DNA of 64,000 nucleotides from an uncultured Paracoccaceae bacterium (GTDB lineage: Bacteria; Pseudomonadota; Alphaproteobacteria; Rhodobacterales; Rhodobacteraceae), in contig CAKZOU010000073.1 of the NCBI GenBank assembly GCA_937138255.1, positions 1 through 64,000 of the forward strand, read 5' to 3'. Below, one piece after another: positions 1-64,000 of this stretch. The position numbers and the translations under genes are program-made. The notes beneath the pieces were generated by a model. That model ran no database searches and was not told the origin of the DNA. It saw nothing but the letters and a program-made list of their open reading frames with translations. Position 1 is the first letter of the stretch. Each line of letters starts with the position of its first letter.

Positions 1-1999
1 CGACGAATTTGTTGGGTTCGTTCGCGCCTTTATCGACGGCGGCACAGCCCAGCTCGGTCAGCCAGATGGGCTTGCTTTGCGGCACCCAGGCGGTCGGCGT
101 CTCGCTGCGCGACCCGCCGATCCGCTCGTGGTGCGGGTTCGACCACCAGCCGCGAATATCTTTGTAGCGCCAGACCCAATCCTCGCCCCAATAGTCCGAG
201 ATCGGCGTCCGAAGTTGCGCCTTGCGGGCGGCGGGACCAGCGTAATACCAGTCATAGCCCTCGCCGCCTTCGATATTGGATTGCAGATAGCCGATGTCAT
301 AGACCGCCCCCCACTCGGCATCGGCATGAGCCTCGCCCTCGCGCCAGTCGGCGAGCGGCATATAGTGGTCGATGCCGATGAAATCGATATTGGGATCGGC
401 CCAGAGCGGATCGAGATGGAAGAGCTTGTCGCCCGTGCCCACTGGCTGATAGCCGTGATATTCCGACCAGTCGGCGGCGTAGCCGATCTTCACCCCCGGC
501 CCGAGGATCGCCCGCACGTCGGCGGCCAGCGCGCGGAGCGCAGCGACCGCCGGAAAACTCCCGCCCGCCCCGCGGATCTGGGTGAGCGACCGCAGCTCCG
601 AGCCGATGCAAAAGGCCCCGACCCCGCCCGCCGCCGCGCAGAGGTGCGCGTAGTGCAGGATGAACCGGCGATAGGACCATTCGTTCGGGCCGGAATAGCT
701 GATTGTCGTGCCGCTGAGGGCGAAATCCGACGGGGCAGCCGTTCCGAAGAAGGCCGCGACCTCAGTTTCGGCGCCTGACGTCTGGTCGGGGCTACCCGCC
801 TGCCCGGGCGCGGCGCTTGTCGTGATCCTTCCCCTCCACGGCAAGGCAGGCTGACTGCCAGCGCCGGTCCATGGATCCGGCAGGCTATTTCCTTGCTGTT
901 GGGTCATCATCAGGAAGGGATAAAACATCACCTCCTGCCCGCGTGCGGCGATAGCCCTGATGCCTTCGACAACCGACTGGTCGGCCGGCGTCCCGCCATA
1001 GACGGGCCGGTTTCCGTCCATCGGCACCTGCCCCGCAGCAGCGCGACCGATCCCCCCCGAACGCCATGGCATCGCTTCAGGATCGGCCCCGTGATGCTCG
1101 ACCAAAGGCTCCACCCGGCAATCGCCGCAGCGCAAATCATCGCCGAACCACGACACCACGAGCGAGACCGAGCCGCAGCCCGGCACCTGTGCGCTCAGCG
1201 CATCAAGCGATGCATCGAGATCACTCGCGGCGGCATTGGTATGCAGGTTGAGCGGAATGTTCCGGCCAAAACCGTCGTCACGGTAAAGCGGCGTTGTCGC
1301 AAGCGCATATTCCCCCGTTCCCGGCACCAGCGCCACGCCGCGCACAAGATGCGCGAGATCCGAGTTGTTGGGGCCAAGGTCGGCAGGCGCGGGTCGAAAC
1401 ACTTCGAAATTGAACTGTGGAACGCGGTTGCCAAAGCGGCCAAGGTCGAGGTTGTCGATCACCACATAGGCGACACCACGGTAGGCCGGGGCTTCGCCAA
1501 GACCCTCGATCGCCTCGATCGTCGGGTCCGGGAGCTGATCCGCTGTGCCCCGATGCAGCGTGATGGACAGATCGCTGCGCGATATCTCGGCACCATCGGC
1601 CCAGATACGCCCGATCCCAGAGACCTCGCCCTCGCAAAGGGCAATAGCGAGGCTCACCGAATAGGAATAGCTGACAGTTGCAGGCTTGAGCGACCATTTG
1701 CTGGAGGTCGTGGTCTTGGCCTCAGAAAAGCGCGAAGCCCAGATCACCTGCCCCGCCACCCGCGCCGCACCAAAGACTTGCCCCACAGGCGCCCCTTCCG
1801 AAGCGCCGGTCAGGCGAAACCGCTCTACCCGGCCCATCTCGACCGGGGCCGATCCCGCGCCCAGCAGGCGCTGGTCGATCGCCTGTCCGATCAGTGCGCC
1901 CGCCGCGCGGCCGATCACCGCCGACGACAGACCCAGAACCGATCCCCCAATGCTGCCGCCCAGCGCCATGCCTGCTGCGGAAAGAACGATCGTCGCCAT
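1..1999 (-). CDS. GTA host-specificity / TIM-barrel tail protein (g15), 3' part cut by window edge
   Basis: 666 codons are present and the frame stays open off the left edge, so the C-terminal half is missing. The N-terminus (MATIVLSAAGMALGG) is an Ala/Gly-rich membrane-like stretch typical of RcGTA g15, the large distal tail protein. From about residue 330 on there is a glycosidase-like TIM-barrel region, with IGYAADWSEYHG, FIGIDHYMPLADWR and the closing IWLTELGCAAVDKG, as in the GTA_TIM family. In RcGTA this protein sits at the tail tip and is thought to contact or degrade the host envelope. The ATG overlaps the g14 stop (TGATG), which fixes the start and implies translational coupling. Long plus-strand frames opposite it are shadows. 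Confidence 0.93.
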   Translation of the reverse strand, partial: MATIVLSAAGMALGGSIGGSVLGLSSAVIGRAAGALIGQAIDQRLLGAGSAPVEMGRVERFRLTGASEGAPVGQVFGAARVAGQVIWASRFSEAKTTTSSKWSLKPATVSYSYSVSLAIALCEGEVSGIGRIWADGAEISRSDLSITLHRGTADQLPDPTIEAIEGLGEAPAYRGVAYVVIDNLDLGRFGNRVPQFNFEVFRPAPADLGPNNSDLAHLVRGVALVPGTGEYALATTPLYRDDGFGRNIPLNLHTNAAASDLDASLDALSAQVPGCGSVSLVVSWFGDDLRCGDCRVEPLVEHHGADPEAMPWRSGGIGRAAAGQVPMDGNRPVYGGTPADQSVVEGIRAIAARGQEVMFYPFLMMTQQQGNSLPDPWTGAGSQPALPWRGRITTSAAPGQAGSPDQTSGAETEVAAFFGTAAPSDFALSGTTISYSGPNEWSYRRFILHYAHLCAAAGGVGAFCIGSELRSLTQIRGAGGSFPAVAALRALAADVRAILGPGVKIGYAADWSEYHGYQPVGTGDKLFHLDPLWADPNIDFIGIDHYMPLADWREGEAHADAEWGAVYDIGYLQSNIEGGEGYDWYYAGPAARKAQLRTPISDYWGEDWVWRYKDIRGWWSNPHHERIGGSRSETPTAWVPQSKPIWLTELGCAAVDKGANEPNKFV

Positions 2000-2436
2000 C
2001 ACTGGCCTCCTTCAGGAAATGCAAAACGCGCCACAAGGCGGCGCCGCCACGGCGGGCTGAGGCGGCTTTCGATGACGCCTGGGCCCACATGGGCATGAAC
2101 AAAGGCAGGAGCCGGCCCGGCGCAAATCAGGATCCCCAGATGCTTGGCCATTGCCCCCTCCCGCATTCGGAATAGAAGGACATCGCCCTCCTCCGGTTCA
2201 CCAAAGGGCCGCGCGACGAGCCGCTCCTCAAGCGCGGCCCGCAGCGCCTCGCGCCGGGACGGTTCGGCCCAGTCCGGCGTATAGGCGGGAAGTTCGACCC
2301 CAAGGGGTCCGACGGTTTCAGACCAGATGCCCCGAACAAGGCCAAGGCAATCGCAACCTGCCCCTTTGACTGCGGCCCGGTGCCGATAAGGCGTCCCGAT
2401 CCAGCCGCGCGCTGCGAGGGCGGCCCTTTCATTCAC
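1999..2436 (-). CDS. GTA NlpC/P60-family peptidase (g14)
   Basis: A 145-residue NlpC/P60 cell-wall peptidase of the GTA tail. The catalytic Cys lies in GCDCLGLVRG (about residues 27-36) and the likely catalytic His in AKHLGILI (about residue 98). In RcGTA this protein is part of the baseplate and is thought to open peptidoglycan for DNA entry. The start overlaps the g13 stop by 4 bases (ATGA), and its own stop overlaps the g15 start by one base, so g13-g14-g15 should be translationally coupled. Length and order match RcGTA. Confidence 0.93.
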   Translation of the reverse strand: MNERAALAARGWIGTPYRHRAAVKGAGCDCLGLVRGIWSETVGPLGVELPAYTPDWAEPSRREALRAALEERLVARPFGEPEEGDVLLFRMREGAMAKHLGILICAGPAPAFVHAHVGPGVIESRLSPPWRRRLVARFAFPEGGQ

Positions 2437-3308
2437 CGGCGACTACCTCCGTCTCGCTCGCCCGTCGTGGCGGGAGACGCCATCAACCAATCGTCGCCGG
2501 GAATGTCGGGAAAGCCGCGGTAATTCATGTGGTTCGAGAACTTCAGACGGCAGGTCTCGAACCGCTTGTCACAACCGGCAATAAGGCGAATACGATCCCC
2601 CACAGACGGGCCTGCGCCCAGCTCTTGCCAAAGAACAACCCTGCGCTGCGCGTCAGAGCCTTCCTCGTCGGCCTTGATCATGCCCGAAAGGCCTGCCGCT
2701 GCCCCATCCAAGACGGTCAATACTCCCTGAGTGAACCACCCCTTCTCGAGATATCCCGGGTCGTCGACGACAATCGCCGCACCTTCGACCGACTGGATCT
2801 TGGCCTCGGCGCTGAAACCCGGCGTCTGCAAGTCGAAGCCGCACTCGACGTCCCCCAAGACAGCCGAGCAGGAGGCTTGATAGGCTCGACCGCGCGGCTG
2901 ATTGAGTTTCTCAGACAACCCCCGCAACTCGGCGTGGAACGCCCCTCCACCGCGCCGGATCTCGCCGATTGTGCCGCGAAAGACGATCTGACGTTCTGCA
3001 GGCACGCGCCAGTTCACGTGCCAGGCCGTTACCTCGGCCCCGTCATACCGGCCCGCGAGTATGTCGACCTCGCGGATCGCGGCATCACTGAGCGCACCGA
3101 TCGCCTCACCGTTGTCGACCGACAGGCCAAGCGACGTCTCAATGGCCTGCGCGGTCATCCCCGCCTCGGCGCGAAAGTCCATACCGTCGAAGGAAACGGG
3201 CAGGTCGTGATCAGTAAAACCGAGCGTTGTGCCATCCTTTCGCACCACCGCCCAGCAGCGGCAGACCGTGGTTGCTCCACTTGCCAAATGGTCCGCTAGG
3301 CCGCTCAC
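2433..3308 (-). CDS. GTA tail hub protein, DUF2163 / phage BR0599 family (g13)
   Basis: 291 residues. The N-terminal DUF2163 part contains TLGFTDHDLPVSFDG (about residues 27-41). The C-terminus carries the family's conserved Cys pair and tail, GCDKRFETCRLKF followed by NYRGFPDIPGDDW. In RcGTA the equivalent protein is the baseplate hub. It overlaps g12 by 4 bases at its start and g14 by 4 bases at its end. There is no sign of decay. Confidence 0.92.
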   Translation of the reverse strand: MSGLADHLASGATTVCRCWAVVRKDGTTLGFTDHDLPVSFDGMDFRAEAGMTAQAIETSLGLSVDNGEAIGALSDAAIREVDILAGRYDGAEVTAWHVNWRVPAERQIVFRGTIGEIRRGGGAFHAELRGLSEKLNQPRGRAYQASCSAVLGDVECGFDLQTPGFSAEAKIQSVEGAAIVVDDPGYLEKGWFTQGVLTVLDGAAAGLSGMIKADEEGSDAQRRVVLWQELGAGPSVGDRIRLIAGCDKRFETCRLKFSNHMNYRGFPDIPGDDWLMASPATTGERDGGSRR

Positions 3309-3937
3309 AGCCGCACCTCGATCACCGGCACATCGGGCACCTCGCCCGCATTGAAGCTGGCCATCGACGTGCGGATCGCGTCTGTGGCGAAACGCACCGG
3401 CACGTCGAATTCATATCCGGCCCGGATCACCGCCTGAATGTCGGGCGGATGGGAAAAGGTCACGATCCCCGTCGCGGTATCGAGGGCATAGTCGCCCCCC
3501 TCCGCCTGCGGCTCTCCGCTGACCGTTATCTGAACTGTGCCAGCCACCGGTTTGCGAATGGGGCGCACATAGACGCTGTCTCCCGAAGCATAGCTTTTGA
3601 CGAGTTGAAAGCTGGAAGTGACCTCATCGCCAGCGCCGATCACCTGATCCTCGCCCGTGACCTCACCCGAAGGCTGGCAGGATTTGAAATCGGACCAATC
3701 CTTCCAGCGAAAGGCGTGAAGCTGGCCCTCGCGGGCCTCGAAAAAGGCAACCAGCGTCGCCACGTCGTCGAGCGACCTGAGGCCCATACCGGCGTCATAG
3801 CGCCGGCGCGAATGAGCCCAGGGCGCGTTGCGTTCTTCATGGCCGTTGGCGAGGGTGACGATCTCGACCCGCCGCTCGGGGCCGCCCACAGCGCCAAGGC
3901 TCAGCGAAGCCGGAAAACGGATATCGTGAAAGCTCAT
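3305..3937 (-). CDS. GTA distal tail protein, DUF2460 family (g12)
   Basis: 210 residues of the DUF2460 family. Typical features are FHDIRFPASLSLGAVGGPER at the start, the Arg-rich motif SRRRYDAGMG, and FRWKDWSDF in the middle (residues about 80-90). In RcGTA it forms the distal tail ring between the tube and the hub. It overlaps g13 by 4 bases (ATGA) and is separated from g11 by 9 bases. Confidence 0.92.
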   Translation of the reverse strand: MSFHDIRFPASLSLGAVGGPERRVEIVTLANGHEERNAPWAHSRRRYDAGMGLRSLDDVATLVAFFEAREGQLHAFRWKDWSDFKSCQPSGEVTGEDQVIGAGDEVTSSFQLVKSYASGDSVYVRPIRKPVAGTVQITVSGEPQAEGGDYALDTATGIVTFSHPPDIQAVIRAGYEFDVPVRFATDAIRTSMASFNAGEVPDVPVIEVRL

Positions 3938-3946
3938 CTCTAAACC

Positions 3947-4600
3947 TCAAATATTGCGCTGTGCCCGACCGAGGGCGCGAGCCACCTGTGCCGCAATCTG
4001 ACCACGACTGCGGTCAAAGCCCGCCACATCGGGCGTTGTGATATTCATGTGAACGGTGACCGACCCGCCGCCGCCCGCGCGCACACCGAGCTTGCCATCC
4101 GCGCCGCGCGCCAAAGGCATGATCGCCTCGGGCCCGGCCTCGCCCATGAGCCCCATGCCCCCGCGCATCGGGAAGGCGACAGGGCCGGACAAGACGCCCC
4201 CCTTGGCAAAGGGCATGACCCGGCCTTGGGTGAAAGCTGCGCCATCGGCATAGGGCATCATCCCCGAGACGGCCGCATTCAGCCCCTGTGCCAAAAGCCC
4301 CCCGAAGTGATCGGTGACGGGACGGACCGCAGCAGAATAGACGGTATTGAGCATGGATTTTCCCAGATCACGCAGCGTGTCGCTGAGCTTGGCGCCGTCA
4401 AACACCAACCCGTCCAGCGCACGGCGTAGGCCACTGGAGAAGCCGCGCTCGAGGTTGCCGAGATCACGGGTCGTCTCGAGAAGGCTGGTCTGAAGCGACC
4501 GAAGCTGGCCATCGAAAGCCGCCGTCATTGAGGCGCTGTCGCCCAGCGCCTGGTCGAGCGCATCTGCGCCAGACCCAAACGCCCCCAAACGATCACTCAT
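3947..4600 (-). CDS. GTA tail tape measure protein (g11)
   Basis: 217 residues. It is a short tape-measure protein, as expected for the short GTA tail; the RcGTA homologue has almost the same size. The N-terminal half is predicted helical (about residues 10-90, rich in Leu, Asp and Arg). The C-terminal half is Gly/Met-rich and ends in the phage tape-measure C-terminal signature (FAKGGVLSGP, GLMGEAGPEAIMPL, then NITTPDVAGF). The start overlaps g10.1 by 8 bases. Confidence 0.9.
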   Translation of the reverse strand: MSDRLGAFGSGADALDQALGDSASMTAAFDGQLRSLQTSLLETTRDLGNLERGFSSGLRRALDGLVFDGAKLSDTLRDLGKSMLNTVYSAAVRPVTDHFGGLLAQGLNAAVSGMMPYADGAAFTQGRVMPFAKGGVLSGPVAFPMRGGMGLMGEAGPEAIMPLARGADGKLGVRAGGGGSVTVHMNITTPDVAGFDRSRGQIAAQVARALGRAQRNI

Positions 4601-4793
4601 GGCCCGCTCCTTTCACTCTGTCTGGAAAACTCTTCATCAAGGCGTCGAACCCTTGCCGCCCAAGCGGCTGCGCCCGGCCCGGTTCGCCCAGCATCAGCAT
4701 CAACTCGCCGGGCGTGAGCGCCCAGAACTCGGCCGGCCTCAGCCGCAGCCGCCCAAGGCCAAGCCGCAAAAGCGCGGGCCAGTCGAAGCCCAT
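4593..4793 (-). CDS. GTA small tail-assembly protein (g10.1, rcc01693-like)
   Basis: 66 residues starting MGFDWPALLRLGLGRLRL, followed by RPAEFWALTPGELMLMLG. This is the pattern of the small ORF between g10 and g11 in rhodobacterial GTAs, annotated as a tail assembly chaperone or DUF2376. I chose ATG 4793 because it overlaps the g10 stop as TGATG; an upstream extension of the frame lies inside g10 and has no family match. The function is inferred from position and family. Confidence 0.85.
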   Translation of the reverse strand: MGFDWPALLRLGLGRLRLRPAEFWALTPGELMLMLGEPGRAQPLGRQGFDALMKSFPDRVKGAGHE

Positions 4794-5110
4794 CACGCCC
4801 CAGCAGGCGCAAAGGCGTGGGCCAGCATCAGCGCCGCCGCCTGTGCGGCGCCGACCGGCCCTCCGGCGATATCTGCCGAGAGAAGTTCCTCGGCCCGCCC
4901 GCGCCATCCGCCCCCGCGCAGCCCCGCCACGATGAGCGCCATCAGATCGCGCCCCGAATAGCGCCCGCCCTCGAAACGGGCGATGAGATCGACGAGCGAC
5001 CCCTCGCCGAGCTCGGACTCGAGCTCGGCCAAGGCCCCAAGCGTGAGCTTGCAGGGATGGTCCACGCCATCAATCCTGAGGCTGACCTCACCGGCATACG
5101 GGTTGGTCAT
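4793..5110 (-). CDS. GTA tail chaperone-like protein (g10)
   Basis: 105 residues, family 'gene transfer agent protein gp10'. Visible are the opening NPYAGEVSLRIDG, the LGALAELESELG segment, and an Ala/Leu-rich C-terminus. It lies between the tail-tube gene and the tape-measure gene, where tailed phages encode their tail assembly chaperones. The start shares its first base with the end of g9, and the end overlaps g10.1 by one base. Confidence 0.88.
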   Translation of the reverse strand: MTNPYAGEVSLRIDGVDHPCKLTLGALAELESELGEGSLVDLIARFEGGRYSGRDLMALIVAGLRGGGWRGRAEELLSADIAGGPVGAAQAAALMLAHAFAPAGA

Positions 5111-5526
5111 CAGACGAAGGCCGTGAATACCAGCGCCCCGGCCGAAGCCAGCGCCAGCTCATAGGTGGCCTCGCCGTTATAGGTTCCGGCGTATTCGATC
5201 GAGGTGACCTGAAACGGCCCCTCGACGCGGCCGAAATCGGGGATCACCACCTGGAAATCAGGCGTCTCACCGTCAAAGAAGATCTGGCGCACCCGTTCGT
5301 CGGTATTGGCGTCCTTGAACACGCCCGAGCCCGAAAGCGAGGCCGAGCGCACCCCCGCGCCGCCCAAAAGCTCGCGCCAACCGCCCGTGCTTTCGAGGCT
5401 GGTGATGTCGATCGTCTCGGCATTGAACGAGACGCGCGTGGCCCGAAGGCCGGCGGCGGTCTCGAAAGAGCCGTCGCCAGTCATGTCGATCTTGATCAGA
5501 AGATCCTTGCCGTTTTGGGCAACCAT
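5110..5526 (-). CDS. GTA major tail (tube) protein (g9), TP901-1 family
   Basis: 138 residues. The opening QNGKDLLIKIDM and the strand pattern RVSFNAETIDITSLES, followed by WRELLGGAGVRS, are the hallmarks of the TP901-1-type phage major tail protein. It polymerises into the tail tube. A GC-rich 29-base gap separates it from g8 upstream. The C-terminus (SAGALVFTAFV) overlaps the g10 start by one base. Confidence 0.93.
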   Translation of the reverse strand: MVAQNGKDLLIKIDMTGDGSFETAAGLRATRVSFNAETIDITSLESTGGWRELLGGAGVRSASLSGSGVFKDANTDERVRQIFFDGETPDFQVVIPDFGRVEGPFQVTSIEYAGTYNGEATYELALASAGALVFTAFV

Positions 5527-5555
5527 TTGAAATACCTCGCTTATTGAGCCTTGTG

Positions 5556-5966
5556 TCAGTTGTCTTCGACGCGGGCGCGGAAGATCAGGTCAATCTGGCG
5601 GGTGCCCGCCGATCCGACCCGCGCCGCGACAGCGCGATGGAAATTGAGCGCGACGAGATGGCCGCGCGTGAGGGTCAGCGGCGCATCGACCAGCGCGTCC
5701 GAAATGGCCGCAGCTGTTGCCTTGGCCGCGCTGAAACCGGCGCTGTCGGTCACGACAGAGATCATGAAAGCGTGCTCGGCCCCAGCGCCGGTACCGTCCG
5801 ATCGGTCCTGAACCTTTTCCGCGCCGAGAATGACATAGAGATCAGGCAAGGTTCCGGTTGGCAGCGCATCATAGATCGCAGTGCCGACAAGCGCGGTGAG
5901 AGACGCATCGCCCGAAAGCCTTTGGAAAACCGCAGCCTGAAGCGCGGCGGCGACACCATAACTCAT
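5556..5966 (-). CDS. GTA tail terminator-like protein, DUF3168 (g8)
   Basis: 136 residues of the DUF3168 family, with ALQAAVFQRLSGDASLTALV at the N-terminus and FMISVVTDS in the middle. In RcGTA, g8 corresponds to the tail terminator at the head-tail junction. It overlaps g7 by 4 bases (ATGA). The 29-base gap downstream carries the Shine-Dalgarno region of g9 (AGCGAGGTATT). Confidence 0.9.
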   Translation of the reverse strand: MSYGVAAALQAAVFQRLSGDASLTALVGTAIYDALPTGTLPDLYVILGAEKVQDRSDGTGAGAEHAFMISVVTDSAGFSAAKATAAAISDALVDAPLTLTRGHLVALNFHRAVAARVGSAGTRQIDLIFRARVEDN

Positions 5967-6298
5967 GGAGCAACCTCCTCTTCCAACTGGCAGACAAGAT
6001 ACCGGGCGTCTTCATCTCGCTCGGCCACCGAAAGGATCGCATAGAGGCGCCCCCCTTCGCGCAGCCGCTGTCCCGGCTTGGGCCGTGAGGGGCTGCCCTC
6101 GGGCGCTGCGCGCAGGATAGCCCGATAACCGGCCCGCGAGACAGAACCGCCCGCCACCGCCGCCTCGCGGCCCGTGCGCGCCTCAAGTGCGGCCCAAAGC
6201 GTGCCGAGCGCGGTCCAGACGGTGGAAAAGCCACCCGCGCCATCGGCGAGCCGCTCTTCCGCCTCGAGAACAAGCTTGCGATTAAGACGCGGGATCAT
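5963..6298 (-). CDS. GTA head-tail adaptor / stopper (g7)
   Basis: 111 residues starting MIPRLNRKLVLE, the usual opening of the phage head-tail joining family in GTAs. FSTVWTALGTLWAALE follows, and the sequence closes with a strand-rich segment (YAILSVAERDEDARYL). ATG 6298 overlaps the g6 stop as ATGA, which fixes the start; a longer open frame upstream lies inside g6. In RcGTA it forms the stopper ring under the adaptor. Confidence 0.9.
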   Translation of the reverse strand: MIPRLNRKLVLEAEERLADGAGGFSTVWTALGTLWAALEARTGREAAVAGGSVSRAGYRAILRAAPEGSPSRPKPGQRLREGGRLYAILSVAERDEDARYLVCQLEEEVAP

Positions 6299-6894
6299 GC
6301 GCGCCCCCGACCGGCCGAAAGCCGGATCGTGCGAAACCGTTCGATCAGCCCCGCCACACCCGACGGAAGCCCAAGCGGCCCCGAGGTATCGTGACGGAAC
6401 TCGTAGTAGTGCGCGGCCAGCATCAAGACCGCCTGCGCCAGATCTGACGGCAAATCGATCCACTCCGGCCCATAACCGGCTAAAAACCGGACCCGAGCCG
6501 AACCCGCCATCTGGATTACAGGCAGCGACAGACCCGCCCCCCTCAGGATCGGCGCCTGCAGATCCGGCACCAGCCGATAACGCGAGGCCGCAACGAGGCT
6601 CTCGTCGCCATCACGCCCAATGAGCGTGAGATCGATCAGCGCGTTCACCGGCGCCACTGGTAAAGCCTCTGCCTCGCCATCCCGCCAGCCTGTGACAGTC
6701 CAGACAAAGCTGCGTTCGATCAGGATCTTGCCGGTCCGCGCCTCGATGGCCGCCAGAGCCGCACGCAGATAGCTCGCAAGCAGCCCGTCCTGCACATCCT
6801 CATCGGCAAAACCCGAGCCAAGACGCAGGTGCTCTTTGAATTCGGCCAGCGGCAAGGCCGCATCGGGCACCCTGCTCTCTTCGACTAACATCAT
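6295..6894 (-). CDS. GTA head-tail connector / adaptor (g6)
   Basis: 199 residues beginning MMLVEESRVPDAALP. The region PLAEFKEHLRLGSGFADED and the closing AHYYEFRHDTSG match the phage gp6-like head-tail connector family, which binds the portal. Two ATGs occur in tandem (6894 and 6891). The first has CGGAGAC at a suitable distance, so it is preferred over a longer frame starting at 6942. A 149-base spacer separates it from the capsid gene g5. Confidence 0.88.
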   Translation of the reverse strand: MMLVEESRVPDAALPLAEFKEHLRLGSGFADEDVQDGLLASYLRAALAAIEARTGKILIERSFVWTVTGWRDGEAEALPVAPVNALIDLTLIGRDGDESLVAASRYRLVPDLQAPILRGAGLSLPVIQMAGSARVRFLAGYGPEWIDLPSDLAQAVLMLAAHYYEFRHDTSGPLGLPSGVAGLIERFRTIRLSAGRGRA

Positions 6895-7030
6895 GGAACG
6901 TCTCCGAATTTCCAAATCTCCCATCCTGCGCCGGACGCGCACCCCAACGTCGCTCGGACGGAGGGAGCAGCTAGACGACGCCGGTTGCGGCGCGCGCCCG
7001 GACGGGAGCGGTCAGGTCATGACCGCCCCC

Positions 7031-7058
7031 TTCGGTCTCACTCTCAGGCGAGACCGAA
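7031..7058. other. 9-bp inverted repeat spanning the g5 stop codon
   Basis: Perfect arms TTCGGTCTC (7031-7039) and GAGACCGAA (7050-7058) flank a 10-base loop that contains the capsid stop codon. On the minus-strand transcript this would form a hairpin at the end of the capsid message. No U-run follows, so it is not an obvious intrinsic terminator. A role in mRNA stability or partial attenuation between capsid and tail genes is inference only. Confidence 0.5.
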
Positions 7059-8225
7059 CTTCAGGAGCTTGATCGCGCCAAAATCGCTCACCGCACCGCC
7101 CACACGCTTGGTCGCGTAGAAAAGAACGTGCGGCTTGGCCGAGAAGGGATCGCGCAGGATGCGCAGGTCCGACCGGTCGGCGATGGTATAGCCCGCCTCG
7201 AAATCGCCGAAGGCGATCGGCGTGGTATCCGCACCGATGTCGGGCATATCCTCGGCAATGAGCACCGGATAGCCCATCAGGCGCGCAGGCTCGCCCGCGG
7301 CAAGGCCATCGGACCACAGGAAGCGGCCATCGGCGTCCTTGAGCTTGCGGATGGTGCCGGCAGTCTTCGAGTTCATCACGAAACTCGCACCCGCGCGATA
7401 TTCGGCGCCGAGGGCATAGACGAGCTCGATCACCGGATCGCCATCGACGATGGAGCCGCTCGCGCCGGTGACGACATAGCCGATATTGCCCCAGGCCCAG
7501 ACATCATTGTCGACCTTGGGATAGCTGAGGAAACCCTTGGGCTTGTCGACACCATCGCCGCTGACGAAAGAGGCCGCTTCCGATCGGGCAAACTTGGCGG
7601 CGATGCGGCCAGCAAGCCAGCCTTCGATATCGAAGGCGGAATCGTCCAGAAGGCGCTGCGTGGCCTTCGGCATGGCCGAGAGTTCGTGCAGCGGGATGGT
7701 GATGCGGTCGATCTGCGGGGTGTCGGTCTCGGCGGCAGCACCGCTTTCCGAGGCCCAGCCAGCGCCCATTTCGGTATGGTCGATCAGAACGTCGAAGGAG
7801 GCGGCATCGACCGTCACCACATTGGCAATCGCGCGCACCGAAGCGTTCGAGCGCAGCACGCTTTTGATCGTGTCCGCGGTCTGCGGGTCGATCAGATAGC
7901 CGCCTTCGGCCGAGACCGACGACGACATGGCCTTGCCCTCGAGCGAAAGGCCGCGCAGGGCATCATCGTCGCCCGAGCGCAGATAGGCGGCAAAGGCCTT
8001 CTGATGCGGGGCTTCAGTCTCCGCCGCGGTCGAAAGCATCGGGCGGGACAGCCCCGCCGATTTCCGGTCCAGTTTGTTCATGCGTTCTTCCTGTTTCTGA
8101 AGTTTGGCATCAATGCCGGTTGAGAAGGATTTGAATTCACTCACGAAATCGCCCAACGCCGATTTCAGGTCTTCCGCCGGAGACAGATCTTCCCCGGCCC
8201 GTGCCGAAGCATCGGGTTTGCTCAT
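7044..8225 (-). CDS. GTA major capsid protein, HK97 fold (g5)
   Basis: 393 residues, phage major capsid protein of the HK97 family. The N-terminal ~100 residues are charged and predicted coiled coil (DFVSEFKSF to EERMNKLDR). They correspond to the scaffold-like delta domain that the neighbouring protease removes during maturation. The capsid fold follows from about residue 105 (SVSAEGGYLIDPQTA), with RYRAGASF-like AEYRAGASFVMNS and the closing strand LKFGLA. The ATG is preceded by GGAAAGGACC. It is probably the most strongly expressed gene of the cluster. Confidence 0.95.
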   Translation of the reverse strand: MSKPDASARAGEDLSPAEDLKSALGDFVSEFKSFSTGIDAKLQKQEERMNKLDRKSAGLSRPMLSTAAETEAPHQKAFAAYLRSGDDDALRGLSLEGKAMSSSVSAEGGYLIDPQTADTIKSVLRSNASVRAIANVVTVDAASFDVLIDHTEMGAGWASESGAAAETDTPQIDRITIPLHELSAMPKATQRLLDDSAFDIEGWLAGRIAAKFARSEAASFVSGDGVDKPKGFLSYPKVDNDVWAWGNIGYVVTGASGSIVDGDPVIELVYALGAEYRAGASFVMNSKTAGTIRKLKDADGRFLWSDGLAAGEPARLMGYPVLIAEDMPDIGADTTPIAFGDFEAGYTIADRSDLRILRDPFSAKPHVLFYATKRVGGAVSDFGAIKLLKFGLA

Positions 8226-8254
8226 AGTCGGTCCTTTCCTGTGTTGTCCGGAGG

Positions 8255-8809
8255 TCAGCCGTCCGGTGTCATGAGGCCGCGCACACTGCGGAACGCGCCC
8301 GCCATCTCGCGCAAGAGCGCCGCATCGGGGCTATCCCCCTTCGCGGCCACCCGCGCATCCGGAAGCATGGGGAATGTCACAAGCGAGATTTCCCAAAGCT
8401 CCAGTTCCGTAAGCCGGCGCTTGCCAGTGGCATCCTTATGCGCCCGCACTGTGCGATAGCCGATCGACAGCCCGTCAATCGCGCCGACCCCGAGGAGTGC
8501 CGCCGCCTCGCGGCCACGCGTCACATCGGTCAGGATCCGCCCCTTGACCCAAAGGCCACGGGCATCCTCTCGCACCTCGTCCCAAACGCCGATCGGCTGG
8601 GCCGGGTCATGCTGCCAGAGCATCTTCACGCTGCCGCCGCGTGCCGCGATCTTGGCGAGCGAGGCGCGATAGGCCCCCACCTCGACCACATCGCCACCCT
8701 GGTCGGCCTGCCCAAAGAGCGAGGCATAGCCGCTCACCTCGTGCCCCTCACTGATCGACAGGGCCGCGCCTTTTGCTTCCGGCGCGCAGAATTTCGTCTC
8801 AAGTGTCAT
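8255..8809 (-). CDS. GTA prohead protease, HK97 type (g4)
   Basis: 184 residues of the HK97 prohead protease family (peptidase U35/S78). The likely catalytic His lies in KMLWQHDPAQPIG (about residue 66) and the Ser in GAIDGLSIGYR (about residue 115). It should trim the capsid N-terminus encoded just downstream. 29 bases separate its stop from the g5 start. The Shine-Dalgarno sequence upstream of ATG 8809 is weak (GGGGAAC), consistent with low dosage relative to capsid. Confidence 0.92.
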   Translation of the reverse strand: MTLETKFCAPEAKGAALSISEGHEVSGYASLFGQADQGGDVVEVGAYRASLAKIAARGGSVKMLWQHDPAQPIGVWDEVREDARGLWVKGRILTDVTRGREAAALLGVGAIDGLSIGYRTVRAHKDATGKRRLTELELWEISLVTFPMLPDARVAAKGDSPDAALLREMAGAFRSVRGLMTPDG

Positions 8810-8812
8810 TAC

Positions 8813-9019
8813 TCAGTTCCCCATCACCAGCGCCCGCACGACCTCGAAAGCCACAAGGGCAAAGGCCGCACAGACGATCAGCCAGACCTGCCGTTCAAGC
8901 CGGCCCACCACAAACTCGATCCGCCCCAGCCGCAAATCCACCTGCGCGAACCAGAAATCATTCGCCGCGCCGGCCTCGCGCCGGGGGCGGCCCTCCATGT
9001 CCACCACGTCAGCCTTCAT
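8813..9019 (-). CDS. GTA small membrane-spanning protein (g3.5)
   Basis: 68 residues starting MKADVVDMEGRPRREAG, with one hydrophobic segment near the C-terminus (VWLIVCAAFALVAFEVV). It matches in size, position and topology the small ORF g3.5 between portal and protease in rhodobacterial GTAs. I chose ATG 9019 because GGGAGGTGGG precedes it; a longer frame from 9064 has no such signal. It overlaps the end of g3 by 11 bases. Its molecular function is not known to me. Confidence 0.8.
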   Translation of the reverse strand: MKADVVDMEGRPRREAGAANDFWFAQVDLRLGRIEFVVGRLERQVWLIVCAAFALVAFEVVRALVMGN

Positions 9020-10187
9020 CGCCCACCTCCCGCGCCGGAAGGCCAAGAAGCGCCCGCTTTTCACCGTCCGTGAGGAAACTCGCCTCGCCGATGCGCCGCC
9101 ACTGCGCCTCGCGCTCGGCGGCGAGTGCGGGGATCTGGTCGGGATCGGGGCGCAGCTCGATCCGCTCGCCCGAGAAATCCGAAAGCCAATCGGCGATCAC
9201 GCTCGTCACCCGCGTCGCCAAGGGCAGAACGGTCAGGCGATAGAAGGCGCGGTTGGCCTCCTGATAATTGGCGTAGGTCGCATCGCCCGGAATCCCCAGA
9301 AGCATCGGCGGGATGCCGAAGGCGATGCAGATCTCGCGCGCCGCGGCCTCCTTGGTTTTCTGGAATTCCATGTCCGAGGGGCTAAAGCCCATCGGCTTCC
9401 AATCAAGGCCACCTTCCAAAAGCATCGGCCGCCCGGCATTGCGGGCACCCTGATGCTGGGTCTCCATCTCGGACAAAAGCCTGTCATACTGATCCTGGCT
9501 CAAGGCCGATTGCCCCTCCGCCCCGCGATAGACGATCGCCCCCGAGGGTCGCGCCGCATTGTCGAGCAAAGCCTTCGACCAGCGCGAGGCGGCATTATGC
9601 ACATCGAGCGCATTGGCGGCCGCCTGCAAGGGCGAAAGGCCGTAGTGATCGTCGAGCGGATGGAAGCTCTTGATATGGCAGATCGGGCTCAGCACTTCGG
9701 TAACGGTAAAGCGATGCGTGCGCCCCGCAACCGAATAGTCATAGGCCATCGGCCAACCGTCAGGCCCCGGCACAAGGCTCATCCGGTCCGAGCGCAGCAC
9801 ATGAACCTCGTCCGGCACCGGCCCCTCGCCCACCGCCTCGAGATAGGCGTTGCCATTCAGGAGAAGCTGGCCATAGACCGCCTCCATCAGCTCGGCCCGC
9901 CCCTGCGCCGCATTGGGGCGCGAGATCAGGTCGAGCACCGGATGGCTGTCATAACGGCGCTCGGCGTCCTGCAGGACCAGCGGCAAGGCGGCCGCCGCCT
10001 CGGCGATCATCTTGACCGCGCGAAAGCCGACCGGATTGCCGGTGAAGCCGGTGCGCGTGAGCGAGACCGTATCGCGCGGGCTCCAGGCCACGCGGCCGCT
10101 CCCCAGCGCCACAACCTTGCCCGTTGCCGAGGCCTTGACCTCGGGCGGCGTCTCATCCGACTGCGCCCGTTTCAGGAATTCAAACAT
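9009..10187 (-). CDS. GTA portal protein, HK97 family (g3)
   Basis: 392 residues. The opening MFEFLKRAQSDE and the core NPVGFRAVKMIAEAAAALPL, YGQLLLNGNAYLE and PPMLLGIPGDATYANYQEAN are diagnostic for the HK97-type portal family. The portal ring forms the DNA channel of the particle and the terminase docking site. A 121-base gap with no recognisable element separates it from g2. Its 3' end overlaps g3.5. Confidence 0.95.
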   Translation of the reverse strand: MFEFLKRAQSDETPPEVKASATGKVVALGSGRVAWSPRDTVSLTRTGFTGNPVGFRAVKMIAEAAAALPLVLQDAERRYDSHPVLDLISRPNAAQGRAELMEAVYGQLLLNGNAYLEAVGEGPVPDEVHVLRSDRMSLVPGPDGWPMAYDYSVAGRTHRFTVTEVLSPICHIKSFHPLDDHYGLSPLQAAANALDVHNAASRWSKALLDNAARPSGAIVYRGAEGQSALSQDQYDRLLSEMETQHQGARNAGRPMLLEGGLDWKPMGFSPSDMEFQKTKEAAAREICIAFGIPPMLLGIPGDATYANYQEANRAFYRLTVLPLATRVTSVIADWLSDFSGERIELRPDPDQIPALAAEREAQWRRIGEASFLTDGEKRALLGLPAREVGDEG

Positions 10188-10308
10188 CCACGACTCCTCG
10201 TCATTCTATCTGGCGTCGCACCCGTCGCTTCGGGCCACGGACACACTCTCAAATGTTTCTCTGAAGATTTCCGAAGGTCACCGTGCGTTGCCCTCGGATC
10301 GGGCCACG

Positions 10309-11709
10309 CTAGAGCACCCGCAGTCGCGGCTGGCGCCATTTTCCGGCAGGTTCGATCATCAGCTCGTGCAAGGCCCAGACAAGAGCATCGACCCGATCGG
10401 GCGAACCGCTGCCGAGATAGCCTAGGTGCGTCATCTGGCACATCTGGTCTTCAAGGTTCGACATCGCCGCCGCGTGCCGGACCCGGCCTTGCTCGTAAAG
10501 AGCAGCTGCAGGTTCGGCGCGGGCCACCTTCCCGCGTGCCGCGTGGACCGACCGGAACGGCACCAGAGGTTCGACTTGTCGCACCACCGCCTCGACCATC
10601 GCGCCGCCCTGATTGACCTCGGCAACCATTCTGTCGGCGCCATGCCGCCTGAAGGCATCAACCGCCGCTTTGGCCCATTCCAGAGGCGAGGCGCCGTGCA
10701 CCGTCGCGTCTTCGAGAACATAGGCCCGCCAGTCCTGCGGCGGCCCCTCGGTCACCGCCCCAACGACCACGATCCCGCAGGCATCCCCCGCCCCCTTTGC
10801 CGCGGCCGAGGGATCGACGGCTACGACGATCCGGCTCAACTCCGGCACCTTCGCCACCCGCGCCGCCTCGAGGCCCGCACTGGTCCAGAGCGCCCCCTCG
10901 GCATCGGCCAGAAGCACCCCGTCAAGCTCCTGCCGCCCCAGCCGTGTTCCGGCATATCGACGCTGCACTTCTTCAAGGAACCCTGACGCAAGATTGGCCC
11001 GATTGGCGCTGGTTGGCGCATGGGTAACAACAGTGCTGTCACGCTCGAGAAGATCGGTCAGAACTTTGACGTTCCGGGGGGTCGTCGTGACACAGGCGCG
11101 CGGATCATCGCCCAGTCGCAACCCGAATTGCAGCATATCCCAGGCCTCCTCGGCCTTGCGCCATTTCGCAAGCTCATCGGCCCAGAGCCCGTCGAACTGC
11201 AGCCCCCGCAAAGCGTCGGGATCATGCGCCGACAAGACCTGCGCCGTCGCCCCATTAGGCCAGACCAGCATCTTGCGGCCCGCGATCCACTCGGGCTTGC
11301 GGTCGGGGGGGCAAACCGCGAGGATTCCGCTCTCGCCAAACACCATGACCTCGCGCGCCTGATCGAATGTCTCGCCGACAAGGGCGATGCGCCGCGCCTT
11401 GCCGGGATCGGATGGCCCGGCCCCCTCGACCAATGACCGAACCCATTCCGCCCCGGCCCGCGTCTTGCCGGCGCCACGCCCCCCCATGATCAGCCAGGAG
11501 CGCCAATCTCCGTCTGGCGGCAGCTGATGTTCGAGCGCCCAGAACTCGAAAAGAAAAGGCAAAGCCTTGAGTTCGCTTTCCACCAGCGAATCCAGAAATT
11601 CACTCTGAACACTCGGGGGAGCGGAGGCGATCCAACTTGCCCCCAATCGTATCCCGCGCGGCTTCGATGTCGAAATCTCCTTTGTGGAACGCGCGCCCAT
11701 ATGTTGCAT
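10309..11709 (-). CDS. GTA large terminase, ATPase and nuclease (g2)
   Basis: Up to 466 residues. Walker A is GGRGAGKT (about residue 75) and Walker B lies in DGLWADELAKW. The C-terminal nuclease domain has an RNase H-like Asp in IVVAVDPSAAAKG and a later DRVDALVWALHEL. It packages host DNA into the head. The longest frame overlaps g1 by 110 bases. Homologues begin near the SWIASAPPSV segment, so a TTG start near 11645 (GGGA just upstream) is plausible and the ATG at 11709 may be too early. Confidence 0.93.
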   Translation of the reverse strand: MQHMGARSTKEISTSKPRGIRLGASWIASAPPSVQSEFLDSLVESELKALPFLFEFWALEHQLPPDGDWRSWLIMGGRGAGKTRAGAEWVRSLVEGAGPSDPGKARRIALVGETFDQAREVMVFGESGILAVCPPDRKPEWIAGRKMLVWPNGATAQVLSAHDPDALRGLQFDGLWADELAKWRKAEEAWDMLQFGLRLGDDPRACVTTTPRNVKVLTDLLERDSTVVTHAPTSANRANLASGFLEEVQRRYAGTRLGRQELDGVLLADAEGALWTSAGLEAARVAKVPELSRIVVAVDPSAAAKGAGDACGIVVVGAVTEGPPQDWRAYVLEDATVHGASPLEWAKAAVDAFRRHGADRMVAEVNQGGAMVEAVVRQVEPLVPFRSVHAARGKVARAEPAAALYEQGRVRHAAAMSNLEDQMCQMTHLGYLGSGSPDRVDALVWALHELMIEPAGKWRQPRLRVL

Positions 11710-11923
11710 GAAATGCCTCCTCGGCCGATTTGAGTGTGAAAAACGCTTTGTCCAGAAGCTGGATCTGAGTGAGGATCTTGCTGGCCAGATCGGGGTCGCC
11801 CGACCGGATCAGTTTCTCGATTCCCTGTAGAGTGTCGCTGACCCTGCGAAAGTGACCGGCAGCTTCTTTGTAGGCTTCTTCTGCCGTCGGCGATGCGGTT
11901 TGGTCGGACCGATCTTGAATCAT
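11600..11923 (-). CDS. GTA small terminase-like protein (g1)
   Basis: 107 residues, first gene of the GTA cluster. It is helical and charged, with a central segment GIEKLIRSGDPDLASKILTQ. It resembles RcGTA orfg1, which works as the small terminase. Its 3' end overlaps the longest form of g2. The Shine-Dalgarno sequence is weak. The 178 bases upstream hold two hairpins and should contain the GTA promoter. Confidence 0.8.
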   Translation of the reverse strand: MIQDRSDQTASPTAEEAYKEAAGHFRRVSDTLQGIEKLIRSGDPDLASKILTQIQLLDKAFFTLKSAEEAFHATYGRAFHKGDFDIEAARDTIGGKLDRLRSPECSE

Positions 11924-11968
11924 TCAGTCTTGCCTGTGTTGGTAGTCCGTCACAGGTGAGAGACAGGA

Positions 11969-12004
11969 AAGGGCGGCCCAGACTTTCTGTCCAGCGTCGC
12001 CCTT
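11969..12004. promoter_or_regulatory. Inverted repeat in the GTA leader upstream of g1
   Basis: Arms AAGGGCG (11969-11975) and CGCCCTT (11998-12004), with an inner GAC/GTC pairing, lie 46-81 bases upstream of the g1 start. It sits between the likely mltG terminator and g1, so it is either an operator in the GTA promoter or a hairpin in the GTA 5' leader. The sequence does not settle which. Confidence 0.4.
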
Positions 12005-12046
12005 ACTTGTCTTCTAGCATGAATGAACCTTGCATATCCGGCAGGG

Positions 12047-12084
12047 AAAAGTCAAATCGGGCACCCTGTAAGCGCCCGATTTGA
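12047..12084 (-). terminator. Rho-independent terminator after mltG
   Basis: Perfect 11-bp arms TCAAATCGGGC (12052-12062) and GCCCGATTTGA (12074-12084) around an 11-base loop are followed in the minus direction by C and then TTTT. It lies 18 bases past the mltG stop and separates the housekeeping fab-mltG unit from the GTA cluster. Confidence 0.7.
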
Positions 12085-12101
12085 TTACATTTTGTTAGGG
12101 A

Positions 12102-13256
12102 TCAATTGCCGCTCTGCTGACCTTCGATCGCCCGCCAAGCCGCCACGTTTCTGTTGTGATCCGCGAGGTTATCGGCAAAAGCGTGCCCGCCCGTGCCATC
12201 GGCAACGAAGAAAATGTAGGGCGTATCATCCGGGTTCAGCGCCGCCAGAATGCTCGCCCGCCCGGGGTTGGCAATCGGCGTCGGCGGCAGCCCGTCGATG
12301 ATATAGGTGTTATAGGGCGTTTGCCGCTGCAACTCGCTCTGGCGCAGCCCGCGACCCAACACACCTTCGCCCTTGGTAATACCATAGATCACCGTGGGGT
12401 CTGTCTGAAGGCGGATGCCCTTGTTCAAGCGATTGACAAAGACACTCGCCACCTGCCCGCGTTCTTCGGGAACGCCGGTTTCCTTCTCGATGATCGAGGC
12501 AAGGACCAATGCCTCTTCCGGCGTCGAGATCGGCAAATCCGCCGCCCGCTCGGCCCAGGCCTCTGCCAGGATGCGGTCTTGTGCCGTCTCCATCCGCTCA
12601 AGAATAGACGCAACCGTGGCGCCCGGTTTGAATTCATAGCTGTCTGGCGCAAGGCTGCCTTCTGCGGGAATGTCGCTGACAGGTCCGCTGAGCGAAGACA
12701 TCGCATTAAGTGCGGTCACCACCTGCCAGCTTGTCGTGCCTTCCGCCATCGCCACCCGATAGCGCGTATCGGCCTCGCCGGTGACCCTTGTGTAGGCCTC
12801 CGGCGTTTCCTCCGATGCGGGATCGAACTCCGCCACTTCAATGAACCGGCTCGTCGCCGGCTCAAGCTCGCGCACCTGAATAACCGTCTTGTTGACGCCA
12901 ATCCGATAGACGACCTCTGTCCCGCAGGTGCTCTGGCCGCCCCGTGTCACGATATCGACGATCTCTTCCATCGAGGCCGCCTCGGGAACGAGGTAGCTTC
13001 CGGCTTTCAGAAGATTGGCCTTTTCGGAATAATCCGCACCGATCCGCAGAACCGCCCCGCTCGCCACCGCGCCCTGCGCCTCCAGATCACGGCTCACCGC
13101 CCGGAAATTGGTGCCGCTTTCAACCTTGACGCAAATCGCCGCTTCAAGCGGGCCAGGCTCGGAATACATCCGAGCCCCCCACGCCACCGCGCCCGCAACC
13201 AGAAGCAGGGCAACAACAAAGAAGGTCAGCGCGTTCGAAGCGAGGTGTCGCCACAT
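12102..13256 (-). CDS. mltG: Endolytic peptidoglycan transglycosylase MltG
   Basis: 384 residues of the YceG/MltG family, which cuts nascent glycan strands in the periplasm and so sets their length. It has one N-terminal membrane anchor (LTFFVVALLLVAGAVAWGA, residues about 11-29), a LysM-like region, and the catalytic domain. The family motif is ASIIEKETGVPEERGQVASV, whose Glu is catalytic, followed by TDPTVIYG and the closing NPDDTPYIFFVADGTGGHAF. The ATG overlaps the fabF stop by one base (TGATG), so the two are co-translated, a common alphaproteobacterial pairing. Confidence 0.95.
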   Translation of the reverse strand: MWRHLASNALTFFVVALLLVAGAVAWGARMYSEPGPLEAAICVKVESGTNFRAVSRDLEAQGAVASGAVLRIGADYSEKANLLKAGSYLVPEAASMEEIVDIVTRGGQSTCGTEVVYRIGVNKTVIQVRELEPATSRFIEVAEFDPASEETPEAYTRVTGEADTRYRVAMAEGTTSWQVVTALNAMSSLSGPVSDIPAEGSLAPDSYEFKPGATVASILERMETAQDRILAEAWAERAADLPISTPEEALVLASIIEKETGVPEERGQVASVFVNRLNKGIRLQTDPTVIYGITKGEGVLGRGLRQSELQRQTPYNTYIIDGLPPTPIANPGRASILAALNPDDTPYIFFVADGTGGHAFADNLADHNRNVAAWRAIEGQQSGN

Positions 13257-14515
13257 CAGCGAAGTTTGCCTACGATCACGCTGGCATTGGTCCCGCCGAA
13301 GCCGAAAGAGTTGGACAGAGCGACGGAAACTGGCTTCTCGCGCTTGGCGTTCGGCGCAAGATCAACCTTCGTTTCAACCGCCACGTTGTCGAGATTGATC
13401 GTCGGCGGGCAGACATTGTCGCGCACCGCGAGGATCGCAAAGATCGCCTCGATAGCGCCGGCGGCGCCCAAAAGGTGACCGGTCATCGACTTGGTGGACG
13501 ACATGGTCACCTTGCCCGCCGCATCGCCCATCATCCGCTCGACCGCGCCAAGCTCGATCGTGTCGGCCATGGTCGAGGTTCCATGCGCGTTGATATAGTC
13601 GACATCCTTCGGCTCAAGCCCCGCCTCGGCCAGAGCCGCCCGCATCGACCGCTCGCCGCCTTCGCCATCCTCGGAGGGCGCGGTGATGTGATAGGCATCG
13701 CCCGACATCCCATAGCCCAGAACCTCGGCATAAATCTTGGCGCCACGCGCCTTGGCGTGTTCGTATTCCTCGAGGACGACGATGCCTGCGCCCTCGCCCA
13801 TGACAAAACCGTCACGGTCGGCATCATAGGGGCGGCTCGCCTTCTGCGGATCATCGCCGCGTTTGGTCGACAGCGCCTTGCAGGCGTTGAAACCAGCTAT
13901 GCCGATCTCGCAAATGGCGGCTTCCGCGCCGCCTGCGATCATCACATCCGCCGCGCCGTATTTGATGAGCCGGCTGGCATCGCCGATTGCATGGGCGCCG
14001 GTCGAACAGGCGGTCACGACCGAATGGTTGGGCCCCTTGAACCCGTAGCGGATTGAAACCTGACCCGAGATCAGGTTGATCAGCGCCCCGGGAATAAAGA
14101 ACGGCGAAACCCGCCGCGGACCCTTTTCCTTGATGAGAATGGCCGTTTCGGCAATCGACTTGAGCCCGCCGATGCCCGACCCGATCAAAACGCCGGTTCG
14201 GTTCTGTTTCTCCGGTGTATCCGCAACCCAGCCCGAATCTTCGACCGCCTGCTGCGCCGCGGCCACGCCGAAGAGGATGAAATCATCAACCTTCCGCTGC
14301 TCTTTCGGCTCCATGTATTTGTCCGCGTTAAAGGTGCCGCCCGACCCATCGCCGCGCTTCACTTCGCAGGCATAGGTGGTGGCAAGGCCACTCGCGTCAA
14401 ACTGAGTAATCGTGCCAGCGCCCGACTGCCCTTCGAGCAGACGCTTCCAGCTTTCTTCGACACCATCCGCCAGCGGCGTGACAAGCCCAAGTCCGGTTAC
14501 AACGACACGGCGCAT
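13256..14515 (-). CDS. fabF: 3-oxoacyl-ACP synthase II (FabF)
   Basis: 419 residues, a condensing enzyme of fatty-acid elongation. The active-site Cys lies in VTACSTGAHAIGD (about residue 170). The two His are in NAHGTSTMADTIE and KSMTGHLLGAAGAIE, and the Gly-rich C-terminal loop is NSFGFGGTNASVI. It catalyses decarboxylative condensation of malonyl-ACP with acyl-ACP. It is separated from acpP by a convergent CPBP-family gene, instead of following acpP directly as in many relatives, so it must have its own promoter in the 142 bases before the CPBP start. Confidence 0.97.
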   Translation of the reverse strand: MRRVVVTGLGLVTPLADGVEESWKRLLEGQSGAGTITQFDASGLATTYACEVKRGDGSGGTFNADKYMEPKEQRKVDDFILFGVAAAQQAVEDSGWVADTPEKQNRTGVLIGSGIGGLKSIAETAILIKEKGPRRVSPFFIPGALINLISGQVSIRYGFKGPNHSVVTACSTGAHAIGDASRLIKYGAADVMIAGGAEAAICEIGIAGFNACKALSTKRGDDPQKASRPYDADRDGFVMGEGAGIVVLEEYEHAKARGAKIYAEVLGYGMSGDAYHITAPSEDGEGGERSMRAALAEAGLEPKDVDYINAHGTSTMADTIELGAVERMMGDAAGKVTMSSTKSMTGHLLGAAGAIEAIFAILAVRDNVCPPTINLDNVAVETKVDLAPNAKREKPVSVALSNSFGFGGTNASVIVGKLR

Positions 14516-14657
14516 ATTCTGCCCTCACCTCGAAAGTTTTCCTCAATCCCTGATAGCTTACGCGCAAGAGGTGGGGCAAGGGCAGTTGACCATCCAATAT
14601 CCTGCTTCTAGCCTTTCCGTGAGCTTCCGCAGTTTGTTTTGTGCAAGGGTTTTGGTC

Positions 14658-15359
14658 ATGGCTACTCCGATCCGCCAATCTGCGTTTCGTGCGATTGTAG
14701 TGTCATTGCCAGGTATTGCCCTGATCCCACTTGTGATCACGCCACCAGAAGGCATCCCGCCCGCGCTATTGATGGTCAACCCGGCCGTTTTGGTTCTGAT
14801 TCTAGGTTTTCTTGGCGCGGCCACGGCCGAGCGCGCAGGGCTCGTCGCGGAATGGATATTGGGGGCGCCGATTGTCTGGAAGCGCCTCTGGCAAGGCTTC
14901 GTGGTCGGTTTGCTCGCGGGCGTTATCGCCGCGGCTGCCGACCAACTCCTTGCGCCGCAATGGCAGGATCCTGAAGCCACTATTCCCACACTTCTGGAAA
15001 GCACAGGCACCCTGCCCCTTGCGGTCGGCATTCTCTACGGCGGACTCACAGAAGAAGTGATGATGCGGTTCGGCCTGTTGTCAGCCGCCTTGTGGGCCCT
15101 GCTGAAAATTCTGCCGCGTACTCCTGCCGTCTGGCTTGCCGCAATCTTCGCGGGACTACTCTTCGCCGTGGGACATCTACCAGCAGTCGTCGCGTCAGGA
15201 GCAGAACTGACCGCACCACTTGTTGCGCGGATATTGGGCATCAATACGGCTCTCGGCGTTCTCTATGGGCTTCTCTATGTCCACAAGAGCCTGTTTGCTG
15301 CGGCCGCGGCCCACGCCGGCACGCATGTCGGCGTCTTTTGCCTCAGCCTGCTATGGTAG
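14658..15359 (+). CDS. CPBP-family intramembrane metalloprotease (Abi-like)
   Basis: 233 residues with about six hydrophobic segments. The three family motifs are present: GGLTEEVMMRFGLL (EExxxR), FAVGHLP (FxxxH) and a C-terminal AAHAGTH (HxxxN/H-like). These residues bind the metal in the CPBP (CaaX protease and bacteriocin-processing) family of inner-membrane proteases. ATG 14658 was chosen over a frame that runs back into fabF. It sits alone on the plus strand between fabF and acpP. No substrate can be named. Confidence 0.85.
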   Translation: MATPIRQSAFRAIVVSLPGIALIPLVITPPEGIPPALLMVNPAVLVLILGFLGAATAERAGLVAEWILGAPIVWKRLWQGFVVGLLAGVIAAAADQLLAPQWQDPEATIPTLLESTGTLPLAVGILYGGLTEEVMMRFGLLSAALWALLKILPRTPAVWLAAIFAGLLFAVGHLPAVVASGAELTAPLVARILGINTALGVLYGLLYVHKSLFAAAAAHAGTHVGVFCLSLLW

Positions 15360-15360
15360 C

Positions 15361-15389
15361 AAACGAAAACGGCGCCCAATGGGCGCCGT
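15361..15389 (-). terminator. Terminator of acpP (convergent with the CPBP gene)
   Basis: Stem ACGGCGCCC (15369-15377) and GGGCGCCGT (15381-15389) with an AAT loop. In the minus direction it is followed by TTTTCGTTT. It ends the acpP transcript 23 bases past the stop and abuts the CPBP stop codon. Confidence 0.8.
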
Positions 15390-15411
15390 CTAAATCCGTT
15401 CTCAGGAAAGC

Positions 15412-15645
15412 CTACTGGGCTTCGCTGATGAATTTGACTGCATCGCCGAAGGTCTGGATGGTCTCGGCGGCGTCATCGGGGATCTCGATGCCGAACTCTT
15501 CTTCGAAAGCCATCACCAGCTCGACGGTGTCGAGGCTGTCGGCGCCCAGATCGTCGATGAACGAAGCGGTCTCGGTAACCTTGTCCCCTTCAACACCAAG
15601 GTGCTCTACAACGATCTTACGCACACGGTCTGCGACGTCGCTCAT
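15412..15645 (-). CDS. acpP: Acyl carrier protein
   Basis: 77 residues, strongly acidic. The 4'-phosphopantetheine attachment site is Ser37 in [15 protein letters not shown]. It carries the growing acyl chain for fatty-acid and lipid A synthesis. 204 bases without a gene lie upstream, enough for its own strong promoter; a terminator follows. The usual neighbours fabG and fabD lie further upstream, beyond a tetR gene. Confidence 0.97.
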
Positions 15646-15849
15646 GTCTGTTCCTCACATTTAAGGGCTTCAGCCCGTTATATCATGCCCCCGCGGGGCC
15701 GTTGGATTGCCCGAAGCGGGGCGAAACCGACAAGCGCAAAACGCGCCCTCCGGCAAAACTTCGTGGCCTATAGCAGAGATTTTCCCGAAGGCAAATCCTT
15801 TCCCGCCCGGTCTGGGTTCACCAAAGGATGGCCCTGCTATCGAACAAAT

Positions 15850-16479
15850 TCAAGTGTCTGTCGGATACTCTTCCCGATCAGCCGCGTTATCATCATCAGC
15901 ATCCTCACCCTCACCCTCTCCAACTTGAACGAGGGCATATAACGTATTTAAAATCATGGGCTTAACGGTTTGGAAAAACAAACCGTGATCGACGTATCCT
16001 GCAACAATCATCTGCGGAAGCGCGAAAAGTCCAAGGTTTGCCCTTACCGGATCGAGACTATTTCGCTCTACAAATTCGCTCACTCGAAGGCCAAATTCTT
16101 CATTCGCTTGCGCGATTTGCGCCTCAAGTCGAGCGCCGATCGCACCTCTGACCAAGACCCTTTCCGGAACGCAGAAAAGAAGTCTTGCAAGCTGAGGGCG
16201 CGCTTCGGCCCAACGTGCGGAATGAAGGGCGATCCGTCGTACCGGGCCATCTCCGATTCGCCCGAGTGGCCGGCCCAGCCCGCCACGATAGCTCTGTGCC
16301 GCAGTGAACCATGCTTTGGCCAAAAGGCCATCCATCGAGCCATACCGGTGATAGATCGAGCCGACCGAAACTCCCGTCCCTTTTGATACCTGTTGGACAG
16401 TAACCGACGGCGCCGCGGCCAAATGTCGCCCGAGCCAATCAAAGACCTCGATGTCGGTGAACTGTGCCTTTCGCCCCAT
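15850..16479 (-). CDS. TetR/AcrR-family transcriptional regulator
   Basis: 209 residues starting MGRKAQFTDIEVFDWLG. The N-terminal helix-turn-helix is VTVQQVSKGTGVSVGSIYHRYGS (read in parts; recognition helix GVSVGSIYHRYG, about residues 35-46). The C-terminal ligand and dimer domain is not assignable to a known effector, and the tail is acidic (GEGEGEDADDDNA). A longer frame from 16539 runs into the fabG terminator, so ATG 16479 is preferred. It stands between fabG and acpP in the fatty-acid locus, so control of lipid genes is a reasonable but unproven guess. Confidence 0.85.
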   Translation of the reverse strand: MGRKAQFTDIEVFDWLGRHLAAAPSVTVQQVSKGTGVSVGSIYHRYGSMDGLLAKAWFTAAQSYRGGLGRPLGRIGDGPVRRIALHSARWAEARPQLARLLFCVPERVLVRGAIGARLEAQIAQANEEFGLRVSEFVERNSLDPVRANLGLFALPQMIVAGYVDHGLFFQTVKPMILNTLYALVQVGEGEGEDADDDNAADREEYPTDT

Positions 16480-16515
16480 GGGGCCCCCAAAATCGTTTTG
16501 ATACGAAGATTCTAC

Positions 16516-16542
16516 AAAAAAGGGGCGGCCACTGGCCACCCC
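16516..16542 (-). terminator. Terminator of fabG
   Basis: Stem GGGGCGGCC (16522-16530) and GGCCACCCC (16534-16542) with one G-U pair and a 3-base loop, followed in the minus direction by six T. It lies between the fabG stop and the tetR start, so fabD-fabG forms its own unit and tetR needs a promoter in the remaining ~36 bases or read-through. Confidence 0.75.
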
Positions 16543-16567
16543 AAAAATCGTTTATCTTCAGCAGAAA

Positions 16568-17305
16568 TTAGAGCATCGCCATGCCGCCATTGACGTGCAG
16601 GGTCGCGCCCGTCATATAGCCGGCCTCGTTGCTGGCAAGATAGAGAACCGCGGCCGCAATCTCTTCGGGCGAACCCATGCGCGCCGCCGGGATCTGCACG
16701 TTGATCTTGTCCTTCTGCTCGTCCGTCAGCTTGTCGGTCATCGCCGTAGCGATAAAGCCCGGCGCCACACAATTAACCGTGATCCCCCGGCTTGCGACCT
16801 CATAGGCGATCGATTTCGACATCCCCACCATGCCCGCCTTCGACGCCGCATAGTTTGCCTGCCCCGGGTTGCCAGTCGCGCCGACAATCGACGAGATATT
16901 CACGATCCGGCCCCAGCGGGCCTTCATCATGCCGCGCACCACGCCTTTGCACAGGCGCATGGTGGCCGTAAGGTTCACATCGAGAACGCTCGCCCACTCT
17001 TCATCAGACATCCGCATGAAAAGGTTGTCCTTGGTGATGCCGGCATTGTTGACGAGGATATCGACGCTGCCCATGGCCTCGGCCGCCTGTTTCGGCAGAG
17101 CCTCGACCGCCGCCGCGTCCGACAGGTTGCACGGCAAGACGTGGACCCGTTCCCCGAGCTCGGCCGCCAGCGCCTCCAAAGGCTCCACGCGCGTGCCCGA
17201 AATCGCCACCGTGGCCCCGGCCCCGTGCAGGGCCTTGGCAATGGCCGACCCGATCCCCCCCGAAGCGCCGGTCACCAACGCTGTCTTGCCTGTCAGATCA
17301 AACAT
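16568..17305 (-). CDS. fabG: 3-oxoacyl-ACP reductase (FabG)
   Basis: 245 residues, a classical short-chain dehydrogenase. The NADPH-binding motif is TGASGGIGSAIA (about residues 13-24) and NNAGITKDN follows. The catalytic Ser is in NISSIVGATGNPG and the Tyr/Lys pair in YAASKAG (about residues 152-156). It reduces 3-oxoacyl-ACP in fatty-acid elongation. The C-terminal GYMTGATLHVNGGMAML is typical for FabG. It follows fabD by 33 bases. Confidence 0.97.
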   Translation of the reverse strand: MFDLTGKTALVTGASGGIGSAIAKALHGAGATVAISGTRVEPLEALAAELGERVHVLPCNLSDAAAVEALPKQAAEAMGSVDILVNNAGITKDNLFMRMSDEEWASVLDVNLTATMRLCKGVVRGMMKARWGRIVNISSIVGATGNPGQANYAASKAGMVGMSKSIAYEVASRGITVNCVAPGFIATAMTDKLTDEQKDKINVQIPAARMGSPEEIAAAVLYLASNEAGYMTGATLHVNGGMAML

Positions 17306-17338
17306 GTTCTGTCCTTCCTCGTTCCATTCTCTTGCCGA

Positions 17339-18277
17339 TCAGCCGTTCAGGGCCTCGACCGCCGCCTTCACATCCTCGGGCGTCCCGATGGCCCGCGTGG
17401 CCATCTCGGGGGCAATCCGGCGGATCATCCCCGAAAGCGCCTTGCCCGCGCCGATTTCCCATGCCTCGGTCACACCCTTGGCCGCCATCCAGGCCACGCA
17501 CTCGCGCCAACGGACCGAGCCGGTGATCTGTTGCACCAAGAGCGAACGGATCGCCGCGGGATCCGACACGTCCGAAGCAATCACATTGGCCACGACCGGC
17601 ACGGCAGGCTCGTTGATTTCCACATCGTCGAGGGCTTCGGCCATCACCCGCGCCGCAGGTGCCATCAATTCGCAATGGAACGGCGCAGAGACCGGCAGCA
17701 AAAGCGCCCGCTTTGCCCCTTTGGTCTTGGCAATCTCGACAGCCCGCTCGACCGCCTCGCGGTGGCCCGAAACCACGACCTGTGCCGGATCGTTGTCGTT
17801 CGCGGCCTGACAGACCTGCCCCTGCGCGGCTTCCTTGGCAACCTCGGTCGCCGCCGCGAAATCCAGACCCAAAAGCGCAGCCATCGCGCCCACGCCGACC
17901 GGAACGGCCTCCTGCATGGCGGTGCCGCGCGTCCGCAAAAGCCGCGCCGCATCGCTCACCGAAATCGCCCCCGCCGCCGCCAGGGCCGAGTATTCCCCGA
18001 GGGAGTGACCCGCCACATAGGAAGCGGCACCGATCGCTATCCCTTCTGCCTCGAGCGCACGCATCACGGCGAGCGATGTTGCCATCAAAGCCGGCTGGGC
18101 ATTACGGGTGAGTGTCAATTCGGCAATGTCGCCCTCCCAGATCAGAGAGGACAGGCTTTCGCCCAGCGCTGCATCCACCTCGTCAAAGACGGCTTTGGCA
18201 GCCGGATAGGCATCGGCCAGTGCTTTGCCCATGCCAATGGCCTGAGCCCCTTGTCCCGGAAAAACGAACGCTCGCAT
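17339..18277 (-). CDS. fabD: Malonyl-CoA:ACP transacylase (FabD)
   Basis: 312 residues. The opening FVFPGQGAQAIGMG and the nucleophile motif AGHSLGEYSALAAAG (Ser about residue 92) are diagnostic; the catalytic His is in SAPFHCELM (about residue 200). It loads malonate onto ACP. It is the first gene of the fabD-fabG unit. The 105 bases upstream, before the convergent-side membrane gene's stop, should hold its promoter. Confidence 0.97.
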   Translation of the reverse strand: MRAFVFPGQGAQAIGMGKALADAYPAAKAVFDEVDAALGESLSSLIWEGDIAELTLTRNAQPALMATSLAVMRALEAEGIAIGAASYVAGHSLGEYSALAAAGAISVSDAARLLRTRGTAMQEAVPVGVGAMAALLGLDFAAATEVAKEAAQGQVCQAANDNDPAQVVVSGHREAVERAVEIAKTKGAKRALLLPVSAPFHCELMAPAARVMAEALDDVEINEPAVPVVANVIASDVSDPAAIRSLLVQQITGSVRWRECVAWMAAKGVTEAWEIGAGKALSGMIRRIAPEMATRAIGTPEDVKAAVEALNG

Positions 18278-18382
18278 TTAGTGCTCCCCAACCAATTCGT
18301 TCCTTTGCTCTACCTTGCCTCAAGGCGCACGACAAGAAACCCTGTCAAAAACAGGGCTCTATATCGGAGAGGAAGGCGGAGC

Positions 18383-19015
18383 CTAGACGGAGCGGGGCAG
18401 ACCTAAAGCTCCAGGATATCTGGAGCGTGCCTCGGAATTACGGGCAAGCAAATCGCGGCCCAGCCGGTTGCGAAGTGGCTCGAGGTGCTCAACAGGAGCA
18501 ACGGCAACGAGCATCAGCTTAGGGGTATTGAGGTAACGAAGAAGCAGAGCTGCCTCTCCTTTTTCGGCGTGGGTCCGATCCAGAAAGACACCGCCGATCA
18601 CATCAAATCTGTAGCGTCCGACCAACGAGGTCCGACCAGCACTGTTCCTGACGATTTCGCGGATTTCGCCAATCTTTGTGTCCACCTGAATCTCGGTACG
18701 GACACCGCGCCCGGCATACCACACCAACAAAGAGCCGATGCCGCCCAGCACCATGCTCAAACCCAGCTTCATCATCATGACACCTTGGTCCGCGCTTCCG
18801 CCAGGAATGAGCCAAAGCCCGACAGCGGCAACAAGGAACGCCATTCCGGCGATCCAGCTAGCCGTTTGACCGAATTCCTCCCACCGACGATCAGCCAGAG
18901 GAGAGTTGATCACGTAACCCCAAAACATCTCATGCACCTCAATAGAGGTCGAGATCGGCTCTTGGGGCCTGCTATATCCCTTGCGCGCCGGCTGATCAGT
19001 TGTCACAGCGGTCAT
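18383..19015 (-). CDS. Uncharacterised protein with two transmembrane segments
   Basis: 210 residues starting MTAVTTDQPARKGYSRPQE; ATG 19015 is preceded by GGAGAG, which decides against the longer frame from 19132. Two membrane helices are visible (TASWIAGMAFLVAAVGLWLI and LGLSMVLGGIGSLLVWYAG). A ~100-residue soluble C-terminal part follows, with VRTEIQVDTKIGEIREIV and a Leu-rich stretch (LMLVAVAPVEHLEPLRNRLG). I do not recognise the family. It lies divergent from rpsF and in line with fabD, with 105 bases between. Confidence 0.75.
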   Translation of the reverse strand: MTAVTTDQPARKGYSRPQEPISTSIEVHEMFWGYVINSPLADRRWEEFGQTASWIAGMAFLVAAVGLWLIPGGSADQGVMMMKLGLSMVLGGIGSLLVWYAGRGVRTEIQVDTKIGEIREIVRNSAGRTSLVGRYRFDVIGGVFLDRTHAEKGEAALLLRYLNTPKLMLVAVAPVEHLEPLRNRLGRDLLARNSEARSRYPGALGLPRSV

Positions 19016-19185
19016 TGTATTGGCTCTCCACTCTTCACCCACTTCATAGACGGACGGAAGTTGGGCATTTTGCAGGCGGTCAATCGACCAATGCGGCACA
19101 TGTTTGAGACAATCTTGCGCCGGCTGCCACATTCGGCGACGGGCAATCTAGCTTTGTGATCGCAGGATTTGCAGCCGTTTTGCCC

Positions 19186-19213
19186 TTGTCTGGGCCGCCC
19201 CCTTCTGTATAAG
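19186..19213 (+). promoter_or_regulatory. Candidate promoter of rpsF-rpsR-rplI
   Basis: TTGTCT (19186-19191) and TATAAG (19208-19213) are spaced by 16 bases, a fair sigma-70-like match in the only gene-free stretch above 300 bases (19016-19322). It would start transcription near 19220, about 100 bases before rpsF. This is sequence match only. Confidence 0.4.
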
Positions 19214-19220
19214 GCCCCAT

Positions 19221-19273
19221 CCTTCCGCGATGTCTTAGAACCGCGCAGTCTCTCGTGGATGGGGTGCGGAAGG
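19221..19273 (+). promoter_or_regulatory. Candidate structured rpsF leader (S6:S18 autoregulation)
   Basis: CCTTCCGC (19221-19228) pairs perfectly with GCGGAAGG (19266-19273). A nested hairpin CCGCG (19241-19245) / CGTGG (19254-19258) fits inside. A second 8-bp match, CCCCATCC (19215-19222) with GGATGGGG (19257-19264), would compete or form a pseudoknot if transcribed. Ribosomal S6:S18 complexes are known to bind leaders of rpsF messages in several bacteria; assignment to that class is inference. Confidence 0.45.
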
Positions 19274-19322
19274 TCTAACGCCCCGTCCTTTGAAATGCGC
19301 CGCAGAAATGAATGGAGCACAC

Positions 19323-19709
19323 ATGCCGCTTTACGAGCATGTCTTTATCTCGCGTCAGGACTTGTCTAACGCGCAGGCCGAAAGCCTCATCGAACATTTC
19401 TCGACCGTGCTTGCCGACAACGGCGGCAAGGTTGTCGAGAATGAATATTGGGGCGTCAAGACGATGGCCTACAAGATCAACAAGAACCGCAAGGGTCACT
19501 ACGCCTACCTCCGCACCGACGCCCCGGCGACGGCCGTTCTGGAGATGGAGCGCCTGATGCGCCTTCATGACGACGTGATGCGCATTCTGACCATCAAGGT
19601 CGACGCCCACGAAGAAGGCCCCTCGGTTCAGATGCAGAAGCGCGACGAGCGCGATCGGGGTGACCGTGGTGATCGTGGTGACCGCCCCGAGCGCCGTGAA
19701 CGCCGCTAA
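19323..19709 (+). CDS. rpsF: 30S ribosomal protein bS6
   Basis: 128 residues starting MPLYEHVFISRQDLS. The S6 core includes VVENEYWGVKTMAYKINKN and GHYAYLR. After residue ~105 comes an alphaproteobacterial-style charged tail with GDR repeats (RDRGDRGDRGDRPERRERR). ATG 19323 has GGAG eight bases upstream; an upstream in-frame ATG at 19290 has none. It binds bS18 on the 30S platform. rpsR follows after 25 bases. Confidence 0.97.
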   Translation: MPLYEHVFISRQDLSNAQAESLIEHFSTVLADNGGKVVENEYWGVKTMAYKINKNRKGHYAYLRTDAPATAVLEMERLMRLHDDVMRILTIKVDAHEEGPSVQMQKRDERDRGDRGDRGDRPERRERR

Positions 19710-19734
19710 GTTGATCGCGAAAGGATACTAAGTC

Positions 19735-19962
19735 ATGGCTACCAAACCGTTTTTCCGTCGTCGCAAGTCTGATCCGTTCGAGGGCGAAGGCGCCCCGGTA
19801 ATCGACTACAAAGACACCCGCCTCCTGCAGCGCTACATCTCCGAGCGTGGCAAGATCGTCCCCGCCCGTATCACCGCCGTCGGTGCCAAGAACCAGCGCA
19901 AGCTCGCCCAGGCGATCAAGCGCGCCCGGTTCCTCGCCCTGCTGCCCTACGCTGTGAAGTAA
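19735..19962 (+). CDS. rpsR: 30S ribosomal protein bS18
   Basis: 75 residues. The family signature is [25 protein letters not shown], seen in parts ([20 protein letters not shown]) with the basic tail [11 protein letters not shown]. It forms the S6:S18 heterodimer. It is preceded by AAAGGATACTAAGTC and followed by AAGGAGG, which serves rplI 11 bases downstream. Confidence 0.98.
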
Positions 19963-19973
19963 GGAGGTCTCAA

Positions 19974-20552
19974 ATGGACGTTATTCTTCTCGAACGCGTG
20001 GCCAAACTCGGCCAGATGGGCGAAGTCGTCAAAGTCAAAGACGGCTACGCACGCAACTTCCTTCTGCCGCAAGGCAAGGCTCTGCGTGCCAACGCTTCCA
20101 ACATCGCACGCTTTGAAACCGACAAGGCCCAGCTCGAAGCCCGCAACCTCGAGACCCGCAAAGAGGCCGAAAGCCTCGGCGCCAAGCTCGACGGTCAGGT
20201 TTTCATCGTGATTCGCTCGGCTTCCGATGGCGGCTCGCTCTACGGCTCGGTCACCCCGCGTGACGCCGCCGATGCGGCCACCGAAGCTGGCTTCACCGTT
20301 GATCGCAAGCAGGTCGTTCTGACCGGCCCGATCAAGGATCTTGGCATTCACACGGTCAGCATCGTGCTGCACCCCGAAGTCACTATCTCGATCTCGCTCA
20401 ACGTCGCCCGTTCGACCGAAGAGGCCGAGCTTCAGGCATCGGGCAAGTCGATCCAGGAACTGGCTGCCGAGGAAGAGGCCGCGGCCGATTTCGAAATTCA
20501 GGAGCTCTTCGACGATATCGGCGGCGCTGCCTCCGAAGACGACGAAGCCTGA
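19974..20552 (+). CDS. rplI: 50S ribosomal protein bL9
   Basis: 192 residues. The N-terminal rRNA-binding domain is clear ([20 protein letters not shown], then [15 protein letters not shown]), followed by the long helix and the C-terminal domain. The ~40-residue acidic extension after residue 150 ([20 protein letters not shown]) makes it longer than the E. coli protein (149 residues) but usual for alphaproteobacteria. It is the last gene of rpsF-rpsR-rplI, with an intrinsic terminator after it. Confidence 0.97.
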
Positions 20553-20574
20553 TCTTCCCGATAGATTTGAGAAA

Positions 20575-20601
20575 GGGCCGCGGAGTTCCGCGGCCCTTTT
20601 T
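20575..20601 (+). terminator. Terminator of the rpsF operon
   Basis: Stem GGGCCGCGGA (20575-20584) with TCCGCGGCCC (20587-20596), followed by TTTTTCG. It lies 22 bases past rplI. Confidence 0.85.
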
Positions 20602-20620
20602 CGTTGCGCCACTTCTATAG

Positions 20621-21091
20621 CTATTTGAAGGTTTCGAGTGAAAGTATGGCGTCGCAATAATTGCCATCGAAGGTGCCGACCCAAACATCGAGATAGCCGT
20701 CGGCCGGTTGGGTCAATACGATCTTAGGATCGAGATCCCCGTTATCATCGTCGTCATAATACCAATTGACCGACGCCGTATTGATCAGAAGCGCTGAATC
20801 GCAGGCGCTGACCACGCTGATCACCAGCTGGTATCCGGCCATCTTCGACAATTCGAAGGTAAAGTCTGGGGCGGTCGGGAAATAGCCCGCGCCACGATCT
20901 GTGCCGGGCCTGATGCTCGGACAATCCCAAATATAGTTCTCGCCGCCTGCCACGACATTGAAATCTTGACGTGTATAGAGCTGTTCAGCGGTCGCTTGAT
21001 AGGACTCGCCCCATTGATTGAAATCGGGGCACGCTTCTGCCGATACAATTGAGCCCAAGAACAAGGCAGCGGCTAAGACTAGGGTTCTCAA
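20621..21091 (-). CDS. Small secreted protein of unknown function
   Basis: 156 residues from a TTG start at 21091. The choice rests on a strong Shine-Dalgarno sequence GAGGAGG (21095-21102) and on a clean signal peptide (RTLVLAAALFLGSIVSAEA, cleavage near residue 20) that begins exactly there; the longer frame from 21157 hides it. The mature part has four Cys and an acidic stretch NWYYDDDDNGDLDPK that looks like a metal-binding loop. It reads like a beta-rich periplasmic or extracellular domain. I do not recognise a family. Confidence 0.75.
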   Translation of the reverse strand: MRTLVLAAALFLGSIVSAEACPDFNQWGESYQATAEQLYTRQDFNVVAGGENYIWDCPSIRPGTDRGAGYFPTAPDFTFELSKMAGYQLVISVVSACDSALLINTASVNWYYDDDDNGDLDPKIVLTQPADGYLDVWVGTFDGNYCDAILSLETFK

Positions 21092-21162
21092 TGTTGCCTC
21101 CTCATGCAATCTAGCCCCAACATAGCGCTCGATGGATCCAAGACCTAGTCCCTTCACAAACG

Positions 21163-21185
21163 AAAAAGGGCGCCCGAAGGCGCCC
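21163..21185 (-). terminator. Terminator of tig
   Basis: Stem GGGCGCC (21168-21174) / GGCGCCC (21179-21185) with a 4-base tetraloop, followed in the minus direction by TTTTTCGTTT. It lies just past the trigger factor stop. Confidence 0.85.
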
Positions 21186-21210
21186 TCCCCTGTTTGCCTT
21201 TCGGCAAAAC

Positions 21211-22542
21211 TTATTCTTCGTCGAGAGCCTCGACCGCCTTCTGCAGCGCGTCCTTGCTCACTTCTTTCTCGGCCACCTTGGCTTCTGCGAAGATGTGGTC
21301 GATGACCTTGTCCTCGAAGATCGGCGCCTGAAGCTGTTGGCGGAACTGGGCGTTCTTCTGGACAAAGTCGAAGAACTCGCGCTCTTGGCCCGGATACTGG
21401 CGGGCCTGGTTCATGACGGCCTGGGTCAACTCGGCATCGGTCACCTTGATCTCGGCTTTCTGACCGACATCGGCAAGCAGCAGGCCCAGCTTCACGCGGC
21501 GAACGGCCAGCTTCTTGTGCTCATCGGTGGTCTCGATCGCACCGTGATCGTGGCCGTGATGATCCGGGTTTTCCTCGTGCCACAGCTGGTGGGCGATCTG
21601 GTTGGCTTCGGCTTCGACGAGCGAGGCCGGCAGGTCGAACTTGGCCGCCTTGTCGAGCTGATCGAGAAGCGCACGCTTGGCAACCGCGCGAGAGGCGCCG
21701 GTATATTCGGCTTCTAGACGCTCCGAGATCTGGCCCTTGAGAGCAGCAAGATCGTCGGCGCCAAACTGCTTTGCGAGTTCGTCGTTGATCTCAGCGGCCT
21801 TCGGCTCTTTCACGGCTTTCACGGTGCAGGTGAAGACAGCGGCTTTGCCTGCAAGGTTCTCAGCGCCATAGTTTTCCGGGAAGGTCACATCCACGTCCTT
21901 CTCGTCGCCGGCCTTGACGCCAACGAGACCGGCCTCAAAGCCGGGGATGAAGGAGTTGGAACCCAGAACCAGCGGGTAATCCTCGGCCGATCCGCCTTCA
22001 AAGGCTTCGCCATCGACCTTGCCGACGAAGTCGATCACGACCTGATCGCCGTCCTTGGCCTTGGAGCCCTTCTTGCGGTCTTCAAAGTTCTGCGCTGTCT
22101 TGGCAAGGTTTTCGAGGGCTTCGGTGACCGAACCCTCATCGGCCTTCACGACCATGCGCTCGAGTTTGATCTTCTTGAAATCGACTTCCGGAACGTCCGG
22201 CAGGGTTTCGTAGACAACCTCGACGTGAACGTCGTCGCCTTCTTTCCAGGCTTCATTGGTCATCTTGATTTCCGGCTGGGCGGCGGGGCGATGACCCGAG
22301 GTCTCGAGGTGGCTGTTGAGCGCACCGTCGATGGCATCTTGCATGGCTTCGCCCAGAAGACGCTGGCCGTATTGCTTGCGCAGAAGCGCCATCGGCACCT
22401 TGCCCTTGCGGAAGCCCTTCATCTCGATCGAGGGCTGCGCCTCGACCAGCTTCTCGTTGACCTTCGCATCAAGCTCGCCCGCCGTCACAATGATGGCATA
22501 ACCGCGCTTGAGGCCTTCGTTCAGGGTCTCGGTGACCTGCAT
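21211..22542 (-). CDS. tig: Trigger factor, ribosome-associated chaperone and prolyl isomerase
   Basis: 443 residues from ATG 22542 ([15 protein letters not shown]), with GAAGGACG upstream; the frame extends into the tRNA gene but that part is not coding. The ribosome-binding loop is GFRKGKVPM (about residues 43-51). The FKBP-type domain spans about residues 150-245 ([27 protein letters not shown]) and the helical chaperone domain follows. A His-rich insert ([16 protein letters not shown], about residue 325) sits in the C-terminal domain. The tRNA-Leu gene lies 22 bases upstream on the same strand. Confidence 0.97.
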
Positions 22543-22564
22543 CTGTCGTCCTTCTTTCGTTACC

Positions 22565-22649
22565 TGGTGCGGGTGGAGGGACTTGAACCCCCACGCCTTG
22601 CGGCGCCAGAACCTAAATCTGGTGCGTCTGCCAATTTCGCCACACCCGC
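22565..22649 (-). tRNA. tRNA-Leu (anticodon UAG)
   Basis: 85 nucleotides including an encoded CCA end (complement of 22565-22567). The acceptor stem GCGGGTG pairs with CACCCGC. The anticodon arm CCAGA-TTTAGGT-TCTGG gives anticodon TAG (complement of 22613-22615). A long variable arm (GCGCCGCAAGGCGTG) makes it a class II tRNA, and the T arm reads GGGGGTTCAAGTCCCTC. It lies directly upstream of tig on the same strand. Confidence 0.96.
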
Positions 22650-22796
22650 ATGATGAAAGGGGGCAGGTCTGGGCCCACCCCCGAATTGGGGCGGTGTCTA
22701 TCAAAGGCAGGCGCGGGATGCGAGGGGAAAAACAACCGAATTTTCAATGAAACTCTTCGGGCATGAACCGAATTTCGCCACATTTGCACCAGAAAT

Positions 22797-23294
22797 ATGT
22801 CCGGGAAGTCAAAGACGAGCGCTGCCATGCCCCTCCTTGCCGAAAAATCACCGGCCCCCGAACATTTCGTGGCGGTCGAAACTGCCGGGCTGATCGCCGG
22901 AACGCGGGTCATGACGATCGAGGGCGAAGTTTCGGTCGAAGACCTCGCACCGGGGGCACGGATCATCTCGCGCGATGCGGGTCTCGTTGTTCTGAGGGGG
23001 ATAGAATCAGGCTGGACCCGGCTTGCACCGACTGCGATCAAGGCAGGCGCCCTCGGTCATACACGCCCGCGCCGCGATATGCTCGTGCCGCCGCAGGCCC
23101 TCATCCACCTTCGCGACTGGCGGGCCGAGGTTTTGATCGGGTCGACCTACGCCCTCGTCCCCTCCAAGCTGATGATCGACGATGATTTCGTATTTCGCCG
23201 TAGTGAGGAGCGATTGAAGGTCTTTGAACTGATGTTCGACCGCCAGCACATCATCTATGCCGACGGAATCGAGATCGCGACTGCAGCGGTCTGA
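22797..23294 (+). CDS. Hint-domain-like protein lacking the splicing cysteine
   Basis: 165 residues resembling the Hedgehog/intein (Hint) domain proteins common in Rhodobacteraceae. The block GTRVMTIEGEVSVEDLAPG and RIISRDAGLVVLRGIES match Hint block A and its strands. MLVPPQALIH corresponds to the usual SPQHR-like block, and MFDRQHIIYADGIE to the C-terminal part. The position normally held by the nucleophilic Cys just before PGT is replaced (GLIAGT), so self-splicing is not expected. The start may instead be ATG 22827 (MPLLAEKS). It ends 2 bases before the convergent nnr. Confidence 0.75.
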   Translation: MSGKSKTSAAMPLLAEKSPAPEHFVAVETAGLIAGTRVMTIEGEVSVEDLAPGARIISRDAGLVVLRGIESGWTRLAPTAIKAGALGHTRPRRDMLVPPQALIHLRDWRAEVLIGSTYALVPSKLMIDDDFVFRRSEERLKVFELMFDRQHIIYADGIEIATAAV

Positions 23295-23296
23295 GA

Positions 23297-24868
23297 CTAG
23301 GCCCCAATTTCACGCAAAATTGCCGGCAGGGCTTCGGGGATATCTTCGGCGATGAGGCCCGCACCCAGACGTCGCCCCGCTTCCTGATGTAGCCAAACGG
23401 CGCTGCAAGCCGCCACCTCCGGCAAAAGACCCCGCGCCATGAAGCCGGCAATCATTCCCGCCAGAACATCGCCGGAGCCGGCCGTCGCGAGCCAGGGCGC
23501 GGCCCGCTCATAGAAGGCCCCGCCAATCCAAACCCGCCCATCCGGCGCAGCGACGACCGTATCTGGCCCTTTCAGAACCACGGCACAGCCCGCCCGCTCG
23601 GCTGCGGCCCGCACCCTTTCGGCCTTGTCCGGTCCAATCAGATCGGGAAACAGCCGTGCAAACTCGCCCTCATGCGGGGTCAGGACACACCCTTCATGCA
23701 ACCGCGCCTCAAAGCCGCCTAGGGAGGCCAGCAGCGTGAGCGCATCGGCATCGAGCACCACAGGAATTCTGCGCCCATACCGCCGCAAATGGCCCGCGAT
23801 CTGCGCGTCGGTTCCGTCAATCAGGGGCGCATCGGGCGGCAATATCCAGTCGAGCGCCGCGCCAACCAATCCGGCAGCACCTCTATCCAACCCAAGCCCA
23901 GGTCCGAGGCAAAGCGCGGTGATCCTCGGATCGGCCAGAGCCGCGCGCAAATCCTCGCCCCCATCGAGCCCGCGCAGCATTATGGCATCGAGCCGCGCCG
24001 CATTTTCGGCAAGCGCTTCTTCGCAAGCGCCCAGCGTGACAAGCCCGGCACCCACCCTCAAAGCTCCCCGCGCGGCCAGCCTGCCAGCGCCGCCTCTTGT
24101 TGGCCCTCCAGCCAGAACAAGTGCGTGCCCATGCCCGTATTTGTGGCCCAGCAGACCTTTGGTGATCCGCTCCGGCGCGGGAGCCTCCAGCAAACGAACC
24201 ACCCTATCCCCGTCCGGCAGCTCAACCCCGATCGGAACAACCACGAGCCGGCCAGATCTTGCCGGCAAAGAACCGGTAAAATGCCCAAGCCGTGGCGCTT
24301 GGAATGTGACCGTCATATCTGCACTCAAATGCTTGGGATAATCGCCAGACCCCGCCGGCAAATGCCCGGTATCGCTCGAAAACCCCGACAAGACATCAAC
24401 CGCGACCAGCATTGTCGTGCGGGGGCGTTCCGAGATCGCCCCGAGCGCTGCGAGAAACTCGCCAGAAACCGGTCGCGCCAGCCCCGTGCCGAAAAGAGCG
24501 TCAACCACGACATCCTCGTTGCACGGGCGGTACTCCGCCAATGGGAGTGTGGCCCCTTGCCAATGTCGAAAAGCTGACAACGCATCTTCGGGAACCTTAA
24601 CCGGATCGCCGCTGAAATAGGCGTCAACCTCCCAACCCAACTCGGCCAAGAGCCGCGCCACGACAAACCCGTCGCCACCATTATTGCCCGGCCCACACAA
24701 AACCGATGCCTTCGCCTGCCCGGCCACCAAATCGGGCCACTCGGCACAGATCGCCTCGAATACACCGCGCCCAGCCCGTTCCATCAGCATCGCCGCAGTC
24801 ACCCGCCCCGAGGCAATCGCCCTGTGTTCGGCCGCCCGCATTTCCGACGCATTCAGCAAAACGCTCAT
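23297..24868 (-). CDS. nnr: Bifunctional NAD(P)HX epimerase and dehydratase
   Basis: 523 residues, two fused repair enzymes. The N-terminal YjeF epimerase part (residues ~1-210) has VLCGPGNNGGDGFVVARLL. The C-terminal ribokinase-like dehydratase part (residues ~225-520) has HALVLAGGPTRGGAG, VLTPHEGEFARLFP and the ATP/ADP site ATAGSGDVLAGMIAGFM. The pair restores hydrated NADH and NADPH. It is convergent with the Hint-like gene and divergent from glnB, with 173 bases between the starts. Confidence 0.95.
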   Translation of the reverse strand: MSVLLNASEMRAAEHRAIASGRVTAAMLMERAGRGVFEAICAEWPDLVAGQAKASVLCGPGNNGGDGFVVARLLAELGWEVDAYFSGDPVKVPEDALSAFRHWQGATLPLAEYRPCNEDVVVDALFGTGLARPVSGEFLAALGAISERPRTTMLVAVDVLSGFSSDTGHLPAGSGDYPKHLSADMTVTFQAPRLGHFTGSLPARSGRLVVVPIGVELPDGDRVVRLLEAPAPERITKGLLGHKYGHGHALVLAGGPTRGGAGRLAARGALRVGAGLVTLGACEEALAENAARLDAIMLRGLDGGEDLRAALADPRITALCLGPGLGLDRGAAGLVGAALDWILPPDAPLIDGTDAQIAGHLRRYGRRIPVVLDADALTLLASLGGFEARLHEGCVLTPHEGEFARLFPDLIGPDKAERVRAAAERAGCAVVLKGPDTVVAAPDGRVWIGGAFYERAAPWLATAGSGDVLAGMIAGFMARGLLPEVAACSAVWLHQEAGRRLGAGLIAEDIPEALPAILREIGA

Positions 24869-25014
24869 GGTTTCCGCTCCAAAGTTTTCAAACTGCCCGC
24901 TTTCACGTCTATCTGCTTAATTTTTGTGCAAAATGGTGTTTTCGGCCCCGGCAGGCCCGCCCTCGCCACCCTAGCCAATTGTTCCTGCCCTAGAGAAGTG
25001 GTCAGTCGCCTTGA

Positions 25015-25380
<366 letters not shown>

Positions 25381-25413
25381 TCACCCGAAATTCATCTCGG
25401 AAGGACCCATCTG

Positions 25414-26820
25414 ATGAACAACGCTGACGTTCTCAAACTGATCAAGGACGAGGAGATCGACTACGTCGACATCCGCTTCACTGATCCCAAAGGCAAGCTC
25501 CAGCACGTGACCGTGGATAGCGACCTCGTGGACGAAGACTTCCTCGAAGAAGGTTTCATGTTCGACGGCTCGTCGATTGCCGGCTGGAAATCCATCGACC
25601 AGTCCGACATGAAGCTCATGCCGGATGCCTCCTCGGCCTATGTCGATCCGTTCTATGCCGAGAAAACCCTCTGCATTCACTGCGACGTGGTCGAGCCCGA
25701 CACCGGCGAAGCCTATCCGCGCTGCCCGCGCCAGACCGCCAAGAAGGCCGAGGCCTATCTCAAGGCATCGGGCATCGGCGACACCGCCTATTTTGGCCCG
25801 GAAGCCGAATTCTTCCTCTTCGACGACGTGCGCTACTCGGTCACCCCGTCGAAGGTTTCGTTCCAGATCGACAGCGAAGACGCCGCCTGGAACACCGACA
25901 CCGAATATCAGGCGGGCAACCTCGCCCACCGCGCGGGCCACAAGGGCGGCTATTTCCCGGTCAACCCGATCGACGCCTCTCAGGACATCCGCTCGGAAAT
26001 GCTCTCGACCATGAAGCGCATGGGCATGAAGGTCGACAAACACCACCACGAGGTCGCCACCGCCCAGCACGAGCTTGGCCTGATCTTCGGCGGCCTGACC
26101 GAGCAAGCCGACAACATCCAGAAATACAAATACGTCATCCACAACGTCGCGGCCGCCTATGGCAAGACCGTGACCTTCATGCCCAAGCCCATGAAGGGCG
26201 ACAACGGCTCGGGTATGCACGTCAATATGTCGATCTGGAAAGACGGCAAGCCGCTCTTCTCGGGCGACAAATATGCCGATCTTTCGCAGGAAGCGCTCTA
26301 CTTCATCGGCGGCATTCTCAAGCACGCCAAGGCGCTCAATGCGATCACCAACCCCTCGACCAACAGCTACAAGCGCCTGATCCCCGGCTTCGAAGCCCCC
26401 GTGCTGCGCGCCTACTCGGCCCGCAACCGTTCGGGCTGCGTCCGGATCCCGTGGACCGAGTCGCCCAAGGCCAAGCGCGTCGAAGCCCGCTTCCCCGATC
26501 CGGCCGCGAACCCCTACCTCGCCTTCGCCGCTCTGATGATGGCCGGCCTCGACGGCATCAAGAACAAGATCGACCCGGGCGCCGCTTCGGACAAAGACCT
26601 CTACGATCTGCCGCCGGAAGAACTGGCCCAGATCCCGACCGTCTGCGGCTCGCTCCGTGAGGCTCTCGAAGAGCTCGAGAAGGATCACGAGTTCCTGCTG
26701 GCCGGCGACGTCTTCACCCGCGACCAGCTCGATGGCTACATCGCGCTCAAGTGGGAAGAGGTCTATGCCTTCGAGCACACCCCGCACCCGATCGAATACC
26801 AGATGTACTACAGCTGCTGA
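25414..26820 (+). CDS. glnA: Glutamine synthetase type I
   Basis: 468 residues, full length for GSI-beta. Key features are [15 protein letters not shown] (residues ~49-63), the metal-site block [10 protein letters not shown], the ATP-binding [16 protein letters not shown], and the adenylylation site Tyr397 in [10 protein letters not shown]. It makes glutamine from glutamate and ammonia, and is controlled by adenylylation through the P-II protein encoded just upstream. A strong terminator follows. The 803-residue frame on the opposite strand is a composition shadow. Confidence 0.98.
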
Positions 26821-26842
26821 TCGGCAGACCAAACCAAACAAA

Positions 26843-26867
26843 AAGGCGCCTTCGGGCGCCTTTTTCG
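26843..26867 (+). terminator. Terminator of glnBA
   Basis: Stem AAGGCGCC (26843-26850) / GGCGCCTT (26855-26862) with a TTCG tetraloop, followed by TTTTCGTT. It lies 22 bases past glnA. Confidence 0.9.
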
Positions 26868-27003
26868 TTGGTCGCAGACGGGACCGGCGCCCAAGTTTTG
26901 TCTTATTCGGGAACGGTCTGCCCGAAAATGCCCTATTTGTCCCGTATTCCCCCCACATTCTTCGCGCTGACTGATCCTGAACCACTCCGTTAGGATTCTT
27001 GTG

Positions 27004-28065
27004 ATGAACGACCATCCGACCAGCACGATCGCCACGCTTTGCTACGCCAAGCCGAGCGGACTGGATTTCCGGTCTCTCGTCGACGAACTCGGTCAGGCTC
27101 TCTCTGACCATGAGGGAATCACCTGCACACAAATGTCGAAGTACGAGGATTTCGTTATCTTTGACCTGACGACAGTGCGAATTTGCCTCGCCTACGCCGA
27201 TTTCAAACGCGATTTCCCCGATCTGCCTGAAGCGCAACGCTATGCTTCGGCGGTGATCGTTTCGATCGGCTCCAGCCCAGAATCCCAAGAACGCTGTCCG
27301 CTGTTCCTGCATCGGCAGGACGTATGCCGCGGCCTCGTAGAGCGGATCGAGGCCCAGCATACTTCCGATCGCTTCCTCTGGCTCGAGCTTGATCAGGTTT
27401 TCGACGAAAACGTCTTCGACACGGTTCTGGAAAAGATCTGGCCCGCCTTGGCCGACGCAGCTGCCGAAGAAGAGTACGAAGACGTCGATATCGCTCCCGA
27501 TCCTCTGGTCGCCGCCGCCAAGACCCCGGGCCGCCGGCGTTCTCCGCAAGTCGATCCCGACACGATCCTGCCGACGCTCGAACGTCGTTTCGATGCCGAG
27601 CTTGAAGCGCGGATGGTCGCCTCGGACGAAGTCCAGACCAGCCTTCCTGATCCTTCCCGCGCACGCCCGCGGCCAACTCACCCTGCGGCAATGGCCGACG
27701 CGCCGCGCCGTGGTCGCGAGGTCGCAGAGCCAACAGAGACCGACCTGCCCGATTTCGACAGCCTGAGCCCCTTCAACGAAGGCGCATTCCACGCCTCTGT
27801 CCGGTCGGCGCTCTATGATCCGGTCGAGAAATCGGCTGCCAAAGCTATAATCGCAGAGCGTTCGCTTCAGGAACGCGCGGCAATCTACGCGGTGAACGCT
27901 TCGGTCGTCGCCCTCTCGCTGCCCGTTGGGGTCGCCATGATGGCCTATTCGGCAATGGGCAAAGAAGACCTGAACAACTCGGCCCGCGCGCTCGCTGTTA
28001 CCGGAGCTCTCATCGGCATCGCCCAGACCAGCATCGGAAACGGTGTTCTGTCGTTCCTGATCTGA
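27004..28065 (+). CDS. Unrecognised protein with C-terminal membrane segments
   Basis: 353 residues from ATG 27004 (a GTG at 27001 is also possible; TTAGGA lies upstream). Three parts are visible. A globular N-terminal domain covers about residues 1-150 (FRSLVDELGQALSDH, FVIFDLTTVRICLAYADF). A low-complexity, acidic then Arg/Pro-rich linker spans residues ~150-245. A C-terminal region has two hydrophobic helices (ASVVALSLPVGVAMMAYSAMG and a final Ala/Ile-rich one). I do not recognise the family or a motif. It stands alone between the glnBA terminator and a convergent gene. Confidence 0.75.
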   Translation: MNDHPTSTIATLCYAKPSGLDFRSLVDELGQALSDHEGITCTQMSKYEDFVIFDLTTVRICLAYADFKRDFPDLPEAQRYASAVIVSIGSSPESQERCPLFLHRQDVCRGLVERIEAQHTSDRFLWLELDQVFDENVFDTVLEKIWPALADAAAEEEYEDVDIAPDPLVAAAKTPGRRRSPQVDPDTILPTLERRFDAELEARMVASDEVQTSLPDPSRARPRPTHPAAMADAPRRGREVAEPTETDLPDFDSLSPFNEGAFHASVRSALYDPVEKSAAKAIIAERSLQERAAIYAVNASVVALSLPVGVAMMAYSAMGKEDLNNSARALAVTGALIGIAQTSIGNGVLSFLI

Positions 28066-28812
28066 TCAGGCGCCCGAGCGCTGCACCATCGTCGTATGGA
28101 TGGAAAACACCACGGCTCCCGTCCCCGGGAGCCGTAAGACCGTTTGGCGTTCGCTTCGTTCGTAGGGGCTTTGTGGATTGCCTACAGGGCGCGGGTTCGC
28201 TTCCGTATGTGGCTGATAAAGGTCCGATAGATCATAGCGCAGGAGATTGGCCCGCCAAACGGGCCGCCCCGGCTGCACCCCGTCGAAAAGCCGCTGCACC
28301 CGCGCCGCTACTCCTTCGTCATAGCTCGGCACCGGCACATGGATCGAGGTGAGCGGCCGGCCGATCTTCTCCGAAAGCGTCCATGCGGAAGGAAAGCACA
28401 GGAGAGCCGCTGTCAAAACGTGCTCGTCGCCCTGCTTCTGCAGGATGCAGAAATCCTCCTGCACGAGACGCGAGAGCGTGAGCAAAGGCGCATGGGTGTC
28501 GATCGTGACAAGCCGGTTGTCGGGGCGGCGCACCCCCTCGCCTTCCATGCGGTAGCGCGGGTTCAGCGCCAGCTCGGCCATGACCACGGTCAGAAGCTCG
28601 CTCGCCGCATCCTTCGCCTCGGGCAAGATCGCCATGACCTTCTCGGGCATCTCGGCGATCAGCCTAGCCTTCTCGGCCAACTGCCCAGCAAAGGCATCGT
28701 CCTGCCTCAGCCATTCACCCGGCTTCACCGGTTGCATCGCGGGCAACCGCGCCGCGGCGGCGGCGCGTTGCTCTTCGGGAATGGCATTCTGGAGGATCGG
28801 ATTCGGCTGCAT
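28066..28812 (-). CDS. Heme-dependent oxidative N-demethylase-like protein (DUF3445)
   Basis: 248 residues from ATG 28812 (MQPNPILQNAIPEEQR), which fits how DUF3445 proteins begin; AGGAGG lies unusually close upstream, so GTG codons a few residues earlier cannot be excluded. The family signature is visible: LPAMQPVKPGEWLRQDDAFA near the start, then LVQEDFCILQ, LCFPSAWTLSEKIGRPL and IHVPVPSY. Characterised members are the HODM alpha subunit and DmmA-type dimethylamine demethylases. No partner subunit genes are adjacent, so the substrate here is unknown. It is divergent from dddP. Confidence 0.85.
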   Translation of the reverse strand: MQPNPILQNAIPEEQRAAAAARLPAMQPVKPGEWLRQDDAFAGQLAEKARLIAEMPEKVMAILPEAKDAASELLTVVMAELALNPRYRMEGEGVRRPDNRLVTIDTHAPLLTLSRLVQEDFCILQKQGDEHVLTAALLCFPSAWTLSEKIGRPLTSIHVPVPSYDEGVAARVQRLFDGVQPGRPVWRANLLRYDLSDLYQPHTEANPRPVGNPQSPYERSERQTVLRLPGTGAVVFSIHTTMVQRSGA

Positions 28813-28924
28813 CCCTCCTTTCACCGCATCCACCGTGGAGAATCCACACCCGGAAATGTCGATTCCGTGCCGGACAGCCGCGGCGCAGCGTCTCAGCATG
28901 GGCCAAACCTGCACGGAGCCCCCG

Positions 28925-30265
28925 ATGGAAGCCCCCTACCGCGAACGCCGCAAGATTGATCCCACCCGCGGCGCCCGCCTCGCCGATGGCACCCCGAACG
29001 ACAACGACCGGATGGAAATCGGGCCGACCCAACTCGCCTTCACCGAATGGGCGGCGGCAGGCCTTGTCGCGCCCGATCTCGAACGGATGCGCGCTTTCCG
29101 GCACAAGCGCCTCGTCGATGCAGTGAATGCCCGCGACTATGGCGCGATCCTGATGTTCGACCCGCTCAACATCCGCTACGCGACCGACTCGACCAATATG
29201 CAGCTCTGGAACACCCACAACGCTTTCCGCGCCTGCCTTGTCTGCGCCGATGGCCATATGGTGGTCTGGGATTACAAGAACGCCATGTTCCTCAGCAAGT
29301 TCAACCACTTGGTGAAGGAACAGCGGAGCGGAGCGGATTTCTTCTACTTCGACCGGGGCGACAAGATCGAACCGGCGGCCGACCTCTTCTCAAACGAGGT
29401 GCGCCAGCTTCTGAAAGAACACGCGGGCGGCAATCTGCGGATCGGCGTCGACAAGGTGATGATCCACGGGCTTCGCGCGCTCGAGGCCTGCGGCCTGACT
29501 GTCCTGCCCGGCGAGGAGCTCACCGAAAAGGCCCGCTCGATCAAAGGCCCTGACGAAATCCTCGCCATGCGCTGCGCCAGCCACGCCTGCGAAACCGCCG
29601 TGGCCGAGATGGAACGCGCGGCGCGGGCGGGCGTCCCTCGCGGGCATATGTCGGAAGATGATATCTGGGCGGTCCTGCACGCGGAAAACATCCGCCGTGG
29701 GGGCGAATGGATCGAAACCCGCCTTCTTGCCTCCGGCTCGCGGACAAACCCATGGTTTCAGGAATGCGGGCCCCGCATCGTTCAAGAGAACGAGATCGTC
29801 GCTTTCGACACCGACCTGATCGGTTCCTACGGCATCTGCGTCGATATCAGCCGCACATGGTGGATCGGCGATGCCAAGCCGCGCCCCGACATGATCGAGG
29901 CGATGAAGATCGGCGTCGATCACATCGCCCACAACATGAGCCTTCTGGCCCCCGGCGTCTCGATCCGTGACCTCACGTTCAAATCCCACAAGCTGCCGCA
30001 GATCTATCAGGAACAAAAATACGGCTGCCTGATGCATGGCGTTGGCCTGTGCGATGAGTGGCCGCTCGTGGCCTATGAGAGCAACTTCGTCGAAGGCGCG
30101 TTTGACTACGAGCTAGAGCCGGGGATGTGCCTCTGCGTCGAGGCGCTGGTCAGCCCCGAGGGCGGCGATTTCTCGATCAAGCTCGAGGATCAGGTGGTGA
30201 TCACCGAGACAGGTTTTGAAAACCTGACCCGCTATCCCTTCGATCCCGCCCTCCTCGGCAATTAG
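28925..30265 (+). CDS. dddP: DMSP lyase DddP (M24 metallopeptidase fold)
   Basis: 446 residues from ATG 28925 (MEAPYRERRKIDPTRGA), the length of characterised DddP. The fold is creatinase/Xaa-Pro peptidase-like, but the family cleaves dimethylsulfoniopropionate to dimethyl sulfide and acrylate. The metal-binding residues reported for DddP fall at the same numbers here: Asp295 and Asp297 (FDTDL), Asp307 (CVDIS), His371 (MHGVGL), Glu406 (CVEAL) and Glu421 (KLEDQV), with Tyr366 (KYGC) nearby. The segment YATDSTNMQLWNTHN is also typical. It stands alone and is divergent from the DUF3445 gene. It points to a marine lifestyle. Confidence 0.95.
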   Translation: MEAPYRERRKIDPTRGARLADGTPNDNDRMEIGPTQLAFTEWAAAGLVAPDLERMRAFRHKRLVDAVNARDYGAILMFDPLNIRYATDSTNMQLWNTHNAFRACLVCADGHMVVWDYKNAMFLSKFNHLVKEQRSGADFFYFDRGDKIEPAADLFSNEVRQLLKEHAGGNLRIGVDKVMIHGLRALEACGLTVLPGEELTEKARSIKGPDEILAMRCASHACETAVAEMERAARAGVPRGHMSEDDIWAVLHAENIRRGGEWIETRLLASGSRTNPWFQECGPRIVQENEIVAFDTDLIGSYGICVDISRTWWIGDAKPRPDMIEAMKIGVDHIAHNMSLLAPGVSIRDLTFKSHKLPQIYQEQKYGCLMHGVGLCDEWPLVAYESNFVEGAFDYELEPGMCLCVEALVSPEGGDFSIKLEDQVVITETGFENLTRYPFDPALLGN

Positions 30266-30684
30266 CCGCGGGTATAGACCGTGACCGAGGTGTAATCCTT
30301 GCGCGGGCCTTTCACGGTCCAGATCGCGCGCCATTCGGGCCAGCCGGTGAAATCGTATTCCACGCGGTAGAGGTCGGAGCCGCAGGGATGATCGGTGCCA
30401 TTGGCGTGACCTGCGGGTGTAAAGGAGTGAAAGGCCCGGCCATCGGTAAAGCTCACCGCGACACGGCCCCCCTCAAACGACCAGCAATACCCACGCGAGG
30501 CCTCGACCGGCGCGCTCTCGCCTATCCGAAGCTCTCCGGCCTCGTGGTAATCCAGTCCTGCGTCGCTTCGGCGGGTCAGCTCTGCCTTGCCGCTCAGCTC
30601 ACCCACCTGTTTCAAACGCCGGTCTTCGATGTCCCTGCTGATCAGCCAGGTGCCGAGAAAGTCACTCACGCTGAGTGGACGCAT
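30262..30684 (-). CDS. DUF6314 family protein
   Basis: 140 residues starting MRPLSVSDFLGTWLISRDI. Family-like features are the FLGTWLISRDIED opening, the Gly/Trp segment RGYCWSFEGGRVAVSF, FHSFTP, and the end YDFTGWPEWRAIWTVKGPRKDY. It looks like a small lipocalin-like beta barrel. Its stop overlaps the dddP stop by two bases in convergent orientation. The function is unknown. Confidence 0.75.
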   Translation of the reverse strand: MRPLSVSDFLGTWLISRDIEDRRLKQVGELSGKAELTRRSDAGLDYHEAGELRIGESAPVEASRGYCWSFEGGRVAVSFTDGRAFHSFTPAGHANGTDHPCGSDLYRVEYDFTGWPEWRAIWTVKGPRKDYTSVTVYTRG

Positions 30685-30875
30685 TCGCTTCTCCCCAGAG
30701 CCAGGTGTCGAATCATAAGAAACCGCCCCTGCCCTCTAGGCGCTCAAGTATCGCGCCCCGACCCCAGCCGCAACGCACAAGAGGGAAATCGCCGCAGGCC
30801 GCCCATCGGCCTTGTGACCGCCCCCCCCGCGCACTATGAGGCAGGCAAGCTTCATTTCCCGAAAAAGGCCGCGCC

Positions 30876-32183
30876 ATGATCCCCCGCTATGCCCGCCCCG
30901 AAATGACCGCCATCTGGTCGCCCGAAACCAAATTCCGCATCTGGTACGAGATCGAGGCCCACGCTTGCGACGCGCAGGCCGCGCTTGGCGTCATCCCCAA
31001 AGAAAGTGCCGCAGCCGTCTGGAGGGCCAAGGACGTCGAGTTTGACGTGGCCCGCATCGACGAAATCGAAGCCGTCACCAAACATGATGTGATAGCCTTC
31101 CTCACCCACCTTGCCGAACACATCGGCTCGACCGAGGCCCGATTCGTCCATCAGGGTATGACCTCGTCCGACGTCCTCGACACCACCCTCAACGTCCAGC
31201 TCGTCCGCGCCGCCGATATCCTTCTGGCCGACATGGACAAGGTCCTCTCCGCGCTCAAGAAGCGCGCCTTCGAGCACAAGGATACCGTCCGCATCGGCCG
31301 CAGCCATGGCATCCACGCCGAGCCGACGACCATGGGCCTGACCTTCGCCCGCTTCTACGCCGAGATGGACCGCAACAAGGCCCGCCTTCTGGCCGCCCGC
31401 GAAGAGATCGCCACCGGCGCGATCTCGGGCGCTGTCGGCACCTTCGCCAATATTGATCCCGCCGTCGAAGAGCACGTCTGCAAGATGCTTGGCCTGCGCC
31501 CCGAGCCGATCAGCACGCAGGTGATCCCGCGCGACCGCCACGCGATGTTCTTTGCCACCCTCGGCGTCATCGCCTCCTCGATCGAGAACGTCGCCATCGA
31601 GATCCGCCATATGCAGCGCACCGAGGTTCTGGAAGCGGAAGAGTTCTTCTCGCCCGGCCAAAAGGGCTCGTCGGCCATGCCGCACAAGCGCAACCCGGTC
31701 CTGACCGAAAATCTCACCGGCCTTGCCCGCCTTGTCCGCATGGCGGTTGTCCCGGCGATGGAAAACGTGGCCCTCTGGCACGAGCGCGATATCTCGCACT
31801 CTTCCGTCGAGCGCGGTATCGCGCCGGACGCGACCATCACCCTCGATTTCGCGCTCAACCGCCTCGCCGGTGTGATCGAAAAGCTCGTCATCTACCCCGA
31901 GAACATGCTCAGGAACATGAACAAGTTCCGTGGCCTCGTGATGAGCCAGCGCGTCCTTCTTGCCCTCACTCAAGCCGGCGTCAGCCGCGAGGACGCCTAT
32001 CGCCTCGTCCAGCGCAACGCCATGAAGGTCTGGGAACAGGGCAAGGACTTCAAGGAAGAACTCCTTGCCGATGCCGAGGTCACGGCGGCACTGTCTCCGG
32101 CCGAGATCGAAGAGAAATTCGACCTCGGCTATCACACCAAACACGTCGACACGATCTTTGCCCGCGTTTTCGGCAAGGGCTGA
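30876..32183 (+). CDS. purB: Adenylosuccinate lyase
   Basis: 435 residues of the fumarase/aspartase superfamily. The signature loop is GSSAMPHKRNPV (about residues 265-276) and the catalytic region includes THQGMTSSD-like VHQGMTSSDVLDT and GRSHGIHAEPTT. It acts twice in purine synthesis (SAICAR to AICAR, and adenylosuccinate to AMP). The opening MIPRYARPEMTAIWS is typical for alphaproteobacteria. A strong terminator separates it from the convergent luxI. Confidence 0.97.
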   Translation: MIPRYARPEMTAIWSPETKFRIWYEIEAHACDAQAALGVIPKESAAAVWRAKDVEFDVARIDEIEAVTKHDVIAFLTHLAEHIGSTEARFVHQGMTSSDVLDTTLNVQLVRAADILLADMDKVLSALKKRAFEHKDTVRIGRSHGIHAEPTTMGLTFARFYAEMDRNKARLLAAREEIATGAISGAVGTFANIDPAVEEHVCKMLGLRPEPISTQVIPRDRHAMFFATLGVIASSIENVAIEIRHMQRTEVLEAEEFFSPGQKGSSAMPHKRNPVLTENLTGLARLVRMAVVPAMENVALWHERDISHSSVERGIAPDATITLDFALNRLAGVIEKLVIYPENMLRNMNKFRGLVMSQRVLLALTQAGVSREDAYRLVQRNAMKVWEQGKDFKEELLADAEVTAALSPAEIEEKFDLGYHTKHVDTIFARVFGKG

Positions 32184-32188
32184 CCTAC

Positions 32189-32215
32189 GGCGGGGCCGTT
32201 CTGGCCCCGCCCTTT
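32189..32215 (+). terminator. Terminator of purB
   Basis: Stem GGCGGGGCC (32189-32197) / GGCCCCGCC (32203-32211) with loop GTTCT, followed by CTTTCT. It lies five bases past purB and directly before the luxI stop, so it probably serves both convergent genes. Confidence 0.75.
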
Positions 32216-32216
32216 C

Positions 32217-32879
32217 TCAAGCGGTCGCTGCCGCGTGCACCGGCTGGCGGCCCTGAGGCAAATGGGTCGCCGCAGGGGTATGCTGCCGGGGTTGCGCGGC
32301 GGTTGCCGACATACTCAAAACAGCATAGCGCCGCCCGTCGCCTTCGTTGAGATAGGGCTCTCCGATCCGCTCGGCGTCAAAGCCGAGCTGCCGCAGCGCC
32401 CGCATCAGCGAGATCGGCGAAAGCGACATGAGCCGCGTGGCACCGTTCCTTGCGGCCACGTCGATCAGGCCTCCGACGATCAGTGACAAACATTCGCTGC
32501 GATCAATCTGGGTATCAACATCGTCTGAGATAACGAGACGTGTGCATTCCCACATCTGAGCATTGGCAACATCCGCTGGCATAACTTCGGCGGGAATATC
32601 GACCAGTTTGCCGGCAAAGGCATCCCGAAGCATATAGGTGTGCTGGCCCCAGGTTGCGGTAGTAGCCATTGTTCTGGCCCCGCCGACAACCTGTCCATCC
32701 CGAAGCACCAAGGAATAGTGCGCGGTTGGATTGTCGTATTGGTCCATCTCCACTTTGTCATTGTGAGGGATGTGCCAACCGAGCGTATCGACGAAGAAGC
32801 GCTTTCGCAGGGCCAGATAGTCAAAATAGGCGCTGCCAAACATATGCATCGTCGACATGTCGAATGTGATGTTTTCCAT
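32217..32879 (-). CDS. Acyl-homoserine-lactone synthase, LuxI family
   Basis: 220 residues from ATG 32879, with AGGAGAG upstream; the frame extends to 32969 across the palindrome but without a start signal. Conserved LuxI residues are present: Arg and Phe in LRKRFFVDTLGW, Trp in the same block, the acidic pair in EMDQYDN, Arg in VVGGARTM, and Glu/Arg in MWECTRLVISD. It makes an AHL from SAM and acyl-ACP. The C-terminal ~30 residues are a Gln/His/Pro/Ala-rich tail unlike the core. It lies downstream of luxR on the same strand, 146 bases apart. Confidence 0.95.
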   Translation of the reverse strand: MENITFDMSTMHMFGSAYFDYLALRKRFFVDTLGWHIPHNDKVEMDQYDNPTAHYSLVLRDGQVVGGARTMATTATWGQHTYMLRDAFAGKLVDIPAEVMPADVANAQMWECTRLVISDDVDTQIDRSECLSLIVGGLIDVAARNGATRLMSLSPISLMRALRQLGFDAERIGEPYLNEGDGRRYAVLSMSATAAQPRQHTPAATHLPQGRQPVHAAATA

Positions 32880-32901
32880 GGGTCTCTCCTCTTGGGTTAT
32901 T

Positions 32902-32922
32902 AGTTGTACATTAGTTACAACT
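32902..32922. promoter_or_regulatory. lux-box-like palindrome upstream of luxI
   Basis: Perfect 7-bp arms AGTTGTA (32902-32908) and TACAACT (32916-32922) around a 7-base spacer. It is the only strong dyad in the luxR-luxI interval and is the expected kind of LuxR target. It ends only 23 bases from the luxI ATG, closer than usual for an activator site centred near -42. Confidence 0.55.
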
Positions 32923-33025
32923 TTAACGAGAAATGACCATTTTGTGGAGTTTCCACGACCGCGCACCAATAGACGGTACTGGCCCGAATTTGGGCCAGCC
33001 CGGAAACATAGCGGGATCCAGATTT

Positions 33026-33655
33026 TTAGATGAGTCCAAACTCCGAAGCCATCGCGGCGGCCTGAGCCCCGGTCTGCGCTCCGAGCTTCAGCTTTGCGTT
33101 CTTCAAACGCTGCTTGACCGCGCCCTCGGACACGCCAAGTTCATAAGCTATCTGCTTGACTCGCAAGCCATCTCTGACCATCCGCAGCGCCTCAAGCTCT
33201 GCAAGAGTAAGGTTGCTGGGCGGTGCTTTTTCGGCATGCAAACGCTGGATATGACCGCGCAAGAGATCAATTTCGTACTGGGTAAACTCGCGATCCGACC
33301 GCGCGAATGTCCCAAAAGAGCGCTGACCTTCGGGGTTATTATCAAAGACACTGACCGCCACGCCATAGCGCAGCCCGAAGCTTTCAGCCTTGGCAAGAAC
33401 CCCCCGGACATCGTCAAAGTCGATCTCGCTCCAACGGATTGTGCCGGTTTTGGAATAAACCCAGCGAATCACGGGATCGGCCATCATGTAGCGTTCGGCG
33501 GTATAGTGGCTTACCCAATCAGCCGGAAGCGCATTGATTTCTTCCAGCGGAAAAGCAAAGCCAACACGCAGGGCAAGATAATATCCAGCCGGAGCGATTT
33601 CGCTCAAATCGTTGATGGCTATCTTTTGAAGCATCATCCTGTCGAAGCGTGTCAC
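33026..33655 (-). CDS. LuxR-family quorum-sensing regulator
   Basis: 209 residues from a GTG at 33655 (ATG 33637 or 33634 are alternatives; no Shine-Dalgarno sequence is strong). The AHL-binding domain keeps the family's pocket residues: Trp and Tyr in DWVSHYTAERY, Asp-Pro in MADPVIRW, Trp in TIRWSEI, and the FARSDREFTQYE block. The C-terminal GerE helix-turn-helix is intact (LTLAELEALRMV, then QIAYELGVSEGAVKQRLKNA). It should sense the product of the downstream luxI. A palindrome lies 10 bases upstream of its start. Confidence 0.95.
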   Translation of the reverse strand: MTRFDRMMLQKIAINDLSEIAPAGYYLALRVGFAFPLEEINALPADWVSHYTAERYMMADPVIRWVYSKTGTIRWSEIDFDDVRGVLAKAESFGLRYGVAVSVFDNNPEGQRSFGTFARSDREFTQYEIDLLRGHIQRLHAEKAPPSNLTLAELEALRMVRDGLRVKQIAYELGVSEGAVKQRLKNAKLKLGAQTGAQAAAMASEFGLI

Positions 33656-33664
33656 TAGGGAACT

Positions 33665-33681
33665 GCACTAAAGTCTAGTGC
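33665..33681. promoter_or_regulatory. Palindrome upstream of luxR
   Basis: GCACTA (33665-33670) and TAGTGC (33676-33681) flank a 5-base centre, starting 10 bases before the luxR GTG in the 111-base region shared with the divergent HTH-less gene. It is a candidate autoregulatory site. Its sequence differs from the luxI palindrome, so a different regulator is possible. Confidence 0.4.
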
Positions 33682-33766
33682 CATCCGGTCATTTTGGGTC
33701 TTATATCCGAAGAAAGCTATGCTACCTATATATCATCAAGCAACCTAAAAGCGAGTAAACAGGGTT

Positions 33767-34258
33767 TTGTCAGCCACTCAAACAGAAATCCGCGCGGTCC
33801 TGTCTGATTTGAAGATTTTGGCGGCGAACGGCTATGCCGCAGCGCTTCACATCAATTTCACGACACCGGCATTTCTCTTTCAGACCTACCCGACTGACTG
33901 GCTGGCGATCTATTCGCAGCAGGGGATGGTTATGAAAGACCCGACGGTTCTGTGGGGGTTTGAAAACCTCGGGACAGTGCGGTGGTCCGATCTGATCGCG
34001 CTTGACAGTGACGGTGTCATGAAAGAGGCGACCAAATTCGGCATGAAATTTGGCCTCACAGTCGCCGTCGAACGCGGCGGTACGAGATCCATCTCGAGCC
34101 TGTCGCGTAGTGATCGTGAATTCTCTGATAATGAGCTCGCACAAGCTGCGGATATGATTGCCAAACTTCACGATTTGACGGCGCAGGCCCCAACCCTCAC
34201 AGACGAAACACGCGTTGCTCTGCGCCGACAGTCCATCCAAGTCACACATCCGTCCTAA
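33767..34258 (+). CDS. AHL-binding-domain protein without a DNA-binding domain (truncated LuxR paralogue)
   Basis: 163 residues from a TTG at 33767, the only possible start between the in-frame stop at 33746-33748 and residue 54. It aligns along its length with the neighbouring LuxR ligand domain: DWLAIYSQQGMVMKDP, GTVRWSDL, KFGMKFGLTVAV and SRSDREFSDNEL match the same blocks, and the pocket Trp, Tyr, Asp and second Trp are all kept. It ends at TLTDETRVALRRQ, which corresponds to the first helix of the LuxR GerE domain, so the helix-turn-helix is absent. No remnant follows in the 52 bases before fliG. Dominant-negative dimer partner or AHL sink are possible roles (inference). Confidence 0.85.
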   Translation: MSATQTEIRAVLSDLKILAANGYAAALHINFTTPAFLFQTYPTDWLAIYSQQGMVMKDPTVLWGFENLGTVRWSDLIALDSDGVMKEATKFGMKFGLTVAVERGGTRSISSLSRSDREFSDNELAQAADMIAKLHDLTAQAPTLTDETRVALRRQSIQVTHPS

Positions 34259-34310
34259 CCCGGAATAAACCTTTCCTTCGGACACTGCGCTGGCCGCAAC
34301 CGGAGGCAGA

Positions 34311-35336
34311 ATGTCAGAGACCGCAGCCCTAACCCGCCGCAGCAAAGCCGCCTTGATCTTGCGCCTCCTCGTCGGCGACGGAAAGGGTCTTTCTCTGGCC
34401 GAAATGCCGGAAGAGACCCAGATCACTCTTGCTCGCGAAATGGGCAAGCTTGGAAGCATCGACAAAGCGACGGTCGATCAGGTGGTCGACGAATTTGCCG
34501 GCCAGCTTGAAAAGGTTGGGCTTGGGCCCGCGGGTGGGGTCGCCAAGGTGATCGACGGATTGGCCGATTTACTTAGCCCAGAGGTTGCAGCAAAGCTGCG
34601 CGACGAGGCGCGCAACGGGCCCCCGCCTGATCCTTGGGATTATGTTCGGTCTCTGGAATTGCCAGAACTCAAACCGATTATGGAAAACGAAACCGTCGAG
34701 ACCTCCGCCGTTATCCTGTCGCGGTTACCGGTCGCCAAGGCCGCACCGCTTCTGGGCCTGCTACCCGGTGAAAAGGCGCGTCGCATCGCGTTTGGTGTAT
34801 CGCAGATTGGCGCCATCGCGCCTCAGACAGTTGCCATAATCGGTGCTGCGCTCGCCAGAGCCTATACCCGCCCTGCCCAATCGGCTTTCCCAGATGACCC
34901 CAGCGAGCGGATTGGCGAGATCCTGAATGCCGCAACGGCTTCAACCCGCGACGATCTTTTGGCGGATTTCGCATCCAACGATCCCGTATTCGCAGACAGG
35001 GTCCGCAAGGCGATCTTTACCTTCGCTGATATCCCGCTGCGAATTGCCGGGCCTGACATTTCGAAGATTCTTCGTGGCCTTGATGGGCGTGAGCTTGCCA
35101 CGGCGCTGGCTTTTGCAACCGCCACAGGTGGTGCCGATCAAGAGGCCTTCGATTATATCTTTGCCAACCTCTCGCAGCGGATGGGCGAACAGATCCGTGA
35201 AGAGGTGAAGGATCGAGGAAAAGTCAGAAAAGCCGACGGCGAGGCGGCACAGTCGGCCTTTGTTGCAGCGATACGCGCCGCTGTGGATGCCGGAGAAATC
35301 GTCTTGGTCGAGGAGGAAACCGAAGAGGAAACCTAA
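34311..35336 (+). CDS. fliG: FliG-like flagellar motor switch protein
   Basis: 341 residues with the three FliG domains: N-terminal KAALILRLLVGDGKGL, middle (ILSRLPVAKAAPLLGLLP) and C-terminal torque domain (FADIPLRIAGPDISKIL, ALAFATATG, LSQRMGEQIREEVKDRGKV). FliG links the MS ring to the C ring and contacts the stator. Compared with well-known FliG it is divergent and ends in an acidic tail (VEEETEEET). No other flagellar gene is in the window. It starts 52 bases after the HTH-less AHL protein (GGAGGC upstream of the ATG), so the two may share a transcript. Confidence 0.8.
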   Translation: MSETAALTRRSKAALILRLLVGDGKGLSLAEMPEETQITLAREMGKLGSIDKATVDQVVDEFAGQLEKVGLGPAGGVAKVIDGLADLLSPEVAAKLRDEARNGPPPDPWDYVRSLELPELKPIMENETVETSAVILSRLPVAKAAPLLGLLPGEKARRIAFGVSQIGAIAPQTVAIIGAALARAYTRPAQSAFPDDPSERIGEILNAATASTRDDLLADFASNDPVFADRVRKAIFTFADIPLRIAGPDISKILRGLDGRELATALAFATATGGADQEAFDYIFANLSQRMGEQIREEVKDRGKVRKADGEAAQSAFVAAIRAAVDAGEIVLVEEETEEET

Positions 35337-35408
35337 GCTCTGGCCACAAGCGGCCTTGCCCACAGGGCTGGTCGATTCTATCTCTGCTCCTTATGACTGC
35401 GGGGGCAG

Positions 35409-36290
35409 ATGGGCAATTCCGAAGATCAAAATGGCGCAATCGCCGACTGGTTGACCGATCGGGCGCTTCGCACCCTGATCGGCACAGCAATGTTGATGCC
35501 GCATCCCAGGCGCGTTGCCTTCATGGGCGGGCTGGTGAAACGGCTTGGCAGGCGCGTTGGCTATGAAACCCGCGTTTTCGACAACCTCAGCCGGATCCGG
35601 CCCGATTTTTCCCAAGGCCGGCGACAGGAAATTGCCGATGGTGTGCTCGACAATTTTGGCCGGACCTTGATCGAGAACTACTCTTACAAGACATTTGGGA
35701 GCTGGCTCGAAGGCACAGCCATCACAGGAGAAGGCCTCGCCTCCGTTGAAGAGGCCCGCGCCGCAGGGAGGCCCGTTCTTTTCGTGACAGGCCATTTTGG
35801 CAATCACGAAGTCCCCCGCCAGGTTCTTGCCGCGCGCGGCTACGAGATCGGCGGCCTCTATCGACCGATGGCGAACCGCTTTTTCAATGACCACTACGCC
35901 AAAACCATGACCGAGCTTTCAGGGCCCGTCTTTCCGCAAGGCAAAAGTGGCACCATCGGCTTTGCCCGACACCTCAAGAACGGCGGGATGGGAACGCTTC
36001 TTTTTGACGTCGACGTGCCCGGTGGCATGGTCATCGATTTTCTCGGCCATCCCGCCCGCACTGCAAGCTCTGCCGCCGATCTTGCGCTGCGCTTCGATGC
36101 TTTGGTCGTGCCCTATTTCGGCATTCGTCAGCCAGATGGGCTTAATTTCGAAGCTGCTATCGAGGCCCCGATCCCGCATAGCGACCCGCGCCGCATGATG
36201 ATCGAAATGACCCGCCGCCTCGAAGCCAGGATCGAGGCCAACCCGGAACAATGGTTCTGGGTTCACCGGCGTTGGAAAGCGCGCCGCTAG
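35409..36290 (+). CDS. LpxL/HtrB-type lipid A acyltransferase
   Basis: 293 residues of the lysophospholipid/lipid A acyltransferase family. The catalytic HX4E motif is GHFGNHEVPRQ (about residue 138), and GGLYRPMANRFFND and FPQGKSGTIGFARHLKNGG are the usual second and third blocks. It should transfer a fatty acyl chain to lipid A at the inner membrane. Which acyl position cannot be told. It starts 73 bases after fliG and overlaps the convergent DUF1223 gene by 4 bases. Confidence 0.88.
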   Translation: MGNSEDQNGAIADWLTDRALRTLIGTAMLMPHPRRVAFMGGLVKRLGRRVGYETRVFDNLSRIRPDFSQGRRQEIADGVLDNFGRTLIENYSYKTFGSWLEGTAITGEGLASVEEARAAGRPVLFVTGHFGNHEVPRQVLAARGYEIGGLYRPMANRFFNDHYAKTMTELSGPVFPQGKSGTIGFARHLKNGGMGTLLFDVDVPGGMVIDFLGHPARTASSAADLALRFDALVVPYFGIRQPDGLNFEAAIEAPIPHSDPRRMMIEMTRRLEARIEANPEQWFWVHRRWKARR

Positions 36291-36991
36291 TCGATCCGGG
36301 CGGCAGCGAGGATCGGCCCGAAATCGGCCGCTTGAAGGATCACAACACCGCGCTCATCGCCGGAATAGGGCGCCTCGACGGACAATTCGCCCCTGCCCGA
36401 CCAAGTGCCGAGTATCTGCCACGATGTCACAACATTCGCGTAATCGATCCTGCGGCCCTTGTTTTCGCCCCGCGTGATGCTGACTTCAGCTCTCGGCAAA
36501 TATCTCACAAGATTGATCTGAACCGGCCCTTGAAGCCGGGCCAAAGGACTAGCGGAAATCCTGATCCGGCCCTCGTCGGCCATAACCACCTGTATACGAA
36601 CGTTTTCCGGCCGGGTGGCCGCTTCGGCGATCAGGGCGTCAATCTCCTGCGGGTGCGCCCCGCCAATCGCCGTTTGACCCGCGATCATGAACTGTGGGGT
36701 ATAGATCGTCCGGGCACTCTGCGCATGGGCATAGCCCTTTTGACGAAGGGTGAATTCCGGGTTCCCGAAGGTGTCCTTCCAGCCGATGTAATCCCAATAG
36801 TCGACATGAAATGCCAAGGCGATAACATCAGGACGTTTCGACATTTCACGCAGAAGCTCATCCGCCGGAGGGCAGGAAGAACAGCCCTGCGAGGTGAAAA
36901 GCTCGACGACAACAGGAGCATCCTCTGCAAGGCTCTTCTGCGGGAAAAAGCCCAACAGCAAAAGCACCAGGAAAGACTTCACTAGACCCAT
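36287..36991 (-). CDS. Secreted DUF1223 thioredoxin-like protein
   Basis: 234 residues from ATG 36991, with a signal peptide (VKSFLVLLLLGFFPQKSLA). The N-terminal thioredoxin-like part has the Cys pair in ELFTSQGCSSCPPADELL, followed by FHVDYWDYIGWKD and YTPQFMIAGQ, all hallmarks of DUF1223. A C-terminal beta domain follows. It is periplasmic with probable redox function; the partner is unknown. The acnA promoter region is divergent from it. Confidence 0.88.
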   Translation of the reverse strand: MGLVKSFLVLLLLGFFPQKSLAEDAPVVVELFTSQGCSSCPPADELLREMSKRPDVIALAFHVDYWDYIGWKDTFGNPEFTLRQKGYAHAQSARTIYTPQFMIAGQTAIGGAHPQEIDALIAEAATRPENVRIQVVMADEGRIRISASPLARLQGPVQINLVRYLPRAEVSITRGENKGRRIDYANVVTSWQILGTWSGRGELSVEAPYSGDERGVVILQAADFGPILAAARID

Positions 36992-37134
36992 TTCACGCCC
37001 ATGTGCGACCATCTGAGACAGGCTAGATCATCTGCCCGTCAATGGCCAATCAAGGAATTGCGAGTCATTGTGACACCGCATCCTGAATCGAACGACCAAA
37101 GGACCGAATCGTTTGAAACTCCAACTTGGATTTT

Positions 37135-37155
37135 ATTGTGCACAATGGTATACAA
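37135..37155. promoter_or_regulatory. Tandem palindromes upstream of acnA
   Basis: The perfect 12-bp palindrome ATTGTGCACAAT (37135-37146) is followed by TGGTATACAA (37146-37155). Their centres (140.5 and 150.5 in the last digits) are exactly 10 bp apart, one helical turn. They lie 87-107 bases before the acnA ATG, in the 250-base region shared with the divergent DUF1223 gene. The shape resembles TTGT..ACAA-type GntR operators; the regulator is not known. Confidence 0.45.
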
Positions 37156-37241
37156 AACGGGTCGCCACCCCTTGATTGCCATTTCCACATAGGGCAGAAG
37201 CGGCCCAACAATCCCGAAACTCCCTGCGCGAGGAGCACGCC

Positions 37242-39929
37242 ATGACCATCAAAGTCGGCCTCGATACCGCCAAGACCCGCACGACCCTGACCGCGGGCAA
37301 CCAGAGCATCGCCTATTATTCGATCCCCGCCGCACAGGCCGCGGGCCTTGGCGATTTCTCGCGCCTTCCTGCTGCGCTAAAGGTCGTCCTTGAGAATATG
37401 CTGCGTTTCGAAGATGGCGGTTTCTCGGTCTCGGTTGACGATATCAAGGCCTTCGCCGAATGGGGCGCCAACGGCGGCCAGAACCCGCGCGAGATCGCTT
37501 ATCGCCCGGCCCGCGTCTTGATGCAGGATTTCACCGGCGTTCCCGCCGTGGTCGACCTGGCCGCGATGCGCGACGGTATCAAGGCCCTCGGCGGCGATGC
37601 CCAGCAGATCAACCCGCTGAACCCCGTTGACCTCGTGATCGACCACTCGGTGATGATCGACGAGTTCGGCAACCCCCGCGCCTTCCAGATGAACGTGGAT
37701 CGCGAATACGAACGCAACATGGAGCGCTACCAGTTCCTCAAATGGGGCCAGAACGCCTTCCAGAATTTCCGCGTCGTGCCCCCCGGCACCGGCATCTGCC
37801 ATCAGGTCAACCTCGAATACCTCGCCCAGACCGTCTGGACCGACACCGACCAGACCGGCGCGACTGTCGCCTACCCCGACACGCTCGTCGGCACCGACAG
37901 CCACACCACCATGGTCAACGGCCTTGCGGTCCTTGGCTGGGGTGTTGGCGGGATCGAGGCCGAGGCCGCGATGCTCGGCCAGCCGATCTCGATGCTGATC
38001 CCCGAGGTCGTTGGCTTCAAGCTCACCGGCGAGATGGTCGAAGGCACCACAGCGACCGACCTTGTGCTCAAGGTCGTCCAGATGCTCCGCAAGCACGGCG
38101 TTGTCGGCAAATTCGTCGAATTCTATGGGCCGGGCCTCGATCATCTGCCGCTCGCCGACCGCGCCACCATCGCCAACATGGCCCCCGAATACGGCGCCAC
38201 CTGCGGCTTCTTCCCGATCGACGGCGAGACCCTGCGCTATCTGCGCCAGACGGGGCGCGACGAAGACCGCATCGCTTTGGTCGAAGCCTATGCCAAGGAA
38301 AACGGCTTCTGGCGCGGTGCGGACTATGCGCCGATCTATTCCTCGACGCTCGAACTGGATATGGGAACCATCGTCCCCGCCATCTCCGGCCCCAAGCGCC
38401 CGCAGGACTACCTGCCGCTCACCGGCGCCAAGGCGGCCTTCGCCAAGGAAATGGCCGAGGGTTTCAAGCGCCCCAATGACAAGCAGGTGCCGGTCGCGGG
38501 CGAGGATTACACCATGTCCTCGGGCAAGGTCGTGATCGCCTCGATCACGTCGTGCACCAACACCTCCAACCCCTATGTGCTGATCGGCGCGGGCCTTGTC
38601 GCCAAGAAGGCGCATGAGCTGGGCCTCACGCGCAAGCCTTGGGTGAAAACCTCGCTCGCCCCCGGCAGCCAGGTTGTCACCGAGTATCTCGAGGCCGCAG
38701 GCCTTCAGGAACACCTCGACGCCATCGGCTTCAACCTCGTGGGCTATGGCTGCACCACCTGCATCGGCAACTCGGGGCCACTCCAGCCCGAGATTTCCAA
38801 AGCCATCGCCGAGGGCGATCTGGTGGCGACCTCGGTGCTTTCGGGCAACCGCAACTTCGAAGGCCGCATCAGCCCCGATGTGCGCGCCAACTACCTCGCC
38901 TCGCCGCCGCTCGTCGTGGCCTATGCGCTGGCGGGTGACATGAACATCGACATCACGACCGAACCCCTCGGCACCGGCAAGAATGGCCAGCCCGTCTACC
39001 TCAAGGATATCTGGCCCACCAACAAGGAAATCGCCGACCTCGTCCACGCCACCGTGACGCGCGAAGCCTTCCTGTCGAAATACGCCGATGTGTTCAAAGG
39101 CGATGCCAAGTGGCAGGGCGTCGAGACCAGCGAAGGCGAGACCTACGACTGGCCGGCGACATCGACCTATATCCAGAACCCGCCCTATTTCCGCGGCATG
39201 GCCAAGGAACCGGGCGAGATCACCAATATTGAAGACGCCAAGGTGCTGGCGATCCTTGGCGACATGGTCACAACCGACCACATCAGCCCCGCAGGCTCAT
39301 TCAAGGACACCACCCCCGCGGGCAAATACCTCACCGAGCGTCAGGTCGCCCCGCGCGAGTTCAACTCCTACGGTTCGCGCCGCGGCAACCACGAAGTGAT
39401 GATGCGCGGCACCTTCGCCAATATCCGCATCAAGAACGAGATGCTGGATGGCGTCGAGGGCGGCTATACCAAAGGCCCCGATGGCGCGCAGACCTCGATT
39501 TATGACGCCGCCATGGCCTATCAGGACGCGGGAACGCCGCTCGTGATCTTCGCCGGCATCGAATATGGCGCGGGCTCCAGCCGCGACTGGGCCGCCAAGG
39601 GCACCGCCCTTCTCGGCGTCAAGGCGGTGATCGCCGAGACCTTCGAGCGCATCCACCGCTCGAACCTCGTCGGCATGGGCGTCATCCCCTTCGAGTTCAC
39701 CGGCGGCCAGACCCGCAAATCGCTTGGCCTCAAGGGCGACGAGACGGTAAGCATCGAGGGCCTTGATACTGTCAAGCCGCTCGACACAGTCCCCTGCCAC
39801 ATCACCTATGGCGATGGCCGCAAGGTGACGATCAGCCTTAAGTGCCGGATCGATACCGCGCCCGAGATCGAATACATCGAGAATGGCGGCGTGTTGCACT
39901 TCGTGCTGCGCAATCTCGCCAAGGCCTGA
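37242..39929 (+). CDS. acnA: Aconitate hydratase A
   Basis: 895 residues from ATG 37242 ([21 protein letters not shown] upstream), the usual AcnA length. The [4Fe-4S] ligands are in [11 protein letters not shown] and [14 protein letters not shown] (residues ~430-510). The early signature [19 protein letters not shown] is clear, and the C-terminal swivel domain has [16 protein letters not shown]. It interconverts citrate and isocitrate in the TCA cycle. It stands alone with a terminator. A 634-residue opposite-strand frame is a shadow. Confidence 0.98.
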
Positions 39930-39954
39930 TCAGGCCAACCTGTCATGAAATCGG

Positions 39955-39983
39955 GGCGCTCGCGGCAATGCGGGCGCCTTTTT
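39955..39983 (+). terminator. Terminator of acnA
   Basis: Stem GGCGCTCGC (39955-39963) / GCGGGCGCC (39970-39978) with one T-G pair and a 6-base loop, followed by TTTTTC. It lies 25 bases past acnA. Confidence 0.8.
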
Positions 39984-40528
39984 CATTCGCCGTAGACCAC
40001 GCGACGGCAGTCGAGAAGGCTGTCGATCGCGTCGAGAAAGCCATCAAAGGGCGCGTCCACGAGAACGCTTCCCGTCCCATCCAGATACTGAACCGAGGTT
40101 GGCGTTTCCGCCATCGTTTCCAGTGTCTCAGCGAGCGTCTCAAGACCCGACACATCGCCCTCAGACCCAGACGCAACATGATCTGCGAACTGCCGGCCAT
40201 AGATCGCATCCTCAAAGACAAGGCTATAGCCGCCGACGGCAAGGGATCCGGCCCCATGGGCAGCCGTGAAATTCCAATCCTGATCAGAAGCCTGCACGAG
40301 CGTCTCGCCGCCCGGAAGCAGCGCGACCAAAAGGTAGGACTTTTGGCCGACCCATATCGCCGTGCACGCAGCGGGTGTTTCAACAAAGACACCCGGCTCG
40401 GAATAGTGGGCGATGTCGGCAAGGTTGACCTGCCACTCAGCAAATTCCAAAGCCCGCGCGGGCAGCGAACCGACCATCGCCGTTGCCGCAAGCAAACCGG
40501 CCCATACCGGATGCAGGGTAGCCTTCAT
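39983..40528 (-). CDS. Secreted protein of unknown function
   Basis: 181 residues from ATG 40528 (GGGGGAC upstream), with a signal peptide (KATLHPVWAGLLAATAMVGSLPARA, read in part; cleavage after ARA). The mature protein has two Cys, one at about residue 54 (PAACTAIWVGQ) and one near the end (LLDCRRVVYGE), which could form a disulfide. It is acidic. I do not recognise the family. It stands between the acnA terminator and the divergent dimethylargininase gene. Confidence 0.75.
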   Translation of the reverse strand: MKATLHPVWAGLLAATAMVGSLPARALEFAEWQVNLADIAHYSEPGVFVETPAACTAIWVGQKSYLLVALLPGGETLVQASDQDWNFTAAHGAGSLAVGGYSLVFEDAIYGRQFADHVASGSEGDVSGLETLAETLETMAETPTSVQYLDGTGSVLVDAPFDGFLDAIDSLLDCRRVVYGE

Positions 40529-40705
40529 CTTATTGTCCCCCATTTGCCGCAGTGATCTTCGCAGCAATCGCCCCTCCTAGCTATGATGAAGGTCAAACCA
40601 CGATCAAGCCCCATCGGCCCGATGTTGCCGCGCAATATCGCCAAAGCCCCTTGTCACGCCTCCCATTTCAGTCATCCTGACATTCAGTCTCAATTTGGAG
40701 CCAAC

Positions 40706-41497
40706 ATGTCCGGCCACAGCATCACCTTCACCCACGCCCTTTGCCGCGCCCCCGCGCGATCCGTGACCGATGGGCTGCGCGCCTCGGATCATGGCGACCC
40801 AAACCCCGACACCTTCGCCACCGAACACGCCGCCTATGTCGCTGCGCTGCGGGCAACGGGCGCGAGCGTGACGGTCCTACCCGCCCTCGAGGCTTTCCCC
40901 GACTCCGTCTTTATCGAAGACCCGGCTCTTGTCTTGAAGGGCCAAGCCATCGTCCTGCGCCCCGGCGCGCCCTCGCGGCTTGGCGAAGCGGCGGCAATGC
41001 GCGATGCGCTCTCGGCCAACTGTGACGGTGTGATCGACCTCAGCACTGACGGCTTCGTCGATGGCGGCGATATCCTCTGCTCTGACGACGAGGTGATGAT
41101 CGGCCTCTCCGCCCGCACCAACCAACAAGGCGCCGACGACCTGCGCCCGATCGTCGAAAGCCTCGGCTATCGCCTTCGGATCGTCCAGACGCCGCCCGAG
41201 ATCCTCCACTTCAAGACCGAGTCGAGCCTCCTCGATCCCGAGACCATCCTCGCCACGCCTGCGCTCGCCGCGGCGGGCTGTTTCGAGGATTACCGCGTGA
41301 TCACCACCGAACCGGGCGAAGAAGCCATCGCCAACGCGATCCGCTTCAACGATACGGTCTTTGTCTCGGCGGGCTTTCCGCGCACGACCGAGACGCTGTC
41401 CAAGGCCGGCTACAAGGTGGTTCCGCTGGAAACGTCGCAGGCAGCCCTCGTCGACGGCGGCCTCTCCTGTATGTCGCTGCGCTATTCGCGCGCCTGA
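40706..41497 (+). CDS. Dimethylarginine dimethylaminohydrolase (DDAH)
   Basis: 263 residues from ATG 40706 (TTGGAG upstream). It belongs to the amidinotransferase superfamily. The substrate loop FPDSVFIEDPALVL, the catalytic His in EILHFKTESSLL, and the nucleophilic Cys near residue 255 in DGGLSCMSLRYSR follow the DDAH pattern. It should convert methylated arginines to citrulline and methylamines; a plain arginine deiminase is less likely given the length. Its last 16 bases overlap the convergent ccmG. Confidence 0.85.
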   Translation: MSGHSITFTHALCRAPARSVTDGLRASDHGDPNPDTFATEHAAYVAALRATGASVTVLPALEAFPDSVFIEDPALVLKGQAIVLRPGAPSRLGEAAAMRDALSANCDGVIDLSTDGFVDGGDILCSDDEVMIGLSARTNQQGADDLRPIVESLGYRLRIVQTPPEILHFKTESSLLDPETILATPALAAAGCFEDYRVITTEPGEEAIANAIRFNDTVFVSAGFPRTTETLSKAGYKVVPLETSQAALVDGGLSCMSLRYSRA

Positions 41498-42042
41498 GCC
41501 AGAGCCTCTTCCAAGGCGGGCCGGAACCGCTGCTCATAGTCTGAACCGATCAGCGGGCCGGCAAAGCGGAACAGAACCGTTCCGTCGCCGTCGATGATGA
41601 AAGTCTCCGGCGGGGCGGAAACGCCCCAATCAATCGAGGTGCGCCCGCGTGGATCAAATCCCGACTTGAGGAACGGGTTGCCCTCTTCGAGGAGATATCC
41701 CAGCGCCTGATCGACGGTATCGCGGAAGTTGATCCCGACAAGACGAAATCCCCGCTCCGCGCCCTCGGCTGCCAGCGCTTTCAGGGTCGGATGCTCGGCC
41801 CGGCAAGGCGGGCACCAGCTCGCCCAATAGTTCAGAAGCGTAATCTCGCCATCGCGGAGATCGGCATCGGTCAACTGATCAAGCCCCGGCAGGCCTTCGC
41901 CCGCCACCGCGGGTGCCTCGCGCCCGACGAGGGTCGAGGGCAGATTGCGCCCTTGGCCGAGGAACATACCTCCAAGAAAAAGCCCCGCAATCGCCGCGAA
42001 GATCAGCGGCGGCACGATCACCAGCGGTGAAACCTTAGCCAT
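41482..42042 (-). CDS. ccmG: Cytochrome c biogenesis thioredoxin CcmG (DsbE, HelX)
   Basis: 186 residues from ATG 42042, anchored by one N-terminal helix (VIVPPLIFAAIAGLFLGGMFL). The thioredoxin motif is WCPPC in NYWASWCPPCRAEHP (about residue 80), and the family's GVSAPPETFIIDGDG follows. It keeps apocytochrome c thiols reduced in the periplasm. It overlaps ccmD by 8 bases and ends the ccm cluster, as helX does in Rhodobacter. Confidence 0.95.
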   Translation of the reverse strand: MAKVSPLVIVPPLIFAAIAGLFLGGMFLGQGRNLPSTLVGREAPAVAGEGLPGLDQLTDADLRDGEITLLNYWASWCPPCRAEHPTLKALAAEGAERGFRLVGINFRDTVDQALGYLLEEGNPFLKSGFDPRGRTSIDWGVSAPPETFIIDGDGTVLFRFAGPLIGSDYEQRFRPALEEALAQARE

Positions 42043-42181
42043 TGTTGCCTTCAACCCGGTCGAGTTCCGCCCTCACCTTGCGTGCCCGGGCAAAGCTTTG
42101 CCAGACGATCACGACGAGGATCACAATGCTGATGCCATAGGCGCTCAGAACTTCGGTGGCATATTTTCCAAGATCAATCAT
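42035..42181 (-). CDS. ccmD: Heme exporter protein CcmD
   Basis: 48 residues, MIDLGKYATEVLSAYGIS, one transmembrane helix (ISIVILVVIVWQS) and a basic cytoplasmic tail (FARARKVRAELDRVEG). This is the usual pattern of CcmD, which releases holo-CcmE from CcmABC. The start overlaps the ccmC stop (TGATG) and the end overlaps ccmG by 8 bases. It corresponds to the small orf52/helD of Rhodobacter. Confidence 0.92.
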   Translation of the reverse strand: MIDLGKYATEVLSAYGISIVILVVIVWQSFARARKVRAELDRVEGNNG

Positions 42182-42909
42182 CACGACCTCCGTGCCCGGG
42201 CCTGCAGCGCACCGATCCGGCGCAGGCGAATTTCAGTGCGGGTTCTGAGAATGACCAGCGCGATAAAGAGAAGCACAAAGCCCCCCATGCTGATCAGAAG
42301 CGGGATGTAATAAACGTTGGAAACATTCTCGGCCTTGTCCATCGACAGGGACGCACCCTGGTGCAAGCCCTGGTTCCAGAAGTTCACCGCATAGCGGCTC
42401 AGCAGCGCGAAGACCGAGCCGACCATGCACAGAACGCTCGTCAGATCTGCGGCGGTGTCGGGGTCTTCGATGGCCGACCAGAGCGCCACATAGCCAAGAT
42501 AGAAGAGGAAGAGGATCAGGAACGAAGTCAGCCGCGGATCCCAAACCCACCATGTCCCCCAAGTGGGCTGGCCCCAGATCGCCCCGGTAATCAGCGCGAT
42601 CAGCGTCATGGCGATGCCCACAGGTGCCGCCGCCTTGGCCGCCAGCGCCGAGACGTGATGCCGCCGCACCAGCCATATGAGCGAGGCCACCAGCATCATC
42701 AACCAGGCATTGATCGCCATCAGCGCCGAGGGCACATGCAGATAGATGATCTTGACAGTCGATCCGAAATTCTCGGCCTCGGGCGTGAAGAAGAAGCCCC
42801 AGACAAGCCCGATCACCGTCGCCGCGATGGCAATGGCAAATACCCACGGCAATACAGGTGCCGTTGTAGTCATGAACTTCTTGGGGTTTGCGTATTCCCA
42901 GATCGACAT
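42181..42909 (-). CDS. ccmC: Heme handling protein CcmC
   Basis: 242 residues from ATG 42909 (MSIWEYANPKKF); GGAGAGG sits 7 bases upstream, which favours it over an ATG two codons earlier. It has six hydrophobic helices and the heme-binding Trp-rich motif WGTWWVWDPRLTS (about residues 115-127), with conserved His on either side (LHVPSA, NFWNQGLHQGAS). It loads heme onto CcmE. 25 bases separate it from ccmB. Confidence 0.95.
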   Translation of the reverse strand: MSIWEYANPKKFMTTTAPVLPWVFAIAIAATVIGLVWGFFFTPEAENFGSTVKIIYLHVPSALMAINAWLMMLVASLIWLVRRHHVSALAAKAAAPVGIAMTLIALITGAIWGQPTWGTWWVWDPRLTSFLILFLFYLGYVALWSAIEDPDTAADLTSVLCMVGSVFALLSRYAVNFWNQGLHQGASLSMDKAENVSNVYYIPLLISMGGFVLLFIALVILRTRTEIRLRRIGALQARARRS

Positions 42910-42934
42910 TTTCATTCCTCTCCGCGGCACCTGT

Positions 42935-43591
42935 CTAGCGCAGGTTGATCCGCAATGCGACAGCCGCGGCAAAAGGTAAAAGCGCAATGGCCCCCGCCGT
43001 AATCCCCGCCAGCATGATCAAAGGCGTGGCGGTTGCAAGCCCTTCCGCCCCGCGCCGCACCACCTCGGCCCCGAAAATCAGCGTCGGCACATAAAGCGGC
43101 AGCACCAGAAGCGACAAGAGCAACCCCCCGCGCCGGATACCGATGGTCAGCGCCGCGCCGAAGGTGCCGATCACCGATAGGGCCGGCGTGCCGATGATGA
43201 GCGAGACGAACAGAAACGAATAGGCCGGCCCCGGCAGGTTCAGAAGCGCCCCAAGCGCCGGCGCCGCCAGCGTCAGCGGCAACCCTGTAGTCAGCCAATG
43301 CGCAACCGCCTTCGAGAGCGCCGCCCCCTCCATCGGTAAGGGCGAAGTCGCCAAAAGCGCCAGCGAGCCGTCTTCATAGTCGAGCGCGAATATCCGGTCG
43401 AGCGACAAAAGCGCCGCCAGAAGTGCCGCCACCCAAAGAATCCCCGGCGCAATCTTCCCCAGAAGGTCCGAATTGGGGCCAACGCCGAACGGCACCAGCA
43501 CCACCACGATCAGAAAGAACGCCAAACCAAGGCCAAAGCCCCCGCCCGCGCGCACGGCAAGGCGCAGATCCCGCATCAGAAGCGCGATCAC
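42935..43591 (-). CDS. ccmB: Heme ABC exporter permease CcmB
   Basis: 218 residues with six hydrophobic helices. The opening MIALLMRDLRLAVRAGGG, the SPLPMEGAALSKAVAHWL segment and LPLYVPTLIFGAEVV are typical for CcmB. It forms the membrane part of CcmABC. The start overlaps the ccmA stop by 4 bases. Confidence 0.95.
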   Translation of the reverse strand: MIALLMRDLRLAVRAGGGFGLGLAFFLIVVVLVPFGVGPNSDLLGKIAPGILWVAALLAALLSLDRIFALDYEDGSLALLATSPLPMEGAALSKAVAHWLTTGLPLTLAAPALGALLNLPGPAYSFLFVSLIIGTPALSVIGTFGAALTIGIRRGGLLLSLLVLPLYVPTLIFGAEVVRRGAEGLATATPLIMLAGITAGAIALLPFAAAVALRINLR

Positions 43592-44205
43592 AGGAAGGCC
43601 TCGTGGCTGCCGCCGGTCGCCTCGGGCGCGGCGCGGAACGGCTGAAGATCCAACTCCGGCGCCTCAAGCCCAAGGTCAATATGCGTGGCGATCACGGCGA
43701 TACCACCCTTCGCCAGATGCTGATCGCGCAGGAAATCTGCGAAAAGCCTCACCGAGAACCGGTCGAGCGAAATCGTCGGCTCATCGAGAAACAAGACCTT
43801 CCGCCCGATCACCCCTAGCCGCGCCAGCCCCAGCCGCCGCTTCTGCCCAGACGACAGCGTCGCCGCAGGCCGCTCGGCCAGATCGACCAGATCAAAGGCC
43901 CTCAGCACGGACTCATCCATCGCCCGCCCGTAAACACTCGCCCAAAAGGCCAGGTTCTCGCGCACGCTCAGCGCCGCCTTGATCCCGTCCTCATGGCTCG
44001 CATAGGCGCCCTCCTCGGCCGGATAGGCGATCTCGCCCGCCTCGGCCGGCTGCAGGCCCGCCAGCGTCCGCAACAGCGTCGTCTTGCCGATGCCATTGGG
44101 TCCGCGCAGGATCAACGCCTGCCCCGCAGGCACAGCAAAGCTCACCCCGTCCAGAACCGGGATGCCGCCGCGCAGGCATTTGAGATCGGTGACACGAAGC
44201 TCCAT
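43588..44205 (-). CDS. ccmA: Heme ABC exporter ATPase CcmA
   Basis: 205 residues. Walker A is GPNGIGKTTLL (about residues 35-45), the signature LSSGQKRRLGLARL, and Walker B KVLFLDEPTISLD. ATP hydrolysis drives release of holo-CcmE. It follows the Mth938-like gene by 38 bases and heads ccmABCDG. Confidence 0.96.
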   Translation of the reverse strand: MELRVTDLKCLRGGIPVLDGVSFAVPAGQALILRGPNGIGKTTLLRTLAGLQPAEAGEIAYPAEEGAYASHEDGIKAALSVRENLAFWASVYGRAMDESVLRAFDLVDLAERPAATLSSGQKRRLGLARLGVIGRKVLFLDEPTISLDRFSVRLFADFLRDQHLAKGGIAVIATHIDLGLEAPELDLQPFRAAPEATGGSHEAFL

Positions 44206-44243
44206 GAGGGCCGATTACCTGAACGAAAGCCGCGAGGAAAGCA

Positions 44244-44597
44244 TCAGACCGGCAAGAGCGCCAATCCGACGCGCCGCCCTTCCGACAAAAGCACATTATA
44301 GGTCCGGCAAGCAGGCGGGCTCGCCATGATCTCGACCCCGATCCCCGCCTCTTCCAGAACCGCGCGAAACCCCGCCTCCAACGGCGCTATCTCCGCGCCC
44401 ATACCTACGAACAAAACGTCGATCTGGTCGGCCACGGCAAGGATCGCCTCGGCATCGCCAATCCCGCCCCAGCCGGAAATCCCCCCCGGCATCACCAGGA
44501 TCGGCCCCTCAAAGACCTTTCCGCCCAACCGGAAGAACCCCGGCCCATAGCCCTCGACCGGAACCGCCCCGCTATAGACCACTTCGTTCAGGCGCAT
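44244..44597 (-). CDS. Mth938-like domain protein (orf117 homologue)
   Basis: 117 residues of the Mth938/NDUFAF3-like fold (DUF498), with YGPGFFRLGGKVFEGPIL at residues ~17-34, a central DVLFVGMGAEI, and a closing TYNVLLSEGRRVGLALLPV. Rhodobacter capsulatus has a protein of the same length (orf117) at the same place between secF and helA. The molecular function is unknown; human NDUFAF3 assists complex I assembly. Confidence 0.88.
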   Translation of the reverse strand: MRLNEVVYSGAVPVEGYGPGFFRLGGKVFEGPILVMPGGISGWGGIGDAEAILAVADQIDVLFVGMGAEIAPLEAGFRAVLEEAGIGVEIMASPPACRTYNVLLSEGRRVGLALLPV

Positions 44598-44606
44598 CCC
44601 CGCCCC

Positions 44607-44628
44607 TTCTTTTGGCCCAAAATACTCC
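44607..44628 (-). repeat. Intergenic element copy (GGAGTATTTTGGGCCAAAAGAA)-type, between secF and the Mth938 gene
   Basis: On the minus strand it reads GGAGTATTTTGGGC followed by CAAAAGAA. A GC-rich stem (CCTGCC / GGCGGG) precedes it directly. A second copy with the same core lies at 49113-49134. I recall this element as frequent after genes in roseobacter genomes; here it sits after the secF stop and could act as a terminator module. Confidence 0.6.
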
Positions 44629-44658
44629 CGCCGGAGGCAGGCTTTCGCCAGAAAGCCT

Positions 44659-45627
44659 TCAGGCGTCGATATCCATGAACTGGTTGCCCGTCGGCTTCTT
44701 CTCTTTCGACCAATCCCGCTTCACGCCCAGCATCAGCACGACGTTCTTGGCGATATAGATCGAGGAATAGGTGCCCACGATAATGCCCCAGGTGATCGCG
44801 AAAACGAACCCGCGGATCACATCGCCGCCCAGAACCAGAAGCGCAATCAGCGCGATGAGCGTCGTGCCCGAGGTCATGAGCGTCCGGCTCAGGGTCTCGT
44901 TGGCCGAAAGATTAAGCACATCGATGAGCGGCATCACCTTGTATTTGATAAGGTTCTCCCGCGCCCGGTCAAACACCACCACCGTGTCGTTGATCGAATA
45001 GCCGACAATCGTGAGAAGTGCCGCAATGATCGCCAGATCGAACTTGATCTGCAAAAGCGAGAAGAGACCGATGGTCAAACCCACGTCATGCACCAAGGCG
45101 ACAACCGCGCCGAGCGCAAACTGCCATTCGAACCGCAACCAGATATAGACCACGATCGCCGCAATCGCGCCCGTAACCGCGAGAATCGCCTTCTGAATAA
45201 GCTCGCCCGAAACCTTCGGACCCACGCTCTCGACCGAAGGGAAGGTGATCGACGGATCAACCGCCTGCAAAGCGGCTTCGATCTTGGCGATCGTCTCGCT
45301 GGTCACGCTTTCCTGCCCTTCCTGGGCCTGAATACGCACCATCGCAACGTGCTGATCATCGGCAAAGGTCGGGTCAAACACCTCGGTGATCGTCACATCG
45401 CCAAGCCCCAGCGGCGTCACCGCCGCACGGTAGGCCGCAACATCGACAGCCGCCGTCGAATCCGTGCGGATCGTCGTGCCGCCCTTGAAGTCGATGCCGA
45501 AATTCAGCCCCATGAAGAGATAGACGACCAGCGAGGCAACCAGAAGGACCACCGAGCCGCCAAAGGTGACCTTCGCATAGCCGAAGAAATTGATCTTGGT
45601 ATTGTCGGGAACCAGACGCAGACGCAT
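44659..45627 (-). CDS. secF: Protein translocase subunit SecF
   Basis: 322 residues from ATG 45627 (GTG 45630 is also in frame). Six membrane helices are visible; the first periplasmic segment has the family motif FGIDFKGGTTIR, and the second part carries TIVGYSINDTVVVFDRARENL. With SecD it uses the proton gradient to finish protein export. The start lies 3 bases after the secD stop. Confidence 0.96.
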   Translation of the reverse strand: MRLRLVPDNTKINFFGYAKVTFGGSVVLLVASLVVYLFMGLNFGIDFKGGTTIRTDSTAAVDVAAYRAAVTPLGLGDVTITEVFDPTFADDQHVAMVRIQAQEGQESVTSETIAKIEAALQAVDPSITFPSVESVGPKVSGELIQKAILAVTGAIAAIVVYIWLRFEWQFALGAVVALVHDVGLTIGLFSLLQIKFDLAIIAALLTIVGYSINDTVVVFDRARENLIKYKVMPLIDVLNLSANETLSRTLMTSGTTLIALIALLVLGGDVIRGFVFAITWGIIVGTYSSIYIAKNVVLMLGVKRDWSKEKKPTGNQFMDIDA

Positions 45628-45630
45628 CAC

Positions 45631-47292
45631 TCAGACCTCAATGGTTTTCGGACGGCGGCGCTGGAACCACCAGACAATCAGCAAGCGGGTCACGAAGATC
45701 GCCGTGAACACCGATGTCAGGATGCCAAGGCCAAGGGTCGTGGCAAAGCCGCGCACAGGGCCCGAGCCAACGATCCACAGGATCACTGCGGTGATCAGGG
45801 TCGTGATATTGGCATCGAGAATCGCCGAAAGCGCCCGCTCATAGCCAAGCTCGATCGCCCGCGCCGGGCCTTTGGCGGTTTTCAACTCCTCGCGGATGCG
45901 TTCATAGACCAGCACATTGGCATCCACCGCCATGCCGATGGTCAGAACGATCCCGGCGATGCCCGGCAAGGTCAGCGTCGCGCCGATCAGCGACAGGACA
46001 CCAAAGATCAGGCCCACGTTGATCGCCAGCGCGATATTGGCGAAGACGCCGAAAAGCCCATAGCTCAGGATCATGAACACAACGACCGCCGCCATGCCGA
46101 CAAGCGCGGCCATCTGGCCTGCGTCGATGCTGTCCTGGCCAAGTTCGGGGCCGATGGTGCGTTCTTCTAGGAAAACCAGCTCCGCCGGCAAGGCGCCGGC
46201 CCGCAGAAGCACGGCGAGATTGGTCGATTCCTCGACCGTAAAGCTGCCGGTGATGATGCCCGACCCGCCCGGAATGTGGCTCTGAATCGTCGGTGCGCTG
46301 ATCACCTCGTCGTCGAGGACGATGGCGAAGGGCGCGCCGATGTTCTCGGCCGTATAGTCGCCAAACTTGCGCGCGCCGGTCGGATTGAAGCGGAAATTCA
46401 CCGCCGGACGGCCGTTCTGATCAAAGCTCGGTTGCGCGTCCACAAGCTCTTCGCCGGTGACAACTGGCGTCTTTTCAAGCACATAGTATGTGCCCGGATC
46501 ATCCAGCGAGGGAAGGACCTCGTTGGTTGCCGCAACGCCCGCATCGGGATCGCTCGTGCGGCTTACCACCGGCTGGAAGGTCAATTGTGCGGTCGCGCCG
46601 ATCCAACCCTTCAGCTCCTGCGCCGATTTCGCGCCCGGAACCTGAATGAGGATACGGTCCGCGCCTTGACGCTGGATCGAGGGCTCGCGGGTTCCCGCGG
46701 CGTCGATCCGGCGGCGGATGATCTCGAGCGCCTGTTGCAGTGTCCGCTCGTCGGTCGCGGCTTTCTCGGCGTCACTGAGCGAAATCGTCAGGACCGCGCC
46801 TTCAGCAGAAACAACAATATTGGAGGCCCCAGCGCCAGTGAGCGACGCGACAGGGCGGGCCAGCCCGCGTACCAGCTCAAGCGCCTGCTCGGCGCCCTCG
46901 GGTTTGGAAATGCGAACCTTCAGAACATCCGGCTCGCTCTCTTCCCGCGTGACAAATCCCACGTCATCCCGCTTGGCAGCAAGGACGTCGCGCACATCGG
47001 GCCACATCGATTCCATGGTGGAGGCATACACATCCGCGACCTGCACCTCGGCCAGAAGATGCGCTCCGCCGCGCAGATCGAGGCCAAGGTTCACAAGGCC
47101 AGACGGCAGGAACGAGGGCCAGAGCGCGGCATCCGCCTCGAGCGCCTCGTTGGAAAGCCCGTTGTCGATCGCGGCGACGGCATCGTTGTGATGCTCCACC
47201 CGGTCATAGAAGAGGTTGGGCACGGCGAGCGCCAGCCCGACCATGCAGGTCAGAACGATCAGGACCTGCCGGAACGGTGAGATGTGGAGCAT
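45631..47292 (-). CDS. secD: Protein translocase subunit SecD
   Basis: 553 residues. The first helix is followed by LGLDLRGGAHLLAEV, the SecD signature. The large periplasmic domain contains QRQGADRILIQVPG. Six helices from about residue 380 include the block LTLPGIAGIVLTIGMAVDANVLVYERIREEL, read in parts. It sits between yajC (21 bases upstream) and secF. Confidence 0.97.
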   Translation of the reverse strand: MLHISPFRQVLIVLTCMVGLALAVPNLFYDRVEHHNDAVAAIDNGLSNEALEADAALWPSFLPSGLVNLGLDLRGGAHLLAEVQVADVYASTMESMWPDVRDVLAAKRDDVGFVTREESEPDVLKVRISKPEGAEQALELVRGLARPVASLTGAGASNIVVSAEGAVLTISLSDAEKAATDERTLQQALEIIRRRIDAAGTREPSIQRQGADRILIQVPGAKSAQELKGWIGATAQLTFQPVVSRTSDPDAGVAATNEVLPSLDDPGTYYVLEKTPVVTGEELVDAQPSFDQNGRPAVNFRFNPTGARKFGDYTAENIGAPFAIVLDDEVISAPTIQSHIPGGSGIITGSFTVEESTNLAVLLRAGALPAELVFLEERTIGPELGQDSIDAGQMAALVGMAAVVVFMILSYGLFGVFANIALAINVGLIFGVLSLIGATLTLPGIAGIVLTIGMAVDANVLVYERIREELKTAKGPARAIELGYERALSAILDANITTLITAVILWIVGSGPVRGFATTLGLGILTSVFTAIFVTRLLIVWWFQRRRPKTIEV

Positions 47293-47313
47293 CTGGGTCT
47301 GTCCTTGGGGCGT

Positions 47314-47595
47314 TTAGGCCTTGGCCGGCTCGGTCTTGCTGGTCACGGCGGAAATCGACGAACGCACGACGCGCACCGAAACGCCCGAGGCGATCTCGAC
47401 CTCGACCTCGTTGTCATCCTTGACCTTGGTCACCTTGCCGATGAGGCCGCCTTGCGTGACCACCTGATCGCCACGGCGCAGGGCCGCCACCATCTGCTGA
47501 TGCTCTTTCAATTTCTTCTGCTGCGGACGGATCAGAAGGAAATACATGATGCCGAACACAAGGATCAGCGGGATGATGGATTGGATGCCCTGCAT
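47314..47595 (-). CDS. yajC: Preprotein translocase subunit YajC
   Basis: 93 residues. One N-terminal helix (IIPLILVFGIMYFLLIRP) is followed by the conserved QQKKLKEHQQMVAALRRGD and GLIGKVTKVKDD. It joins SecDF in the holotranslocon. It is the first gene of the yajC-secD-secF-Mth938-ccm series and is divergent from serS across 177 bases. Confidence 0.96.
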   Translation of the reverse strand: MQGIQSIIPLILVFGIMYFLLIRPQQKKLKEHQQMVAALRRGDQVVTQGGLIGKVTKVKDDNEVEVEIASGVSVRVVRSSISAVTSKTEPAKA

Positions 47596-47772
47596 GGGTC
47601 GTCCCCTGTCTGTTAAAGGTCTGGCGAGGAGGCCCCCCGCGAAAGTCGCGGCACGTTAAGCCCGCCTTCAGGGAATGGCAACAAGTGCTGACCTTTTTCC
47701 CTGTTCACAGGCCCGTGCCTTTGCGGCATATGGGGTCCACGAACGAAAACACCAGCCCAAGGAGCCGGACCC

Positions 47773-49065
47773 ATGCACGATATCCGCACCATCCGCGACA
47801 ACCCCGCCGCTTTCGACGCGGCGCTCTCGCGCCGTGGGATTGCGGGTCTGTCGTCGCAGATTCTGGCGATCGACGAGGCGCGCCGGGCGATGATCCACGC
47901 CGCCGAAACCGCGCAGGCCGATCAGAACAAGGCGTCCAAAGAGGTGGGCGCCGCAAAAGGGCGCGGCGATGAGGCCGAGTTTGAACGGCTTCGCGCGCTG
48001 GTGGCCGAGAAAAAGGCCGAGGTTGCGGCGATGACCGAGGCGGCCAAGGGCAAGGATCAGGAGCTGACCGATCTGCTCCTGACGATCCCCAACCTTCCTT
48101 ACGACGACGTGCCGAACGGCGCCGACGAAAAAGATAACGTGCAGATCCGCACATGGGGCACGCCGCGCGAGATGAATTTCAAGCCGGTCGAACATTATGA
48201 GCTGAAGGCGGTTCAGGGCGGCATGGATTTCGAGACCGCCGCGAAACTTTCGGGAAGCCGTTTTGTCATCCTCGGCGGCGCGGTGGCGCGTCTGCACCGG
48301 GCGCTTGCCCAGTTCATGATCGACACGCATGTGGATCACCACGGGCTGACCGAGATGATCACCCCGGTGCTGGTTCTGCCCGAGATGATGCTGGGCACCG
48401 GCCAGCTGCCGAAGTTTGGCGAGGACAGCTACCAGACCACCAACGGCTGGTGGCTGATCCCCACCGCCGAGGTGACGCTGACCAATACGGTCAATGGCGA
48501 GACGGTCGAGCAATCCACCCTGCCCCGCCGCTATGTCGCCCACACCCAGTGTTTCCGCTCGGAAGCGGGCAGCGCGGGGCGCGATACGGCGGGGATGCTG
48601 CGCCAGCACCAGTTCGAGAAGGTCGAGATGGTGTCGATCACCACGCCCGACCAGTCAGAAGCCGAGCATCGCCGGATGACCGACTGCGCCGAGGCGATTC
48701 TTGAAAGGCTTGGCCTGCCCTATCGCACGGTCGTTTTGTGCACCGGTGATATGGGCGCAGGAGTGCGGCGGACGCATGACCTCGAGGTCTGGTTGCCGGG
48801 GCAGAACGCCTATCGCGAGATCTCTTCGGTCTCGACCTGTGGCGACTATCAGGCGCGGCGGATGAACGCCCGTTTCAAGCCTGCCGCCGGTGGCAAGCCC
48901 GAGTTTGTGCATACGCTGAACGGCTCGGGCCTTGCCGTGGGCCGGACGCTGATCGCGGTACTGGAGAACGGGCAACAGGCGGATGGCTCGGTCGAGCTGC
49001 CACAGGTGCTACACGCCTATCTGGGCGGCAAGAGCCGCATAACTGCGGACGGCGCTCTCGCGTAG
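47773..49065 (+). CDS. serS: Seryl-tRNA synthetase
   Basis: 430 residues. The N-terminal coiled-coil arm recognises the long variable arm of tRNA-Ser (about residues 30-105, [20 protein letters not shown]). Class II motifs follow: motif 2 in [20 protein letters not shown] and motif 3 in [27 protein letters not shown] precedes the ATG. A GC-rich double hairpin follows the stop. Confidence 0.97.
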
Positions 49066-49074
49066 GGGGGATCA

Positions 49075-49134
49075 GGGGGGCGCCGCCCCCCGTCCCTTCC
49101 GGGACTCCCCCCGGAGTATTTCAGGCCAAAAGAA
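49075..49134 (+). repeat. GC-rich double hairpin with roseobacter-type intergenic element after serS
   Basis: Two stems in series, GGGGGGC (49075-49081) / GCCCCCC (49085-49091) and GTCCC (49092-49096) / GGGAC (49101-49105), are followed by GGAGTATTTCAGGC and CAAAAGAA (49113-49134). The last part matches the minus-strand element at 44607-44628. It fills the 70 bases between the convergent serS and NTF2-like genes and probably ends the serS transcript. Confidence 0.65.
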
Positions 49135-49135
49135 T

Positions 49136-49531
49136 TCAGGCGCCTGCGGCTTGGCGGGCGTAATCCCCGGCGTCGAACCAGCCGCGTGAGGCGATGACTT
49201 TGTGGGTGTCGTCGAGATCCCACTCTTCCCACCCCTGGATGGCGAGCGGATGGCCTGTGCCGGCATCGTGGCCTGTAAAGGTCCACAGATAGGCCATATG
49301 ACGACCGGCCGGGCGCACGCCGTCACACGTCAGGTTGAGATCGGGAACATCGCGGTAAAAGCCCGCCGCCATTTCGGCAACGCCCGCGCGGTCGATCCAT
49401 GGCGTGCCCCGGTTGATGACAATCTGGGATTTCGTCGCGTAGAAGGACGCGACCGCCTGCGGATCCTTGCTGTTCCAGGCTGCGGTATAGGCCGCTCCTA
49501 ACGCGACCGCCTGTTCAAGTGAAATCGACAT
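49136..49531 (-). CDS. NTF2-like (SnoaL-type) protein
   Basis: 131 residues from ATG 49531 (TTGGGGG upstream). It has the cone-shaped NTF2 fold pattern: YTAAWNSKDPQAVASFYATK near the start, IDRAGVAEMAAGFYRDVPDL in the middle, and HMAYLWTFTGHDAGTGHPL, then WEEWDLDD at the end. Proteins of this kind are enzymes or small-molecule binders; the ligand cannot be told. It follows der by 63 bases on the same strand. Confidence 0.85.
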   Translation of the reverse strand: MSISLEQAVALGAAYTAAWNSKDPQAVASFYATKSQIVINRGTPWIDRAGVAEMAAGFYRDVPDLNLTCDGVRPAGRHMAYLWTFTGHDAGTGHPLAIQGWEEWDLDDTHKVIASRGWFDAGDYARQAAGA

Positions 49532-49594
49532 TTTACCCCCAATGCGTTGATCTATTGCCGCAGCATGGGGCCGATGCCGGCAACAAGGCAACCC

Positions 49595-51067
49595 CTAGCG
49601 GCGGGGTTTGCCGCCGGGTTTTCCGAGGTGCTTGTCGAGTGCGGTGGGCCGCTTTTTCTTGCGGTCCTTGTAAGGGTTCTTGTCGCCCTGATCGCGCAAG
49701 GTCATGCGGATCGGTGTTCCCGGCATGTCGAAATCGGCCCGCAAGCCGTTGACAAGATAGCGGGAATAGCTTTCCGGAACGGACTCGGGATGCGAGGTCA
49801 TCACGACGAAGGCGGGGGGCCGAGTTTTGACTTGCGTCATGTAGCGCATCTTGATCCGGCGGCCTTGCGGCGCGGGTGGCGGGTGTTGCTCCAACATACC
49901 GATGAGCCAGCGGTTGAGCGCGGCGGTGCTGACGCGGCGGTTCCAGACGTCATGGGCCTTGAGGATCGCGGCGTGGAGGCGGTCGAGGCCACGGCCGGTT
50001 TTGGCCGAGACGGTGACCATCGGTGCGCCACGCAGCTGCGGCAGGAGGCGTTCGAATTTCTCGCGCAGGTCTTTGAGCTTTTCCTGCTTTTCGTCTTCGA
50101 GATCCCATTTGTTGACCGCGATTACGACCGCCCGCCCCTCGCGTTCGGCGAGGTCGGCAATGCGCAAGTCTTGTTGTTCGAAGGGGATCTCGACGTCGAG
50201 GAGGACGATTACGACCTCGGCGAATTTCACGGCGCGCAGACCATCGGAAACCGAGAGCTTTTCAAGCTTTTCATGGATCTTGCCTTTGCGACGCATCCCC
50301 GCCGTATCGAAGATCCGCATCGGCACGCCGTCCCAGTCGGTCTGGACCGAGATCGCGTCGCGGGTGATGCCGGCCTCGGGGCCGGTGAGCAGGCGTTCTT
50401 CGCCGATGATCTTGTTGATCAGCGTCGATTTGCCGGCGTTGGGGCGACCGACCACGCAGATCTGCAGGGGTTTGTCGTGGGTCGGGATACGGGGGCCGTC
50501 TTCATCCTCTTCGCCTACATCGACATCCGTTTCAGGGGCATCGGCGGCGGCGCGTTCTTCGAAGAGATCCGCCAGCGGCAGGAGGACGTGATAAAGCTCG
50601 TCCATCCCCTCGCCATGTTCGGCCGACAAGCGCAGCGGCTCGCCAAGGCCGAGGCTATAGGCCTCGAGAAGCCCGGCCTCGCCCGCCCGGCCCTCGGCCT
50701 TGTTGGCCGCAAGGATCACATGGGCATTCTTCTTGCGCAGGATTTCGGCAAACACCTGATCGGAGGGGGTGATGCCTACGCGGGCGTCGACGAGGAAGAG
50801 GCAGACATCGGCCATCTCGACCGCGCGTTCGGTCAGGCGGCGCATCCGGCCCTGAAGGCTGTCGTCGGTCGCCTCTTCAAGGCCCGCGCTGTCGATCACC
50901 GTAAAGCGCAGGTTGCCGAGCCGCGCCTCGCCCTCGCGCAGGTCGCGGGTGACACCGGGCTGGTCGTCGACCAGCGCGAGCTTCTTGCCCACGAGGCGGT
51001 TGAACAGCGTCGATTTGCCCACGTTGGGGCGTCCGACTATGGCGAGGGTAAAGGTCATCTTGGGCAA
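49595..51067 (-). CDS. der: Ribosome-assembly GTPase Der (EngA)
   Basis: 490 residues with two tandem GTPase domains. G1 motifs are [14 protein letters not shown] (about residues 11-24) and [14 protein letters not shown] (about 210-223); NKWD of the second domain is in VNKWDLED. The C-terminal KH-like domain follows and the tail is basic ([10 protein letters not shown]). It acts in 50S subunit maturation. It is the third gene of yfgM-bamB-der, the same order as in E. coli. Confidence 0.97.
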
Positions 51068-51106
51068 TCCGTCAGGTCAGAGACGGCGCGATACACCATT
51101 CCGCCG

Positions 51107-52417
51107 TCAACGGAAAGCCAGCAGTTGGCCTTTCGCCGAGACGACATAGAGGACGCCGCCCGCCACCACAGGGTTTGAGGCCGCGCCACCCGGAAGATCA
51201 ATGGTCCGCAAGAGCGCGCCGGAGACCGGATCAAACTCGCGCAATGTCTCGTCCGAAGAAGCGACGATCAGGCGGCCACCGGCGAGGATCGGGCCATAGA
51301 GGGCGTGGATATCGCGCTGGCGCTTGGGACGATCAGAGACGAACCGCGGCAGGTCCATCCGCCAGATCACCGCACCCGAGCCGGCATCGGCACGGATCAG
51401 CTGGTTCAGATCGTTGAGAAGGAAGATCGAGCCGCCCGCCGGGACGACCGGGCCGGTTGCGCCGTCGTTTAGGGTCCAGAGGCGTTCGCCGGTCGCCAGA
51501 TCGAGCGCCACGGTGCGGCCCGAGACATTGCCAACGTAGACGCGGTTGCCGTCGATCACCGGATCGGCAGCGATATCCGAGACCGTGGCCGCCACATGGC
51601 CGAGGCGCTGGCCGGTGATGACGGTCGACCAGCGGGTCAGGCCGCCGCGCGGGAAGGCGGCGACGACTTCACCCGAGGGGAAGGGAAAGATCGCAAGTTC
51701 GTTGCCGATCGCCGGGCCGGAGCCACCGCCGAAGGTCGAGGTGGGCGCGGTGCCATCGGCGGTCCAGGCGATGCGACCGGTTTCCACATCCAGCGCCCAG
51801 GCGCGGCTGTCGCGGGCGACGATATAGACAAGCTTGCCGGAAACGGTCGGCGCGGCGGTGCCAGGAGCGTCAAGGTCCTGGCTCCAGAGTTTGCTGCCGG
51901 TGGAGGCGTCAAGTGCGGTCAGGCGGCCATAGCCGGTGCCGACGAAGAGCCGCCCGCCACTGATCGCGAGGTTGCCGCCCGAGGCGGAGCTGGCGTTGTC
52001 GGTGCGGGGGGCAAGATCGCGGGTCCATAGGACCGCGCCGGTCGTCGAGACGGCGCTCACGCGGGCGTAGGCGTCGACGGTGTAGATCACGCCACCGGCC
52101 ACAACCGGATCGGCGGTGATCCGCGCGCCCTTGTCGTTGCCTTCGCCGATATCGACCGCAAACTGGAGGGCCAGCGCCTCGCCAACCGAAGGATGCGAGA
52201 TCCGGTGGGCGGGGCCGCCTCCGCGATGGGTCCATTCGGTGTTGAGTGAGGCGGGCGCCAGACGGATAGGCAGGGCTTGGTTGACTTCGACCTTCGGGGC
52301 GCCGGCAAAGCCGTCGCGGATGTCATAGCGCTGCCCTTGCAGGATGACTTCGTTGTCTGAACACGCAACCAGAAGGGACAAGCCCAGCGCCGCTCCGATG
52401 ATGCCCCCTGCTCTCAC
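51107..52417 (-). CDS. bamB: Outer-membrane assembly lipoprotein BamB-like (PQQ-type beta propeller)
   Basis: 436 residues from a GTG at 52417 (AAAGGGGCG upstream). From this start a lipoprotein signal is complete: GLSLLVAC with the lipid-bearing Cys at residue 19. The rest is made of about seven WD-like PQQ propeller repeats, such as GSKLWSQDLDAPGTAAP, GRIAWTADG and GERLWTLNDG. BamB scaffolds the BAM complex for outer-membrane proteins. The position between yfgM and der supports the assignment. Confidence 0.9.
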   Translation of the reverse strand: MRAGGIIGAALGLSLLVACSDNEVILQGQRYDIRDGFAGAPKVEVNQALPIRLAPASLNTEWTHRGGGPAHRISHPSVGEALALQFAVDIGEGNDKGARITADPVVAGGVIYTVDAYARVSAVSTTGAVLWTRDLAPRTDNASSASGGNLAISGGRLFVGTGYGRLTALDASTGSKLWSQDLDAPGTAAPTVSGKLVYIVARDSRAWALDVETGRIAWTADGTAPTSTFGGGSGPAIGNELAIFPFPSGEVVAAFPRGGLTRWSTVITGQRLGHVAATVSDIAADPVIDGNRVYVGNVSGRTVALDLATGERLWTLNDGATGPVVPAGGSIFLLNDLNQLIRADAGSGAVIWRMDLPRFVSDRPKRQRDIHALYGPILAGGRLIVASSDETLREFDPVSGALLRTIDLPGGAASNPVVAGGVLYVVSAKGQLLAFR

Positions 52418-52436
52418 GCTGCGCCCCTTTCTTGAG

Positions 52437-53105
52437 TTATTGGCCAGCGAGGACGTTGCCCGACACCACCGCCGGAACCTTGCCCCCCAAAGCCACAATC
52501 AGGCTAGACGCGCGATCACGCAAGCCCCGCGTGACACCGGCATCCTCAAGGATCACCGTAAGGCCTTCCAAAGCCGCATCAATCTGGCCAAGCTCGATGT
52601 CAGCGAGTGCTGTCTGCTCCAAGACAAGCAGGCGTAGCGCACCACCGGGGGCCGCCAAAGGTGCAAGAGCCATCTTGCGGTCTTGCGGGTTCATCCCATC
52701 GTGCCGCAGAAGGATCGCCTTGAAGGCCGCTATGTCGCGATAGATTTGGGCCACCGTCATATCCGCAGCCAGACCATCAAGCGCGGCGGCCGAGGCCTCT
52801 AGATCTCCCGAAAGCTGCAATTCGGACGACGTCATAAGTGCCGTGATCGCCGAAGCGGGAAGGGCCCCAAGCGCATCGCTTCGCTCGGTGCTGTCGTCAA
52901 ACTCAAGAGCGGCAAGGATTCTGTCGCCGGCGTCTTGCGCGGCGGCCGTCGCTTTGGCCCGGCTGTATTCCGTCCAAGCGGCTCCGCCAACCAGCACGAT
53001 CACCAGGAGGACCGCGATCCAGCCATAGCGCTTCATCATCGCGAAAAGCTGGTCGCGGCGGACCTCTTCGCTCACCTCGTCGATAAAGCTTTCCGGATTG
53101 CTCAC
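52437..53105 (-). CDS. YfgM-like membrane-anchored TPR protein
   Basis: 222 residues from a GTG at 53105 (GGAGGACAGG upstream). A short cytoplasmic start (SNPESFIDEVSEEVRRDQL), one helix (GWIAVLLVIVLVGGAAW, residues ~26-42), then a periplasmic TPR-like helical domain with Ala/Leu/Asp-rich pairs. E. coli YfgM works as a periplasmic chaperone partner of the Sec translocon with PpiD. It lies 20 bases before bamB. Confidence 0.85.
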   Translation of the reverse strand: MSNPESFIDEVSEEVRRDQLFAMMKRYGWIAVLLVIVLVGGAAWTEYSRAKATAAAQDAGDRILAALEFDDSTERSDALGALPASAITALMTSSELQLSGDLEASAAALDGLAADMTVAQIYRDIAAFKAILLRHDGMNPQDRKMALAPLAAPGGALRLLVLEQTALADIELGQIDAALEGLTVILEDAGVTRGLRDRASSLIVALGGKVPAVVSGNVLAGQ

Positions 53106-53311
53106 GCCCTGTCCTCCAAAATCCTGCGCCTTTTGTTGCCTCGTCATATCGCGAAGGGCGCAGGATTGCCAAGACCTGCACGCCATTCCTGATTTTTGGC
53201 AAAATAATATGATCTGGAACGAAATGGCCCTCGTATTGACCTAAAAATGGCTTGCCTTTGGGGTTAGAGTGACTAACTCGACAGGCAAGCAGGCTCCGCA
53301 AGAGGGACGGG

Positions 53312-54667
53312 ATGAAATTTGGACCGGTAATCACCGCGGTATTGGTGAGTGTGTTTTTGTATTTTCTGGTGGTTGACCGGGACAAGCTCCTCGAATTCGC
53401 AGGCGTTGCCTCAGGCACCGAAAGCGCCGAGATATCTATATCTGCCGAGACTCAAGATCCGAACGCGCCCCTCATCAAGGTCGTCGTTACCAGATCTGTG
53501 TCAAGAATTTTGGACAACGCCGTGATCCTGCGCGGCGAGACCGAGGCGGCCCGTCAGGTCGATGTTCGGGCCGAAACCTCGGGCCTTGTAATTTCCGAAC
53601 CGCTCCGCAAGGGCGCCTCTGTCGCGGAGGGCGATCTGCTGTGCGAGCTTGACGCCGGAACGCGTCAGGCCGGGCTTGATGAAGCCAAGGCCCGCTTGGC
53701 AGAGGCAATTTCGCGAATGCCCGAAGCCGAAGCGCGCGGCCCCGAGGCCGAAGCCCGGCTTGCCGAAGCCAATTCGCGCGTCGCCGAGGCCGAGGCTCGG
53801 CTGATCGAAGCGACCGCACGCCTGAATGAGGCGGAGCTCAACCAGAATGCCGCAACCAAGCTTTCCGAAGGCGGCTTTGCCTCCGACAGTCGTGTCGCCA
53901 ACGCAGATGCGACGCTCGAATCCGCGCGTGCAGGCGTCACATCCGCTCGGGCTGCCGTGAACGGCGCTCGGGCGGGCGTGGTCGGCGCCGAAGCAGGCCT
54001 CCAATCGGCCGCCTCGGCCGTGGAAAGCGTGCGCGCCGCGATTGCCGGTGCCGAAGCCGCCGTGGCCTCGGCCGAGCGCGAGCTGTCCAAGCTCCGTATC
54101 AACGCCCCCTTCGCTGGCCTTCTCGAAACCGACGCCGCCGAGATCGGCGCACTCCTTCAGCCAGGTGGCGCCTGTGCAACCGTGATCCAGCTCGACTTCA
54201 TCAAGCTTGTCGGCTTTGTCCCCGAGATTGACGTGGCCAAGATCGAAGTAGGCGCCCGCGCCGGCGCCCGCCTTGCCTCGGGCGAAACCATCACCGGCAC
54301 CGTGAGCTTCATTGCCCGCTCTGCCGATCCGATGACCCGCACCTTCCGCGTCGAGGTCGAAGCGCCGAATACCGATCTTGCAATCCGCGACGGCCAGACG
54401 GTCGAGATCATGGTCGCAGCCGACGGGCGGCCCGCGCATCTTCTGCCACAATCGGCACTGACTCTCGATGATGATGGCCGGATCGGTGTCCGCCTGCTGG
54501 CCGAAGGCAATGTCGTTGCCTTCGCACCGGTCGACATCCTGCGCGATACCATTGATGGCGTTTGGCTCTCCGGCCTTGAAGAGACGGCCGAAGTTATCAC
54601 GGTGGGGCAAGAATATGTGGTCGACGGCGTGACTGTTGACCCGACTTTCCGCGAGGCATCGGAATGA
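53312..54667 (+). CDS. RND efflux periplasmic adaptor subunit
   Basis: 451 residues. An N-terminal membrane anchor (ITAVLVSVFLYFLVV) is followed by the barrel/lipoyl part (VDVRAETSGLVISEPLRKG), then an unusually long Ala/Glu-rich helical hairpin (residues ~120-255) and the second lipoyl half (LRINAPFAGLLETDAAEIG). The hairpin has an 'AEAR'-type heptad repeat in the first strand and a 'xARAGV' repeat in the second. It bridges the permease encoded next (4-base overlap) to an outer-membrane channel not present here. It is divergent from yfgM. Confidence 0.92.
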   Translation: MKFGPVITAVLVSVFLYFLVVDRDKLLEFAGVASGTESAEISISAETQDPNAPLIKVVVTRSVSRILDNAVILRGETEAARQVDVRAETSGLVISEPLRKGASVAEGDLLCELDAGTRQAGLDEAKARLAEAISRMPEAEARGPEAEARLAEANSRVAEAEARLIEATARLNEAELNQNAATKLSEGGFASDSRVANADATLESARAGVTSARAAVNGARAGVVGAEAGLQSAASAVESVRAAIAGAEAAVASAERELSKLRINAPFAGLLETDAAEIGALLQPGGACATVIQLDFIKLVGFVPEIDVAKIEVGARAGARLASGETITGTVSFIARSADPMTRTFRVEVEAPNTDLAIRDGQTVEIMVAADGRPAHLLPQSALTLDDDGRIGVRLLAEGNVVAFAPVDILRDTIDGVWLSGLEETAEVITVGQEYVVDGVTVDPTFREASE

Positions 54668-57600
54668 ACGGCGTCGTCGACTGGGCCGCATCAAGGGCCC
54701 GTATGGTCCTTGCCTTCATCTTCTTGTCGCTTCTGGCGGGGGGATACGCCTATGTCGGCCTGCCGAAAGAGGGCGAGCCGGATATCGAGATCCCAGCCCT
54801 CTTTGTGTCGGTCCCCTTCCCCGGCATCTCGGCTGCGGATGCTGAAAAGCTTCTCGTCAAGCCGATGGAGACCCAGCTCGCGACCCTCGACGGGCTCGAC
54901 ACAATGTCGGGCAGCGCGTCGGAGAGCTATGCAGGTGTGAGCCTGTTGTTCGATTATGGCTGGGACAAGACCCGCGTTATGGCCGATGTGCGCGACGCGA
55001 TGAACACCGCCGAAGCGCAGTTTCCTCAAGGCGCCGACAAATATTCGATCAACGAGATCAACTTCTCCGAATTCCCGGTGATCGTCGTCAACCTGACCGG
55101 CCAGGTGCCCGAACGCACCCTGATCCGCGTCGCCAAAGAGCTTCAGGACAAGATCGAGAGCCTAGATTCGATCCTCAACGCCCAACTGACCGGCCAGCGC
55201 GACGAAATGCTTCTGGTCGAGATAGATCCTCTGCGGCTTGAGGTCTACAACGTGACCGCAGGCGAGCTGATCAACGTGGTCAGCCAGAACAACCTCTTGA
55301 TCGCCGCGGGCGAGATCGACACGGCGCAGGGATCCTTCGCGGTCAAGATCCCCTCCTCTTTCGATGAGGCGCAAGACGTCTATTCGCTGCCGATCAAGAC
55401 CAATGGCGATCGCGTGGTGACCCTTGGTGATCTTGCAACGATCCGTCTGACCTTTGAGGAAAAAACCTCGACCGCCCGCTATAACGGCACCAACACGGTG
55501 GCACTTCAGGTGGTCAAACAGCGCGGTTATAACCTGATCGATACCGCCGCCCAGATCCGCGACACCGTGGCCGCCGCCGAGGCAAGCTGGCCCGAGAACC
55601 TGAAAATTGCCGTCGATGTCGGCACCTCGAACGACCAGAGCCGCAACGTGGCCTCGATGGTGAGCCAACTTGAAGGCTCGGTGCTAACGGCAATTGCCCT
55701 CGTGATGATCGTGGTTCTGGCCTCGCTCGGAGCGCGTTCTGCCCTTTTGGTGGGCTTTGCCATTCCGACCTCGTTCCTACTGACCTTCGCGCTTTTGGCG
55801 ATCATGGATGTGGCGGTGTCCAACATCGTCATGTTCGGCCTGATCCTTGCGGTGGGTATGCTGGTCGATGGCGCGATCGTGGTCGTCGAATATGCCGACA
55901 AGCGCATTCAGGAAGGCACCGGCCCGATGCACGCCTATGTCGAGGCGGCCAAGCGGATGTTCTGGCCCATTGTCTCCTCGACCGCAACGACGCTTTGCGC
56001 CTTCCTGCCGATGCTGTTCTGGCCCGGCGTGGCCGGTCAGTTCATGGGCATGTTGCCGGTGACGCTGATCTTTGTTCTGACCGCCTCGCTCGTCGTGGCG
56101 CTGATCTACCTGCCAGTCATGGGCGGCGTCTCGGGCCGCATGACACGCTCCTTCAACCGCGTCTCTGACCGGCTGCGCCGCCGTTTGCCGCTCTATGTGC
56201 GTGCGGCGCTGATCCTTCCGGCGATCCTGATCACCTATACCGGCGCAATGCTGACGCTGAACCCCGCCTACCTGACCGGCTCGGCCACTCAGACCGACGG
56301 GCTTGTGGCATCGCTGCCGGGCCTCGTCGTTTTCATCCTCGGAGCGATCGGCCTGACCATCGCCATGGGCGCTGCCAAGTCCGAACGCAAGGCGACCAGG
56401 ATCAACGCGGGCTACCGCCGTTCGCCCTTTGGCTGGGTGATCCACGCCATCGCCGGTAATCCGGTGATGCCGCTCGTTTCAATCGCAGCGGTCGGCGCGC
56501 TCGTAGCCGTGATTTTCATGTATTATGCCGATCACAACAAAGGCACCGAGTTTTTCACCGCGACCGAAGCGGAGCAGGCCATCGTCTATGTGCAGGCGCG
56601 CGGTAACCTGAGCCTTGAAGAGAAAGACGCACTTGTCCGCGAAGCCGAACAGGCGACCCTCGGCATCGCCGGTATCAAGTCGGTTTTCTCTTTTGCCGGT
56701 GCCGGTGGCCTCAATCAAAATACCGCAGGCGCAAGCGGGCCGGGCGACACGATCGGCCAGATCCAGATCGAACTGGTCCCCTGGGAAGATCGCGCGGCCT
56801 TTGCACGCGAGAACGGTCTCGACATGGCCAATCTCGGCGGCTCGGCTGTGATGGCCGCCCTTCAGTCCAAGCTCGATCAGATTCCGGGCATCAAGACCCA
56901 GACCCTGAGCCTGGCCATGGGCCCCGGCGCGACCAAGCCGATCCATCTGCGCCTCAAGGGCGATAACTTCGACTTGCTGCGCCAGACGACTGCCGACATT
57001 CGCAGCCAGATCGAAGCGATGGACGGCATCGTCCTTGTCGAAGACACCCTGCCACTTCCCGGCATCGACTGGCAGTTGACGGTCGATGTCGCCAAAGCGG
57101 GGCGTTTCGGCGCGGACGTGGCCTCGGTCGGCTCGATGGTCCAACTTGTCACGCGCGGCGTGATGCTCGACACGATGCGGGTCGAAAGTTCGGAAGAAGA
57201 GATCGAGATCCGCGTGCGCCTTCCCGAAGAGGACCGAGTGCTTTCCACGCTCGACAGCCTCAAGGTCCGCACCCCCGCCGGCATGGTGCCCATATCGAAT
57301 TTCGTCACCCGCAAGCCGGTGCCGCAGCTCGCCCAGATCAGCCGCGTCGATCAGACCCGCTATTTCGACGTGCTCGCCGGCGCCGCGACCGGCCTTATCA
57401 AGTTGACCGAGACAGAGACCGGAGAAAGCCTTATTCTGCCTGAAACGGAGATTGGCCCCGACCAGCAAGCCGATATCGACAGCGGCGCCGTGACCCGCAC
57501 GGTCGTCAACGCCAACGAGCGGATCGAAGCAATCACCGAATGGCTCGATACGCCCGGAACCCTCCCCGCCGGGATCGGCTTTTCCTGGCAGGGCGATTTC

Positions 57601-58326
57601 GCCGATCAGGCCGAGTCCATCGCCTTCCTTCAGGTGGCCTTTGCGGGTGCACTTGGGTTGATGTTCATCATCCTCCTTGCTCAGTTCAACTCGTTCTACA
57701 ACTCGGTCCTCGTGCTTCTGGCCGTGATCCTGTCAACCGCAGGCGTGCTCGTCGGCATGATCGTCATGGACCAGACCTTCTCGATCATCATGACCGGGAC
57801 AGGGATCGTCGCGCTGGCCGGGATCGTGGTGAACAACAACATCGTTCTGATCGATACCTATCAGGAATACCGGCAATACATGCCGCGCACCGAGGCGATC
57901 ACCCGCACCGCCGAGGATCGAATTCGCCCCGTCCTTCTGACCACGATCACCACGATGGCAGGCCTTGCGCCGATGATGTTCGGCCTCAGCCTCGATTTCA
58001 TCAACGGCGGCTATTCGATCGACAGCCCGACCGCTCTGTGGTGGAAACAGCTCGCCACTGCGGTGGTCTTTGGTCTTGGCATCGCGACGTTCCTGACACT
58101 GATCTTCACGCCCTCGATGCTGGCCGTGCGCGTCTGGGTCACGACCTATGCCCGCTGGATCGCCCAGCTTCTTGCCAAGGCCTCGATGGGCCGCACGAGC
58201 CGTGCCGCCCGCGATTGGGCGCTGGCCCGCGAGGCCAAGCGGGTGAAATCGCCCGAGATCGTCTGGTCCGACCTGATCGAGCCCGCGCCGCCGCGCAAGA
58301 TCCCGCCCCTTAGGGCCGCGGAATAG
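54664..58326 (+). CDS. RND efflux transporter permease, enlarged
   Basis: 1220 residues, against about 1030-1050 for AcrB. The RND core is clear: first helix at residues ~15-33, two porter domains, and helices 2-6 from ~340 with GMLVDGAIVVVEYAD (~398-412). Differences from AcrB: the Asp pair of helix 4 is Asp-Gly, and the Lys of helix 10 appears replaced in GIVVNNNIVLIDTYQ. Between the sixth helix and the second half there is an insert (~510-575) with two extra hydrophobic segments (AALILPAILITYTG and LPGLVVFILGAIGLTIA). Substrates are unknown. It abuts the convergent GNAT stop. Confidence 0.93.
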   Translation: MNGVVDWAASRARMVLAFIFLSLLAGGYAYVGLPKEGEPDIEIPALFVSVPFPGISAADAEKLLVKPMETQLATLDGLDTMSGSASESYAGVSLLFDYGWDKTRVMADVRDAMNTAEAQFPQGADKYSINEINFSEFPVIVVNLTGQVPERTLIRVAKELQDKIESLDSILNAQLTGQRDEMLLVEIDPLRLEVYNVTAGELINVVSQNNLLIAAGEIDTAQGSFAVKIPSSFDEAQDVYSLPIKTNGDRVVTLGDLATIRLTFEEKTSTARYNGTNTVALQVVKQRGYNLIDTAAQIRDTVAAAEASWPENLKIAVDVGTSNDQSRNVASMVSQLEGSVLTAIALVMIVVLASLGARSALLVGFAIPTSFLLTFALLAIMDVAVSNIVMFGLILAVGMLVDGAIVVVEYADKRIQEGTGPMHAYVEAAKRMFWPIVSSTATTLCAFLPMLFWPGVAGQFMGMLPVTLIFVLTASLVVALIYLPVMGGVSGRMTRSFNRVSDRLRRRLPLYVRAALILPAILITYTGAMLTLNPAYLTGSATQTDGLVASLPGLVVFILGAIGLTIAMGAAKSERKATRINAGYRRSPFGWVIHAIAGNPVMPLVSIAAVGALVAVIFMYYADHNKGTEFFTATEAEQAIVYVQARGNLSLEEKDALVREAEQATLGIAGIKSVFSFAGAGGLNQNTAGASGPGDTIGQIQIELVPWEDRAAFARENGLDMANLGGSAVMAALQSKLDQIPGIKTQTLSLAMGPGATKPIHLRLKGDNFDLLRQTTADIRSQIEAMDGIVLVEDTLPLPGIDWQLTVDVAKAGRFGADVASVGSMVQLVTRGVMLDTMRVESSEEEIEIRVRLPEEDRVLSTLDSLKVRTPAGMVPISNFVTRKPVPQLAQISRVDQTRYFDVLAGAATGLIKLTETETGESLILPETEIGPDQQADIDSGAVTRTVVNANERIEAITEWLDTPGTLPAGIGFSWQGDFADQAESIAFLQVAFAGALGLMFIILLAQFNSFYNSVLVLLAVILSTAGVLVGMIVMDQTFSIIMTGTGIVALAGIVVNNNIVLIDTYQEYRQYMPRTEAITRTAEDRIRPVLLTTITTMAGLAPMMFGLSLDFINGGYSIDSPTALWWKQLATAVVFGLGIATFLTLIFTPSMLAVRVWVTTYARWIAQLLAKASMGRTSRAARDWALAREAKRVKSPEIVWSDLIEPAPPRKIPPLRAAE

Positions 58327-59127
58327 TCATCGGCCTTCGGGCCTGAGCAGTGCCGAGGTCTGGCGCTCTGTAAGAGCAAAGCCCAGGCGGCGATAGAGCC
58401 GCCCGGCATCTCCATCGGCCTCGGCAACAATCACCGGATGGGCTTGGGGCGCATGCGCTGCAAGCCAGTTGAGGGCATAGACCACCAGCGCCGAACATAG
58501 GCCACGACGACGATAGGCAGCGGCGGTCTCGACAGACTGGAAACGGGCGATCAGACCATCGGTGAAAAGCCCAAGATCGGCGGCAAGCGTTTCGCCTTCG
58601 AAGGCGCCAAACCACGCCCCCTCACCCGCAGCAATCGCTTTGCGCCAGCCGGCGCAACGCCCACGGATAAAGGCGTGATAGCCCTCCTCCGCATAGCCTT
58701 CCTCGACGCCAATCTCGACCTTGAGGTCGGCGACCTTGGCCCAGTCCCTATCGCTCTCCACCTTGCGCAGCTGGAACCCGTGAGGCACCTTGGCCTTTGC
58801 GGGCGGTGCCTCAAGGGACAGAACGTCATCTTGCTCGATGATGAAGCCCCGTTCCGCGAGGTTGTCGAGGTCAGCCGCAAGGCTTCGTTCCGGCGCGTCC
58901 CACGAAAGGGTGACGTGCTCGGCCTTCGGGAAAGCCTCTCGGAAGGCGGCAATCGCAAGGTCAGGCGCAGGCGGGTCGCCTTTCAGGATGAGCTGGTTGC
59001 CATACCAGAAATCCGGCTCGTCCGGCGTCCTGAGCACCCAACCCAATTCATGAGTTTCAACCCGCGCGCGGTCTCCGAGCACCAGAATATCGGTCGCAAT
59101 GCCGAGCGATTTCGGCCCCGAGGTCAC
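58327..59127 (-). CDS. GNAT-family N-acetyltransferase
   Basis: 266 residues, about twice a minimal GNAT. The acetyl-CoA-binding motif is in the C-terminal half: VETAAAYRRRGLCSALVVYAL (read in parts; the RRRGLC loop near residue 210) with AGRLYRRLGFALTERQ at the end. The N-terminal half looks like a degenerate second GNAT lobe (ELGWVLRTPDEPDFWYGNQ). The substrate is unknown. It overlaps the upstream ABC transporter gene by 4 bases (ATGA), so both are co-translated. Confidence 0.87.
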   Translation of the reverse strand: MTSGPKSLGIATDILVLGDRARVETHELGWVLRTPDEPDFWYGNQLILKGDPPAPDLAIAAFREAFPKAEHVTLSWDAPERSLAADLDNLAERGFIIEQDDVLSLEAPPAKAKVPHGFQLRKVESDRDWAKVADLKVEIGVEEGYAEEGYHAFIRGRCAGWRKAIAAGEGAWFGAFEGETLAADLGLFTDGLIARFQSVETAAAYRRRGLCSALVVYALNWLAAHAPQAHPVIVAEADGDAGRLYRRLGFALTERQTSALLRPEGR

Positions 59128-60947
59128 GCCGCTTCTTCCTCATCCGCCGCTTGCCTTTGCCAGAGCTGGGCATAGCGGCCGCTTTTCGAGAGAAGCACCT
59201 CGTGCTCGCCCCGTTCGACAATCTTGCCGTTCTCCAGAACAATTATCTCGTCAGCGTCGGCGATGGTCGAAAGGCGGTGCGCGATGGTAATCACCGTCCG
59301 CCCCTGCCCCATCGCTTTCAGCTCGGCCTGAATCTCGCGCTCGGTGTCAGTGTCGAGGGCGCTTGTCGCCTCGTCCAAGAGCAGGATCGGCGGGTTTTTG
59401 AGGAGCGTTCGCGCGATCCCCACCCGCTGCTTCTCGCCGCCCGAGAGCTTCAGCCCCCGCTCGCCCACCGCCGTCTCATAGCCCTTGGGCAGCGACGTGA
59501 CGAAATCATGGATCTTGGCGGCCTTGGCGGCGGCGATAACCTCAGCCTCCGTGGCGCCGGGTCGACCATAGGCGATGTTGTAATAGATCGTGTCGTTGAA
59601 AAGGACGGTATCCTGCGGCACCACGCCGATCTGCTGATGCAGGCTTTCTTGCGTCACGTCGCGCACGTCCTGCCCGTCAATGGTCAGCGCCCCGCCGTTC
59701 ACATCGTAGAAGCGAAAGAGAAGCCGCCCGATGGTCGATTTGCCCGACCCCGAAGAGCCGACGATGGCGATGGTCTTGCCCGCCGGAACCTGGATATCAA
59801 CGCCCCGAAGGATCGGCCGCTCCGGCTCATAACCAAAGCTCACATCCTTGAGCGCAATGGTTCCGCCCGAAACGGCAAGCGGCAGCGCGCCCGGCTTGTC
59901 GATGATTTCGGCGGGCTGCCCAAGAAGGGTAAACATCTCGCTCATGTCGATCATCGCCTGCCGGATCTCGCGGTAGACCGAACCGAGAAAGTTCAGCGGC
60001 ATGGTGATCTGGATCATATAGGCGTTGACCATGACGAAATCGCCCACGCTCAGGCTGCCGTTCTGAACCCCCAGCGCCGCCATGACCATCACCGCAACAA
60101 GGCCACCGGTGATCAGAAACGATTGGCCGAAATTCAGAAACGAGAGCGAATAGCTGGTCTTGAGCGCCGCCTGCTCATAGCCCTCCATCGCGCGGTCATA
60201 GCGATCAGCCTCCCAGCGCTCTGCGGCGAAATACTTGACCGTCTCGAAATTCAGCAGGCTGTCGATCGCCTTCTGATTGGCCTCGGTATCCTGATCGTTC
60301 ATCTTCTTGCGGATCTTTACCCGCCATTCCGTCACCGCGAAGGTGAACCAGACATAGAGGGCGATGGTCAGAACCACGACCGCCAGATACCAGACGTCGA
60401 ACATGTAAAAGAGGATACCGGCGACCAGGAGAAGCTCGAGCACCAGTGGCCCCATGTTGAACACGAGAAACCGCAAGAGGAAATCGACGCCCTTCACGCC
60501 GCGCTCGATGATCCGGCTGAGGCCGCCCGTCTTGCGGGTGATGTGATAGCGCATCGACAGGCTGTGGATGTGGACAAAGGTCTCGGTGGCGAGCCGCCGC
60601 AGCGCCCGCTGCCCGACAGGCGCGAAAACCGCGTCGCGCAGCTGCGACAGCCCCACGTTCATGAGCCGCGCCATGCCATAGGCCACCGTCAGACCCACCG
60701 CGCCCATCCCGAGCCAGAGCGCGGGATCAGCCTCCGCCGAGAGCGCATCAACCGCGTGCTTGTAGAACAAGGGCGTCGCCACCGAAATGAGCTTGGCCAC
60801 CAAAAGCATAGCAAGGGCCAGAACCACCCTCACCTTCACGGCTGTATCACCCTCGGGCCAGAGATAAGGCGCGACCCTGCGGATCACGTTCCAGCCTTCG
60901 ATCGGCTCATTGTTCAGATTGGCGTCGGTCTTGCGCAGGCGTCGCAT
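59124..60947 (-). CDS. Atm1/HMT1-type ABC exporter (fused permease and ATPase)
   Basis: 607 residues. The N-terminal permease has six helices from residue ~30 to 330 with the Atm1-type segment MRYHITRKTGGLSRIIERGV. The ATPase has GSSGSGKSTIGRL (Walker A), LSGGEKQRVGIART (signature) and PILLLDEATSALD (Walker B). Bacterial Atm1 proteins export glutathione-linked metals or sulfur compounds. An Ala/Glu tail ends the protein. It is co-translated with the GNAT gene; the upstream LysM gene lies 60 bases away on the same strand. Confidence 0.93.
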   Translation of the reverse strand: MRRLRKTDANLNNEPIEGWNVIRRVAPYLWPEGDTAVKVRVVLALAMLLVAKLISVATPLFYKHAVDALSAEADPALWLGMGAVGLTVAYGMARLMNVGLSQLRDAVFAPVGQRALRRLATETFVHIHSLSMRYHITRKTGGLSRIIERGVKGVDFLLRFLVFNMGPLVLELLLVAGILFYMFDVWYLAVVVLTIALYVWFTFAVTEWRVKIRKKMNDQDTEANQKAIDSLLNFETVKYFAAERWEADRYDRAMEGYEQAALKTSYSLSFLNFGQSFLITGGLVAVMVMAALGVQNGSLSVGDFVMVNAYMIQITMPLNFLGSVYREIRQAMIDMSEMFTLLGQPAEIIDKPGALPLAVSGGTIALKDVSFGYEPERPILRGVDIQVPAGKTIAIVGSSGSGKSTIGRLLFRFYDVNGGALTIDGQDVRDVTQESLHQQIGVVPQDTVLFNDTIYYNIAYGRPGATEAEVIAAAKAAKIHDFVTSLPKGYETAVGERGLKLSGGEKQRVGIARTLLKNPPILLLDEATSALDTDTEREIQAELKAMGQGRTVITIAHRLSTIADADEIIVLENGKIVERGEHEVLLSKSGRYAQLWQRQAADEEEAA

Positions 60948-61007
60948 GGGCGCTCCTTCATCTACCGCCCTCTAGGTAAGACCCGAGGGCGGCAATGACC
61001 AGAGGCG

Positions 61008-62351
61008 CTAGTTGCCTTCGGCTGTCGGCAGAACGAAAACCTGCCCCGGATAGATCAGATCTGGATTGCGGATCCGGTCGCGGTTGGCTTCAAAAACCAT
61101 AACATACATGATCCCCTCGCCATAACGCTCGCGGGCAATGGCCCACAGTGTATTGCCCGGCTGGACCGTCCGCATCGCCACTTGGAAATCGGGGTTGGCT
61201 GTCTCTTCCTGCAAGACTTCAGCAACCTTCTCGGCCTCTTCACGCTTGAACGGGGTCTCGATGCGGCTGGTGACTTGGCCATCCTGCGAAACCTCATCGA
61301 CGCGCAGCGTATAGACCCCGCTTTCGACCTCAGGCAGCGTCATCTGCCAATCGCCCTCGGGCGAAACGGGTGCCGAAGCGATAGAGGAGTTGTCGAGATA
61401 GATCTGGACGCTGTCATTGGCCTGAGCACGGCCCGCGAGAACCACATTGCCTTCCGAGTCGTAGGTGATCGTGTCGAGAGCCACGGCGTCGGCCACCTCG
61501 GGATCCGCTGCGCCACCAGACTGGATCACTTTGACGCCGCTCTCATCCGCCAAAAGGACAGGAGGAGCGGTTTCGGCAGCCGGAGCTTCAGGCGTCTGGG
61601 CCGGTTCAGCCGCTGTTGCCGGGGCGGCTTCGGTTGCGGCCACCTCCACGGCGACAGCCTCGGCTGTTGCCGCTTCGGTTGATGCTGGCTGGGCCGTTCC
61701 GGTAGTCTCAGGAGTTGCGGCAGGCTCGACAGCAGGAGCGGGCTCCACCTGCGCCGGCTCAGCAGCGGCGATAACAACGGGCACATCGACCGGCGCAACG
61801 ATGACGGTCTGGCCCGAGGCGATCTCGGTTTCGCCAACACGGGCAACCAGCGACAGAACCCGTGGTTCCGATCCGGGCGGGACGTTCAGAAAAGCAACAA
61901 AATTGCCGCCCCCGTCCGCGACGGCCTCAGCAACCACTTCGTTACCCAAGAGAATCTGGATCATCGCGCCCGGCAGCGAGTGTCCGGCAATAAGTGCGGT
62001 GCCATCAGCCTCGATCCGAACCGTATCGAAGGTAGGGGCATCCGCTGCGGCAATTGTAGGGACAGAGGCGGTATCGGCGGCGGGTGCAGCATCGCTTGCT
62101 GGAGCAACCGCGTTCGGCTCGACGGTCAATTCCGGAGCAGGCGTTTCGGCCGATGGTTGCGTGGCTTCAACCGACTGCGCGGCATCGGCAGCGGGCGCGC
62201 TTTCGCTCGAAGCAGTTTCTGCATGCGCGGCCTCCTCGCCCGGAGCGCCGCTTTGCGACGACCACACGAGATAGCCCAGAACAATAATGACAAGCGCGGC
62301 GATTACGCCCTGCACCACACGGCCCGAATTCGGCCCAGTCTCCGTTGCCAC
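61008..62351 (-). CDS. LysM-domain membrane-anchored protein
   Basis: 447 residues from a GTG at 62351 (GGGGAAGGA upstream); a TTG six codons earlier also opens the frame. It has one N-terminal helix (VVQGVIAALVIIVLGYLVW), a first Ala/Pro/Glu-rich linker, a small Ig-like domain (~90-190, VRIEADGTALIAGHSLPGA), a second long Ala/Thr/Pro-rich linker (~195-290), a second Ig-like repeat (DSEGNVVLAGRAQANDSV), and a C-terminal LysM (TVQPGNTLWAIARERYGEG to YPGQVFVLP). It probably spans the periplasm to peptidoglycan. The role is unknown. Confidence 0.88.
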   Translation of the reverse strand: MATETGPNSGRVVQGVIAALVIIVLGYLVWSSQSGAPGEEAAHAETASSESAPAADAAQSVEATQPSAETPAPELTVEPNAVAPASDAAPAADTASVPTIAAADAPTFDTVRIEADGTALIAGHSLPGAMIQILLGNEVVAEAVADGGGNFVAFLNVPPGSEPRVLSLVARVGETEIASGQTVIVAPVDVPVVIAAAEPAQVEPAPAVEPAATPETTGTAQPASTEAATAEAVAVEVAATEAAPATAAEPAQTPEAPAAETAPPVLLADESGVKVIQSGGAADPEVADAVALDTITYDSEGNVVLAGRAQANDSVQIYLDNSSIASAPVSPEGDWQMTLPEVESGVYTLRVDEVSQDGQVTSRIETPFKREEAEKVAEVLQEETANPDFQVAMRTVQPGNTLWAIARERYGEGIMYVMVFEANRDRIRNPDLIYPGQVFVLPTAEGN

Positions 62352-62465
62352 GGCAGCGTCCTTCCCCAAGTTCCGCCCAAGCGCCCAATGGGCGGTTGAG
62401 AGACAATAGCAACGGGGCTATGCAAACTGAAAGCCCCGCGAATGCATCTATGCAGAGGAAATGAC

Positions 62466-63023
62466 ATGTCGGCCACAGTGAAATCGGTTTGCGTCTATTG
62501 CGGCTCGCGTGACGGGGCGCATCCGGCCTATGCAGCGGAGGCCGAGGCCACCGGCCAGATGCTCGCCCGCAACAACTGGCGTTTGGTCTATGGCGCGGGC
62601 GATGTGGGCCTGATGGGCCGCGTGGCGCGCTCTTGCCAGCAGGCGGGCGGCAAGACATTCGGCGTCATCCCGACCCACCTCATGCGCCTCGAGGTCGGCA
62701 AGCGCGATCTCGACAGTTTCGTGATCACCGAGACCATGCACGAGCGCAAGAAGGTGATGTTCATGAACGCCGATGCCGTGGTCGTCCTGCCCGGCGGCGC
62801 GGGCTCGCTCGACGAGTTCTTCGAAGCGCTCACATGGAGGCAGCTTGGTCTGCATAGCAAGCGCATCGTCCTGCTCAACACCGAAGGCTATTGGGATCCG
62901 CTCGCGGGCCTTGTCGATCACGTCATCAGCGAAGGCTTCGCCGACGCCTCGCTGCGCGACTATATCTCGATCGCCCCCGATGTGGCGGCGTTGGAGACAA
63001 CCCTGCGCGCCGCCCTTTCCTGA
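62466..63023 (+). CDS. LOG-family nucleotide 5'-monophosphate phosphoribohydrolase
   Basis: 185 residues from ATG 62466 (AGAGGAA upstream). The Rossmann opening SVCVYCGSRDGAHPAY, VYGAGDVGLMGRVA, and the family motif VLPGGAGSLDEFFEALTW (PGGxGS..E) place it in the LOG/YvdD/PpnN-like group, which releases the base from cytokinin-type or ordinary nucleotides. Which substrate it uses in this bacterium is not known. Its last 64 bases overlap the convergent rarD. Confidence 0.9.
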   Translation: MSATVKSVCVYCGSRDGAHPAYAAEAEATGQMLARNNWRLVYGAGDVGLMGRVARSCQQAGGKTFGVIPTHLMRLEVGKRDLDSFVITETMHERKKVMFMNADAVVVLPGGAGSLDEFFEALTWRQLGLHSKRIVLLNTEGYWDPLAGLVDHVISEGFADASLRDYISIAPDVAALETTLRAALS

Positions 63024-63874
63024 CGGATGGCGCTTGCCGAATAGATCGCCAGCGCCAGCCAGATGAGGCCGAAGGCCAGCTTGTGCCAGCCGGTGAAGGG
63101 CTCGGCAAAGATCACCGTGGCGCAGAAAAATTGCAGCGTTGGGTTGATGTATTGGATGAGCCCCACCGTCGACAGCCTCACCCGTCGCGCCGCATAGGCG
63201 AAAAGGATGAGCGGTGAGGCGGTGAGCGGCCCCGAGAGCATCAGAAGGAAATGCCGCCAAAGATCGTTGCCACCGCCCACGCCGGTGCCCTTGAAGGCGA
63301 TCCAGCCTATGGCCAAGGGCGCCAATACGAGAACCTCGGCGGTCACCGAGACCACCGGCCCCAGATCGAGCCGCTTCTTGATTATGCCATAGATACCGAA
63401 CGTTCCGGCGATATAGAGCGCGATCCAGGGCGCAACGCCGAGGCCATAGGTCAGCGCCACCACCGCCACGGTTGCCAGCCCGACAGCGGTCCATTGCGCG
63501 GGCCGCAGCGCCTCGCCCAAGACGAAACGCCCCAAGACGACCGCCAGAAGCGGGAAGATGTAATAGCCCAGCGAAGCCTCAACGGCATAGCCGTGGCCGA
63601 TGGCGAAGATGAAGCCGAACCAGTTGCCCGCGATCCCCAGCGCCGCTAGCGCGATCACCGCAAACTGGCGCGGGCTTCCCAAGGCCTTGAACACGAGGCC
63701 AATCCGCCCCTGGAAGATCAGGATGCCCGCGAAGAACACCAGCGACCAGAGCGAGCGATAGGCCAAGACCTCAAGCGGCGCGATCATCGTCAGCTGCGCG
63801 TAGAACAAGGGCGACAGGCCCCAGATGGTGCAGGCCACCACCATCGCAATCGCGCCCTTGGTCCCGTCGGTCAT
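62960..63874 (-). CDS. rarD: EamA-family permease RarD
   Basis: 304 residues with ten hydrophobic helices. The opening GAIAMVVACTIWGLSPLFY and segments AYRSLWSLVFF, GYYIFPLLAVVLGRFVL and LIQYINPTLQFFCATVIF are characteristic of RarD in the EamA drug/metabolite transporter superfamily. The substrate is unknown. The last ~20 residues are hydrophilic and their codons overlap the LOG gene on the other strand. The sodB-like gene and its terminator lie upstream. Confidence 0.92.
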   Translation of the reverse strand: MTDGTKGAIAMVVACTIWGLSPLFYAQLTMIAPLEVLAYRSLWSLVFFAGILIFQGRIGLVFKALGSPRQFAVIALAALGIAGNWFGFIFAIGHGYAVEASLGYYIFPLLAVVLGRFVLGEALRPAQWTAVGLATVAVVALTYGLGVAPWIALYIAGTFGIYGIIKKRLDLGPVVSVTAEVLVLAPLAIGWIAFKGTGVGGGNDLWRHFLLMLSGPLTASPLILFAYAARRVRLSTVGLIQYINPTLQFFCATVIFAEPFTGWHKLAFGLIWLALAIYSASAIRQERAARRVVSNAATSGAIEI

Positions 63875-63889
63875 CCCTGCCCCCCAAAG

Positions 63890-63914
63890 AAAAACCCCGC
63901 GCCGTGGCGCGGGG
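63890..63914 (-). terminator. Terminator of the sodB-like gene
   Basis: Stem CCCCGCGCC (63895-63903) / GGCGCGGGG (63906-63914), followed in the minus direction by TTTTTCTTTGG. It lies 20 bases past the stop of the partial gene and 15 bases before the rarD start. Confidence 0.85.
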
Positions 63915-63934
63915 CTGTTTGTCTGTGCGGCCGC

Positions 63935-64000
63935 TTACATCCGGCCCGCGACGTTTTCCCAATTGACGAGGTTGTCGAGGAAGTTCGCGAGATACGCGGG
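63935..64000 (-). CDS. sodB: C-terminus of a probable iron/manganese superoxide dismutase, cut by window edge
   Basis: Only the last 21 codons are present, PAYLANFLDNLVNWENVAGR plus a final Met and TAA. The pattern PxYLxxFLDxLVNWxxVA matches the C-terminal helix of Fe/Mn superoxide dismutases. The metal ligands lie outside the window. The assignment rests on this short stretch only. Confidence 0.65.
   Translation of the reverse strand, partial: PAYLANFLDNLVNWENVAGRM

Follow-up and report, generated by a model that had tools for sequence, protein, structure and literature searches.

Within the window (the whole 64,000-nt stretch of DNA analysed here), a short, cerN-like LuxR paralogue is encoded divergently from a full-length, cerM-like LuxR, with luxI and purB beyond the latter and fliG on the other side (Table 1). 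As a preliminary description of this DNA had claimed, the product of the short gene is a LuxR ligand domain without a helix-turn-helix (HTH): hmmscan assigns it the autoinducer-binding domain Autoind_bind (PF03472) at 56 bits (cut-off 23) and finds no match to GerE, the C-terminal HTH domain of a two-domain LuxR. The partner LuxR carries both domains (Autoind_bind, 61.5 bits; GerE, 38.5 bits). The same division is seen among aligned homologues, with GerE absent from 39 of 39 short members and present in 21 of 21 partners (Pfam). Identity between the short protein and the divergent LuxR is 34% over 148 residues (E = 6e-29); GtaR/LuxR1-type regulators are about 40% identical to the short protein, compared with 34–35% for the adjoining LuxR.

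Table 1. Positions of genes and other features of the locus, numbered along the window
Feature	Position	Strand	Remarks
purB (adenylosuccinate lyase)	30876..32183	+	beyond luxI; other flank of 'topology D' locus
luxI (AHL synthase)	32217..32879	-	220 aa; Autoind_synth 54 bits
inverted repeat AGTTGTA-N7-TACAACT	32902..32922	.	perfect; upstream of luxI
partner LuxR (cerM-like)	33026..33655	-	autoinducer-binding domain and GerE HTH, 209 aa; Leu at TraR Y53 equivalent
GerE/HTH domain of partner LuxR	33047..33214	-	residues 148–203
divergent promoter region, luxR/short gene	33656..33766	.	between the two genes
conserved leader element GCAACCTAAAAGCGAGTAAA	33740..33759	+	before short gene
short LuxR paralogue (cerN-like)	33767..34258	+	autoinducer-binding domain only, 163 aa, TTG start
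C-terminal helix of short protein	34202..34240	+	residues 146–158, equivalent of partner's first HTH helix
fliG	34311..35336	+	starts 52 bases downstream of short gene

The pocket residues, which the preliminary description took to be kept, are indeed present in the short protein, all six of them: W45, Y49, D58, P59, W73 and G96, corresponding to TraR W57, Y61, D70, P71, W85 and G113. An AlphaFold model (pLDDT 90.6, pTM 0.86), for which the best Foldseek matches are RhlR, SdiA, QscR and TraR, predicts a LuxR ligand-domain fold. In this model, a long helix (residues 121–139) of the dimerisation type of the LuxR family is intact, and the last helix was matched, through a model of the partner, to that protein's first HTH helix. 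The preliminary description had the protein stop at the equivalent of that HTH helix, which its tail does reach; the similarity, however, goes past the ligand domain and the tail is itself conserved. The tail motif L-x(3)-S-[IV]-x-x-T-H recurs across the short family, a further sign of selection. The TTG start, read beforehand as a hint of low expression, says little, being conserved throughout the genus while 86 of 97 relatives are read with ATG.

The closest copy of the short protein (91%) is found in a Marivivens metagenome-assembled genome (MAG), and the window therefore most likely comes from Marivivens. In the congener G004, the inverted repeat upstream of luxI retains its arms and has an altered loop; it is a candidate LuxR operator or RNA hairpin. 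Elsewhere, the window's genome has a second luxR–luxI pair and a further luxI-like gene (G000:C66:94938-96217 and G000:C65:69522-70001), so the organism may produce more than a single AHL.

Distribution and conservation of the short gene

We surveyed 61 relatives and then 395 Rhodobacteraceae genomes, about one per genus, retrieving the loci and analysing their open reading frames with HMMs. Of the 394 genera sampled, at least 67 have the short HTH-less protein; named loci include those of Marivivens, Flavimaricola, Loktanella, Yoonia, Octadecabacter, Histidinibacterium, Rubellimicrobium, Defluviimonas and Halocynthiibacter. A full LuxR is encoded beside the short gene in all 97 non-redundant copies, divergently in 94 and in tandem in 3, and, within the stretch read, luxI lies near 85 of the 97 and fliG near 45. 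A ligand-domain-only protein beside luxRI, which the preliminary description had proposed to look for in other Rhodobacteraceae, is thus widespread in the family. Among about 380 other alphaproteobacteria searched, no verified short homologue was found, only partial matches to the autoinducer-binding domain (ABD), and a search for a phage match to the short protein found none. One open frame of 151 residues with an autoinducer-binding match, from another alphaproteobacterial family (G685:C54:21504-21707), could be an independent HTH-less LuxR.

Several loci depart from the common layout. Two short/full LuxR pairs occur together in Loktanella salsilacus (L066 and L069, genome G010) and in genome G135 (L128 and L158). 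On a Qingshengfaniella alkalisoli plasmid of 323 kb, typed as mobilizable (L225, NZ_CP042264.1), the order is a tandem luxR–luxI–short gene. In L131 (6915-7729; genome G003, same genus as the window), luxI is apparently split into two overlapping frames, possibly through a frameshift or a MAG assembly error. An in-frame stop breaks the short gene of one relative (L200, 1442-1975), and in L210 (4364-4891) the HTH has apparently been lost from the partner LuxR itself.

Several lines of evidence support the earlier claim that the short gene has a working product and is not decaying. First, an HTH remnant, already said to be missing from the bases before fliG, was sought up to 360 nt downstream of the 97 short genes, the window's included, and none was found (best E = 0.19); in the positive control, the last 90 residues of the partners were recovered in 97 of 97 cases. 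Second, each of the 97 non-redundant members, and each Marivivens copy that was read to the end, is short and lacks the HTH, leaving no HTH-bearing close homologue of the kind that the preliminary description had considered. Third, selection is purifying: the short gene has dN/dS ratios of 0.28 (Fisher p = 8e-4) and 0.16 (p = 7e-7) against two congeners, none of the within-genus changes falls on a pocket residue, and other pairs give 0.03–0.16. The corresponding values for the partner LuxR within the genus are 0.08 and 0.05; the short protein is therefore diverging somewhat faster than its partner (0.28 versus 0.08).

Descent, CerN/CerM orthology and pocket asymmetry

CerN of Cereibacter sphaeroides is a LuxR homologue that lacks the HTH, and its gene lies beside that of CerM (Hernandez-Valle et al. 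2024, PMC11655674). CerM functions independently of AHL; CerN–AHL binds CerM, lowers its DNA binding and releases it from DNA; and without cerN the cells no longer respond to AHL and ctrA expression is blocked unless cerM is also lost (PMC11655674). One genome of our survey, G079, is C. sphaeroides: a stretch of its plasmid matches C. sphaeroides 2.4.1 records at 100% identity. Its gene order and its Autoind_bind scores for CerN, CerM and CerR (65, 46 and 130 bits) match those published (66, 47.5 and 128), and its CerN and CerM are 30% identical, compared with 31% in the published account (PMC11655674). Compared with these two proteins, identity is 38% for the window's short protein (to CerN) and 44% for its LuxR (to CerM).

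Trees were built from 81 ligand domains (IQ-TREE) and from 232 rows, over about 145 columns. In the 81-domain tree, the short proteins form one clade that includes CerN (29 of 29; UFBoot 100, SH-aLRT 99), and the partner LuxRs form a second, which includes CerM (support 100/99). By this phylogeny, the short protein is the orthologue of CerN and its partner the orthologue of CerM. The 232-row tree places 98 of 99 in the short clade, the exception being L210, the partner LuxR without its own HTH. Both clades fall inside the GtaR/LuxR1-type family; its members keep the HTH and are typically found at the rplQ locus. Because the short proteins are a single clade and these relatives retain the HTH, the domain was most simply lost once, long ago. 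A recent duplication of the neighbouring LuxR as the source of the short gene is ruled out by the 34% identity and the separate clades.

Across the short clade, the pocket is kept almost without exception (W45, Y49 and D58 in 97 of 97; P59 and W73 in 96; G96 in 93). The difference between the two clades lies at Y41 of the short protein, four residues before W45, the site of TraR Y53 and LasR Y56, which contact the ligand (PMC9654057, PMC4993992). Tyr occupies this site in 92 of the 97 short proteins and in only 3 of 97 partners, of which 79 have Leu; 24 of 31 other full LuxRs, mostly of the GtaR type, have the Tyr. On the alignments, loss of this Tyr is the general difference between partners and short proteins. 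In C. sphaeroides, W57F was proposed as the reason for the weak AHL affinity of CerM (PMC11655674). This substitution occurs in 1 of 97 partners, C. sphaeroides alone, and is rejected as a general cause of low partner affinity; in this respect the C. sphaeroides model is therefore not general.

Elements in the leaders of the short gene and luxI

About two-thirds of the loci carry a leader consensus, GCAACCt-N-AAAGCGAgtA, whose spacing to the start codon of the short gene is almost constant (mostly 22–30 nt). In leave-one-out scans the leader element is the best site of its own locus in 49 of 67 cases, and it is single-copy both in the window and in the window's genome. Exact copies in 25 genomes searched lie directly before the short gene in 7 of 7 cases; near-matches elsewhere in these genomes show no excess over a reversed control. 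Compared by eye, the element and the CerM site TATCCAAAAAGACAG share about 10 of 15 positions, but the element fits the CerM motif and the GtaR palindrome poorly. It may be an operator of the partner LuxR or an mRNA element.

A separate hairpin, ACTCTCC-N5-GGAGAGT, occupies the last 25 nt or so before the start of luxI in many relatives (among them L107, L085, L092, L111 and L121), not in the window. It encloses the Shine–Dalgarno sequence, and its outer stem covaries, the observed pairing being reached in 0 of 500 permutations. No Rfam family matches the window or four hairpin-bearing loci. The hairpin possibly serves translational control of luxI.

Proposed mechanism, alternatives and known systems

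We consider it probable that the short gene encodes a functional CerN-type partner of the divergent LuxR, which removes that LuxR from DNA in the presence of AHL. In support are the pairing in 97 of 97 loci, the single clade shared with CerN, the partner clade shared with CerM, the kept pocket, the Tyr asymmetry, purifying selection, the dimer-type helix and the published displacement of CerM by CerN–AHL (PMC11655674). Counting against it are the restriction of W57F to 1 of 97 partners, the lack of any co-evolution of the pair above common ancestry and the somewhat faster divergence of the short protein. AHL made by LuxI would bind the intact pocket of the short protein, which would then pair through its ligand-domain helix with the CerM-like LuxR; in the presence of AHL the resulting heterodimer, with a single HTH, would take the partner off DNA or block it. 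Together the two would form a split quorum receptor, with the short protein as the main sensor and the full LuxR as a DNA-binder minus one ligand contact. By analogy with the characterized pair, we infer that the Marivivens proteins work as CerN and CerM do, with the same sign, and the short protein is likely to act as the AHL sensor through which an AHL-independent LuxR is relieved, and not as a threshold-raising buffer. More tentatively, and somewhat short of probable, the split receptor may have had one origin, in a duplicated GtaR-like receptor: one copy would have given up DNA binding but retained the full AHL pocket, the other would have remained a DNA-binder without the Tyr, the two becoming obligatory partners that control themselves through the leader element.

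An alternative, which we judge unlikely, follows TrlR of the Agrobacterium Ti plasmids, likewise a LuxR ligand domain that lacks an HTH and forms dimers with a full-length LuxR: the window's LuxR would need AHL, and the short protein would form dead heterodimers with it or soak up AHL, raising the threshold. The same domain is lost and the pocket is intact; with the exception of CerM, the partners retain W57 and D70, and they may themselves be able to bind AHL. However, TrlR is a recent near-copy of TraR, to which it is 88% identical, and its target needs AHL, whereas the short protein is no orthologue of TrlR and, at 34% identity to its neighbour, is an old paralogue in a separate old clade. 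Further, the partners lack the Tyr contact to AHL, the orthologue CerM acts without AHL, and deletion of cerN loses the AHL response (PMC11655674). For the Marivivens pair, we regard the TrlR-like model as less likely than the CerN model. The preliminary description had taken TrlR as the analogy and proposed that the short protein titrates LuxR or AHL to set the quorum threshold. The dominant-negative idea is of the right type, and an interaction with the adjacent LuxR is indeed published for CerN, which is the better precedent; threshold-setting is doubtful, given that C. sphaeroides no longer responds to AHL once cerN is lost (PMC11655674).

Less probable still is a short protein independent of its partner, carrying AHL as an adaptor for another LuxR or a different protein. 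The pair shows no co-evolution beyond common ancestry (partial r 0.06, p = 0.25), two further LuxR-type proteins are encoded in the window's genome, and C. sphaeroides has six LuxR proteins under hierarchical control (PMC11655674). Against this stand the invariant pairing with one LuxR clade in 97 of 97 loci and the published direct interaction of the orthologues (PMC11655674). Finally, that the short gene is a recent truncation or pseudogene in slow decay, as a dN/dS somewhat above its neighbours' and the one broken copy might suggest, is extremely improbable, as constant length and a conserved tail in at least 67 genera, single origin, the lack of any HTH remnant and significant purifying selection with an unchanged pocket rule out a frameshifted HTH or a pseudogene.

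On the CerN-type reading, the 'luxR–luxI' loci of many marine Rhodobacteraceae (Loktanella, Yoonia, Octadecabacter and Marivivens) are to be read as luxI–luxR–cerN triplets, which alters what is expected of their logic, including the question of AHL turning LuxR on or off. The Tyr asymmetry and the CerM-specific W57F offer direct mutational handles.

Compared with CerN, the window's short protein likewise lacks an HTH, retains the whole WYDPWG pocket, is encoded divergently from a full LuxR and belongs to the same clade, and its partner falls in the CerM clade. The loci differ in that luxI directly follows the CerM-like gene in the window, whereas C. sphaeroides has cerR, orf2 and cerI; in that fliG lies downstream of the short gene in the window; and in that the window's partner has W57 where CerM has F. 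Control of CckA/ChpT/CtrA and motility would be expected of a CerN-type antagonist; in the window only the neighbouring fliG hints at it. Flagellin is matched just once in the window's genome, by an N-terminal fragment of 45 residues within a frame of 58 aa (G000:C65:10642-10776), so the motility of the organism is uncertain despite fliG beside the module. GtaR and LuxR1 of Rhodobacter and Dinoroseobacter, at about 40% identity, belong to the family that contains both clades, and differ in being full-length single receptors, typically with luxI at the rplQ locus.

The locus itself was partly catalogued before. Roseobacter 'topology D' loci comprise fliG, two luxR genes, luxI and purB (Cude & Buchan 2013, PMC3824088), and an ABD-only gene of LuxR group 4, 'abd', was described with sequestration suggested by analogy with TrlR (Subramoni 2015, PMC4338825), so that the sequestration idea of the preliminary description is anticipated. 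The locus in the window is identical in type (fliG, ABD protein or second luxR, luxR, luxI and adenylosuccinate lyase). Those accounts covered six genomes or two genera, without a phylogeny of ABD-only proteins or a link to CerN, compared with at least 67 genera here; a 2026 review of LuxR protein interactions names TrlR, and CerN is absent from it (PMC13043044). New here are the breadth of the family, its single origin, selection on pocket and tail, the loss of the Tyr from the partners and the conserved leader element, and with them CerN/CerM, an isolated case in one species, becomes a family-wide design.
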